Shown here in pieces: positions 1 through 36,346 of a DNA stretch of 36,346 nucleotides. Source of the stretch: Pseudorhodobacter antarcticus (GTDB lineage Bacteria > Pseudomonadota > Alphaproteobacteria > Rhodobacterales > Rhodobacteraceae); contig NZ_FOCO01000033.1 in assembly GCF_900110135.1 (NCBI RefSeq), positions 1-36,346 of the forward strand. The letters run 5' to 3'. The notes beneath the pieces were generated by a model that searched no databases, was not told the DNA's origin, and saw nothing but the letters and a program-made list of their open reading frames with translations. Positions within the stretch are counted from its first letter, which is position 1. The number at the start of each line of letters is the position of its first letter. The position numbers were made by a program, and so were the translations under genes.

Positions 1-266
1 AACCGGTCGCGGACCTGATATTCGATCTGGTCGTCGGAAAGGTTGTAGAGCGCGCTCAGAACCAGCGTCTTGAACATCAAAACCGCGTCCATCGGCTTGC
101 GTCCCGCGCGGGACTTGCGATCCGCATCCGGCTTGCGCCAGGCTCGCTCAAGGGTGGGACGGAACTCCTCCCACGGCACGACGGTGTCAATCTCGACCAG
201 CGGGTCCTTCTTGGCATCCAGACTCGCGTAACGGTCCGAAAGATCGAAAAAACCCATCTGCGCCAT
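1..266 (-). CDS. IS5-family transposase, N-terminal part (runs off the left edge)
   Basis: The frame opens at an ATG at 266 and stays open to position 1, giving about 88 residues of a transposase N-terminus. It begins MAQMGFFDLSDRYASLD and continues with a run of charged residues, then KSRAGRKPMDAVLMFK and LYNLSDDQIEYQVRDR. This is the DUF772-type N-terminal domain of IS5-family transposases common in Rhodobacteraceae. The catalytic DDE domain lies outside the window, so activity cannot be judged. The element sits directly downstream of, and has cut, the CIA30-like gene at 288-569. I am confident about the family and less sure of the subgroup. Confidence 0.85.
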   Translation of the reverse strand, partial: MAQMGFFDLSDRYASLDAKKDPLVEIDTVVPWEEFRPTLERAWRKPDADRKSRAGRKPMDAVLMFKTLVLSALYNLSDDQIEYQVRDR

Positions 267-345
267 CGCCGCATCTCCACTGCCGGTTCACTGTCCCACC
301 ATACCGCAGTGCAGGGGGTGGGGCAATTTATAGAGGTGCCCCAAA
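1..345 (-). mobile_element. IS5-family element, right part with its end near 345
   Basis: Between the transposase start (266) and about 345 lies non-coding sequence with short inverted motifs. The most obvious is ggggca facing tgcccc around 322-346, which is a plausible IS terminus. Homology of the neighbouring CIA30-like protein stops at about 355, so the junction should lie between 330 and 355. The other end and the target-site duplication are outside the window, so the exact boundary is inferred. Confidence 0.55.
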
Positions 346-569
346 GAGGTAGCGCTTGACCGCAGCGTTCCGCCGTCCTGCACAAACCCGATACTTCCGG
401 TGGACACGCCCCCCATCACCTGATCGGTGAAGAACCGCCAACGGGTTTCCGGCAGCATGGTGAAATCTTCTAGAAGAGTTGGCCCGGTTGCAGATCTGTC
501 AGCCAGCGCGGGCGGCATGGCCGCACCAAAGAGCGTTGCAAGAAAGACCGCTGCAAAAAGTATCCGCAT
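288..569 (-). pseudogene. CIA30-family secreted protein, truncated by IS insertion
   Basis: The protein starts at an ATG at 569 with a signal-peptide-like N-terminus (MRILFAAVFLATLFGAAMPP, then ALA). Next comes TRWRFFTDQVMGGVSTGS, the opening motif of CIA30 proteins (complex I intermediate-associated protein 30 family). After about 70 residues homology ends at the IS5-like terminus, and the frame continues only into IS sequence (ending HCGMVGQ) before a stop at 288. The usual core of the domain, which follows with an STANNGGF-type motif in the family, is missing. It starts 8 bases after the stop of the DUF427 gene and is the last gene of the leftward operon. It is almost certainly non-functional. 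Confidence 0.7.
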
Positions 570-577
570 GACGTCTT

Positions 578-1050
578 TTACCAATGTCGCGTGCCGGGCG
601 CGCCCTTGATCTGGCCGTCCAGGTTGGGTGTGACCCGGCCGCCGTAAAAGTCGCCCTGCTGCGGGATGATGCGCAGATCGCCGACCCATGCCTCATCCAT
701 CAGCCCGGCATAAAACGCGACATAGCCTGCAAGGGCCGCAATACCGGCGGTGGGGCAGTCATAGCACCATGCGGCGCGGGACGCGGTCTTGCCCCTGGCA
801 ATCACATCGAAATAACGCGCGACGCCTTTCCATTCGCAAAAGCTGCTGCCTTGCACCGGGCGCAGGGTGGCGTGGATATCCTCGCGTGGGAGGTAGTAGC
901 GGGGGCATGGTGGGTTTCCAGCACGCGCAGGGCTCCGATGGTCTGGGCCACCAGCGCGCCACCCAGCCGAATGGTGATCTGCTGCGGCACAGATTCTAGC
1001 GCGGGCGGGCGGGGGTAGGATTGCACGTTTTCGCGCAAAAGGTCGGTCAT
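578..1050 (-). pseudogene. DUF427-family protein with a single-base frameshift
   Basis: Translation from the ATG at 1050 gives MTDLLRENVQSYPRPPALE and then RVLETHHAP, the usual start of a DUF427 protein. The rest of the family (YYLPREDI, SSFCEWKGVARYFDV, then QGDFYGGRVTPNLDG and a GAPGTRHW C-terminus) continues in another frame down to a TAA at 578. The break lies in a run of five G at 901-905 (plus strand). One extra base there would restore a continuous protein of about 157 residues. The start overlaps the UbiG-like stop by 4 bases. DUF427 proteins are small beta-fold domains of unknown function. The frameshift may be a real mutation or a sequencing error in the homopolymer. Confidence 0.75.
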
Positions 1051-1760
1051 GATGCAGCCCCGACCGATGGTTTGCGCGCAATCCCCATATAGAGGATGGC
1101 GGTCAGCGGCAGCGGCCCGAAGGTAAGATCGAACCTGCGGTTTATCCCGCGCGGGCCAAGGCCGGTCACAGCGCCCGGCAGCAACCCGGCTCCCTGCATC
1201 GCGACGCGCAATTCGCGTGGCTTGATGAACATGGCGGGGTCATGTGTGCCGCGCGGCAGCAGGCGCAGGATGTCTTCGGCGATGGTGATGGTGGCAAGCC
1301 GGGCCAGCGGGTTGCGGTTGATCGTGTCAAACAGGAACAGCCCGCCGGGGCGCAGGGTGCGGGCGACTTCGGACAGAACCTTGTTCAGGTCGGCGACATG
1401 TTCCAGCACATCGACGCAGACAACAGCGTCAAAACTGCTGTCGCCATAGGGCAGAGCCTCGCCCACGCCCACATCATAGCCGATGCGCAAACCTGTCGCG
1501 CGGGAATGGACGCGGGCGGCGTCAATGGCGTCAGACGCCGGGTCGATGCCGGTGACATCTGCGCCGCGCGCCGCCAATGCCTCGGCCATGAACCCCCCGG
1601 CACAGCCAAGGTCCAGCACCGCTTTGCCCTGCCAGTCAATCTGGCGGTCGAACCATTTCAGCCGCCCCGGCACGAGGTTTTTCAGCGTGCGCACCCAGCG
1701 GATATCATCCGACCACCAGCGGTCTGCCACTTTGTCATAGATCGTCAGGTCATTGCGCAT
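1047..1760 (-). CDS. UbiG-like class I SAM-dependent methyltransferase
   Basis: This 237-aa protein resembles 3-demethylubiquinone 3-O-methyltransferase. It has an N-terminal YDKVADRWWSDD segment, SAM-binding motif I VLDLGCAGGFMAEALA at residues 48-63, motif II VTGIDPA, a VVCVDVLEHVADL stretch typical of UbiG/Coq3, and a PGGLFLFDTINRN motif. The C-terminal part carries the substrate-cap region. Family members methylate the ring of ubiquinone precursors. Its place inside a stress-like operon, rather than alone, suggests it may be a paralogue acting on another aromatic or lipid substrate. The start at 1760 overlaps the upstream gene by 11 bases and its stop overlaps DUF427 by 4. I do not give a gene symbol because paralogy is likely. 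Confidence 0.8.
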   Translation of the reverse strand: MRNDLTIYDKVADRWWSDDIRWVRTLKNLVPGRLKWFDRQIDWQGKAVLDLGCAGGFMAEALAARGADVTGIDPASDAIDAARVHSRATGLRIGYDVGVGEALPYGDSSFDAVVCVDVLEHVADLNKVLSEVARTLRPGGLFLFDTINRNPLARLATITIAEDILRLLPRGTHDPAMFIKPRELRVAMQGAGLLPGAVTGLGPRGINRRFDLTFGPLPLTAILYMGIARKPSVGAAS

Positions 1761-2577
1761 CGGGCTGGTCCTTCGTCTTGGTCAAGCGTGGCAAAATGTA
1801 GGGCACTTCGGCGCGGTAGCCATCAAACCGCGCGCCATAGCGGGCGGCAAAGCGGCGTTCCTTCAGGCGCGGAGCGAGCAGGCAATAGGCGGTCAGGCTG
1901 ATGGCCAGAACCAGTTGATCCGGCGTCCAGACCGGGGGCGTCCACAGCGTCAGCGCAAACGCCACATAGATCGGCTGGCGGATCAGGCGAAACAGGCCGC
2001 TGGTCGGCATGTCGGGGAACACCGGGCGGATACGCGCCAACAATGACATCCAGCCTAGCGCGCCTGATTGCACCTCTGCCCCCGCATCAAAGCTAGCTTT
2101 CAGCAGGATCAGCCAGCTGGCCGCGTAAGCGGTGGTCATGGCCCAGAAAGCCACCCCTTCGGCCCGCCACCAGACAATGCCCGACGGTGTCCATAGCGCA
2201 AACAGCGCCAGCAGTTGGGCCGAGGCGATGATGGCATAGGTGGTGGTGGCCAGCGTCTGCCCATGCGGGCCGGGGATCAGCCGTGCCAAAACCCGCCCGC
2301 CGCGCCCAGTCAGCAGCACGGAATGGACCAGCGGAAACTGCGCGATCAGGGCCGCATTGACCACTACGGCCCAAGGCCAAGGCACGGTGCCAAGGCTTTC
2401 GCTCAGGCCAAAGAACATCGCCACGATCATCGCCAGCACGCCGGCGGCAAACAGCGTATGGCACAGCACACCAAAAGTCAGCGCCAGTGCGACCCGTCCC
2501 ATACCGGCTGGCGGGCGCAGGGCGGCGCGGATCAGCGTGATCAATCGGGCGATGCGCGGATCGGTCCACATCGTCAT
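1750..2577 (-). CDS. Integral membrane methyltransferase-like protein (NnrU/MddA-like)
   Basis: Starting at the ATG at 2577 the product is 275 aa with five or six hydrophobic segments. Recognisable elements are FPLVHSVLLTGRG in the first half, seen in NnrU/MddA-type membrane proteins, and in the second half IRQPIYVAFALTLWTPP and RFDGYRAEVPYILPR, which match the SAM-binding C-terminus of the isoprenylcysteine carboxyl methyltransferase-like superfamily. MddA members methylate methanethiol to dimethyl sulfide. Whether this protein does that cannot be told from sequence. The start is chosen because it overlaps the stop of the FAD gene by 4 bases (ATGA), indicating coupled translation. An upstream in-frame extension exists but lies inside the preceding gene. 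Confidence 0.65.
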   Translation of the reverse strand: MTMWTDPRIARLITLIRAALRPPAGMGRVALALTFGVLCHTLFAAGVLAMIVAMFFGLSESLGTVPWPWAVVVNAALIAQFPLVHSVLLTGRGGRVLARLIPGPHGQTLATTTYAIIASAQLLALFALWTPSGIVWWRAEGVAFWAMTTAYAASWLILLKASFDAGAEVQSGALGWMSLLARIRPVFPDMPTSGLFRLIRQPIYVAFALTLWTPPVWTPDQLVLAISLTAYCLLAPRLKERRFAARYGARFDGYRAEVPYILPRLTKTKDQPDAQ

Positions 2578-3506
2578 CGGCTCGCCAGCAGATCGGCGGC
2601 AATGGCGGTACCGCTGTCCCACGCCGCCTCGATGCGCGCACCAAGGCACCAGTCGCCGCCCAGATAAAGGCTGGCGTCGTCACTGCATAAAAACGGCTGG
2701 CCAAGCGGTTGCGTTACCCGCGCATAGCGCCAGCGGTGGGTGCTTGCATGGGTTACGGTGGCGAGGGGTGCACCCAACCTGTCGCACAGCAGGGGCAGCA
2801 TGTGGGCGGTCAGGGTGGCTGGATCATCTTCCAGATGTGCCATGCTGAACGCCGCACCGGCCTGCGCCACCCACAGCGCGCCGTGCCCTTGGGGGCGGCC
2901 CGGCTTGGCACTGTCTTGCGCGATCCATGACAGCGGGTCGTCGGGATCTCTTCGGGTGACGAAGGGTGCTGGGCCCGCAACCGCAGCCATCAACGTCAGG
3001 CAGGGGGCCATTTGCACCGCGCCAAGGGGTGCGACCAACGGGTGATCCGCGCCCAAAAGGGATGCAACCTGCGGCGCGGGCACCGTCACCACAACCGATG
3101 CCGCCCGCAAGGTGCCCTCCGCCAGATGCAGCAGCCAGCCCGCTGTATCTGGTGTGAGGCGCAGAACTTGGGTATTTTGCCGAATATCCAACCCGGACCC
3201 AAGCGCCTTGGGCAGGGCCGACATGCCCGGCACGCCCACTTTGTGCGTGCGGCCTGTTCCATCTGCCCACCCGGCCAGCGTGCCTGCGTTTTCCAGTCCA
3301 TCGAGAACGCTCGCAAAGCCTGCACCACGCGCATTAACGTATTGCGCGCCATGGTCGAACTGCAAAGCCCCCGCCCGCCGGGTGGCCACGCGCCCGCCAA
3401 TGCCACGCCCTTTGTCCAGCACCACAGGTGCCATGCCCGCATCAGCCAATCTGCGCGCACAGGCCAGCCCGGCGATGCCCGCGCCAATGATGATGACAGG
3501 CGTCAT
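2574..3506 (-). CDS. FAD-dependent NAD(P)-binding oxidoreductase, renalase-like
   Basis: The 310-aa product opens with a dinucleotide-binding fold, VIIIGAGIAGLACARRLADAG, then VVLDKGRGIGGRVATRR, the pattern of small amine-oxidase or renalase-like flavoproteins. It ends with LYLGGDWCLGARIEAAWDSG, the usual FAD-contact motif of the family, where the helix after GD binds the flavin phosphate. Length is normal for bacterial renalase-like proteins (300-340 aa). Start and stop both overlap neighbours by 4 bases, so it is translated as part of the operon between the photolyase-like and membrane methyltransferase genes. Bacterial members are often found next to photolyases in light- or singlet-oxygen-induced operons. 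The substrate is unknown. Confidence 0.8.
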   Translation of the reverse strand: MTPVIIIGAGIAGLACARRLADAGMAPVVLDKGRGIGGRVATRRAGALQFDHGAQYVNARGAGFASVLDGLENAGTLAGWADGTGRTHKVGVPGMSALPKALGSGLDIRQNTQVLRLTPDTAGWLLHLAEGTLRAASVVVTVPAPQVASLLGADHPLVAPLGAVQMAPCLTLMAAVAGPAPFVTRRDPDDPLSWIAQDSAKPGRPQGHGALWVAQAGAAFSMAHLEDDPATLTAHMLPLLCDRLGAPLATVTHASTHRWRYARVTQPLGQPFLCSDDASLYLGGDWCLGARIEAAWDSGTAIAADLLASR

Positions 3507-4729
3507 GCGGGCTGCACCTGTTCGAGGATGCGGGGAATGTTCTTTCTCACCTTGAAGAATCCCGCCGTGGCGTGGGGCCAGATGGCAGCATCCCAATCGC
3601 GCCGCCATTCGCACAAGGTTGTGCCCGCGTGCGCAAGCGATGGGGCTGCCTCTTCCAGCCAGTCGTGCAACGGGCCTTGGGTAATATAAGGCGTAGCAAT
3701 CTGTGTGGCACCCGCGCCGCTGGCCCATTTGGCAAGGGCTTCGGGGTCGCCCGCGTGCAACTGCAATGGCTCTGCGCCAATCCGTCGGGCGGCATCTGCC
3801 AACGCGCCTGCTTCAAACGCGGTGACCAAGCCTGAGACGGGCAAGAGTGACCGCAGATGGCTAGCACTCAGCGTGGCAATGCTGCGGATATCAAGGCTTG
3901 CGAGGTTGAAATCCTCAAGTCGGCAATCCTCATCCGTGATCAGCAGGGCTGTGGGCACATCGGGCTGGGGGGCGGTCACATCCCGCAAGGGCAGCACGGA
4001 TGGCAGGCCATCGGGTTCCGTCGCCTCCAGCCCTTGGGTGACTTCCGCCAGATCAGATCGGCGCGGGGTGAACCGCCCGGCAGTAAAGGTCGCAATGTTC
4101 TGCGCATCCGCCGGATAGGGTTTACCGCGCGTATGCAGCCCTGCCGCCCATCGCCAGCCAAGCGTGTTGGACGCGGCATCGCCGTCCAGCAGATGCCGGT
4201 AAAAGAAATCCGCGCCCAGCCGCCACGGCAGGCCAAGGGTGAAAATCCAGATCGACGCGAACCACATCCGCGCATGGTTGTGCAGATAGCCGGTATCGAC
4301 CAGTTCTGTGGCCCATGCATCAAAGCAATCAAGCCCCGTTTGGCCATTCATCGCGCGGTCCAGATCGCGGCGCAGGCGGCGGTCGCGGTCAAGGGTTGAC
4401 AAATCAGCCTCCAGCCCGGTGACATAGCTGGCCCAGACCTGCGGACGGCGCTCCAGCCAGCCTTTGAAATAGCCGCGCCAGATGACTTCCTGCACGAATT
4501 TCTCAGAACCTTCGGGGCCATGCGCCACCAGCGCCGCCGCCACGGCATCCTGTTCCAGTACAAGCCTGCGCCTGATATAGGGCGACAGCAGCGACACCGC
4601 CTTGTGCGCGCCTGCACCGTGGTCGGTGTTGCGGCCATTGGCATAGCGACTGCCCATGCGGGGGACAAAGGCTTCCAGAATTGCATCGCCAGCGGCGCGG
4701 GTGGGGGTCCAGTCTGTCATCAGGGTCAT
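3503..4729 (-). CDS. Photolyase/cryptochrome-like protein with reversed domain order
   Basis: This 408-aa protein starts directly with the helical FAD-binding domain of the photolyase family: YANGRNTDHGAGAHKAVSLL at 29-48, EVIWRGYF at 81-88, DTGYLHNHARMWFASIW at 145-161, and LLDGDAASNTLGWRWAAG at 180-197. These are the FAD-contact and Trp-electron-path motifs. The alpha/beta region normally found at the N-terminus of photolyases is absent there. Instead residues 258-400 look like a Rossmann-type alpha/beta domain (TALLITDEDCRL, then GAEPLQLHAGDPEALAKW, then WPHATAGFFKVRKNIP). The architecture therefore looks circularly permuted relative to classical photolyases. It may repair DNA or act as a blue-light flavoprotein. 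The ATG at 4729 overlaps the upstream stop by 4 bases. Confidence 0.8.
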   Translation of the reverse strand: MTLMTDWTPTRAAGDAILEAFVPRMGSRYANGRNTDHGAGAHKAVSLLSPYIRRRLVLEQDAVAAALVAHGPEGSEKFVQEVIWRGYFKGWLERRPQVWASYVTGLEADLSTLDRDRRLRRDLDRAMNGQTGLDCFDAWATELVDTGYLHNHARMWFASIWIFTLGLPWRLGADFFYRHLLDGDAASNTLGWRWAAGLHTRGKPYPADAQNIATFTAGRFTPRRSDLAEVTQGLEATEPDGLPSVLPLRDVTAPQPDVPTALLITDEDCRLEDFNLASLDIRSIATLSASHLRSLLPVSGLVTAFEAGALADAARRIGAEPLQLHAGDPEALAKWASGAGATQIATPYITQGPLHDWLEEAAPSLAHAGTTLCEWRRDWDAAIWPHATAGFFKVRKNIPRILEQVQPA

Positions 4730-4944
4730 TCCAAGGGTTGATCGTGGTCATAAATTTCGAACGATGGTTGCAGTGCCGCGCGCGCGCGCTGGTTGGGGGC
4801 CATCAAAGACATGCCCCCGATTTTGCGATGCGGAACTAACGGGGCAACCGGTTGCACATCGCCGACATGGCCCGTGACCACGCCAGCAAAGGACCCGCGC
4901 CCGGTCGGCACCGCAGCGCCATTGCTGTCATTGCCATTGCTCAA
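4726..4944 (-). CDS. Small conserved-looking protein of unknown function (72 aa)
   Basis: I do not recognise this protein. The reasons to believe it is a gene are its position (15 bases after the DCC-family gene), its 4-base ATGA overlap with the photolyase-like start, and its strand. The sequence is Gly- and Pro-rich at the N-terminus (PTGRGSFAGVVTGHVGD), then PLVPHRKIGGMSLMAPNQRA and an acidic tail. No signal peptide, membrane segment or cysteine is seen. It could be an accessory subunit or chaperone of the photolyase-like flavoprotein. That is guesswork based only on order. Confidence 0.5.
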   Translation of the reverse strand: MSNGNDSNGAAVPTGRGSFAGVVTGHVGDVQPVAPLVPHRKIGGMSLMAPNQRARAALQPSFEIYDHDQPLE

Positions 4945-4959
4945 ATGCCTGCTCCCCTA

Positions 4960-5346
4960 TCAGGTGGAGACGCGCTGCTTGCGCAACCGGCGCAGGTGCC
5001 AGCGGTAGATCAACGGGGCCAGCGCAAAGTCATAAGCCGCACCCGCGATCTGTTTGATCCCCGGCAAGCCCACGATCCGGCCCAGCAGACGGTAGCGTGG
5101 CATCTGCGCCCAGAGCACCAGAAACGCCGGAATGCCGGATGTCAGCACCCCGTCATGCAGCACATAGAGCCTGCGCGCCGCCGTATCGGCATCCAAACCC
5201 CATTGGCTGCGCGCGTCCGTGTTCAGATCATCAAACCTGATCGGCAGACCCGCCTCGCCCGCATATCGCGCGTAATGCCCGATCTCAAAGTTACAGACTG
5301 GGCAATTGGCGTTGTAGAGAACGGATGTTTTGGTGCTTTTTTCCAT
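4960..5346 (-). CDS. DCC-family thiol-disulfide oxidoreductase (DUF393)
   Basis: This 128-aa protein has the DCC-family opening VLYNANCPVCNFEIGHYARYAG, with a thioredoxin-like Cys-Pro-Val-Cys pair near residues 15-18. It continues with a short alpha/beta fold including RLYVLHDGVLTSGIPAFLVLW, the usual DUF393 central region, and a basic C-terminus. It is full length for the family. It is the first gene of the leftward eight-gene operon, so its promoter should lie in 5347-5620. DCC proteins are often found with photolyases and renalase-like flavoproteins, which fits this neighbourhood. The reaction is unproven; a redox role in oxidative stress is a family-level inference. Confidence 0.8.
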   Translation of the reverse strand: MEKSTKTSVLYNANCPVCNFEIGHYARYAGEAGLPIRFDDLNTDARSQWGLDADTAARRLYVLHDGVLTSGIPAFLVLWAQMPRYRLLGRIVGLPGIKQIAGAAYDFALAPLIYRWHLRRLRKQRVST

Positions 5347-5622
5347 ATCATTCAGTTAGATTTACCGCCCGTGAAGTCAAACCGATGGCCCCGGTGCTGT
5401 GATTTCCCATGCGACCGGGCTAACCTGTCTGGATCGCAGCGTGAATAGCCTCGCGCGGCGTTGCAGCCCCGATCACCAGATCCATGTGTACTGAAAAAAT
5501 GCGTAGCTACGCAGACATCCATTAAGGTAATGATATTGCTTGTTATTCAGTTGATTACACTCGCCACTAGAGCGAATCTGGGTGCAGGAAAACGATGCAA
5601 CTCACCCAAGGATGACCAAGCC
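5347..5622. promoter_or_regulatory. Divergent intergenic region with a 14-bp perfect palindrome
   Basis: This 276-base region separates the leftward stress-like operon from the rightward accessory genes, so it should hold promoters for both. The clearest feature is the perfect palindrome tgcgtagctacgca at 5500-5513. It is followed by an AT-rich stretch around 5520-5570, unusual for this GC-rich segment, that could hold the rightward promoter. I cannot name confident -35/-10 boxes. The change in gene style across this interval also makes it a candidate border of a mobile segment. Confidence 0.35.
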
Positions 5623-5805
5623 ATGACCACAAAGACCAAAGCCCCTCGCGAAGCCCTGCTGCTGGAGATTGCCGCCAAGCATTTTCATCTTGAGACGCTG
5701 GAGACGCGAAATAGCGACAGCCTCGACTTTCACGATGTGTCGGTCTGGTCGATCCGCGCCGCACTGGAAGCGGCCTTCGCGGCTGGCCAAGTCGCAGCCC
5801 GCTGA
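5623..5805 (+). CDS. DUF6900-domain small protein
   Basis: The 60-aa product starts MTTKTKAPREALLLEIAAKH and contains LETLETRNSDSLDFHDVSVW followed by a short Ala-rich helix. This matches the small DUF6900 domain carried by alphaproteobacterial plasmids, prophages and islands. Function is unknown. The ATG at 5623 is chosen because the domain begins there; the frame upstream is open but not protein-like. It is followed 14 bases later by the next small gene, so the two are probably co-transcribed. Such genes usually sit near DUF3489 and recombinase genes. Here DUF3489 is present but no recombinase remains. Confidence 0.65.
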   Translation: MTTKTKAPREALLLEIAAKHFHLETLETRNSDSLDFHDVSVWSIRAALEAAFAAGQVAAR

Positions 5806-5819
5806 ACAGGAGAGCAGCC

Positions 5820-6050
5820 ATGACCACCCGCCGCGCCACCACCCCGAACGACAAAGCCCTGAACGCCTTCATCTCTGCCAAAGCCGAGATCGATACGATG
5901 CTGGAGCGCCTGAAAGCCCTTAGCGACGATCATTTCAACACCCACCCCGACGAGATCAATTGGGGCGATGTCGGCACCCTCAACCACTACGCCAGCCTGT
6001 TGCGCCAGATCACCGACAGCGCCTTCAAAGAGGGCGAATACGCCGAGTGA
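5820..6050 (+). CDS. Conserved accessory-region protein of unknown function (76 aa)
   Basis: The 76-aa product begins MTTRRATTPNDKALNAFISA, then AEIDTMLERLKALSDDHFN and NWGDVGTLNHYASLLRQITD. It is mostly helical and acidic, with no membrane segment, cysteine or known catalytic motif. A purine-rich ribosome site (aggagagc, 5808-5815) precedes the ATG. I recognise it only as the kind of small protein that lies between DUF6900 and DUF3489 genes in alphaproteobacterial mobile regions. The order here supports that. No function can be assigned. Confidence 0.6.
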   Translation: MTTRRATTPNDKALNAFISAKAEIDTMLERLKALSDDHFNTHPDEINWGDVGTLNHYASLLRQITDSAFKEGEYAE

Positions 6051-6141
6051 GGCGATCCCGCCTCGAGCCTGCCCCGCGATGGCGGGGCTTGGCCTCATAG
6101 AAGCGTGCCGCATCCCGCGCGCCGTGAACGCAGAGGCCACC

Positions 6142-6678
6142 ATGACCAAACTCACTGAAACCCAAGCCATAATTCTCAGCGCCGCAGCCCAGCGCGCGAG
6201 CAATCTCGCGATGCCGCTCCCCAAGGGGCTGCACGGTGCTGCCGCGAAAAAGGTCATCAGCATGATGATCGGACGCGGCTGGCTCGAAGAGGTCGACGCC
6301 GACCTGCGCAAGAACGAGCCGCTCTGGCGCGAGACCGGCGATGGTCACGGGACCACGCTGGTCGTCACTGACGCGGGGCTGCTGGCCATCGGGGTGGAGC
6401 CGGTTGTGGTGCAAACCATGGCTGCGATCCGCACCCACGCGGCCCAACCTCCCGCGCCCAAACCGGCAACCCCGCGTGCGGGGACCAAACAGGCGCAGAT
6501 CATCGCGCTTTTGCAGCGCCCCGAGGGAGCAAGCGTCGCCGAGATGGTCGAAGCGACATCGTGGCAGGCTCACACGGTCCGGGGCGCAATCTCGGGCGCG
6601 CTGAAGAAGAGGCTTGGCCTGCCGATTATCGCCGAGAAGGTTGAGGGTAAGGGAATAGTCTACAAGTTGCCCGCCTGA
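6142..6678 (+). CDS. DUF3489-domain protein
   Basis: The 178-aa product has an N-terminal helical region (MTKLTETQAIILSAAAQRAS, then GRGWLEEVDADL) and a Pro/Ala linker around 110-125. The C-terminal DUF3489 domain has TKQAQIIALLQRPEGASVAE, then TSWQAHTVRGAISGALKKRL. That domain looks like a helix-turn-helix and probably binds DNA. A GAGG ribosome site at 6133-6136 supports the ATG at 6142, although the frame is open further upstream. In relatives this gene is usually followed by DUF2924 and a serine recombinase. Neither is seen here, and the following 700 bases are degenerate. It is therefore probably a remnant of a once larger recombinase-bearing element. Confidence 0.75.
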   Translation: MTKLTETQAIILSAAAQRASNLAMPLPKGLHGAAAKKVISMMIGRGWLEEVDADLRKNEPLWRETGDGHGTTLVVTDAGLLAIGVEPVVVQTMAAIRTHAAQPPAPKPATPRAGTKQAQIIALLQRPEGASVAEMVEATSWQAHTVRGAISGALKKRLGLPIIAEKVEGKGIVYKLPA

Positions 6679-6991
6679 GCCGTCCTCGACTGTTGAGCTA
6701 GGCTGTCGCCTGCGACCGGACTGCGATCATTCATTGCCACGACAGAAGATCGCAGGCCGCCGCCTTTAGGATGTCATGCGTCAAAAGCAGTTCAAATGGG
6801 TAGATCTCGCCCGGTTCCGGCTCTCCCCGATGTCCAGTTGGTTGATCCGCTCGGTAATCTCACATTCTACAGACGACCAAAGAAACAGGATCGAGCAGAC
6901 GTTCGCCTTCATTTTGATGAGGGTGGTGGGATTTATAGTGGTATCATCTTGAATGGTTGGTCGGGCTTCGCATTCCTTTGCATCTGGGGCA
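6679..6991. other. Non-coding or degenerate stretch after the DUF3489 gene
   Basis: No gene is convincing here. A short inverted repeat, ctgcgatc at 6721-6728 facing gatcgcag at 6748-6755, could be a weak terminator or protein site. A 58-codon frame from 6776 and frames on the opposite strand exist but resemble nothing I know. The DUF2924 and recombinase genes that often follow DUF3489 are absent, so deletion is likely. Confidence 0.35.
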
Positions 6992-7360
6992 TCATCTTTC
7001 ACTTTCCCGTCTGATGAAAGCTACTCCCTTGCAGTCTGGCGGCACTGTGTCCGGCCGCCATCTCTCACCGCAGCGCTGCCCAGTGCGTTCGGCGGCGGCC
7101 AACTGGGTGCCATGGCTGTGGAAAGTCTCATAGATCAGGTCGCTGGGGTCGCTGAACGCTGTCAGCACCGCCTCGACCAGCGCCACAGGGAACACCGCCG
7201 GGTGCCACCCCGCAGCACCCAAACCGCCCTTTTGCCGCATGATGCAGAAGAGGCTATCCGAAATGCGGCGGCTCTGGATCGTGTTGCCACTGCCGGTCTT
7301 GGCGTGGACGGTGCCGTCGGCCCGGCATCGACCACTGCCGCAAATGGTTTTGCCCGCATG
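6992..7360 (-). pseudogene. DNA methyltransferase fragment, N-4/N-6 type
   Basis: Read leftward from about 7360, the frame gives GRCRADGTVHAKTGSGNTIQ, SDSLFCIMRQKGGLGAAG, HPAVFPVALVEAVLTAFSD and IYETFHSHGTQLAAAERTG. This is the C-terminal part of a phage-type DNA N-methylase. The HPAVFPVALVEAVL segment and a degenerate SAM motif are visible: the normal form would be close to DPFCGSGT, here ETFHSHGT, so the key motif is lost. The protein ends shortly after in non-homologous sequence with a stop at 6992. The target-recognition region and the DPPY-type motif are missing. It is best read as decayed phage or island material. Confidence 0.6.
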
Positions 7361-7503
7361 CTTGGACGAAACCCCTTATGCGGTTTGCGGTGAGCGCGGC
7401 TGCAAGGGAAAACGAACTCGTACGGTGGGGCCAAGCGGCTGTTCCAGACGCCGGACAGCTTTGCCAAATGGTAAATTGATTTGGATTCAGAGGCTTCTCA
7501 GCA

Positions 7504-7668
7504 GGTGGCTTCCGGTGCCTGGCTTCCGGCTGGGTGGCTTCCGCAAACTGGATTCCCTGGATTCCGAAAGGAATCCAGCACGCCAAGATCGTGATTCCGC
7601 AAGCCTTTGATAATGAGTCGCTTTTTTCAAAATCGAGTGGCAGGTGGATTCCGCCTGGATTCCCCCAC
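7504..7668. repeat. Cluster of about eight TGG(C/A)TTCC(G) motifs
   Basis: Near-identical 8-10 base motifs occur at about 7505, 7520, 7534, 7549, 7557, 7646 and 7655 on the plus strand, and once inverted near 7571. Early copies read tggcttccg and later copies tggattcc(g). Spacing is irregular, 8 to 80 bases. The region is not coding in any convincing way. It may be an iteron array for a lost replication protein, operator sites, or decayed coding repeats. Confidence 0.5.
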
Positions 7669-7689
7669 AAAATCCACTTCCGCTAGCGA

Positions 7690-8076
7690 AATGCCGCGCT
7701 GCGCCCCCCCGCATACGTTCGGGGCCCGGGAGGAACCATGCCGGGGGGGACAGCATCGTTTCCGGCCCACTTCCTCCATGTTTGCGGATTTTATTCGCTT
7801 TTGTCTCCCATTTCATGCGCGGATTGAGAGACTTGGAACAAGTAAGGTCAGTTTCAATATCGGTTGAAAGTGAAGCAGCGACCGGAGAGGAAATCTGCGG
7901 TGACGGCACGTTTTTGAACTTAATTCCAGCGCCTAGGTCTCAAAATACGTCATAATCTGTGTCAATTTGCTTGCATACAAATCATACCTGCGTCATTTTG
8001 TTATACCTGTATGCTGTTGAATGTAAATGTTTCGGCCTAGTTTGAGTTTTTGATAAATGAACAACGGAGACAACTG
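7690..8076 (+). promoter_or_regulatory. Upstream region and ribosome site of the rhodopsin gene
   Basis: GC content falls sharply between 7900 and 8070, as expected for a strong promoter region. Possible boxes are TTGCTT at about 7967 and TATACC-like elements around 8000-8010, but none is a good consensus match and I do not assign one. A GGAGA ribosome site at 8065-8069 lies 7 bases before the ATG at 8077 and decides that start over an upstream in-frame TTG at 8050. No gene is seen in the rest of the interval. Confidence 0.45.
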
Positions 8077-8853
8077 ATGGAAACCCTATCGATAGGTCAA
8101 TACGACCTAATTTATAACGCGTTCTCGTTCGGCTTTGCGACGCTCGCGGCCGCAACGCTTTTCTTCTGGCTAGGTATTGGTCAGGTGAAATCGCAATACA
8201 AAACTGCACTTGTGGTTACCGGTTTGGTAACGTTCATTGCGGCCTACCACTACTGGCGCATCGGTCAAAGCTGGAGTGACGCGTACACACTCGTTGATGG
8301 TGTACACGTGCCTACTGAAATGGCCTTTAACTCTGCGTATCGCTACGTAGATTGGCTTTTGACCGTCCCGCTTCTTCTTGTCGAGTTGATCCTCGTGATG
8401 AGCCTTTCCAGATCCGAGACTGTGTCGCGCGCAACCAGCCTTGGTCTTGCAGCACTGCTGATGGTCGCCTTGGGATATCCGGGCGAAGTGTCAGACTCGA
8501 ACAACACTCGCTGGATCTTTGGTTTGTTGTCGATGGTTCCGTTTTTGTGGATTGTCTACCAACTGTACGCTGGTCTGGGCAGGGCGATCGAAAGTCAGCC
8601 AGAAAGCGCACGTGGCCTTGTACGTCTTGCGCGGAACGTAACTGTCGGCAGCTGGTGCTTTTATCCCGTCGTCTACTTTGCAGGTGCAGTTGGGCTTGAG
8701 GGTGCGACAGCGACAGTTGTGGTCGAAGTTGGCTACACAATTGCCGATATCATCGCGAAGGCCGGTTTTGGTGTGCTTATCTTCCTGATTGCAATGCGCA
8801 AGAGCGAAGATTTGGCCAACGTCGGTGGGGCAAAAGTAGTTCCCGCAGAATAA
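8077..8853 (+). CDS. Xanthorhodopsin-family light-driven proton pump
   Basis: This 258-aa, seven-helix microbial rhodopsin pumps protons outward using retinal. Helix C reads YRYVDWLLTVPLLLVELIL, with proton acceptor Asp92, Thr96 and donor Glu103 (the DTE pattern of proteorhodopsin and xanthorhodopsin). Leu100 is at the spectral tuning site, predicting green absorption. His58 lies in AAYHYWRI, as in xanthorhodopsin. Helix G (YTIADIIAKAGFG) holds counterion Asp224 and the retinal lysine Lys228. Gly149 in RWIFGLLSMVPF aligns with the fenestration glycine that lets xanthorhodopsins bind a carotenoid antenna. A hairpin terminator follows directly, then the genes for retinal synthesis. It looks intact. 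Codon use is less GC-biased than the flanking operons, suggesting transfer. Confidence 0.95.
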   Translation: METLSIGQYDLIYNAFSFGFATLAAATLFFWLGIGQVKSQYKTALVVTGLVTFIAAYHYWRIGQSWSDAYTLVDGVHVPTEMAFNSAYRYVDWLLTVPLLLVELILVMSLSRSETVSRATSLGLAALLMVALGYPGEVSDSNNTRWIFGLLSMVPFLWIVYQLYAGLGRAIESQPESARGLVRLARNVTVGSWCFYPVVYFAGAVGLEGATATVVVEVGYTIADIIAKAGFGVLIFLIAMRKSEDLANVGGAKVVPAE

Positions 8854-8859
8854 CGGCTT

Positions 8860-8894
8860 GGACCGCCCCCGAAGGTCGGGGGCGGTCCCCTTTT
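8860..8894 (+). terminator. Strong intrinsic terminator after the rhodopsin gene
   Basis: A perfect 13-bp GC-rich stem (8860-8872 pairing with 8876-8888), with a 3-base loop and a following TTTT at 8891-8894, starts 7 bases after the rhodopsin stop. It should end or reduce most transcripts before crtE, giving much more rhodopsin mRNA than carotenoid mRNA, or it may stabilise the rhodopsin message. The crt genes would then depend on read-through or on a promoter in the short 22-base gap, which has little room. Confidence 0.85.
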
Positions 8895-8916
8895 CTCACC
8901 AGACCGGTTTATTGGA

Positions 8917-9768
8917 ATGTTTGACACCAAATCAAAGATGACCATCTCGCTTGAAGATGTGGACGCCTACATGTTGCGTTGCACCTGCGAAACATCCTCA
9001 CCGGTATCCGATGCCGCGCGGTATCATTTGACAGCGGGAGGCGCGCGTGTCCGTGCTCGGATTGGACTGGACGCCGCCATCGCGCTTGGGTTGTCGCCAA
9101 CAACGGCGCTGGCCTGTGCTGCGGCCCCAGAACTTCTGCATAATGCGTCCCTAATTCACGACGACCTGCAGGATGGCGATGCACTGCGCCGCAACATGCC
9201 TGCGGTCTGGTCGCGCTATGGGCGGGATGCTGCGATATCATCCGGCGATCTGCTTATTTCAGCAGCTTATAAGGCAATCGCCTTACACCCAAATGCTGGC
9301 GCCGCCATTTGTGCGATGCACGACGCGGTTTCCGTCACGATCAGAGGCCAGGCGCAAGATTGCAGTGCAAGGAACCATTCATCAGAAGACTGCGCAGGCA
9401 TTGCTGCCGACAAGTCTGGCCCACTTTTGGCTTTGCCAGTCCGCCTTGCGTTAATTGCAGCTGACGCACCGGGCCAAGAAGTTGCGATCCGTGCCGGTCG
9501 CGCCATTGCAATTGCATATCAAACACTTGATGATTTCGTTGACAAGGCCGCCGATCGTGCAACCAGTGCGACCAATATATGCTTGTCACTTGAGGCAGAG
9601 GGCCACGACCCTGCAGCTGCCATCTCAGTTGCCCGCACTCGTGCGCAGGCCGCACTAATGTCCGCCAGACAAGACGCGCGCGATTTGCCAAACAGCGCGG
9701 GTACGCCGCTACTGACCCTTGTCAATCGACTTGAAGCCCAACTGAAGGAACTTGATAATGCCGCGTGA
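8917..9768 (+). CDS. crtE: Geranylgeranyl diphosphate synthase
   Basis: This 283-aa polyprenyl synthetase makes the C20 precursor of carotenoids from IPP and FPP. Visible motifs are GGARVRARI at 41-49 (substrate-binding, normally GGKRLRP), the first Asp-rich motif HDDLQD at 81-86 (short DDxxD form), and the second Asp-rich motif LDDFVD at 204-209. Length is slightly short for the family but all key aspartates are present. It opens the crtE-I-B-Y-blh operon, and its 3' end overlaps the crtI start by 11 bases. An internal ATG at 8938 is an alternative start; neither has a strong ribosome site. Confidence 0.9.
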   Translation: MFDTKSKMTISLEDVDAYMLRCTCETSSPVSDAARYHLTAGGARVRARIGLDAAIALGLSPTTALACAAAPELLHNASLIHDDLQDGDALRRNMPAVWSRYGRDAAISSGDLLISAAYKAIALHPNAGAAICAMHDAVSVTIRGQAQDCSARNHSSEDCAGIAADKSGPLLALPVRLALIAADAPGQEVAIRAGRAIAIAYQTLDDFVDKAADRATSATNICLSLEAEGHDPAAAISVARTRAQAALMSARQDARDLPNSAGTPLLTLVNRLEAQLKELDNAA

Positions 9769-11266
9769 TACATCTTTTTTGGGTCATCAGACGGCCATTG
9801 TCGCCGGTGCTGGTTTCGGTGGTATCGCAGCAGCTTTGCGCCTGCGGGCAAAAGGATATAATGTCCATTTGATTGATCGTTGCGCGCGTCTAGGAGGGCG
9901 TGGTCAGGTGTTCGAGAAGGAAGGATTTCGTCACGACGCAGGTCCAACGGTGCTGACGGCCCCACATCTGTTTCAAGAACTGTTCACGCTTTTTGGCGAG
10001 AATATGTCCGATTATGTGACGCTGGTGCAGCCAGACCCATGGTACCGGTTTCATTACCACGACGGCGAAACTTTTGACTACGGTCCGACCGAAAAGGCGA
10101 CCGAGGCTGAAATCGCGCGTCTGTCTCCGGGCGATGTCGATGGTTATCGCCGCATGGGGGCATGGTCCAAGAAAATATATGATGTCGGCTTCACCGGTCT
10201 GTCGGATGTGCCGTTTCATTCACTCGCTTTCATGATCAAGCAGATACCCGATCTTCTACGGCTTCGGTCGTATGAAAGCGTCTGGTCGATGGTGTCGCGT
10301 CACCTCAAAAGCGACAGGCTGCGCAGGGCGTTCTCGATTCAGCCCTTGTTGCTGGGCGGCAATCCTTTTTCGACCACGGCAATTTACGGCATGATCAATC
10401 ACCTTGAACGCGAACATGGCGTCTGGTTCGCCATGGGTGGCACCGGCGCTCTTGTAGATGCGTTGGAGCGGCTGATGCGAGAGCAAGGGATCAAGATTTC
10501 GCTGGGTGAAACCATTTCTCGGATCAAGGTCGAAGGTGACCGCGCAACGGGCGTAGTGCTCGAAACGGGAGAGGAGCTGGACGCCGATCTGGTCGTATCA
10601 AACATGGATCCTGTTCACGTCTACCGCGAGATGTTACCTGCGGCGCAGATTTCAAATGTCGCCAAGCTGCGCGTGAAAACCTCCAAGCTTTCCATGGGTC
10701 TGTACGTTTTGTACTTTGGGGCGACGAAGACTTGGCCGGACGTTGCACATCACACTGTTTGGTTTGGTGAGCGTTACAAAGACCTGCTGCGCGATATCTT
10801 CGAGAAAAAGAAGCTGGCCGATGACTTCTCGCTTTATGTGCATCGTCCCACGGCCACCGATCCCAGCTTTGCGCCTGAAGGGTGCGACAGCTTTTATGTA
10901 CTCTGCCCGGTTCCGAACCTGGCTGGCGGGCAGGACTGGGCGGTAGAGGGGTCAAAGCTGCGCGACCGGATTGTTGCGGCGCTGGATGCCTCAATGCTAC
11001 CGGGTTTGAAAGACCATATTACGGCAGAATTTGCCATGACGCCGGCAGACTTCAAGACCAACTACCTGTCCGTAGATGGCGCTGGGTTCTCGCTCTCTCC
11101 GTTCTTCACGCAATCGGCATGGTTCAGGTTCCATAACCGTGGCGAGGGGGTGCAAAACCTCTATTTTGTCGGCGCGGGCACGCATCCCGGCGCGGGCGTG
11201 CCCGGTGTCGTTTCCTCAGCCAAGGTTCTTGATCATTTGATCCCGGTGGCCGAGGCTGTCATATGA
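9758..11266 (+). CDS. crtI: Phytoene desaturase
   Basis: This 502-aa FAD enzyme introduces four double bonds into phytoene to give lycopene. The N-terminus has the Rossmann motif IVAGAGFGGIAAALRLRAKG followed by a LGGRGQVFEKEGFRHDAGPT stretch. The C-terminus has YFVGAGTHPGAGVPGVVSSA, the CrtI signature. Length is normal. The ATG at 9758 lies inside the end of crtE, with an AAGGAA ribosome site at about 9744-9749. The stop overlaps the crtB start as ATGA. The desaturation number (lycopene rather than neurosporene) is inferred from the cyclase and beta-carotene oxygenase genes downstream. Confidence 0.93.
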   Translation: MPRDTSFLGHQTAIVAGAGFGGIAAALRLRAKGYNVHLIDRCARLGGRGQVFEKEGFRHDAGPTVLTAPHLFQELFTLFGENMSDYVTLVQPDPWYRFHYHDGETFDYGPTEKATEAEIARLSPGDVDGYRRMGAWSKKIYDVGFTGLSDVPFHSLAFMIKQIPDLLRLRSYESVWSMVSRHLKSDRLRRAFSIQPLLLGGNPFSTTAIYGMINHLEREHGVWFAMGGTGALVDALERLMREQGIKISLGETISRIKVEGDRATGVVLETGEELDADLVVSNMDPVHVYREMLPAAQISNVAKLRVKTSKLSMGLYVLYFGATKTWPDVAHHTVWFGERYKDLLRDIFEKKKLADDFSLYVHRPTATDPSFAPEGCDSFYVLCPVPNLAGGQDWAVEGSKLRDRIVAALDASMLPGLKDHITAEFAMTPADFKTNYLSVDGAGFSLSPFFTQSAWFRFHNRGEGVQNLYFVGAGTHPGAGVPGVVSSAKVLDHLIPVAEAVI

Positions 11267-12114
11267 GTCCTGAGGCAACGATGGCGCGCCATGCGCGCAG
11301 TTTCGCTCCCGCAGCACGCATGCTGTCACGGTCAGACCGTGCGCGCGTTGCGCGCCTATACGTTCTGTGCCGGACCATTGACGACATAGCGGATGAGATC
11401 GGGGGCGATGTAGGTCGCGCTGAATTAGAGACGTTGCATGCGGATCTGGAGCGGATGGACACAACAAGCCTGCTTGCTGTCGAGGGCCGCGCGCTGTTTG
11501 CAGGGCGCCCCGACGGGATGAATGCGCTGCGCCAACTTGTGGCTGCGGCGGCGGCAGATACGGGGCGCACCTGTATCGCGGATGACAATGCGCTTGACAC
11601 CTACTGCATGGGGGTCGCGGGCACGGTCGGCGTCATGATTTGCGCGCTGTTCGACATCGACAGAGGCTGGCACAAGGCTGCAGCGGATTTGGGCAAGGCC
11701 ATGCAGCTGACCAATATCTGTCGCGACGTGGCAGAAGATGCTCGCGTCGGGCGTCGATACCTACCTTTTTCGCAATGTCCCTATCCGCCGGATGCCATCA
11801 CGGCAGGTGCGCCGGATGCCATCGCCGCCGCCTCGGCATCCATGGCGCATCTATTGCACCGGGCCGATGATTTCTATCTGACGGGTCGTCATGGATTGGT
11901 CGCACTACCGGTTCGGCTGCGACTTGCCGTGGCATCAGCTGCTGCGATGTATGCAGGGATCGGAACGGAATTACGCCGTCGTAACTATTCCCCGCTTCTG
12001 GGGCGTACGGTGGTTCCGGCTGAACGCAAAGTCGGGCTGGTCGTTGCAGCCCTTGTTCGTGAAACAACACAAGCATTAAAATCGGAAGTGAGGTCAGCGT
12101 ATGTCCGGATCTGA
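11263..12114 (+). CDS. crtB: Phytoene synthase
   Basis: The 283-aa product condenses two geranylgeranyl diphosphates to phytoene. It carries the two Asp-rich motifs of the squalene/phytoene synthase family: VLCRTIDDIADE at 34-45 and LTNICRDVAEDARVGRRYLP at 149-168. The latter includes the RDVAEDA magnesium site. It is a little shorter than many homologues (around 300 aa or more) but both motifs are intact. The ATG at 11263 overlaps the crtI stop by 4 bases and the 3' end overlaps crtY by 14 bases, showing tight translational coupling. Confidence 0.92.
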   Translation: MSPEATMARHARSFAPAARMLSRSDRARVARLYVLCRTIDDIADEIGGDVGRAELETLHADLERMDTTSLLAVEGRALFAGRPDGMNALRQLVAAAAADTGRTCIADDNALDTYCMGVAGTVGVMICALFDIDRGWHKAAADLGKAMQLTNICRDVAEDARVGRRYLPFSQCPYPPDAITAGAPDAIAAASASMAHLLHRADDFYLTGRHGLVALPVRLRLAVASAAAMYAGIGTELRRRNYSPLLGRTVVPAERKVGLVVAALVRETTQALKSEVRSAYVRI

Positions 12115-13210
12115 CGTTGATATTGCGATCCTTGGTGGCGGCTGCGCGGGGTTAAGCATGGCTATTCGCTTGGCGAAAAGTCATCTTTCGGTTCGGGTGA
12201 TCGAACCCCGGGCCGAATATGTTGATGATCGGGCTTGGAGTTTCTGGCGTACCCGCAGCGATCCGTTTGAGGATTGCGTGCGCAAAGAGTGGACATCTTG
12301 GACCGTGGCTGGACCGAACCATCAAAGCACACGAACATCCGCCCATTTGCGGTACCAGACGATTGAGTCTGGCGCGTTCTACACCCGCGCGTGTGAGTGT
12401 ATCGATCAGGGTCAGGGTACATCGCTGTCAATGGGTGTCACTGCCAACGACGTTATTCGGGCGGGCAAGAACTGGAGAATCGAGACGAATGCCGGGGCGT
12501 TCACGGCCCGAACAGTGATAGACACGCGGCCACCAATGCGTGTGCCCGTTTATGGTCAATTCTTTCTGGGTCGCGAAATCCAGACAGAACGGCATGTCTT
12601 CGATCCCGATGTCGTGCAATTGATGCATTTTCGCCCGGCGCGAAGTGCGGGCGTTGATTTCGTCTATATCCTTCCGTTTGCGCCCGACCGCGCATTGGTC
12701 GAGGTAACGTCGTTCGCACCTCATAACCCGGGGCCTGATGTGTTTGGGCCTTGGTTGGACGCCGAGATAGATGCTCTTGATCCCGGCAAAACCGAAACCC
12801 TGCGTACCGAAGCGGGCGCTTTGCCGATGGAAGCAGGGTTTGCTGATCCTGAAGTCCAAGGGATCATTCGCATGGGATTAGGGGGTGGTGCTGCGCGACC
12901 GTCAACCGGGTATGCGTTTAGCCGAACCCAGATTCAGGCAGATCAGGTAGCCGCCGCACTGATAAAAGGTAATACTCCGAAAACCAGTCTCGATGGCCCG
13001 ATTACCCGTTTCATGGACCGCGTATTCCTTCAGGTTATGAAAACAAATCCTGCACGCGGACCCGCTTTGTTCGAGGCGTTATTTCGAAATGCGCCGAAAG
13101 ATCGCTTGGAAAGGTTTCTGTCGGGCTCGACGAGCACGTTTGACCGGTTATCGGTTATGGCGTCACTGCCGCCGATGCCTTTCTTGCGGGCTGCCGCATT
13201 CCCGGCATGA
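12101..13210 (+). CDS. crtY: Lycopene beta-cyclase
   Basis: This 369-aa flavoprotein cyclises both ends of lycopene to give beta-carotene. The N-terminus has DIAILGGGCAGLSMAIRLAK, the dinucleotide-binding motif of CrtY, followed by DDRAWSFWRT, which matches the conserved aromatic patch after the Rossmann fold in bacterial CrtY. The middle region has FVYILPFAPDRALVEVTSF and the C-terminal third has MGLGGGAARPSTGYAFSRTQ, another family signature. Length is normal. It overlaps crtB at the 5' end and blh by 4 bases at the 3' end. It gives the beta-ionone rings needed for retinal. Confidence 0.92.
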   Translation: MSGSDVDIAILGGGCAGLSMAIRLAKSHLSVRVIEPRAEYVDDRAWSFWRTRSDPFEDCVRKEWTSWTVAGPNHQSTRTSAHLRYQTIESGAFYTRACECIDQGQGTSLSMGVTANDVIRAGKNWRIETNAGAFTARTVIDTRPPMRVPVYGQFFLGREIQTERHVFDPDVVQLMHFRPARSAGVDFVYILPFAPDRALVEVTSFAPHNPGPDVFGPWLDAEIDALDPGKTETLRTEAGALPMEAGFADPEVQGIIRMGLGGGAARPSTGYAFSRTQIQADQVAAALIKGNTPKTSLDGPITRFMDRVFLQVMKTNPARGPALFEALFRNAPKDRLERFLSGSTSTFDRLSVMASLPPMPFLRAAAFPA

Positions 13211-14091
13211 CCAGTTCTCCCGCTTGGCAAACTTGGCTATTCATCTGTGCTGCCGCCTTTGCCGTCGTTTTGACAGGCCTGCTAGAACCCGACCTGACTA
13301 CTCAGGTTTTCCTGCTTGCGCCCTTTGTTGCCGTGATTGGCCTGCCCCATGGCGCACTTGACTTGTCGATCGCAAAGGTGCTTTGGCCTCTTCGAGGGTG
13401 GCATGGAAAAGTTAAGTTTGTCAGTCTTTATCTAAGCCTTTCTGCTCTGATCGTTATTTTCTGGATTTTGTTCCCAAGCGCATCTCTGTTCGCATTTCTG
13501 ATCTATTCCGCGGTTCACTTTTCGGGTGATTGGAGTGACAGCCCCACTGCTTTGCGATGGTGCGGCGGTGCTGCAACCATCGGGGGGCCAGCGCTGTTTC
13601 ATCAGGGCGATGTTGCGCATATCTTCGGATACCTCGTGCCCGAATCCGCTGCTAATCTTGCAACAAGTTGCCTAGTCATTGCTGGCGGCACAGCCTTGGT
13701 GATCTTCGTCGCAATGCTGATATTGCAACCGACAACGCGCACCCGCGCAGCGGCAGAGCAGGCAGCGATATGGCTTGCCGCAGGTTTACTTGTCCCACTT
13801 GTCTACTTCATCGTCTATTTTTGCGTATTGCACTCCGTGCGGCACACTGTAGCCACGATCGAGTCGCTAAAAGACCGCAAGGACGCATTGCTGACTGCGG
13901 GATTTTTATCTGCAATCACGGCCTTGATGGCAGTTTCAAGTATTCTCTTTCTGGATAGCTTCAAGGCAGGTTTGATTGTGGAGAGCATTTCTCAAACCGT
14001 CTTCATAGGATTGGCAGCCTTGACTATTCCCCACATGATTCTTGTTGATCGATTCCAGCGTCGCAGCCACCATTTGGCAGAGGCATTATAA
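13207..14091 (+). CDS. blh: Beta-carotene 15,15'-dioxygenase, Brp/Blh family
   Basis: This 294-aa membrane protein cleaves beta-carotene into two retinal molecules, the chromophore of the rhodopsin upstream. It has about eight hydrophobic segments and the conserved His motifs of the family: GLPHGALDL near 45-53, SAVHFSGDW near 101-109, VLHSVRHT in the second half, and LTIPHMILVD near the C-terminus. These histidines hold the catalytic iron. It is the last gene of the cassette and overlaps crtY by 4 bases. No terminator is evident after it. The next gene lies on the other strand in phage-like sequence. Confidence 0.93.
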   Translation: MTSSPAWQTWLFICAAAFAVVLTGLLEPDLTTQVFLLAPFVAVIGLPHGALDLSIAKVLWPLRGWHGKVKFVSLYLSLSALIVIFWILFPSASLFAFLIYSAVHFSGDWSDSPTALRWCGGAATIGGPALFHQGDVAHIFGYLVPESAANLATSCLVIAGGTALVIFVAMLILQPTTRTRAAAEQAAIWLAAGLLVPLVYFIVYFCVLHSVRHTVATIESLKDRKDALLTAGFLSAITALMAVSSILFLDSFKAGLIVESISQTVFIGLAALTIPHMILVDRFQRRSHHLAEAL

Positions 14092-14273
14092 GTCGTAAAC
14101 ACCAACCAGCCCTGATGGTGCGACCGCACTATTTTGTGGATCATCGCAGCCTCGCGTCGTAGCATCGATGCTGTAAGACGCGCTGACATCTAAAAAACAG
14201 ACCAAGTGCGGGTGTCCAGAAAAACACCTCGCGCCGCCGCGAAGGCCCCTTGTTCCAGTCATTTCCGACCAAC

Positions 14274-14930
14274 CTATCGCGTCCACGGCCGCTCCTTCGG
14301 CATCGCAGCCGTTACCTCGACATCCCGCAGCATGCGCCCCGTCACCAGCCCATCCTGCACCCAATCCAATGCCTGCCACCAATCCTCATACCCGCGACGA
14401 GCGGAGGTGATCTGTTCGGGATGCGGCCGCCAGGTTACCGGACAGGCCCGCACTTCGATTGTCCGCCATTTGTCGCTGACCAGTACTTTTTCGGTGCCGA
14501 CAACGACGCTGACGGCACGATCGCCATGGCGGTTGCGCTTCATATCAACCGGCACGCAGCGCGGCACTGCGCCGGGCATCCAGTTGGGCGTAATCCCAGC
14601 GCGCGCCATTTCGGCCACGCTGATCGCCATCCGGATGCCACCGAGGCTGTCAGGCATTCCCGCGACGGCGGCGGCGATCACCTCTGCGTCGGGATGGGTG
14701 TAGCTGCCCATCTTGTGCTGCCCGCCGTCAACTTTGCAGCCCAGCGCTGCGCGTTGCAGCAGGACATATTCCAGCCCAAAGCCAAAGCCCTCTTCTGAGA
14801 CGTTCTTTGACACTGGCAGTTCCAGCTGTGCCCTTTCCACTCGAAAAGCCCATTCCAGCGCTGCTTGCACGCCTAGTGGGCGTTTCACCTTTGTGCCGCC
14901 GATCCGTCCGATCCGTCCCTGCATGCTCAT
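14274..14930 (-). CDS. Phage/mobile-element protein of unknown function (218 aa)
   Basis: The ATG at 14930 overlaps the TGA at 14927 of the second-frame ORF of the methyltransferase region. The protein begins MSMQGRIGRIGGTKVKRPLG and includes FGFGLEYVLLQRAALGCKVD, MARAGITPNWMPGAVPRCVP, WRTIEVRACPVTWRPHPEQI and a Trp-rich YEDWWQALDWVQDGLV region. I recognise it only as a protein that follows cytosine methyltransferase genes in rhodobacteral prophages. No catalytic motif, membrane segment or signal peptide is visible. It is the last gene of the leftward early operon; the expected packaging genes do not follow. Confidence 0.65.
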   Translation of the reverse strand: MSMQGRIGRIGGTKVKRPLGVQAALEWAFRVERAQLELPVSKNVSEEGFGFGLEYVLLQRAALGCKVDGGQHKMGSYTHPDAEVIAAAVAGMPDSLGGIRMAISVAEMARAGITPNWMPGAVPRCVPVDMKRNRHGDRAVSVVVGTEKVLVSDKWRTIEVRACPVTWRPHPEQITSARRGYEDWWQALDWVQDGLVTGRMLRDVEVTAAMPKERPWTR

Positions 14931-16189
14931 GGCTGCAATCCTTCAAAGAGGTTCATCTGCGATGGGCCCTCCGGCCCTTCGCTTGGTCGCCAGATCCAAG
15001 GGCCCAAGACCATGGGCAGCTGCGAGAGAGCGCCACGCATGCGATGCTGCCAGAGGGTGAACTCCGTTGCCGAGCAGGCGCAGAGCGCGTGCCCGATGGG
15101 CCAACCCATCAGCCATCCGACGAAGAGCGGATTGAGCCGCCGCCGTGCTCGGGCTTTCAGGATCCGCCGCGAGACGACGGGCCCATGCGAGGCAATCATT
15201 GAAGCCCACAGCGGGCGCGAGATCGGGGCGTGATGCGAGGGTCGCAGCCCATCCGGCGTGATCGCCGGGTCCGGGCGGGTGAAGCCCTGTTCCGCCCGGT
15301 AATGCAGAATATCCATCCGGGACTTGCCATCCGCCCGCATGATGTTGCCTTCGCTCGATCCCCTCCAGTTCTGCGCCGCCGGTGTCGGCCATTGGATTGC
15401 CTGTGCACTCAGCTTCGGCTCGCCCCGGCTGTTGATCTTGCCGCGCAGCCGGTCCATCTGGTCGTCGGCCACCGGCGTTTGCCATTGCGCCGCCTGCGCT
15501 GGCAGGGGCGGCATCCCGCCCGAGCCATAGCTCTGCCCCGGTCCGCCCTTCGCGCCATCCGTCGCTTTCGGTGTCGACCAGTTGCTGATGCCCAGCGCCA
15601 GCGCTTCGGCCTTGCGGGTGAAATCGCTGTTCCCGGCCGGGTTGTAGCTGGCAGTGCCGGGATGCAGGCTCATCGGTGTGGGCCAGGATGAAGATGCGGA
15701 TCCGCTGATGCGGCGCGCCGACTTCAGCCGCAGAGAACAGACCCGCCGCAGGCGAGTAGCCCATGTCCCAAAGCTCTCGCAGCACGGTTTCAAGACCGAG
15801 GGTGACATGCCCGGAGACGTTTTCGAGGAACACCCATTCGGGGCGGCATTCGGCGATGACGCGGGCGACCTCGGGCCAGAGGTGGCGGGGATCGTCGGCA
15901 CCTCCGCGCTTTCCGGCGGCACTGAAGGGCTGGCAGGGGTATCCGGCGAGGATTGTGTCGAAGGCACCACGGAAAGGTCGGGCGTCGAAACTGCGCAGAT
16001 CATCCCAGATTGGCGCGGGCGCAAAATACCGCGCGGCTTGGGCGGCGATGAGGACAGCGCGGGGCCAGTCCTCCCACTCGACGAAGGCGCGAGTGTGATA
16101 TCCGGGTTCGGCCAGCATGAGGCCCAGATCAAGGCCTCCGCCGCCTGCGCAGAGGGACAATCCATGCCGGGGACGCGACACCATGCCAT
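14927..16189 (-). CDS. Second-frame ORF within the methyltransferase gene (WxTP-repeat protein-like)
   Basis: A second long frame (420 codons) overlaps the methyltransferase almost completely. Its first 165 residues look like a shadow. From residue about 167 (position 15685 leftward) it becomes protein-like, with spaced SWPTPMS, NWSTPKATDGAKGG, QWQTPVADD and QWPTPAAQNW motifs. It then has RRLNPLFVGWLMGWPIGH and WQHRMRGALSQLP, a pattern I know from C-terminal regions of phage cytosine methyltransferases. Its TGA at 14927 overlaps the next gene's ATG at 14930, as for a translated gene. It may be a real overprinted gene, the product of a frameshift from the methyltransferase frame, or a fossil. 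No certain start can be given. Confidence 0.4.
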   Translation of the reverse strand: MAWCRVPGMDCPSAQAAEALIWASCWPNPDITLAPSSSGRTGPALSSSPPKPRGILRPRQSGMICAVSTPDLSVVPSTQSSPDTPASPSVPPESAEVPTIPATSGPRSPASSPNAAPNGCSSKTSPGMSPSVLKPCCESFGTWATRLRRVCSLRLKSARRISGSASSSWPTPMSLHPGTASYNPAGNSDFTRKAEALALGISNWSTPKATDGAKGGPGQSYGSGGMPPLPAQAAQWQTPVADDQMDRLRGKINSRGEPKLSAQAIQWPTPAAQNWRGSSEGNIMRADGKSRMDILHYRAEQGFTRPDPAITPDGLRPSHHAPISRPLWASMIASHGPVVSRRILKARARRRLNPLFVGWLMGWPIGHALCACSATEFTLWQHRMRGALSQLPMVLGPWIWRPSEGPEGPSQMNLFEGLQP

Positions 16190-16193
16190 TCAC
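14943..16193 (-). CDS. DNA (cytosine-5) methyltransferase, phage type
   Basis: This 416-aa product carries the m5C methyltransferase motifs in order: I (LSLCAGGGGLDLGLML, about 13-28), IV with the catalytic Cys (ILAGYPCQPFSAAGKRGG, about 82-99), VI (VFLENVSGH), VIII (GAPHQRIRIFIL) and X near the C-terminus (RLLGNGVHPLAASHAWRSL). It should transfer methyl groups to cytosine C5 to protect phage or element DNA or regulate it. The variable region between VIII and X is dominated by ADT/ANA-type repeats that share nucleotides with WxTP repeats in another frame. The GTG start at 16193 overlaps the upstream stop by 4 bases. No partner endonuclease is adjacent, so it is probably solitary. Confidence 0.85.
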   Translation of the reverse strand: MNGMVSRPRHGLSLCAGGGGLDLGLMLAEPGYHTRAFVEWEDWPRAVLIAAQAARYFAPAPIWDDLRSFDARPFRGAFDTILAGYPCQPFSAAGKRGGADDPRHLWPEVARVIAECRPEWVFLENVSGHVTLGLETVLRELWDMGYSPAAGLFSAAEVGAPHQRIRIFILAHTDEPASRHCQLQPGREQRFHPQGRSAGAGHQQLVDTESDGWREGRTGAELWLGRDAAPASAGGAMANAGGRRPDGPAARQDQQPGRAEAECTGNPMADTGGAELEGIERRQHHAGGWQVPDGYSALPGGTGLHPPGPGDHAGWAATLASRPDLAPAVGFNDCLAWARRLAADPESPSTAAAQSALRRMADGLAHRARALRLLGNGVHPLAASHAWRSLAAAHGLGPLDLATKRRAGGPIADEPL

Positions 16194-17224
16194 CTAATTC
16201 CCCGCATCCGGAGCTGTTCGGCCGTGACCAAGCCCCGGCCCAGCATTGCGTCTCGGACGGTGTTGTTGATGGCGCTGACGGGCAAGTAGCGATCAGAATT
16301 GATGATCTCGGCGTAAAACACCGGCAGATCGATGATTGGCTTCACCGCCGGTGCCGGATCGGTTTTACGCTTGCGACGCTTCCGACCCGAACTTTCCGAC
16401 TTGCGCTGGGCTGCACGCTGCATGGCGCGGTCCAGCGCCTTTGGCCCATCGGGTGGTTCGGGATGATCGTGGCGCGTGTCCTTCGCCGCCGAGACGATCT
16501 CGGCCTCGGTCAGCCCCAGCTCGGTGCGCCAGCGCTGGACGTGCAGTTGGGGCGGCCAACCCTGCCACCAGCCCGGCAGGGCGGCGGGGTCCAGGCCCAG
16601 CGCCAAAATCAACTCTGCGAAAAACTGATCAAATTCGAAATCGCGCGCTTGCGCGTCCTCCTCCTCCTTTACTGGTTTTCTTAAAGGTTCTCTTACAAGG
16701 TTAGTGTCCCAATTTGAGACACGGGAATCGCTGTTTTTGAGACACGGGATTGCGTCAAAATGAGACACGGGCCCGTGTTCCAGATCGAGACACGGCGTCT
16801 GCGATATTTCTTGCGCCAACCCATTGTCAGAGCGCATTTTTTCCGTGTTCGTGCCGTGTCTCAAATTAGGACACGGGATATGAGGGTCGAAAGGTGCGTT
16901 GTCGCCTGTTTCTGGCGGGTTCTTGCCGCTCGGTCCTGGAGAAGTAAAACTTGGCTCGAAGCTGAGAAGGTACCGTGTCGGTCGATGCTGGCCTGTCCGC
17001 AGATCGACATTCCGGATCCGCCGGATAAGACCGCGCGTCTCCAGATCATCGAGATGGCGGTTCAGGGTAGCGCGCCCGATTTCGCAATCATGCGCAAGCC
17101 GCTCTTGTGAAGGAAAGCAGCCGTAATCCGGATTGAACCGATCACACAGATGCCAGAGCAATATCTTGGTGGTGGGCTTCAGCCCGCGCTGCTGGATGGC
17201 CCAATTGGTAGCGGCATGGCTCAT
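16190..17224 (-). CDS. Winged-helix replication-initiator-like protein
   Basis: This 344-aa protein starts with a winged-helix domain: GLKPTTKILLWHLCDRFNPD at 15-34, GCFPSQERLAHDCEIGRATL, then HLDDLETRGLIRRI. Residues 115-175 are a repetitive linker whose DNA carries the iterons. The C-terminal half contains LGLDPAALPGWWQGWPPQLH and WRTELGLTEAEIV, then a very basic stretch, and ends with IINSDRYLPVSAINNTVRDA. The layout (N-terminal HTH, iterons in the middle of the gene) parallels lambdoid O-type initiators. It lies between VRR-NUC and the methyltransferase with 4-base overlaps on both sides. I am confident of a DNA-binding early phage protein; initiator function is inferred. Confidence 0.65.
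   Translation of the reverse strand: MSHAATNWAIQQRGLKPTTKILLWHLCDRFNPDYGCFPSQERLAHDCEIGRATLNRHLDDLETRGLIRRIRNVDLRTGQHRPTRYLLSFEPSFTSPGPSGKNPPETGDNAPFDPHIPCPNLRHGTNTEKMRSDNGLAQEISQTPCLDLEHGPVSHFDAIPCLKNSDSRVSNWDTNLVREPLRKPVKEEEDAQARDFEFDQFFAELILALGLDPAALPGWWQGWPPQLHVQRWRTELGLTEAEIVSAAKDTRHDHPEPPDGPKALDRAMQRAAQRKSESSGRKRRKRKTDPAPAVKPIIDLPVFYAEIINSDRYLPVSAINNTVRDAMLGRGLVTAEQLRMRGIR
16705..16879. repeat. Iteron-like GAGACACGGG repeats inside the replication-like gene
   Basis: Copies on the plus strand are at 16713-16726, 16736-16750, 16758-16771, 16783-16795 (core gagacacgg) and 16866-16879 (ggacacggg). One inverted copy is at 16854-16867 (ccgtgtctc), and partial inverted copies are at 16705-16711 and 16772-16778. 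The first four are spaced about 22-25 bases, so they lie on nearly one face at two helical turns. Because the gene is read from the other strand, the repeats also give a repeated peptide pattern (PCL/PVS ... WD/FD). Confidence 0.75.
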
Positions 17225-17646
17225 GGCTGAGGCCTCCGCGTTGTGCCGTTTGCTTGGCGCTGGCCTGTATCTTTTAGCACCACACGACTGGTGAAGCCAT
17301 TGTCGGCCAGTGCGCCCAGCGCGTCGTCAAGGCTGCGCACCAGCGCCCACCCAAACCCCTGCGCCAAAACTCGATCGTGAAACGCTTCCTGTGCAGGGCT
17401 GAGCCGCCCCTTGAGAGATTTCAGCTCCAGAAACAGCACGCACCCATCGCAGAGCACTATCAGATCGGCAAAGCCGGGCTGCACTCCCATGCCGACCAGG
17501 ATGGCCTGACGTTTGGCACCGCGCGAGCCCGGCTCGGTCACTTCATTGGCGCAGTGATGGAGGATTGCCTTTTTGGGGAGTGCAAAGCGCAGCGCAATGA
17601 CAACCGCACGCTGCAGATCGGCCTCTGGTGTCCCGTGCCGCTTCAT
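17221..17646 (-). CDS. VRR-NUC domain nuclease
   Basis: The 141-aa product has the VRR-NUC fold of the PD-(D/E)XK superfamily: an N-terminal Glu-containing helix (GTPEADLQRAVVIALRF), then GMGVQPGFADLIVL with the catalytic Asp, and CVLFLELKSLKGRLSPAQEA with the ELK catalytic pair. All expected catalytic residues are visible. Small stand-alone VRR-NUC proteins are common in phage early regions and are thought to cut branched DNA. It is coupled by 4-base overlaps to the genes on both sides in the leftward early operon. Confidence 0.85.
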   Translation of the reverse strand: MKRHGTPEADLQRAVVIALRFALPKKAILHHCANEVTEPGSRGAKRQAILVGMGVQPGFADLIVLCDGCVLFLELKSLKGRLSPAQEAFHDRVLAQGFGWALVRSLDDALGALADNGFTSRVVLKDTGQRQANGTTRRPQP

Positions 17647-17912
17647 CGCCGCACCTCCGGGTCTGATCGGTTGCGATCGATGCGCCCGGGCGATTTGGCC
17701 TCAAGGATGACCAGCAAGATCCTTGCATCCTCGCGCTCCGTTGGAGTTTGGCTATGGCGCACGAGAACATTGCAGGCCATGCGCAGCAGATGATCCGAGT
17801 GGTGGACAACATCGGCCACAACAATGCGGGCCTCATGCAACCGCTCCTCAATCCACTCCTGGCGGATCTCGTCACGGGTGTTGCGCTTGCGGAAGGGCAG
17901 GGGGATGCTCAT
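17643..17912 (-). CDS. Small phage early protein of unknown function (89 aa)
   Basis: From the ATG at 17912 the product begins MSIPLPFRKRNTRDEIRQEW and continues with helical IEERLHEARIVVADVVHHSD and a C-terminal AKSPGRIDRNRSDPEVRR. It has no cysteines, membrane segments or known motifs. The start is chosen because it overlaps the upstream excisionase-like stop as ATGA, and its own stop overlaps the VRR-NUC start the same way. I do not recognise the family. Position suggests a phage early accessory protein. Confidence 0.6.
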   Translation of the reverse strand: MSIPLPFRKRNTRDEIRQEWIEERLHEARIVVADVVHHSDHLLRMACNVLVRHSQTPTEREDARILLVILEAKSPGRIDRNRSDPEVRR

Positions 17913-18166
17913 CGACGCATCCCCCGGCGTGCGCGGCGATGGTCCGCTGCTTCCTGATCTTCCAACCATTCCACAACAACGCTGCGGCGATAATAGATTT
18001 TCCGACCCGCACGGATGCAGGGCGGCCCCCAACGCTCGGCTGTCCAGCGCCGCAGGGTTCCTTCGGTCACCTCGAGTTCCTGGGCAAGATCGGACCGGCT
18101 GATCCAACCGTTTAGCAGCGCGCGGGACGGATCCCTGCTGCCTTTGGCGTTCGTGAGTTCCTGCAT
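17909..18166 (-). CDS. AlpA/excisionase-like MerR-type DNA-binding protein
   Basis: The 85-aa product has a winged HTH of the AlpA/MerR-like excisionase type: NGWISRSDLAQELEVTEGTL at 19-38, RRWTAERWGPPCIRAGRKIY at 39-58, then YRRSVVVEWLEDQE. The ATG at 18166 follows a GGAG ribosome site (tggagaaaacac); a longer frame exists upstream but without homology. It is divergent from the integrase across a 567-base repeat-filled region, which is the usual int/xis geometry. It probably controls excision or early transcription by binding those repeats. It is the first gene of the leftward operon. Confidence 0.8.
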   Translation of the reverse strand: MQELTNAKGSRDPSRALLNGWISRSDLAQELEVTEGTLRRWTAERWGPPCIRAGRKIYYRRSVVVEWLEDQEAADHRRARRGMRR

Positions 18167-18733
18167 GTGTTTTCTCCAGTGTAAGTGCCCGAATGCGGGC
18201 AAATGCTGCTGGCCATTCACGCATATCGCTGGGGGTGGCAGGGAGGCACGGGGTGGCACGAAATCCGTCACCCTCGTGCCACCCCTTGTTTTACTGGCTT
18301 TTTGGCGATCTCAGCTCCGTTGGTTCGCAGTCTCGCTGCACTGCGGCAATCCGGTTCAATGCGCTTTCGCGTTCATTCCTATGCAAATCGCCTTGTTCGC
18401 GGGCTTTCGCGCGCATTGGCGCGCAAACAGGGGGTGGCAACGTGCACAAACGCGTGCCACCCCCTGTTTTATTGACGATTTTGCACATCTCGCCCCTTCC
18501 GGCCGTGATTCTGGCCGCCAACGGCATGTGTGGGTGGAAATATTGATCGATGACACGGGGCACCGCTCAGGCTGGAAACCGGCCCAGCGCGCAAATTCCC
18601 AATAAAACAGGGGGTGGCACGCCCACTGTCTCCAGCGTGCCACCCCGTGCCTCCCTGCCACCCTCAGGGCCATGCTCTGCTTGATAGAGGGCGCGATCTA
18701 CGCGTCATGACAGGGCAAGAGAAAGGTATTCAG
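18167..18733. promoter_or_regulatory. int/xis intergenic control region (candidate attP/operator region)
   Basis: This 567-base interval between the divergent excisionase-like and integrase genes has no convincing gene. It is filled with copies of a GGGGTGGCA(CG) element in both orientations, described as a separate repeat feature. An AAAGG ribosome site lies about 9 bases before the integrase ATG at 18734. The interval should hold both promoters and binding sites for the recombination proteins. Confidence 0.6.
18231..18663. repeat. Array of inverted and direct GGGGTGGCACG repeats
   Basis: A perfect 28-bp inverted repeat pairs 18233-18260 with 18636-18663. Nested inside, a 12-bp perfect inverted repeat pairs 18250-18261 with 18274-18285, and a 15-bp perfect inverted repeat pairs 18425-18439 with 18455-18469. 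A 20-base module (gtgccacccc, then ctgttttatt) recurs at 18276 (imperfect) and 18454 and, inverted, at 18601-18620. Spacings are irregular and no unique spacers of constant length exist, so it is not CRISPR. It looks like an arm-type or operator array. Confidence 0.8.
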
Positions 18734-20035
18734 ATGGTGAACAGACAGAAACTGACGGAAGTGATCGTGCGCGAGGCCGAACCTGCGGAGGGTCGGGATT
18801 ATCAGATCTTTGATACCGAGGTGCGCGGTTTTGCCGTTTGCATCTACCGCGGTGGTGGTCGCGCCTTCACGCTGGATTATCGCTACGCCAGTCGGCAACG
18901 CCGCATGACCTTTGGCCGCTGGCCGGAATGGAGCGTGTCGGCAGCACGCACGCGCGCCAAAGAGTTGCGCCGGGACATCGATGCGGGGGGCGATCCATTG
19001 GCGAACAAGGATGCCCTGCGCGAGGCACCCCGGATGACGGATCTGATCGCGCGCTACGTCGCGGTGCACCTGACGCATCTGGCCAAGCTCAATGCGGGCG
19101 ATCAGCGTTCAATGATGGAGAAGTTCATAGGACCTGCCTGGGGCAGGATGCTCGTGACCGAGGTCAGCTCCTACGATGTGGAACTGCTGCTGAACAAGGT
19201 CGCCGAGGGGCGCGCGCGGCCTGCCAAAGCAAAGCCCAACAACCGAGCACGCAAGCTGCAGGGCGCAAAGCCCACGCCCGTGCGGGCAAACCGGGTCGGC
19301 GAGGTGGTCAGAAAGATGTTCGCCTATGCCGTCAAATGGGGCTGGCGCGAAGATAACCCGGCCATGGGGTTTCGCAGGCGAATGGAAACGCCGCGCGAAC
19401 GATATCTGTCGCAAGATGAACTCAGCCGCCTCGCTGCCGCCCTTGACGCTTCCCACGATGATCGTGGCGCAGGGATTATCCGGCTGTGCATGTTGACCGG
19501 GGCGCGCGTGGGCGAGGTGCGTCAAGCAAGATTCGAGGATTTCAACCTCGAACACCTTTCATGGACCAAACCCGCGACGACGACAAAGCAGCGCCGCGTG
19601 CACCGCGTGCCGATTTCTGACGAGGCGGCTGCCATCGTGCGCCAGCGCCGCCTTGTGGTGCTTTCTGGATCGCCGTGGCTGTTTGCGGGCGATACGCCCG
19701 GCCAGCCTGTACAGGAAATCCGCCGCTTCTGGGCGCGGATCCAAAAGGAGGTTGGCATCCCTGGCGTGCACATCCACGACCTGCGCCACACCTTTGCATC
19801 GCTGCTGGTGAGCGGTGGCGCCTCGCTCGAGATGATTGGCAAGCTGCTTGGCCATAGCCAGATGCAAACCACCCAGCGGTATGCGCATTTGATGGACTCG
19901 CCGTTGCGCGCGGGTGTCGATGCCGTCGCCAATGCCTTCAAGCCCAAGCCCCGCCTCGTCCACACCGCAGAGCCAGCTTCGGCATCGATGACCTCGCGCA
20001 GTGGGCCCGGCCGGGTTACCGCTTCGGCTTCTTGA
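18734..20035 (+). CDS. Tyrosine recombinase/integrase (DUF4102-type N-terminus)
   Basis: The 433-aa protein has the N-terminal P4-integrase-like arm-binding domain (VRGFAVCIYRGGGRAFTLDY), a central SAM-like core-binding domain and a C-terminal catalytic domain. Catalytic residues can be placed: Arg258 in TGARVGEVR, Lys285 in TTTKQRRVH, His348/Arg351 in HIHDLRHTFAS, His374 in LLGHSQMQTT and Tyr383 in QRYAHL. All are present, so it may be active. The ATG at 18734 has the better ribosome site; 18707 is an alternative. Integrases of this type often use tRNA genes. The only tRNA trace here is the fMet fragment at 32231, 12 kb away, so a link is possible but unproven. Confidence 0.88.
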   Translation: MVNRQKLTEVIVREAEPAEGRDYQIFDTEVRGFAVCIYRGGGRAFTLDYRYASRQRRMTFGRWPEWSVSAARTRAKELRRDIDAGGDPLANKDALREAPRMTDLIARYVAVHLTHLAKLNAGDQRSMMEKFIGPAWGRMLVTEVSSYDVELLLNKVAEGRARPAKAKPNNRARKLQGAKPTPVRANRVGEVVRKMFAYAVKWGWREDNPAMGFRRRMETPRERYLSQDELSRLAAALDASHDDRGAGIIRLCMLTGARVGEVRQARFEDFNLEHLSWTKPATTTKQRRVHRVPISDEAAAIVRQRRLVVLSGSPWLFAGDTPGQPVQEIRRFWARIQKEVGIPGVHIHDLRHTFASLLVSGGASLEMIGKLLGHSQMQTTQRYAHLMDSPLRAGVDAVANAFKPKPRLVHTAEPASASMTSRSGPGRVTASAS

Positions 20036-20627
20036 ACTTCAGGGCGTCAAGAATAGGTTTGAGGCGCCGACGGATCGAGCGTTCATCCGGGAATGCGCCA
20101 CCTTCCGATCGTGCGGCGAACCAGTCCTGCAGTTCCCGGATCCATTCATTTTGTGAAGCGGGCAAGCCCTCTTCGAATACGCGCCGTGTGATCTCGACAT
20201 TCATCGCTGGCCAGTCGTAATCCCCTTCCTCGCTCAGCCCAGCGCCCTCGGCGATCCGACCGAAGAGATTGTGAGCGTCCTCAAAGATTTGAACATCTTC
20301 GCCCAAGATCATCACATCCCCAATCGAGACTATGACGCCCGCCTCCGGCGCACTGATGTACAGCCACTCGTCGTCATCAGGCAGGCGGATGCGGTGCAGA
20401 TGCGCCGATTGCGGCCCAGTCCCGCAGCGGCGGAATATTGGCAGGATATCCATCGGCTGGATTTGGACCAGCCCGCTGGCGCGCTTGTCTGCGCATTCGA
20501 CGGGCGGAATGCCGGTGACGATCCTTAAAGATCCCGTTCCAGCCCAACCGGCTATGTCTGATACCGTGCAGCCCCAGCGTGCGGCAGCTTCGTGGATAGT
20601 GTAGAAAACACGTTGTGGTAATCCCAT
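20016..20627 (-). CDS. Putative DNA-binding accessory protein of unknown family (203 aa)
   Basis: It is convergent with the integrase and overlaps its end by 20 bases. The N-terminus looks like a MerR-type HTH (YTIHEAAARWGCTVSDIAGW, then GTGSLRIVTG). The middle has DDDEWLYISAPEAGVIVSIG. The C-terminus ends PDERSIRRRLKPILDALKF, a pattern seen in small phage and island proteins next to integrases. I cannot name the family. It may regulate integration or be a cargo gene of the element. No membrane or secretion signal is visible. Confidence 0.6.
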   Translation of the reverse strand: MGLPQRVFYTIHEAAARWGCTVSDIAGWAGTGSLRIVTGIPPVECADKRASGLVQIQPMDILPIFRRCGTGPQSAHLHRIRLPDDDEWLYISAPEAGVIVSIGDVMILGEDVQIFEDAHNLFGRIAEGAGLSEEGDYDWPAMNVEITRRVFEEGLPASQNEWIRELQDWFAARSEGGAFPDERSIRRRLKPILDALKFKKPKR

Positions 20628-20826
20628 TTTCAGCTTCCCATTGCGTATGCACCGCTGTCGGGTCGAGCAGGCCCCTTGAGCGGCAAATTCAACTTGTGAT
20701 CAGAGGCTTGATCCTGCCGCACGGGGCGCCAGCGGTAACGATTCGGCCTCGACTACCAATTATAGACGGGCTAGGGGGTCAGTCTCTTACCCCTTGTTGT
20801 GGCTCCAACTTCTCAAGAAATCCTCC

Positions 20827-21819
20827 ATGTCCTTCATCAAAGCGCAGCAGCTCTACCGAATGGCTGAAATGGCCGCTGCACGGCGTTTGGGGATCTCTAT
20901 GCGCATTGTCATGGAGGAGTTCGATGTCGAGGAGCGCACGGCACGACGCATGTTGCGCCAGTTCGAAGATCTGTTCCCTGGTGTGCAGACCTCGGACGCA
21001 GATGACCGTCGCCGTTGGTGGTCGTTGACAGATGTGCCCTACATTCAGCACCGCGTTCTCAAGGAGAACGAACTGGCAGCCCTTGATTTGGCGATCCGAC
21101 GCGCGGCACGCGATGGTGCTGAAGGTGAGGCCAAAGCACTGGAAACCGCACGCGACCGTCTCGTCGCGTCTTACTCCCGCCCCATGGTGCGCGGGGCAAA
21201 GGGATACTCAGAGATCCTTTTGCTGGCGAATGGCTTTGCGTCTCGGCCAGGCCCAACCCGGAGGGTGCCCGAGGATTACCTCAATCTTTTGTTTACCGCC
21301 TTCCGCAGGCCCACCATGGTCGAGATCGTCTATCAGGGCGCGCGCGATCCAGAGCCACGAAAGCGTCTGGTGGAGCCCCACGCCGTGATTGTCGGCACCC
21401 GTCATTACCTGATTGCCCGAGACATCAATGCCGACCTGCAATACCGGCAGTTTCGGTTTGACCGCATCTTCGAGATGCGCGGTACCGTTCAGGTCTTCGA
21501 GCGCGACCCAGATTTCGACGTTGAGCGTTATAGCGCCCAAGGCTTTGGGTCGTTCGTTTCTGACGCGGAGCAAGGTCCAGTCCGCTGGCGTTTCTCGCCC
21601 AGCGCGGCATCCGAGGCGCGCGACTTCGTGTTCCATCCTAATCAGGAGTTAACCGAGCTAGACGATGGCAGCCTCTTGGTCGAGTTCGAGGCCAGCGGCT
21701 GGCTGGAGATGGCATGGCATCTCGTCAAATGGGGCAATGCCGTCGAGGTACTGGATCCGCCAGAGCTCAGGAACATGCTGGAGCGCGTAAGGCGCGGAGA
21801 GGTAGAAATCCTGCCTTGA
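20827..21819 (+). CDS. WYL-domain transcriptional regulator
   Basis: From the ATG at 20827 the product is 330 aa. It has an N-terminal winged helix (AAARRLGISMRIVMEEFDVE, then RTARRMLRQFEDLFPG), a linker, a WYL domain (TMVEIVYQGARDPEPRKRLV, then EPHAVIVGTRHYLIARDI) and a WCX-like C-terminal domain (VRWRFSPSAASEARDF, then GWLEMAWHLVKWGNAVEVLD). Such proteins sense ligands such as single-stranded or cyclic nucleic acids and often repress defence operons (BrxR/CapW type). No defence effector is found beside it here; it sits between phage-like genes and a catabolic operon. The start is chosen by domain boundaries, as no clear ribosome site is visible. Confidence 0.8.
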   Translation: MSFIKAQQLYRMAEMAAARRLGISMRIVMEEFDVEERTARRMLRQFEDLFPGVQTSDADDRRRWWSLTDVPYIQHRVLKENELAALDLAIRRAARDGAEGEAKALETARDRLVASYSRPMVRGAKGYSEILLLANGFASRPGPTRRVPEDYLNLLFTAFRRPTMVEIVYQGARDPEPRKRLVEPHAVIVGTRHYLIARDINADLQYRQFRFDRIFEMRGTVQVFERDPDFDVERYSAQGFGSFVSDAEQGPVRWRFSPSAASEARDFVFHPNQELTELDDGSLLVEFEASGWLEMAWHLVKWGNAVEVLDPPELRNMLERVRRGEVEILP

Positions 21820-22169
21820 AGGTTGAAAAGGGCGGGAAGCGGTCATTAGCTACAAGTGCGCGGGCCTGCTACGCCCCAATGTCGGAAACCGACATTCATT
21901 CAGCTTTGAAATAGGGCTTCTCTTTGTACCGCCGCGTGTCAGCTTCGAGCCCGAACCTACGTATCCTGCGGGATGCCTGAACGAGCGAAAAATTCGTATT
22001 GTTGCCATTGCCAACGGTCAGGACGGCTCGTTGCTACCCATGAAAAAAGGCTGCGCCGAACGGCAGTTCTTCTTGCGTTCGAACTATCCGGTCTACGATT
22101 TCCTGTGGCTCTACGGTCGATTTCGGTCGTTCGGGCATCCGTTACAATTTTCTATTGCAAGCGGGTGAT
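21820..22169. other. Intergenic region between the WYL and GntR genes
   Basis: No gene is supported in these 350 bases. An 8-bp perfect hairpin with a 3-base loop lies at 21878-21896 (aatgtcgg, aaa, ccgacatt). It has no T-run, so it is a protein site or weak structure rather than a terminator. The rest reads as decayed coding sequence without recognisable homology. Confidence 0.35.
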
Positions 22170-22823
22170 CTAAATACTGTCCTTCACGCGAACCCAAGTC
22201 TTTAAGAGATGACTTGCCATGGCTTCACCAAGCCGCTCTCCATCCCTGTCGTTTAGTGCAAGCACCATTTCCTCGTGATCCGCCACTGCACCGTCCCACG
22301 AGCCTGGCTTCTGACTCCCGATATATCGGATATGTTTCAACCTTGCTTGAATGTTCGACTGCATCTCTTTCAGCGTTTCATTCTTTGAAAGCTCCGTCAG
22401 ACGCGAATGAAACTCTTGGTTCAACTTGTAGTACGGCATCCTATCGCGGTCGTCGTAGTAGCTCATCATGCGCTCATGCAAAGTAACGAGACTTTCAATC
22501 TCTTCGTCGCTCGCTCTCACGCAGACTAGCTCCCCGGCGAGCCTCTCAAGCTGGCCCAACACCTCAAGCATAGAAAACACATCCTCTGGGGTTAGCTTCC
22601 TAACGATGCTGCCTTTTGATGGGCGTACAATCACAAGCCCTTCGGCGGCGAGAGTGCGGAGCGCCTCGCGAAATGGCGTACGAGACACGCCTAAATCCTC
22701 GATGAGTTGCGCTTCATCTATTCGACTTCCCGGCTCCAGCGAACCGTCGATGATCAAGTCGCGAACACGATTCGCAACCTGATCATGAAGAGACCGGTTC
22801 GTTATGGCAATGGATGGAACCAT
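22170..22823 (-). CDS. GntR-family regulator, FadR/FCD subfamily
   Basis: The 217-aa product has an N-terminal winged helix of the GntR family (LHDQVANRVRDLIIDGSLEP at 13-32, then RIDEAQLIEDLGVSRTPFRE and ALRTLAAEGLVIVRPSKGSI). A helical FCD domain follows, with metal/ligand-type motifs LNQEFHSRLTELS and VADHEEMVLALNDRD. It is divergent from the TRAP/catabolic operon, and 154 bases separate the two starts. That is the classic arrangement for a local repressor released by the pathway substrate or an intermediate. A perfect TGTATACA palindrome in the gap is its probable operator. It appears intact. Confidence 0.9.
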   Translation of the reverse strand: MVPSIAITNRSLHDQVANRVRDLIIDGSLEPGSRIDEAQLIEDLGVSRTPFREALRTLAAEGLVIVRPSKGSIVRKLTPEDVFSMLEVLGQLERLAGELVCVRASDEEIESLVTLHERMMSYYDDRDRMPYYKLNQEFHSRLTELSKNETLKEMQSNIQARLKHIRYIGSQKPGSWDGAVADHEEMVLALNDRDGERLGEAMASHLLKTWVRVKDSI

Positions 22824-22977
22824 GGCTAACTCTCTACTTATTATGGCTTAATTCTGACCTTGGTGCGTTTGAATATTGTATCCATATTCAGCTTGCAGGT
22901 CCATACCTCAAGAGTGTATACAAAATACATGTAGCGGAAATGCAAGCTTGCATGCCGCAAGGAGAGGAGACCACCCA
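22824..22977. promoter_or_regulatory. Divergent promoter region with two candidate operators
   Basis: The gap between the GntR gene and the TRAP operon has an 8-bp palindrome TGTATACA at 22915-22922, of the form bound by FadR-type GntR proteins. It also has a perfect 14-bp palindrome ATGCAAGCTTGCAT at 22940-22953. A strong ribosome site (aaggagaggag, 22959-22969) precedes the ATG at 22978. The first palindrome is the better GntR candidate; the second lies in the probable leader. Confidence 0.6.
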
Positions 22978-23961
22978 ATGAAATCGCTTCGCAATGGCGT
23001 GTCCGCCACATTAATGGTTTGTGCCGTGTCACTATCCGCAGCGCCGGCCGTCGCTGAGACCTACATCGTCGCAGTCGGCGCCCCATCGAACAGCCTTCAG
23101 GGGCGCAGTGCGGCCAAGTTTGCAGAAGATCTGCAAGCTGAACTTGGCGATGCACATATTGTGGAATTCTATGCCGACGCGCAGCTGGGTGACGAAAAAG
23201 AACTGATGCAGAAGCTTCGACTTGGCACGGTCCAATTCACGCTGATTTCGTCAATTATGACTAACGTGGCACCTGAATTCGCGCTCTTCGACATGCCGTT
23301 TCTTGTCAAGGATCGTGCTCATCTCAAGGCGATCGATGCCGAGATCGTCCAGACCGACCTCGCGCCAAAGGCCGAAGAAACTGGCCTGAAAGTGCTGTCC
23401 ACCTGGGAGAACGGGTTCCGTCAAATCACCAACAGCACGCGCCCAATCAATACGCCAGCAGACCTTCAGGGGCTCAAGATCCGTACGCCGTCGTCTGAGT
23501 GGCGTGTCGCTATGTTCAAGGAATGGGGTGCAAATCCGACGCCGATGTCCTTCTCTGAGGTATTCGTGGCGTTGCAGACTGGAACGATGGACGGGCAGGA
23601 AAACCCACTGACCAACATCACCGGTGCCAACTTTCAGGAAGTTCAGAAGTACCTGAGCCTCACCGGCCACGTCTATTCTCCATCATATCTGACCACTGGT
23701 CTGGAAGTCTGGAATAATCTGCCCGAAGATGTGCAGTCTGCCGTCAGAATCGTCGCGGCGTCGGTCCAGGAATGGTCGCTAGAAGAAGGTGAATCCGCCG
23801 ACAACGAATTGGTGGACAAGGTCAAGGCCGCCGGCATGGAAGTAAACGAAGTCGACAAGGACACCTTTATCGAGGCCTCTGCGCCAATCTACAAGGCATT
23901 CGCCGACCAAGTCGAAGGCGGAGAAGAACTGGTTAGCCGCGCTCAGGCTCTGGCCAAGTAA
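22978..23961 (+). CDS. TRAP transporter substrate-binding protein (DctP family)
   Basis: This 327-aa periplasmic protein captures the carboxylate substrate and delivers it to the membrane subunits. Residues 1-26 form a Sec signal peptide ending APAVAET. The DctP signatures are present: GRSAAKFAEDLQAELGD, FYADAQLGDEKELMQKLRLG, DLQGLKIRTP with the conserved carboxylate-binding Arg, and EVFVALQTGTMDGQENPLTN. Length is normal. It is the first gene of the operon and is followed by a GC-rich stem-loop, which in such operons often allows higher levels of the binding protein. The organic acid bound cannot be read from sequence; the downstream genes suggest a sugar acid. Confidence 0.92.
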   Translation: MKSLRNGVSATLMVCAVSLSAAPAVAETYIVAVGAPSNSLQGRSAAKFAEDLQAELGDAHIVEFYADAQLGDEKELMQKLRLGTVQFTLISSIMTNVAPEFALFDMPFLVKDRAHLKAIDAEIVQTDLAPKAEETGLKVLSTWENGFRQITNSTRPINTPADLQGLKIRTPSSEWRVAMFKEWGANPTPMSFSEVFVALQTGTMDGQENPLTNITGANFQEVQKYLSLTGHVYSPSYLTTGLEVWNNLPEDVQSAVRIVAASVQEWSLEEGESADNELVDKVKAAGMEVNEVDKDTFIEASAPIYKAFADQVEGGEELVSRAQALAK

Positions 23962-23977
23962 GTTGCCTATATCGCGC

Positions 23978-24000
23978 CGACCGGTTTGTCCGGCCGGTCG
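23978..24000 (+). other. Stem-loop between TRAP SBP and small membrane subunit
   Basis: A 7-bp perfect stem (23978-23984 pairing with 23994-24000) with a 9-base loop lies just after the binding-protein stop. It has no T-run, so it is more likely an RNA-stabilising or processing element than a terminator. It would favour more mRNA for the binding protein than for the membrane subunits. Confidence 0.5.
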
Positions 24001-24026
24001 CACGCGCATCGTAAGGAGTGCCTCAA

Positions 24027-24590
24027 ATGGTCGAGAAGTTCGAAAAAGCCCTTCTATGGGTTATAGAAACAGTTTGCCTGGCGCTTATGGTTGCCCTCGC
24101 GCTGTCGGTAATCTATTCGACCACAATGCGTTACTTCGGACTATCGCCGTCCTGGTACGATGAAATCGCGAGTGTGCTGCTGGCCTGGCTGACCTATTTC
24201 GGTGCCACATACGCCTTGTTCCTTCGTCAACACATGAGTTTCGGCGGCATCGTAACGGCATTGCCCAAACGCGCCGCAGTCGCGCTCGCGCTTTTCTCTG
24301 AACTCCTAGTGATCAGCTTCTTCGCAATTGTCGCGTGGTATGGAACCGCCGTGCTGGCCGTTGCCAAATGGGACTCACTTCTCAGCCTCCGGTGGATGAC
24401 ACTCGACATTGTCCAGTCGATCATCCCGATTTCTGCAGTGCTTATGATCATCGGTACAGTGCTGACACTGCCGCGCGCCCTAGCGAATGCGGCGGCAGGA
24501 ATCGACATGGAGCACGCAGATATCGAACACGCCATCGCCGAGGCAGAGCGCGAGAGCGCGGATAGATCCCGAAAGGATGCGCCCAAATGA
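24027..24590 (+). CDS. TRAP transporter small membrane subunit (DctQ family)
   Basis: This 187-aa protein has four hydrophobic helices, typical of the DctQ subunit that pairs with the large permease. Visible features are VALALSVIYSTTMRYFGLSP (helix 1), SWYDEIASVLLAWLTYFGAT with the conserved acidic/Trp pair of the family, and the basic loop ALPKRAAV. The C-terminus is acidic (DMEHADIEHAIAEAERE). The ATG at 24027 has an AAGGAG site 8 bases upstream and is preferred to a GTG at 24018. It overlaps dctM by 4 bases. Confidence 0.9.
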   Translation: MVEKFEKALLWVIETVCLALMVALALSVIYSTTMRYFGLSPSWYDEIASVLLAWLTYFGATYALFLRQHMSFGGIVTALPKRAAVALALFSELLVISFFAIVAWYGTAVLAVAKWDSLLSLRWMTLDIVQSIIPISAVLMIIGTVLTLPRALANAAAGIDMEHADIEHAIAEAERESADRSRKDAPK

Positions 24591-25867
24591 TCCTTCTCTT
24601 CACAACGATTGCCTTGATCGGGCTGATCCTGATCAATGTGCCGATTGCCGTCGCCATTGGCATCGTCGCTGTCGGCGGTCTTCTCCTGACGCCGGGCGGC
24701 GCGACGCTCTATGATATGGCAATCGCTTTGTATTCGGGCGCCACGTCGTTTCCGCTGATCGCCATCCCACTGTTCATCTTGGCCGGGAACCTGATGAACA
24801 CCTCGGGCATCTCAGTGCGGCTGATCAACTTCGTGACATCCCTGATCGGCTTTGTCCGCGGTGGCCTTGGCATGGTCAACATCGGGGTGTCGATGGTCTT
24901 TGCTGAGATATCGGGGTCGGCCGTCGCGGATGTCGCGGCCACCGGCACAGTGCTGATCCCCGAGATGAAGAAACGCGGTTATTCCCGTACGCTTGCCGCC
25001 GCGATCACCTCGTCATCGGCCTCACTGGCCATCATCATTCCGCCGTCTATCCCGATGATCCTGTATGGAGCTATTGCCGAAGTTTCGGTGCTAAAACTTT
25101 TCGTGGCCGGTATCGTGCCGGGCGTCCTTGGTGGGTTCTTGCTGATGGCGGTAACCTACGTACTGGCGATCCGCTATGATCTGCCCCGTGCGGAGAGTTT
25201 CGATTTGTGCCATGTCTGGCGGTCATTCAAGGAGGCGTTCTGGGCCCTGCTTATGCCGGTCATCATCCTTGGTGGCATCTTTTCAGGCATCGTGACTGCG
25301 ACCGAAGGCGCTGGCCTTGCTGTTCTGGCGGCCCTGATCATCGGTCTCTTCGTCTACCAGGATATGGACGTGTGGCGCCTGCGCAAGGTGATGCTCGAAG
25401 GTGTCAGCCAGACAGGCGTGGTGATGCTGCTAGTCGCGACATCGGCAACACTGGGACTATTTCTGACGCAGGCGCAGGTTCCGCAGCAGCTTGCACAGCA
25501 GATCACGGAATTTACGACCAATCCGCTGATCGTGTTGGCACTTCTTAATCTCCTGTTACTGGTTCTGGGCATGTTCCTGCACGGCGCCGCGGCAATCATT
25601 CTGGTGGTGCCGGTGGTGATGCCCTTGGTCAACGCCGTCGGGATCGATCCCATCCACTTTGGGATTATGGTCACCCTGAACCTCGCCATCGGCCAGCAGA
25701 CGCCGCCTGTCGCGTCGGTACTGATCACGTCATGTTCCATTGCCAAGGCGGGAATCTGGGAAACGTCCCGCACCAACCTGCCGTTCATCGGCGTGCTCGC
25801 CTTCATCCTTTTGCTGGTGACCTATGTGCCACAGGTGTCTCTCGCACTCACGGAGATCATCCAATGA
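24587..25867 (+). CDS. TRAP transporter large permease subunit (DctM family)
   Basis: This 426-aa, roughly 12-helix membrane protein forms the Na+/substrate pathway. Family signatures include FPLIAIPLFILAGNLMNTSG, FAEISGSAVADVAATGTVLI and PPSIPMILYGAIAEVSVLKL in the first half and FLHGAAAIILVVPVVMPLVN plus LAIGQQTPPVASVLITSC in the second half, the DctM inverted-repeat helical hairpins. Length and motifs are complete. It starts within the small subunit gene (ATGA) and ends within the pdxA-like start (ATGA), so transport and catabolism are translationally linked. Confidence 0.93.
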   Translation: MILLFTTIALIGLILINVPIAVAIGIVAVGGLLLTPGGATLYDMAIALYSGATSFPLIAIPLFILAGNLMNTSGISVRLINFVTSLIGFVRGGLGMVNIGVSMVFAEISGSAVADVAATGTVLIPEMKKRGYSRTLAAAITSSSASLAIIIPPSIPMILYGAIAEVSVLKLFVAGIVPGVLGGFLLMAVTYVLAIRYDLPRAESFDLCHVWRSFKEAFWALLMPVIILGGIFSGIVTATEGAGLAVLAALIIGLFVYQDMDVWRLRKVMLEGVSQTGVVMLLVATSATLGLFLTQAQVPQQLAQQITEFTTNPLIVLALLNLLLLVLGMFLHGAAAIILVVPVVMPLVNAVGIDPIHFGIMVTLNLAIGQQTPPVASVLITSCSIAKAGIWETSRTNLPFIGVLAFILLLVTYVPQVSLALTEIIQ

Positions 25868-26880
25868 CCAATCCAAAACCGCGTATCGCTATCATTCCGG
25901 GGGATCCTTCCGGGATAGGGCCTGAACTGATTGCCAAACTGCTGAACGAAGACGGCGTGCAAGACGCTGCCAACATCCTACTTATCGGGGACGAGCATGT
26001 CTGGCGGCAGGGGGCAGAACAAGCGGGTCTGAACGTTGATCTGCCGCAGATCGACGAAGAGGCTATCACCACGCAGCAGGGGCTGGCCTGGCTGCAGCTT
26101 CAGACGATCACGCCTGAGGACGTGAAGATCGCAGAAATTACCGTTGCCGGCGGCGCGTCCAGCCTGCGTTGCCTCGACAAGGCGCTCGACCTCGCGATGG
26201 CGGGCAAAGTGGACGGGATCCTGTTCGGGCCGTTCAACAAGGCGGCGCTTACGAGCGCGGGCCTCGACGCGGAAGACGAGCACCGCTACATGGCTCGCTA
26301 CATCGGCTTCAAGGGCTATCACAGCGAGATAAATGTTCTTGACGATCTGATGACGACGCGGGTCACCAGTCATATCGGCTTGAAGGACGTCGCCGAACAG
26401 ATAACGGCCGACGCGGTGGAAAAATCGATCTGCCTGGCCGAAGAAACGCTTCGGCGCGCAGGCAAGGAACGGCCGCATATCGCCGTCGCTGCGCTGAACC
26501 CGCACGCGGGCGACGATGGCAAATTCGGCCGAGAGGAAATCGACATACTGCAGCCTGTCATCAAGGCCGCGCAGGCCAAACAGAAACACGTAACAGGCCC
26601 GTGGCCATCGGACACTGTTTTCCTCAAGGCGCAACGGGGGGAAGTCGATGCGGTCGTCACGATGTACCACGATCAGGGGCAAATCGCCATCAAGCTGATG
26701 GGTTTTGATCGCGGCGTGACCGTGGCCGGGGGCCTTCCGATCCCGGTTGCCACACCGGCCCACGGAACCGCATTCGACATTGCCGGACAGAACAAGGCGA
26801 ATGTCGGCGCTACGCTGCAAGCCTTCAACTTGGTGGTACGCATGGCCGGAACTCATCGCGCAAACCGCGCGGTAGCCTAA
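25864..26880 (+). CDS. PdxA2-like 4-hydroxythreonine-4-phosphate dehydrogenase-family protein (copy 1)
   Basis: This 338-aa dehydrogenase belongs to the PdxA family, which oxidises and decarboxylates hydroxy acids with NAD+. It shows [20 protein letters not shown] at the N-terminus and [14 protein letters not shown]. The three metal-binding His regions are [18 protein letters not shown] and [16 protein letters not shown], along with [18 protein letters not shown]. True PdxA works in vitamin B6 synthesis. Position between TRAP and sugar-acid genes points instead to the catabolic PdxA2 group, which uses phosphorylated C4 threonate/erythronate-type acids. No four-carbon acid kinase (DUF1537) gene is present, so the substrate may be unphosphorylated or the kinase encoded elsewhere. 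The start overlaps the dctM stop. Confidence 0.85.
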
Positions 26881-26893
26881 CAAGGAAAACCAA

Positions 26894-28069
26894 ATGACCA
26901 AGATTAAATCCATTCGAACCCGCGTCTGGAACTGGACAGGCCCGACAGTCCCGCCGCAAGGAAATTTCTGCACCAATGCTTCGGATGCGCTGTGGGACAA
27001 GGGCGACGCAATGGCGTCATTCCGGTTCCATCAGTGGCTGACCTGCGAAGTGGAGGCCGAAGATGGAACCATCGGCATTGGCAATGCGGCGCTAGCTCCC
27101 ACGGTCGTAAAGAAAGCCATCGATGATTGGTACGCGCCTCTGGTGATCGGTGAAGACCCTTTTGATTACGCCTATATCTGGGAAAAGATGTACCGCCGCA
27201 CCCATGCATGGGGCCGTAAAGGCATCGGTATGACCGCGATTTCCGCCATCGATATCGCGATCTGGGATCTGATGGGCAAGTTGGTAAACAAACCGGTGTT
27301 CAAGCTGCTGGGCGGACGCACCAAGGAGAAGATTCCGGTCTATTATTCAAAGCTTTACGCAGACAGCATTCCCGCGATGCAAAAGGAAGCTGAATTGGCG
27401 CAAAAGCACGGCTATCAGGCTTACAAGTCGCGGTTTGGCTATGGGCCGAAGGACGGCATGTCCGGCATGCGCGAGAATCTCAAACGGGTTGAAGCCCTGC
27501 GCGAAGTCTTGGGCTACGACGTTGATCTCATGCTCGAGTGCTACATGGGCTGGAACGTCGATTACACCAAACGCATGTTGCCCAAGCTCGAAAAATTTGA
27601 ACCGCGCTGGCTAGAAGAGCCGGTGATTGCAGAAGACGTGAACGGGTATGCGGAACTCAACGCTATGGGGATCGTGCCGATCTCGGGCGGAGAGCATGAA
27701 TTCGGGCTGATCGGCTGCACGGACCTGCTGCGCAAGGGCGCCGTTAGCGTGCTGCAATACGACACCAACCGCGTGGGAGGGATCACAGCGGCGCAGAAAA
27801 TCAATGCGGTCGCTGAAGCCTTTCAGGTGCCGGTCATTCCCCACGCTGGACAGATGCACAATTATCACCTGACAATGGCCAACGCCAATTGTCCGATCAG
27901 CGAATACTTCCCGGTCTTCGATGTCGAAGTCGGCAATGAGCTGTTTTATTACATATTCAAGGGAGATGCGGAGGCCGTCGACGGGTACCTGCAATTGGAC
28001 GACGACACTCCGGGCCTTGGGATCGAGATCACGGAAGAACACATTGCAAATTTTGAGGTCATTGAATGA
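26894..28069 (+). CDS. Enolase-superfamily acid-sugar dehydratase (mandelate racemase subgroup)
   Basis: This 391-aa protein has the MR-subgroup fold: an N-terminal capping domain ([20 protein letters not shown], then [20 protein letters not shown]) and a TIM barrel with predicted Mg ligands Glu215 (LMLECYMGW), Glu241 (RWLEEPV) and Glu267 (SGGEHEF). The base His317 is in [16 protein letters not shown]. These are the marks of sugar-acid dehydratases, which make 2-keto-3-deoxy acids. It is not a close match to the rhamnonate dehydratase I can recall, so specificity stays open; a pentonate is favoured because the next genes handle C5 keto acids. It lies 13 bases after the pdxA-like gene and overlaps the DapA-family start by 4 bases. 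Confidence 0.85.
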
Positions 28070-28977
28070 AACCCTATAACGGTATCTGGCCCGTCGCGCC
28101 GACGGCTTTCAATCCCGATGGCACGTTGGACGATGACGGCAATCGCCGCATCATGGAGTGTATGATCGATCAGGGCAGCGACGGTATCTGTGTCCTTGCC
28201 AACTACTCGGAACAGTTCCTGCTGTCAGACGCGGAACGCGAAGCTCTGACGCAGTTGAGTTTGGAGCACGTCGCGGGCCGTGTGCCGGTGATTGTCACCA
28301 TCAGCCATTTTGCGACCGACATCGCCGTGGCGCGCGCGCACCAGGCCAAGGAGATGGGCGCGGACGTGGTCATGATGATGGCACCTTACCACGGAGCTTT
28401 AATGAAGGGCACGCCCGCGCAGACGTTCGAACAGTTTCAACGCGTGGGCGAGGTCGGCATTCCCATCATGCTACAGGATGCGCCATTGTCCGGGGTTGAA
28501 CTGGACGTGCCGCTGCTGGCCAAGATGGCGCGCGAGATTGAGATGCTGAAACTGCTTAAGATTGAAAGCGTCGGAACGGCGGAAAAGCTGCGAGCGCTTC
28601 TGGCCGAGGCGGGGGATTATATCGATGGCCCGTTTGACGGTGAGGAGGGCATCACACTAATGGCCGATATGGACGCAGGTGCAACCGGTACGATGACCTC
28701 GGCCACGATGACAGATCAAATCAAACCGGTCGTCACGCATCACCTTTCCGGCGATCGCGATGCCGCAATGGCTGCCTATGCGCGGGTGTTGCCTGCGATC
28801 AATCATGAAAATCGTCAGTGCGGTTTCCGCGCGGCCAAAGAAACCATGAAGGAAGGCGGCGTCATCAAGTCGGCTTTCTGTCGCCATCCGATCCCGCCAC
28901 TTGGCTTTGAAGCGCGCGCGGCCTTGATGGAGTTGTTGCGGCCACTGGATCCAGTCGCACTGCGGTGGGGAAAGTAA
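28066..28977 (+). CDS. DapA-family 2-keto-3-deoxypentonate dehydratase-like protein
   Basis: This 303-aa TIM-barrel protein of the DHDPS/N-acetylneuraminate lyase family keeps the Schiff-base lysine (Lys165 in LLKIES). The usual catalytic Tyr of the LYNxP motif is replaced by Gln137 in [12 protein letters not shown], and Glu167 follows the lysine. Gln, Lys and Glu with this spacing is what I recall for L-2-keto-3-deoxyarabonate dehydratase, which makes alpha-ketoglutarate semialdehyde. An aldehyde dehydrogenase for that product lies downstream, which supports the idea. It is therefore unlikely to be the lysine-biosynthesis enzyme. The start overlaps the dehydratase gene by 4 bases. Confidence 0.8.
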
Positions 28978-28978
28978 C

Positions 28979-29128
28979 ATGAACCAGTCTAACTGGGCAT
29001 CGGAACTTCGGGAAATCGCACAGCTATCCGCCCGCGTCGAAGCCTGGCCGAGGAAGCGATGGTTCGCCCTCTGCGCCAGCATCTCGAAACCTCCGTTAAA
29101 CACACGACCTAGGCGGAACGCATCGTGA
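28979..29128 (+). pseudogene. Short frame between dapA-like and second pdxA-like gene, possibly frameshifted
   Basis: A 49-codon frame starts at the ATG at 28979, reading MNQSNWASELREIAQLSARV, and ends at a TGA at 29126. Midway (near 29045) another frame becomes more protein-like (AEEAMVRPLRQHLETSVKHT) and stops at about 29111. This looks like a small helical protein broken by a one- or two-base change, or the trace of a lost gene. It fills the only sizeable gap (182 bases) in an otherwise tight operon. I do not recognise the family. Confidence 0.3.
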
Positions 29129-29159
29129 AACAAGACTCAACTCGAGGGGAGAAAGACAC

Positions 29160-30191
29160 ATGACGAGAAAGACCATCGCATTGATCCAAGGCGATCCAGC
29201 CGGTATCGGTCCCGAGTTGATGGCAAGATTGCTAAGCGACGAGGACGTGCACGCCGAGGCAAATCTAGTGGTGATCGGCGCGCCTGAGATATTCGCGCGT
29301 GGTGAGGAACAGCGTGGGGTAAGCATCGAGAATGTCCGCCACGTTGATTTCGATGCGGACATCGACGTCCGCGAAGGTGAGGTGCTGCATCTCGACATGC
29401 AGATCGACGGCTTGAGCGGTGTTCCTATTGGGCAGGTCTCTGCGGCCGGGGGGCAAAGCTCGTTGACGGGATTACAGAAGGCGTTCGAGCTGTCGCGCGC
29501 TGGCCTAATCGACGGCGCGATATTCTTGCCGTTCAACAAGGAATCCATGCATCTTGGCGGCAACCAATTCGCGGATGAGTTGGGTTTCGCCAGCCACTTC
29601 TTTCAACTCAAGACCCGGTGCAGCGAATATAATGTCGCCAATGGGATGTGGAACGGGCGTGTCACCAGCCATGTGGCGATGCGCGACGTGCCCGACTTGC
29701 TGACCGAAGAGTTGATAGAGGAAAGCATCATCTTAACCGACCGGACGCTGCGCATGGCAGGATATGAACACCCCCGCATTGTTGTCGCCGCCTATAATCC
29801 CCACGCCGGCGATGGTGGCCTAATGGGGGACGAGGAAATCCGCGTTATCCGCCCTGCGGTGGAACGCGCCAAGCTCAGGCAGATCTCGGCCGTCGGGCCG
29901 CTTCCAGCCGATACCCTGTGGCTGAAAGTGCGCGATGGCTACTATGATGCGGTGGTTACGATGTACCACGATCAGGGCCAGATCGCGATCAAGCTGCTGG
30001 GGTTCGACAAGGGTGTCTCGGTTCTGGCGGGCTTGCCATTGCCCCTCACGACGCCCGCACACGGAACGGCCTTCGACATCGCAGGTCAGAACAAGGCGAA
30101 CCTCGTGCCCACCAAGAACGCCTTCAAGATGTGCCTGAACATGGCCAGCAACCGCCACGTGTCCGAAGGTGTTGAAACCGCCGACGCTTGA
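29160..30191 (+). CDS. PdxA2-like dehydrogenase (copy 2)
   Basis: This 343-aa protein is a second PdxA-family member in the operon. It has IALIQGDPAGIGPELMARLL, LPFNKESMHLGGNQF and the metal-ligand regions VTSHVAMRDV, YNPHAGDGG and [16 protein letters not shown]. It also has [18 protein letters not shown]. It is clearly diverged from copy 1 over its N-terminal half, so this is an old duplication or separate recruitment rather than a recent repeat. A GGGGAGAAAG ribosome site precedes the ATG. Two such enzymes in one operon could act on two stereoisomers or on successive hydroxy acids. No kinase to supply the phosphorylated substrate is in the window. Confidence 0.85.
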   Translation: MTRKTIALIQGDPAGIGPELMARLLSDEDVHAEANLVVIGAPEIFARGEEQRGVSIENVRHVDFDADIDVREGEVLHLDMQIDGLSGVPIGQVSAAGGQSSLTGLQKAFELSRAGLIDGAIFLPFNKESMHLGGNQFADELGFASHFFQLKTRCSEYNVANGMWNGRVTSHVAMRDVPDLLTEELIEESIILTDRTLRMAGYEHPRIVVAAYNPHAGDGGLMGDEEIRVIRPAVERAKLRQISAVGPLPADTLWLKVRDGYYDAVVTMYHDQGQIAIKLLGFDKGVSVLAGLPLPLTTPAHGTAFDIAGQNKANLVPTKNAFKMCLNMASNRHVSEGVETADA

Positions 30192-30242
30192 GCACTCTCT
30201 AGCTTTACATGACGAAATCCTAAGAAATCGGACTCCTTTGAC

Positions 30243-31748
30243 ATGACCTTCACCCCACACGGAAAACATCTGATCGCAGGCGAATGGGTGGCTGGTGACG
30301 CCACGTTTTCCTCCTCTCCCGCACACGGCACGGCCCACGACTTTTCTGTTGGCACACCCGATCACGTAGACGCGGCGGCGCAGGCGGCAGAAGAGGCGTT
30401 TTGGAGTTATTCACAAACCACGCGCAAGGATCGCGCCGCCTTTTTGCACCGGATCGCCGATGAAATTGAAGCGCGGGGCGAGGCGATCACCGAAATAGGT
30501 ATGCAGGAAAGTGGTCTGCCCGAGGGACGTCTGCAGGGCGAACGCGGTCGAACCATTGGGCAGCTTCTACTGTTCGCGGACCATATTTTGAAGGGCGACT
30601 ATCTTGATCAGCGCCATGACAGTGCGCTGCCAGATCGCGCGCCCGCACCTCGTCCCGACCTCAAGATGGTGCAACGCCCCATTGGGCCAGTCGCAGTCTT
30701 TGGCGCATCAAATTTCCCGCTCGCCTTTTCCACTGCTGGCGGAGACACGGCAGCAGCTTTAGCGGCAGGTTGTCCGGTGGTGGTCAAAGGCCATTCTGCG
30801 CATCCAGGCACCGGAGAGATCGTCGCAGAAGCAATCCATGCAGCAATTAGGGCCTGCGGTATTCATCCAGGAACATTTTCCCTTATCCAAGGAAGTAAAC
30901 GCGATGTTGGCACCACTTTGGTTCAGCATCCGCTAATCAAGGCCGTTGGTTTTACCGGCAGTCTTGGCGGTGGGCGGACTCTGTTTGATCTGTGTGCATC
31001 GCGCCCGGAGCCGATTCCGTTCTTTGGCGAACTTGGATCCGTGAACCCAATGTTTTTGTTGCCCGATGCGCTGAGCAATCGTGGCGCGGCTATTGCAGTG
31101 GGCTGGGCGGGGTCGCTTACGATTGGGGCGGGGCAATTCTGTACCAATCCCGGGATTGCAGTTTTGATCGACGGGCAGGATGCGGATGCGTTCGTTACAG
31201 CCGCCGCAGAGGCCTTGGGCAAGGTAGACAGCCAGACCATGCTCACGGATGGGATTGCGCAGGCCTACCGGATCGGACGTGATCGCATCGCAGGCACGTC
31301 CGGCGTGCGCGAGGTTCTGGCGACCTCCTGCGAGGGGCGGCAAGCGACACCCAATCTTTATGAAACCGATGCGCAGACGTGGCTGAACAGTCGCACACTT
31401 CGGGAAGAGGTGTTCGGTCCGCTTGGCATTGTGGTGCGCGCCAAAAATTGCGGACAGATGGTCGAGATTGCAAAACGCCTTGAGGGTCAACTAACTTGTA
31501 CCTTGCATATTGACGATGCCGACACAGCGGTCGCGCAAATTCTGATGCCTGTGCTGGAACGCAAAGCGGGCCGTGTGCTGGCCAATGGGTTCGCCACAGG
31601 CGTAGAAGTGGCTGACAGTATGGTCCACAGCGGCCCCTACCCAGCCTCGACCAATTTCGGCCATACCTCAGTTGGCACACTCTCAATCCGCCGGTTCCTA
31701 AGGCCTGTCTGCTACCAGAACATGCCGGAGGCTTTGCTCCCGCGGTAA
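30243..31748 (+). CDS. Alpha-ketoglutarate semialdehyde (2,5-dioxovalerate) dehydrogenase
   Basis: This 501-aa aldehyde dehydrogenase is of the NADP-dependent KGSADH group. It has Asn157 in FGASNFPLAFSTAGGDTAAA (the group's typical motif), catalytic Glu263 in FFGELGSVNP and nucleophile Cys300 in GAGQFCTNPG. The C-terminal region has NSRTLREEVFGPLGIVVR and FATGVEVADSMVHSGPYPAS, again typical of KGSADH. It oxidises the product predicted for the DapA-like dehydratase to 2-oxoglutarate, feeding the TCA cycle, and is the last gene of the operon. No terminator is visible right after it. Family is sure; exact physiological substrate is inferred from neighbours. Confidence 0.87.
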   Translation: MTFTPHGKHLIAGEWVAGDATFSSSPAHGTAHDFSVGTPDHVDAAAQAAEEAFWSYSQTTRKDRAAFLHRIADEIEARGEAITEIGMQESGLPEGRLQGERGRTIGQLLLFADHILKGDYLDQRHDSALPDRAPAPRPDLKMVQRPIGPVAVFGASNFPLAFSTAGGDTAAALAAGCPVVVKGHSAHPGTGEIVAEAIHAAIRACGIHPGTFSLIQGSKRDVGTTLVQHPLIKAVGFTGSLGGGRTLFDLCASRPEPIPFFGELGSVNPMFLLPDALSNRGAAIAVGWAGSLTIGAGQFCTNPGIAVLIDGQDADAFVTAAAEALGKVDSQTMLTDGIAQAYRIGRDRIAGTSGVREVLATSCEGRQATPNLYETDAQTWLNSRTLREEVFGPLGIVVRAKNCGQMVEIAKRLEGQLTCTLHIDDADTAVAQILMPVLERKAGRVLANGFATGVEVADSMVHSGPYPASTNFGHTSVGTLSIRRFLRPVCYQNMPEALLPR

Positions 31749-32230
31749 CCTGAATATAGGCAATGTTTTCGCAGCCGGGATAGACGTCCACAACCTGTCC
31801 GGAGCGCAAATCGATATCCGTGCGAACCATTGGCAATGACCACATTTCGACGGAGGATCTTTTCACCGCGGTCGCGATGCGCAGTTAGCTGCTGTTCGGG
31901 CAGACACGGCGAATTCACGCCTCGTCACACACTGCTGACCTAAGTCGGGTCAAATGCTGCGCACCTGTTCCAATGCCCGCTTCAGGGAAGCTGCGTCGCA
32001 GCTTTGAGAGCGTTAGTGAACGGCAGCTTCGGGCCGAAAACGATGGTAAATGGCCGTCGCACGCATTAGCTTACCTCAACGCCACATCAACGCGCGAACG
32101 CGCACTAGTGCGGGGCTATGCCCGCCAATGCGCGTGAATGCTGCTGAATGTGCGGTTGGAAACTTGCTAAAATCAAAGACTTACCAGTTAAGATACTGAT
32201 TTTATTAACTTATTAAAATTCTTGAATTAT
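31749..32230. other. Degenerate, then AT-rich intergenic region left of the tRNA fragment
   Basis: No gene is supported in these 480 bases. The first half reads like decayed coding sequence. On the minus strand near 31770-31830 a short stretch looks protein-like (TDIDLRSGQVVDVYPGCEN) but has no recognisable context. From about 32155 to 32230 the sequence becomes very AT-rich with gttaa/ttaac inverted motifs (32189-32210), directly against the tRNA fragment, as in attachment-site arms. Confidence 0.4.
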
Positions 32231-32278
32231 AGGCTCATAACCTGAAGGTCGTAGGTTCAAATCCTACTCCCGCAACCA
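32231..32278 (+). other. 3' half of tRNA-fMet: attachment-site remnant
   Basis: The 48 bases run from inside the anticodon stem (anticodon CAT at 32236-32238) through the variable loop and T-arm (ggttcaaatcc at 32254-32264) to CCA at 32276-32278. The base before the discriminator is A, giving the A72 expected of an initiator tRNA. The D-arm and acceptor 5' strand are missing: what lies to the left is unrelated AT-rich sequence. The native-looking terminator follows. This is the classic footprint of an integrative element that recombined in the 3' part of a tRNA gene. A complete copy should lie at the other end of the island, outside the window. Confidence 0.85.
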
Positions 32279-32306
32279 AAAAATAACGTGTTATCAGTCA
32301 CTTGCA

Positions 32307-32329
32307 AAGCGCCCGTCGGGGCGCTTTTT
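32307..32329 (+). terminator. Intrinsic terminator of the tRNA-fMet gene
   Basis: An 8-bp GC-rich stem (32307-32314 with 32319-32326), with loop gtcg and a run of five T at 32325-32329, follows the tRNA 3' end by about 28 bases. It is probably the original terminator of the tRNA gene, showing that the sequence to the right is the ancestral side of the insertion. Confidence 0.75.
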
Positions 32330-32404
32330 GCGTTGCCACATTGCCCGGAAGCACTGCGGAAGCAAGAGGGAGCGAAGTTATTGGTAACAAAGCGAAAACT
32401 ACAG

Positions 32405-32550
32405 CTATTCATATAGCTTTTCATGCGTGAGCGGATCGTCAAGTTTTACGATCTGGAAGGATCTGCCGTAATCATCGGCTAACAAGTTTGTAACTGCTGC
32501 AGTCTTCGCTGTGCCCTTTGGCACGACGATATTTTGGATATGGCCTTTGA
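32405..32550 (-). pseudogene. Short C-terminal gene remnant next to ilvD-like gene
   Basis: Read leftward from about 32550 a 47-codon stretch gives IQNIVVPKGTAKTAAVTNLL followed by ADDYGRSFQIVKLDDPLTHE and a stop at 32405. It looks like real protein sequence, but there is no start codon and a stop lies immediately upstream in frame. It is therefore best read as the tail of a lost gene. I do not recognise the family. Confidence 0.3.
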
Positions 32551-32566
32551 CTCAAAATTGCCTGCC

Positions 32567-34435
32567 TCAAGCCCCCTTGTCCGTTCCGGGGCGGAACTTA
32601 TTTTGCGGCGTAAAGCCAGACGCTGTTGCCTCGCGCGGGTTGCGCACCCAGACGGTCCGGTTGGGGTGCAGACCGCCACCGCGCCTCGCAGGAACGGCCA
32701 TGTGCCGCGCACGTTGCAACAGGCGCGTGTCGGCAAGGCCAGCAAATGGATGGAACCCGCCGTTGTCTGCGACCACCTTGTCCCACGCGGCCTTGCGGGC
32801 ATTAAGGATCGCAGGATCGGCAAGCTGGGTACAGTTGATCTCGTTGGTGTTCAGATCCGCAATGATTTCATCGCCATTTTCGACAAAGGCAATCGGCCCA
32901 CCAAGCGCTGCTTCGGGCCCCACATGGCCAATCACAAGGCCGATCGAGCCACCGGAAAAGCGGGCGTCAGTCATCAGGGCGATAACGATGCCACGCTCGC
33001 GGCACAGGGTTGTGATGCGCGCGGTTGGGTCCAGCATTTCTGGCATGCCGGGTGCACCACTTGGCCCCTCATAGCGCACGATGATCATGTCGTTGTCCTG
33101 AAATGCCTCGGGCGTTTGGTCCAGCATGTCGAGCAGCGCCTGTTGGCCGTCAAACACGCGCGCCTTACCCCGGAACAGGTTGTTCTCAAGCCCGCCCTCA
33201 ACACCTGCCAGCTTCAGGATGGCCGAAAACTCGGGCGACAGGTTGCCGCCAAGCATGCGCAACCCACCGGTGGGCTTATAGGGTGCCTTAACCGGATAGA
33301 TCACATCGCCGTCGGCGCGTTTGGCACCAAGACGCGCGACCTGTTCGGCCAGCGTCTCGCCGGTGCAGGTCGGCACGTCACCGTTCAGCAGACCCGCCTC
33401 TAGCAATTCGCGCACGATGACCTGCACGCCGCCAACTTCGTCGATGTCGACCATGGAATACTTGCCGTAAGGCCGCGCGTTGGTCAGCACGGGAACGACA
33501 TGCTGCGACAGGTGATTGAACTCCTCAGGGGTGATGATGTCCTTCCAGAAATCAGCAAAGCCTGCGGCGCGGGCTATCTCTGGCGCATGCAACAGCGCGT
33601 TAGTGGAGCCACCGATGGCCAACGCCACAATCGTGGCGTTGCGCAGGCTGTCGCGCCCGACGATATCGCGGGGCTTGAGGTCTTTCTCGATCATTTGGGC
33701 CAGCAGAGTGATCAACTCATCCGGAAACTCTTTCAGACGGCGCGGATCGTCTGACGGGGGGGCCACCATGTGCAGGGGCTGCATGCCCAGCACGCCGATG
33801 AACGTCTGCATGGTATTGTAGGTGAACATACCACCGCAGCTGCCAAAGCCCGGGCAGGCGTGGCAAGCGATGTGGTCGCGGTATTCGGGGTCCGGATGGC
33901 CTGCTGCCTGAAAGGCGCTGACGATATCGAGCTTTTCGCCGGTTTTTGGATCGGTGCCGGGATGTATCGGACCATCGGACATGATGATGGACGGCAGATT
34001 GTGCTCCAGCATCGCCGCAAGCGTGCCGACGGGCGGCTTGTCACAGGCAACCACGGCTATCGTGCCGGCAAGACCCGTGGCGCTAAGGTGTTCGCACAGC
34101 GCATCATGCGTCACCTCGCGCCCGATCAGCGAATAGCGCATCTCGGGCGTTCCGTTGCGCATGCCGTCCGAGGTCGCGATTGTATATTCGGGCTGCACGA
34201 GGCGATATTTCAATTGGCCCGGTCCGGTGCCGATACGGGCTTTCAGCGCTTGATGGATCGCCTCGACCTTGGCGGCCACGCCCAGATAGCATTGGCTGTC
34301 GCCTTTGGTGCCAACCACGCCTACCGACGGCTCGTGGATCAGGGCCGGGTCAGTCCCGATCTCGATGGCAAGGCCGATGGTCTGGGTCGAGCGGCCGGGG
34401 TGGTTGTCAATCAGAACGGCGTTTGGATTGGTCAA
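32567..34435 (-). CDS. IlvD/Edd-family dehydratase, probable dihydroxy-acid dehydratase
   Basis: This product of about 622 aa belongs to the IlvD/Edd Fe-S dehydratase family. Cysteines that could hold the cluster are in VVACDKPPVGTLAAML and CHACPGFGSCGGMFTYNTMQ, and the substrate-loop motif DARFSGGSIGLVIGHVGPEA is near the C-terminus. Family proteins begin with a segment like TNPNAVLIDNHPGRSTQTIG. That matches a TTG start at 34435 preceded by AGGAAAG, while the ATG at 34492 lacks a ribosome site. It may serve branched-chain amino-acid synthesis. An acid-sugar dehydratase role is an alternative, as these cannot be separated by eye. It lies on the ancestral side of the tRNA scar, not in the catabolic operon. 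Confidence 0.8.
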   Translation of the reverse strand: MTNPNAVLIDNHPGRSTQTIGLAIEIGTDPALIHEPSVGVVGTKGDSQCYLGVAAKVEAIHQALKARIGTGPGQLKYRLVQPEYTIATSDGMRNGTPEMRYSLIGREVTHDALCEHLSATGLAGTIAVVACDKPPVGTLAAMLEHNLPSIIMSDGPIHPGTDPKTGEKLDIVSAFQAAGHPDPEYRDHIACHACPGFGSCGGMFTYNTMQTFIGVLGMQPLHMVAPPSDDPRRLKEFPDELITLLAQMIEKDLKPRDIVGRDSLRNATIVALAIGGSTNALLHAPEIARAAGFADFWKDIITPEEFNHLSQHVVPVLTNARPYGKYSMVDIDEVGGVQVIVRELLEAGLLNGDVPTCTGETLAEQVARLGAKRADGDVIYPVKAPYKPTGGLRMLGGNLSPEFSAILKLAGVEGGLENNLFRGKARVFDGQQALLDMLDQTPEAFQDNDMIIVRYEGPSGAPGMPEMLDPTARITTLCRERGIVIALMTDARFSGGSIGLVIGHVGPEAALGGPIAFVENGDEIIADLNTNEINCTQLADPAILNARKAAWDKVVADNGGFHPFAGLADTRLLQRARHMAVPARRGGGLHPNRTVWVRNPREATASGFTPQNKFRPGTDKGA

Positions 34436-34924
34436 GGCGGTATCTTTCCTGTCGCAGGGTTGGAGGTGGTTGGTAGCGGCATCGAAATTCATTAGAAAGT
34501 TATGATGCGAAAGCTGTGAAAGTAAAGATCGACAAGCAATGTGTTCGAGTTTCGCGGCAGCAGGTGATGAGTCGTGCCGTTGTGGAGGCATTGATTAATC
34601 CAATAGTGCCGCTCAACTGGTCACTAATCGCAGCGCAAAAAATCACAAATAGGCGGTTGCTTATGCTGGGTCGAAAAATTGACCTCCCTTTGCAATCTAC
34701 CAAGAATATGCGGTGTCTTGGGCAATGCTGTTTTTTCGGGGGAAGATGCGCCGCTCAGGCTGGTGGCATCAAATTTCTGTCGTGACATTTTATTCTCACT
34801 GTGATGCTGCTGGTCAAACAGCTTTTGCAAGGATGCAGATGTCGCCAATTCGTTCCAGCATTGACTGGGCCGGTTCGTATCCCGCGCGGGGTACATTAGA
34901 CCGGTTTGCCGTTAAGCGCGATGG
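34436..34924. other. Intergenic region between the ilvD-like and DUF6671 genes
   Basis: About 490 bases separate the two divergent genes. The part nearest the ilvD-like gene must hold its promoter and the ribosome site that decides the TTG start. The remainder shows no convincing gene on either strand, no clear repeat and no RNA gene that I can recognise. The promoter of the DUF6671 gene should lie in the last 100 bases. Confidence 0.4.
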
Positions 34925-35803
34925 ATGGACGTTCGCCGCATGACGGAACAGAGAAACGTGTTTTCTGGGCGACGTGCCGTGGTTGCGACCATGCACGGTA
35001 AAGAACAAGCAATCGCGCCGGTGTTCCGGACCAGCCTGAATTTGATCGTGGTGCCTGCGACGGGCGTCGACACGGACGCGCTTGGAACATTTTCCGGCGA
35101 GGTTCCACGACGTGGCACAATGCTTGAAACGGCGGTCGCCAAGGCGCGACTTGGCATGGAACGCGCACGGCTTCCCTTTGGCATCGCAAGCGAGGGAAGC
35201 TTTGGGCCGCACCCGCTTTTAGCGATCATACCGGCAGGCTTTGAACTGCTGGCATTCGTCGATGATGAGCGGGGCACGACGATCCACGAAAGCCTTGTGA
35301 TCGATGCGACGAACTTTGCGCATATCGTAACGTCGCCAGCGGAACCGATCACGCAATTTCTGGCTCAGGTGGGGTTCCCGTCGCATGGTTTGATCGTGCG
35401 TCCTAACGTCGGTGATGCCCAGACAAAACTTTTCAAAGGTATAGTCGATCTGTCTAACCTCCAGTCCGCAATTACGGCAGCCGCTGCGCTTTCTGACGAT
35501 GGCTGCGCGCGCGTTGATACCGATATGCGGGCGCACCTGAACCCGACCCGCATGAAATCCCTGACTGCCCTTGCGGTGCGACTTTCAGATCGTCTGTCGT
35601 GCCTTTGTCCGTCCTGCGCAGCGCCGGGGTGGGGACGCATCAAAGTGATCCGAGGTTTGCCCTGTGAGGTCTGCGACACCGCGACCGAATGGGTCATGTC
35701 CGAGGTCTTTGGTTGTGCTGCCTGCACTCACGAGGAGGAACGGCGCCGTAGCGACGGCCTCACCCACACAGGCCCTGCGAATTGTCCGTGGTGCAATCCT
35801 TAG
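34925..35803 (+). CDS. DUF6671-domain protein with a cysteine-rich C-terminus
   Basis: The 292-aa product starts at the ATG at 34925 or at 34940 (MTEQRNVFSGRRAVVATMHG). The body matches the DUF6671 pattern (GKEQAIAPVFRTSLNLIVVP, then FPFGIASEGSFGPHPLL-like region and HESLVIDATNFAHIVTSP). The C-terminus holds about eight cysteines in CxxC-type pairs (LCPSCAAPGWG, PCEVCDTATEW, FGCAACTHEE, NCPWCNP), which probably bind two zinc ions. Function is unknown. It looks complete and is alone between the ilvD-like gene and an IS3 fragment. A role in nucleic-acid binding is only suggested by the zinc-ribbon-like tail. Confidence 0.75.
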   Translation: MDVRRMTEQRNVFSGRRAVVATMHGKEQAIAPVFRTSLNLIVVPATGVDTDALGTFSGEVPRRGTMLETAVAKARLGMERARLPFGIASEGSFGPHPLLAIIPAGFELLAFVDDERGTTIHESLVIDATNFAHIVTSPAEPITQFLAQVGFPSHGLIVRPNVGDAQTKLFKGIVDLSNLQSAITAAAALSDDGCARVDTDMRAHLNPTRMKSLTALAVRLSDRLSCLCPSCAAPGWGRIKVIRGLPCEVCDTATEWVMSEVFGCAACTHEEERRRSDGLTHTGPANCPWCNP

Positions 35804-36010
35804 ACATCTCGATCATGAGGTCCAAGCTTGTCGAGATATTCGTGATATTGAGAAAGCCGTGATTGATACCTCTTGCTTTCTATCTGAACTTCACGCCATC
35901 CGCAGCTTTGGCGCGCAGGGCACCGGTGTGATTAGCGCTAGATCTCGCTGCGTGCGACTGGCTGGCAGGACGGAACGTGTCAACGACTTTGAGGCAGTGG
36001 CTTTTGGACT

Positions 36011-36346
36011 TTAAGCTTGGTTTCCCTCCGTTTGCTTTGGTGGATTTATCCAGACAGCAGTCGGGATGTGAGGCGGCCTGGGTGGCTTGCGGACGAAGCG
36101 CTCGGGCGTGCTGATGAACGCAGTATCGAGGGTTTCCTGGCGTGCGGCATAGATAGCCTCGGCCTGTCCGAAGTGGACCTGATCGGGGGTCATCAACCCG
36201 ATACCTGCGTGATGATGTTCTTCGTTGTACCATGCAAAGAACCTGCGGCAGAAGTCGCGGGCCTGCTCGATAGTTTCAAACTTCTTGGGAAATTCAGGCT
36301 GATATTTCAGCATCTTGAAGTGGGCTTCTGAGAACGGGTTATCGTT
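36011..36346 (-). CDS. IS3-family transposase, C-terminal part of OrfB (runs off right edge)
   Basis: The frame enters from the right edge with NDNPFSEAHFKMLKYQPEFP and continues with FETIEQARDFCRRFFAWYNE, EHHHAGIGLMTPDQVHFGQA and a Pro-rich end before a TAA at 36011. This is the C-terminal part of the rve integrase core of IS3-family OrfB. The NDNPFSEA segment lies next to the last part of the DDE site and the FFAWYNEEHHHAGIG motif carries the family's YN..R/H pattern. The upstream half and OrfA are outside the window. The IS end should lie just left of 36011, but no terminal repeat can be confirmed. Confidence 0.9.
   Translation of the reverse strand, partial: NDNPFSEAHFKMLKYQPEFPKKFETIEQARDFCRRFFAWYNEEHHHAGIGLMTPDQVHFGQAEAIYAARQETLDTAFISTPERFVRKPPRPPHIPTAVWINPPKQTEGNQA

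Follow-up and report, generated by a model that had tools for sequence, protein, structure and literature searches.

In the window, by which we mean the whole analysed stretch of 36,346 nucleotides from Pseudorhodobacter antarcticus, a single prophage segment codes for two different proteins in overlapping reading frames. Frame 2 is a gene in its own right that overlaps frame 1: both frames show conservation as protein-coding sequence, and the regions under selection are complementary and partly shared. The two proteins probably make up a single C5 DNA methyltransferase, much as in M.EcoHK31I. By this analogy, the large chain, with SAM binding, catalysis and motif X, would come from frame 1, and the small chain, with motif IX and a variable region containing WxTP repeats, from frame 2; both would be translated from a tandem GTGAATG behind the upstream stop codon, the chains would associate, target recognition would lie in the frame-2 chain and the locus would methylate DNA. 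The features of the locus are as follows.

16190 to 17224, minus strand: upstream gene, replication initiation O-like (phrog_345, 9.4e-20), in the same frame as frame 2
16200 to 16203, minus strand: GGGG, which by its sequence could serve both frames as a Shine-Dalgarno element, lying 6 nt away from the GTG and 10 nt away from the ATG of frame 2
16187 to 16193, minus strand: tandem start GTGAATG, with the GTG (16193-16191) over the upstream TGA (16192-16190), then the frame-2 ATG (16189-16187)
14943 to 16193, minus strand: frame 1, GTG start, 416 aa, a C5 methyltransferase chain (large, catalytic)
14927 to 16189, minus strand: frame 2, ATG start, 420 codons, overlapping second protein, the probable small chain
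16160 to 16119, minus strand: motif I of frame 1, named by eye
15938 to 15921, minus strand: PCQPFS (motif IV) of frame 1, named by eye
15824 to 15816, minus strand: ENV (motif VI) of frame 1, named by eye
15707 to 15690, minus strand: QRIRIF (motif VIII) of frame 1, named by eye
15294 to 15686, minus strand: variable region, frame-1 codons 170-300, with four frame-2 WxTP copies and selection on frame 2 only
15668 to 15670, minus strand: inner frame-2 ATG (codon 174), a possible alternative start, ATG in 62 of 64 relatives
15000 to 15233, minus strand: C-terminal dual-coding region, codons 321-398, low omegas in both frames
15089 to 15136, minus strand: LNPLFVGWLMGWPIGH in frame 2, the candidate for motif IX, immediately before motif X of frame 1
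15089 to 15045, minus strand: motif X of frame 1 (GNGVHP), by inspection
14274 to 14930, minus strand: downstream gene from the list of open reading frames, its ATG overlapping the frame-2 stop (ATGA); phrog_9306 (3.2e-53), function unknown

Both open reading frames described in the first-pass annotation are present on the minus strand (frame 1 from 16193 to 14943, frame 2 ending at 14927), as are the overlaps claimed for the two ends, of the frame-1 GTG with the upstream TGA and of the frame-2 TGA with the next ATG. Frame 2 had been placed at about 15685 to 14927; its end is right, but it is open across the whole gene from the ATG at 16189. WxTP does occur four times in frame 2 (15685-15674, 15580-15569, 15484-15473 and 15391-15380), on the frame-1 triplets AHT, VDT, ANA and ADT. 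In one relative, L064, the first WxTP unit is degenerate.

Frame 2 is depleted of stop codons. From 85 clade 1 loci, two of which (L074 and L076) are fragments without frame 1, 71 loci plus the window passed a filter for RTGAATG; 68 of these sequences were unique and 64 of usable length, and none of the 64 has an internal frame-2 stop. L040, which the filter excluded, has one (TAA) ahead of the end of frame 1. In clade 2 (81 loci; L185 and five loci lacking a recognised start pair were dropped, leaving 68 unique sequences, of which 67 were used), 65 sequences are free of internal stops, one has a single stop and one shows no end stop. When frame 1 of the window gene was permuted synonymously, 3.7 frame-2 stops were expected and none is present (P(0) = 0.0025); for 20 thinned sequences (codons 3-400) the expectation was 75.5 against 0. 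The test was calibrated on 20 control genes of the window, in which 281 stops were observed and 270.5 expected. It should be noted that these counts are not independent trials because the sequences of a clade are related.

Substitution rates indicate which frame is selected where, as the first-pass annotation had proposed to examine. In the catalytic part, codons 21-165, it is frame 1 that evolves under purifying selection (omega 0.05). In the variable region, codons 170-300, it is frame 2, with an omega of 0.05 (0.03-0.08) as compared with 1.01 (0.62-1.67) for frame 1, and in codons 321-398 both frames are selected (0.08, 0.04-0.15, for frame 2; 0.13, 0.05-0.26, for frame 1). The second clade repeats the pattern, the variable-region omegas of the two clades being 1.01 and 0.97 for frame 1 and 0.05 and 0.04 for frame 2. 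Frame-2 codons 1-165 are under no clear amino-acid selection in either clade, and in a short loop preceding the dual-coding region the constraint on frame 2 is weak or absent (omega 0.22 in clade 1 and 1.02 in clade 2, both with wide intervals). Low-GC relatives were analysed for synonymous constraint, which stops at the frame-2 stop codon. From groups A and B, 3/80 and 8/80 loci with an early end of frame 1 were omitted; the variable region aligns badly in both groups, and in group B two of the intervals scored have third-position values that are not low (0.49 and 0.53). True overlapping coding, one of three options originally put forward, is thus strongly supported by the frame-specific purifying selection.

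Frame 1 matches PF00145 (1.4e-32) with aa 12-194, the catalytic domain with motifs I-VIII, but the match covers only profile positions 4-180 of 324. Two other copies of the gene in the same genome cover positions 4-164 and 4-166, while ordinary enzymes cover about 2-322; by this coverage motif IX is not in the same polypeptide as motifs I-VIII in the window and these two copies. Frame 1 also matches phrog_363 (8.6e-56, aa 12-393), and its chain, with motifs I-VIII and X but without IX, is of the M.EcoHK31I type (motif X being assigned by inspection, the phrog_363 match reaching aa 393). The first-pass annotation had assigned all core motifs to frame 1, which holds for I-VIII and X but not for IX: a motif IX-like element sits in frame 2. 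Along the DNA the order is motifs I-VIII in frame 1, the variable region and the IX-like element in frame 2, and X in frame 1. This anatomy fits the earlier idea of frame switching in the target-recognition region, but each of the two frames has stayed open and conserved.

The frame-2 element, LNPxFVxWLMGWP, lies at the place of C5 motif IX, and the comparisons made support it as a putative motif IX. In 225 of 285 unique relatives, a set gathered with a slightly wider pattern than the 376 segments mentioned below, a canonical C5 C-terminal model fits frame 2 at one fixed position, the L of motif IX. Scores of the motif IX model are low, with a median of 0.9 bits and more than 5 bits in 4/285, one shuffled control reaching 6.1, and the hhalign comparison is weak (E 0.0099, probability 4%). 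L376 and an Embleya plasmid locus, in which the gene is divided behind motif VIII, have the LNP element and then motif X in one frame. A catalytic motif and the LNP element fused in a single frame were found in 0/376 segments, which are not independent, since the two locus sets come largely from the same contigs. Frame 2 matches phrog_1008 (8.8e-18, aa 79-375) and phrog_27243 (471 bits), the profile of the latter starting at the residue of the inner ATG (codon 174); both represent the same protein family as frame 2 of the window. The name of phrog_1008, DNA methyltransferase, hides its second-frame nature. No Pfam match was obtained for frame-2 proteins, including the Embleya protein bearing both the LNP element and motif X, and a PDB profile search with frame 2 of group A gave no match up to E 10. 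Frame 2 was modelled twice with AlphaFold2, with a poor result each time (pLDDT 58.7 and 36.8).

Frame 2 could also be a genuine gene with a separate function, for example regulatory, accessory or in counter-defence, that merely shares the DNA of the methyltransferase. We regard this as unlikely, with perhaps one chance in a handful. It would agree with the lack of a known domain, with frame-2 selection having no direct link to activity, and with relatives in which frame 2 outlasts the enzyme: frame 1 is interrupted and frame 2 intact in L016/L101 (one contig), L172 and L185, and L071 lacks the catalytic part but keeps frame 2 from about codon 171. Against it, all 160 relatives found by frame-2 similarity alone have an overlapping C5 methyltransferase in the right phase, and the two functions are therefore tied. 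In addition, the frame-2 element replaces just the motif that is absent from the enzyme, and L376 and the Embleya locus link this element to motif X.

Programmed frameshifting, raised in the first-pass annotation, would have translation begin in frame 1 and slip by +1 or −2 around codon 165, yielding a second C-terminal form. In clades 1 and 2, amino-acid selection on frame 2 indeed sets in close to where the catalytic domain ends, and the published small chain contributes a C-terminal motif. Yet upstream of about codon 165 no frame-2 stops are present where 33.9 and 23.0 were expected, and tandem or internal start codons come with Shine-Dalgarno-like sequences. For example, RTGAATG is present in 77 of 80 genome-contig loci, the frame-2 ATG stands at codon 2 in 63/64 relatives (a set selected for that start), and a Shine-Dalgarno-like sequence precedes it in 74/77. 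In Escherichia phage K1H and in group A, frame 2 is blocked by stops 5′ of an internal ATG, and neither a homopolymer of 4 nor a slippery heptamer (X XXY YYZ) occurs in codons 140-185 of the window, where the first-pass annotation had advised looking for a slippery site near 15690. Start codons, Shine-Dalgarno-like signals and stop depletion hence favour initiation of frame 2 on its own, and frameshifting appears very improbable.

That frame 2 is a mere open shadow of a GC-rich frame 1 was rejected on the permutation test and the frame-specific substitution rates and has next to no probability left: the GC content of about 68% in clade 1 and the missing Pfam family would suit it, but the test is calibrated, frame 2 is constrained, at omegas of 0.05 and 0.04, in the region in which frame 1 evolves neutrally, the same two-frame architecture exists at GC 0.43-0.63, and the outcome named beforehand as speaking for a shadow, frame-2 stops in relatives and no frame-2 selection, is the opposite of what was found, single exceptions such as L040 aside. 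Just as improbable is an out-of-frame homing element; work on phage ShiLan (PMC11855218) describes an out-of-frame HNH homing endonuclease insertion in phage methylases with both frames open, the same principle of a second open frame within a methylase gene, and Komagataeibacter phage phiKX1 has an HNH reading frame in the second frame, but phiKX1 carries frame 2 besides its HNH, no HNH or other nuclease family was found in frame 2 of the window or in 70 group A frame-2 proteins, and, unlike the ShiLan element as described there, frame 2 also covers conserved enzyme codons, those of motif X.

The two-chain reading can be compared with known split methyltransferases. M.EcoHK31I acts on YGGCCR and M.AquI on CYCGRG. 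In M.EcoHK31I the gene of the large chain also yields, in a different frame, the small chain of 176 aa, and the window is alike in this respect. M.EcoHK31I was reportedly recognised as a natural two-polypeptide C5 methyltransferase by Lee, Kam and Shaw in 1995. In M.AquI, motifs IX and X are together in the small chain, whereas in the window X is in the large frame; the Embleya locus resembles the M.AquI split. For M.EcoHK31I, motifs I-VIII and X are described in the large chain and motif IX in a small polypeptide of its own, with a target-recognition domain predicted in the large chain (PMC3404938). A two-polypeptide arrangement with a separate motif IX is therefore already known; the first-pass annotation had not drawn this connection. 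In contrast to M.EcoHK31I, the window gene is a prophage gene, beside which no restriction enzyme was noticed in passing, its second frame spans from the gene start to beyond the gene end, and selection puts the variable region in that second frame, whereas the target-recognition domain of M.EcoHK31I is predicted in the large chain. M.EcoHK31I was sought among plasmids and E. coli genomes and not identified, the three E. coli neighbourhoods examined being prophages. Within the literature searched, the breadth in phages and the sign of a target-recognition region read in frame 2 appear to be new. According to PMC3439449, targeted methylation is one use to which naturally split methyltransferases have been put.

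Since gene finders tend to steer clear of long overlaps on one strand, annotations of related phages frequently contain just one of the two proteins. In Escherichia phages K1H and fKuEco01 and in Paenibacillus phage Shelly, whose second-frame proteins belong to the family of frame 2, both frames are annotated as genes, with no explanation in the records; in K1H frame 2 begins about 30 codons inside frame 1, whereas that of the window runs from the gene start. In Acidovorax phage Alfacinha1 and in phiKX1 it is the enzyme itself that is missing. By its annotation phiKX1 looked like a stand-alone frame-2 gene; this was rejected since frame 1 is present, encoding 543 aa that include the catalytic domain and, close to the end, GNAIV.

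There is in our estimate an even chance that many phage C5 methyltransferases are two-chain enzymes from one DNA segment, with the target-recognition region and motif IX in the second frame and the in-frame variable region of the annotated enzyme a by-product linker. If so, the second frame would set the specificity, and many annotated phage methyltransferases would be half-enzymes. Should the two-chain reading hold, the pair would be, to our knowledge, among the most widespread long overlapping gene pairs in phages. In that case, cloning the annotated reading frame alone could yield an inactive or misassigned enzyme, and the origin of sequence specificity in this group would become directly testable.

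The methyltransferase gene lies on the minus strand in an integrated element, adjoining an integrase gene (18614-20035), and holds two overlapping open reading frames, that of the catalytic C5 methyltransferase (frame 1) and that of a proposed small chain (frame 2). The window's genome carries three copies, two of clade 1 (the window's own relatives) and one of a second clade, clade 2.

Open reading frames of the locus and further two-frame loci in the genome
16193-14943, minus strand: frame 1, 416 amino acids, PF00145 (1.4e-32)
16189-14927, minus strand: frame 2, 420 amino acids, phrog_1008 (8.8e-18) and phrog_27243 (471 bits)
G000:C20:24828-25625 and C61:19471-20199: two-frame loci L420 and L421, one of each clade

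Frame 2 begins with an ATG placed immediately after the stop codon of the upstream replication O-like gene and ends, as the first-pass annotation had read, with a TGA that shares bases with the ATG of the gene that follows; the proposed correspondence of the WxTP repeats of frame 2 with AHT/VDT/ANA/ADT in frame 1 proved exact on coordinates. That frame 1 holds all core m5C motifs is true of motif X and not of motif IX: the PF00145 match is limited to profile positions 4-180 of 324, and the motif IX part is absent. A Pfam search of frame 2 gave no match. Directly adjoining the integrated element is an apparent retinal-rhodopsin cassette (8050-14091, plus strand), in which five genes that by eye resemble crtE, crtI, crtB, crtY, and Brp/Blh come after a rhodopsin-like gene.

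Frame 2 is almost certainly a real overlapping gene. Scanning viral contigs with each frame yielded 78 and 76 loci, mostly on the same contigs, and the phase of the two frames was identical wherever both were found on one strand. For the reading that frame 2 is only a shadow, which the first-pass annotation had tied to regular frame-2 stops in relatives and a lack of purifying selection, the opposite was found: an internal frame-2 stop occurs in none of the 64 unique full-length relatives that have RTGAATG, the clade 1 start; their other sense frame contains 5 to 14 stops, and a mean of 4.6 to 9.2 is found in the antisense frames. When synonymous frame-1 codons were shuffled in 20 thinned sequences, 75.5 frame-2 stops were expected in codons 3-400 (frame-1 numbering) versus 0 observed, and for the window gene alone the permutation gave P(0) = 0.0025. 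In the third frame 164 stops were observed versus 180.8 expected, and the calibration genes gave 281 versus 270.5 (20 other window genes), 182 versus 153.9 (clade 1 upstream genes, n = 19), and 132 versus 116.3 (clade 1 downstream genes, n = 18), with zero stops in no control gene.

Pairwise differences by codon position switch along the gene: frame-1 third positions are most variable in codons 21-140, first positions (the third positions of frame 2) in codons 181-300, and all three vary little in codons 321-400. Single-base changes scored by their effect in both frames gave, in clade 1 (52 sequences, 1326 pairs), omega values for frames 1 and 2 of 0.05 (0.03-0.08) and 0.59 (0.33-1.11) in codons 21-165, of 1.01 (0.62-1.67) and 0.05 (0.03-0.08) in codons 170-300, and of 0.13 (0.05-0.26) and 0.08 (0.04-0.15) in codons 321-398; the matching regions of clade 2 (50 sequences, 1225 pairs) gave 0.07/0.54, 0.97/0.04, and 0.03/0.06. 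The frame under selection is therefore frame 1 for the catalytic part and frame 2 for the variable region, where the purifying selection sought is present; the C-terminal part is under selection in both. In the short loop between the variable and C-terminal regions frame 2 is weakly or un-constrained. Frame-1 third-position variation is very low (0.01-0.08) in the first 10 codons of clade 1 (16130-16186, minus strand), which could reflect constraint on the start region or on the frame-2 N-terminus.

The arrangement extends to relatives of low GC content (groups A and B). In Lacticaseibacillus phage R9.1 (GC 0.48) frame 2 is open from about codon 61, and in phage C75C1 (GC 0.48) across nearly the whole enzyme. 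With these two frame-2 proteins as queries, scans gave at least 593 and 224 relatives, and 80 from each were kept; every one of the 160 (GC 0.43-0.63) encodes a C5 enzyme that overlaps in the expected frame, and in 77/80 and 72/80 frame 1 extends past the frame-2 end or stops no more than 20 codons short of it. In the third-position profiles (78 sequences of group A, 73 of group B, the variable region being poorly aligned in both) frame-1 differences in group A are about 0.6 up to the point near codon 61 where frame 2 starts, 0.29-0.46 in codons 76-165, 0.14 at the LNP element (LNPxFVxWLMGWPxG), and 0.57 right past the frame-2 stop; in group B the value is 0.06 over the LNP element and 0.59 over the two windows that follow. 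Of all single signs of frame-2 translation, the boundary match in group A is the cleanest.

Programmed frameshifting, which the first-pass annotation had offered beside overprinting, is disfavored. No slippery sequence, for which it had suggested a search, was found in codons 140-185 of the window. In clade 1 the RTGAATG, a frame-1 GTG/ATG over the upstream stop and then the frame-2 ATG, is present in 77/80 genome-contig loci, 74 of these 77 with a Shine-Dalgarno (SD)-like sequence just 5' of it, and in clade 2 the start pair is 4 nt apart (e.g., ATGCATG) in 75/80 loci examined. Although the first 165 codons of frame 2 show no clear amino-acid selection, they contain 0 stops versus 33.9 expected (clade 2: 0 versus 23.0). 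In group A and phage K1H the frame-2 start is internal. The first frame-2 start has an SD-like sequence before it in 51/78 loci of group A versus 285/1229 other ATGs, and in 34/78 loci of group B versus 245/1318. Because frame 2 is open from a start codon with SD-like sequences and no slippery site was seen in codons 140-185 of the window, we favor tandem or internal initiation. An inner frame-2 ATG (codon 174), kept in 62/64 relatives, may be an alternative start; in a relative without the catalytic part (L071, 2912-3750) frame 2 is retained only from about codon 171 and is highly conserved.

The best supported reading of the locus is a two-chain methyltransferase, which we consider likely. 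The LNP element (15136-15089), the proposed motif IX, lies on the DNA immediately 5' of motif X (15089-15045), and an ordinary C5 enzyme has the same succession (I-VIII, variable region, IX, X), of which the second frame here encodes the variable region and IX. In 225/285 unique relatives a model built from 16 ordinary C5 C-termini fits the LNP element at a single fixed site, the L of motif IX, with low scores (median 0.9 bits versus −3.1 reversed and −3.5 shuffled, one shuffled sequence reaching 6.1), and hhalign gave E 0.0099 at a probability of 4%. In one relative (L376) motif X comes after the LNP element without a change of frame (10.7 bits). A PCQPFS-type motif upstream of the LNP element in its own frame was found in 0/376 segments (419 loci). 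In an Embleya plasmid (L429:777-1995) a C5 methyltransferase is split after motif VIII, its second ORF (+1 phase) carrying a motif IX-like element together with motif X and holding PTP, LDPAFVEWLMGLPPGW, and GNSVVP in one frame; it is possibly an intermediate between split and overlapping arrangements.

Lee, Kam and Shaw reportedly described in 1995 that the gene for the large chain of M.EcoHK31I encodes the small chain in a different frame. The window pair probably works in the same way and is a candidate member of the same kind of enzyme. M.EcoHK31I is counted as naturally split (PMC3439449), a two-polypeptide C5 enzyme whose large chain carries motifs I-VIII and X and whose small chain carries only IX, whereas in M.AquI both IX and X are in the small chain (PMC3404938). 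The predicted target-recognition domain of M.EcoHK31I is, however, placed there in the large chain (PMC3404938), which disagrees with the present locus, where the frame-1 reading of the variable region evolves neutrally.

In the accessible part of the open-licence literature no paper was found that describes, for the phage C5 methyltransferases as a family, a second frame overlapping that of the enzyme; the nearest case in it is the out-of-frame HNH element of ShiLan (PMC11855218). An HNH endonuclease ORF of Komagataeibacter phage phiKX1 (L256:2673-3041; PF01844, 3.2e-6) resembles that situation: it lies in the small-chain frame just past its stop, is also open in frame 1 (543 amino acids) between the LNP element and motif X, and for the greater part is not covered by the genes listed in the record. 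Both frames are annotated in K1H, fKuEco01, and Shelly ("g55 internal gene"), and in Acidovorax phage Alfacinha1 frame 2 is annotated as the enzyme. The annotation of the E. coli Ec1117 prophage (L568:1863-3032) shows a related methyltransferase as two partial pseudogenes, perhaps through decay and perhaps because the two frames misled the annotation. Matches to phrog_1008, named DNA methyltransferase, come from frame-2 proteins of clades 1 and 2 and of groups A and B, and occur in 29/149 host-family and 17/299 phylum genomes; a single frame-2 query matched 169/50,697 phage records. Among the 80 best of 450 relatives, most of the named genome contigs that carry a close relative belong to Rhodobacterales. 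The locus is widely distributed and offers a testable claim, namely that target recognition may reside in the second frame.
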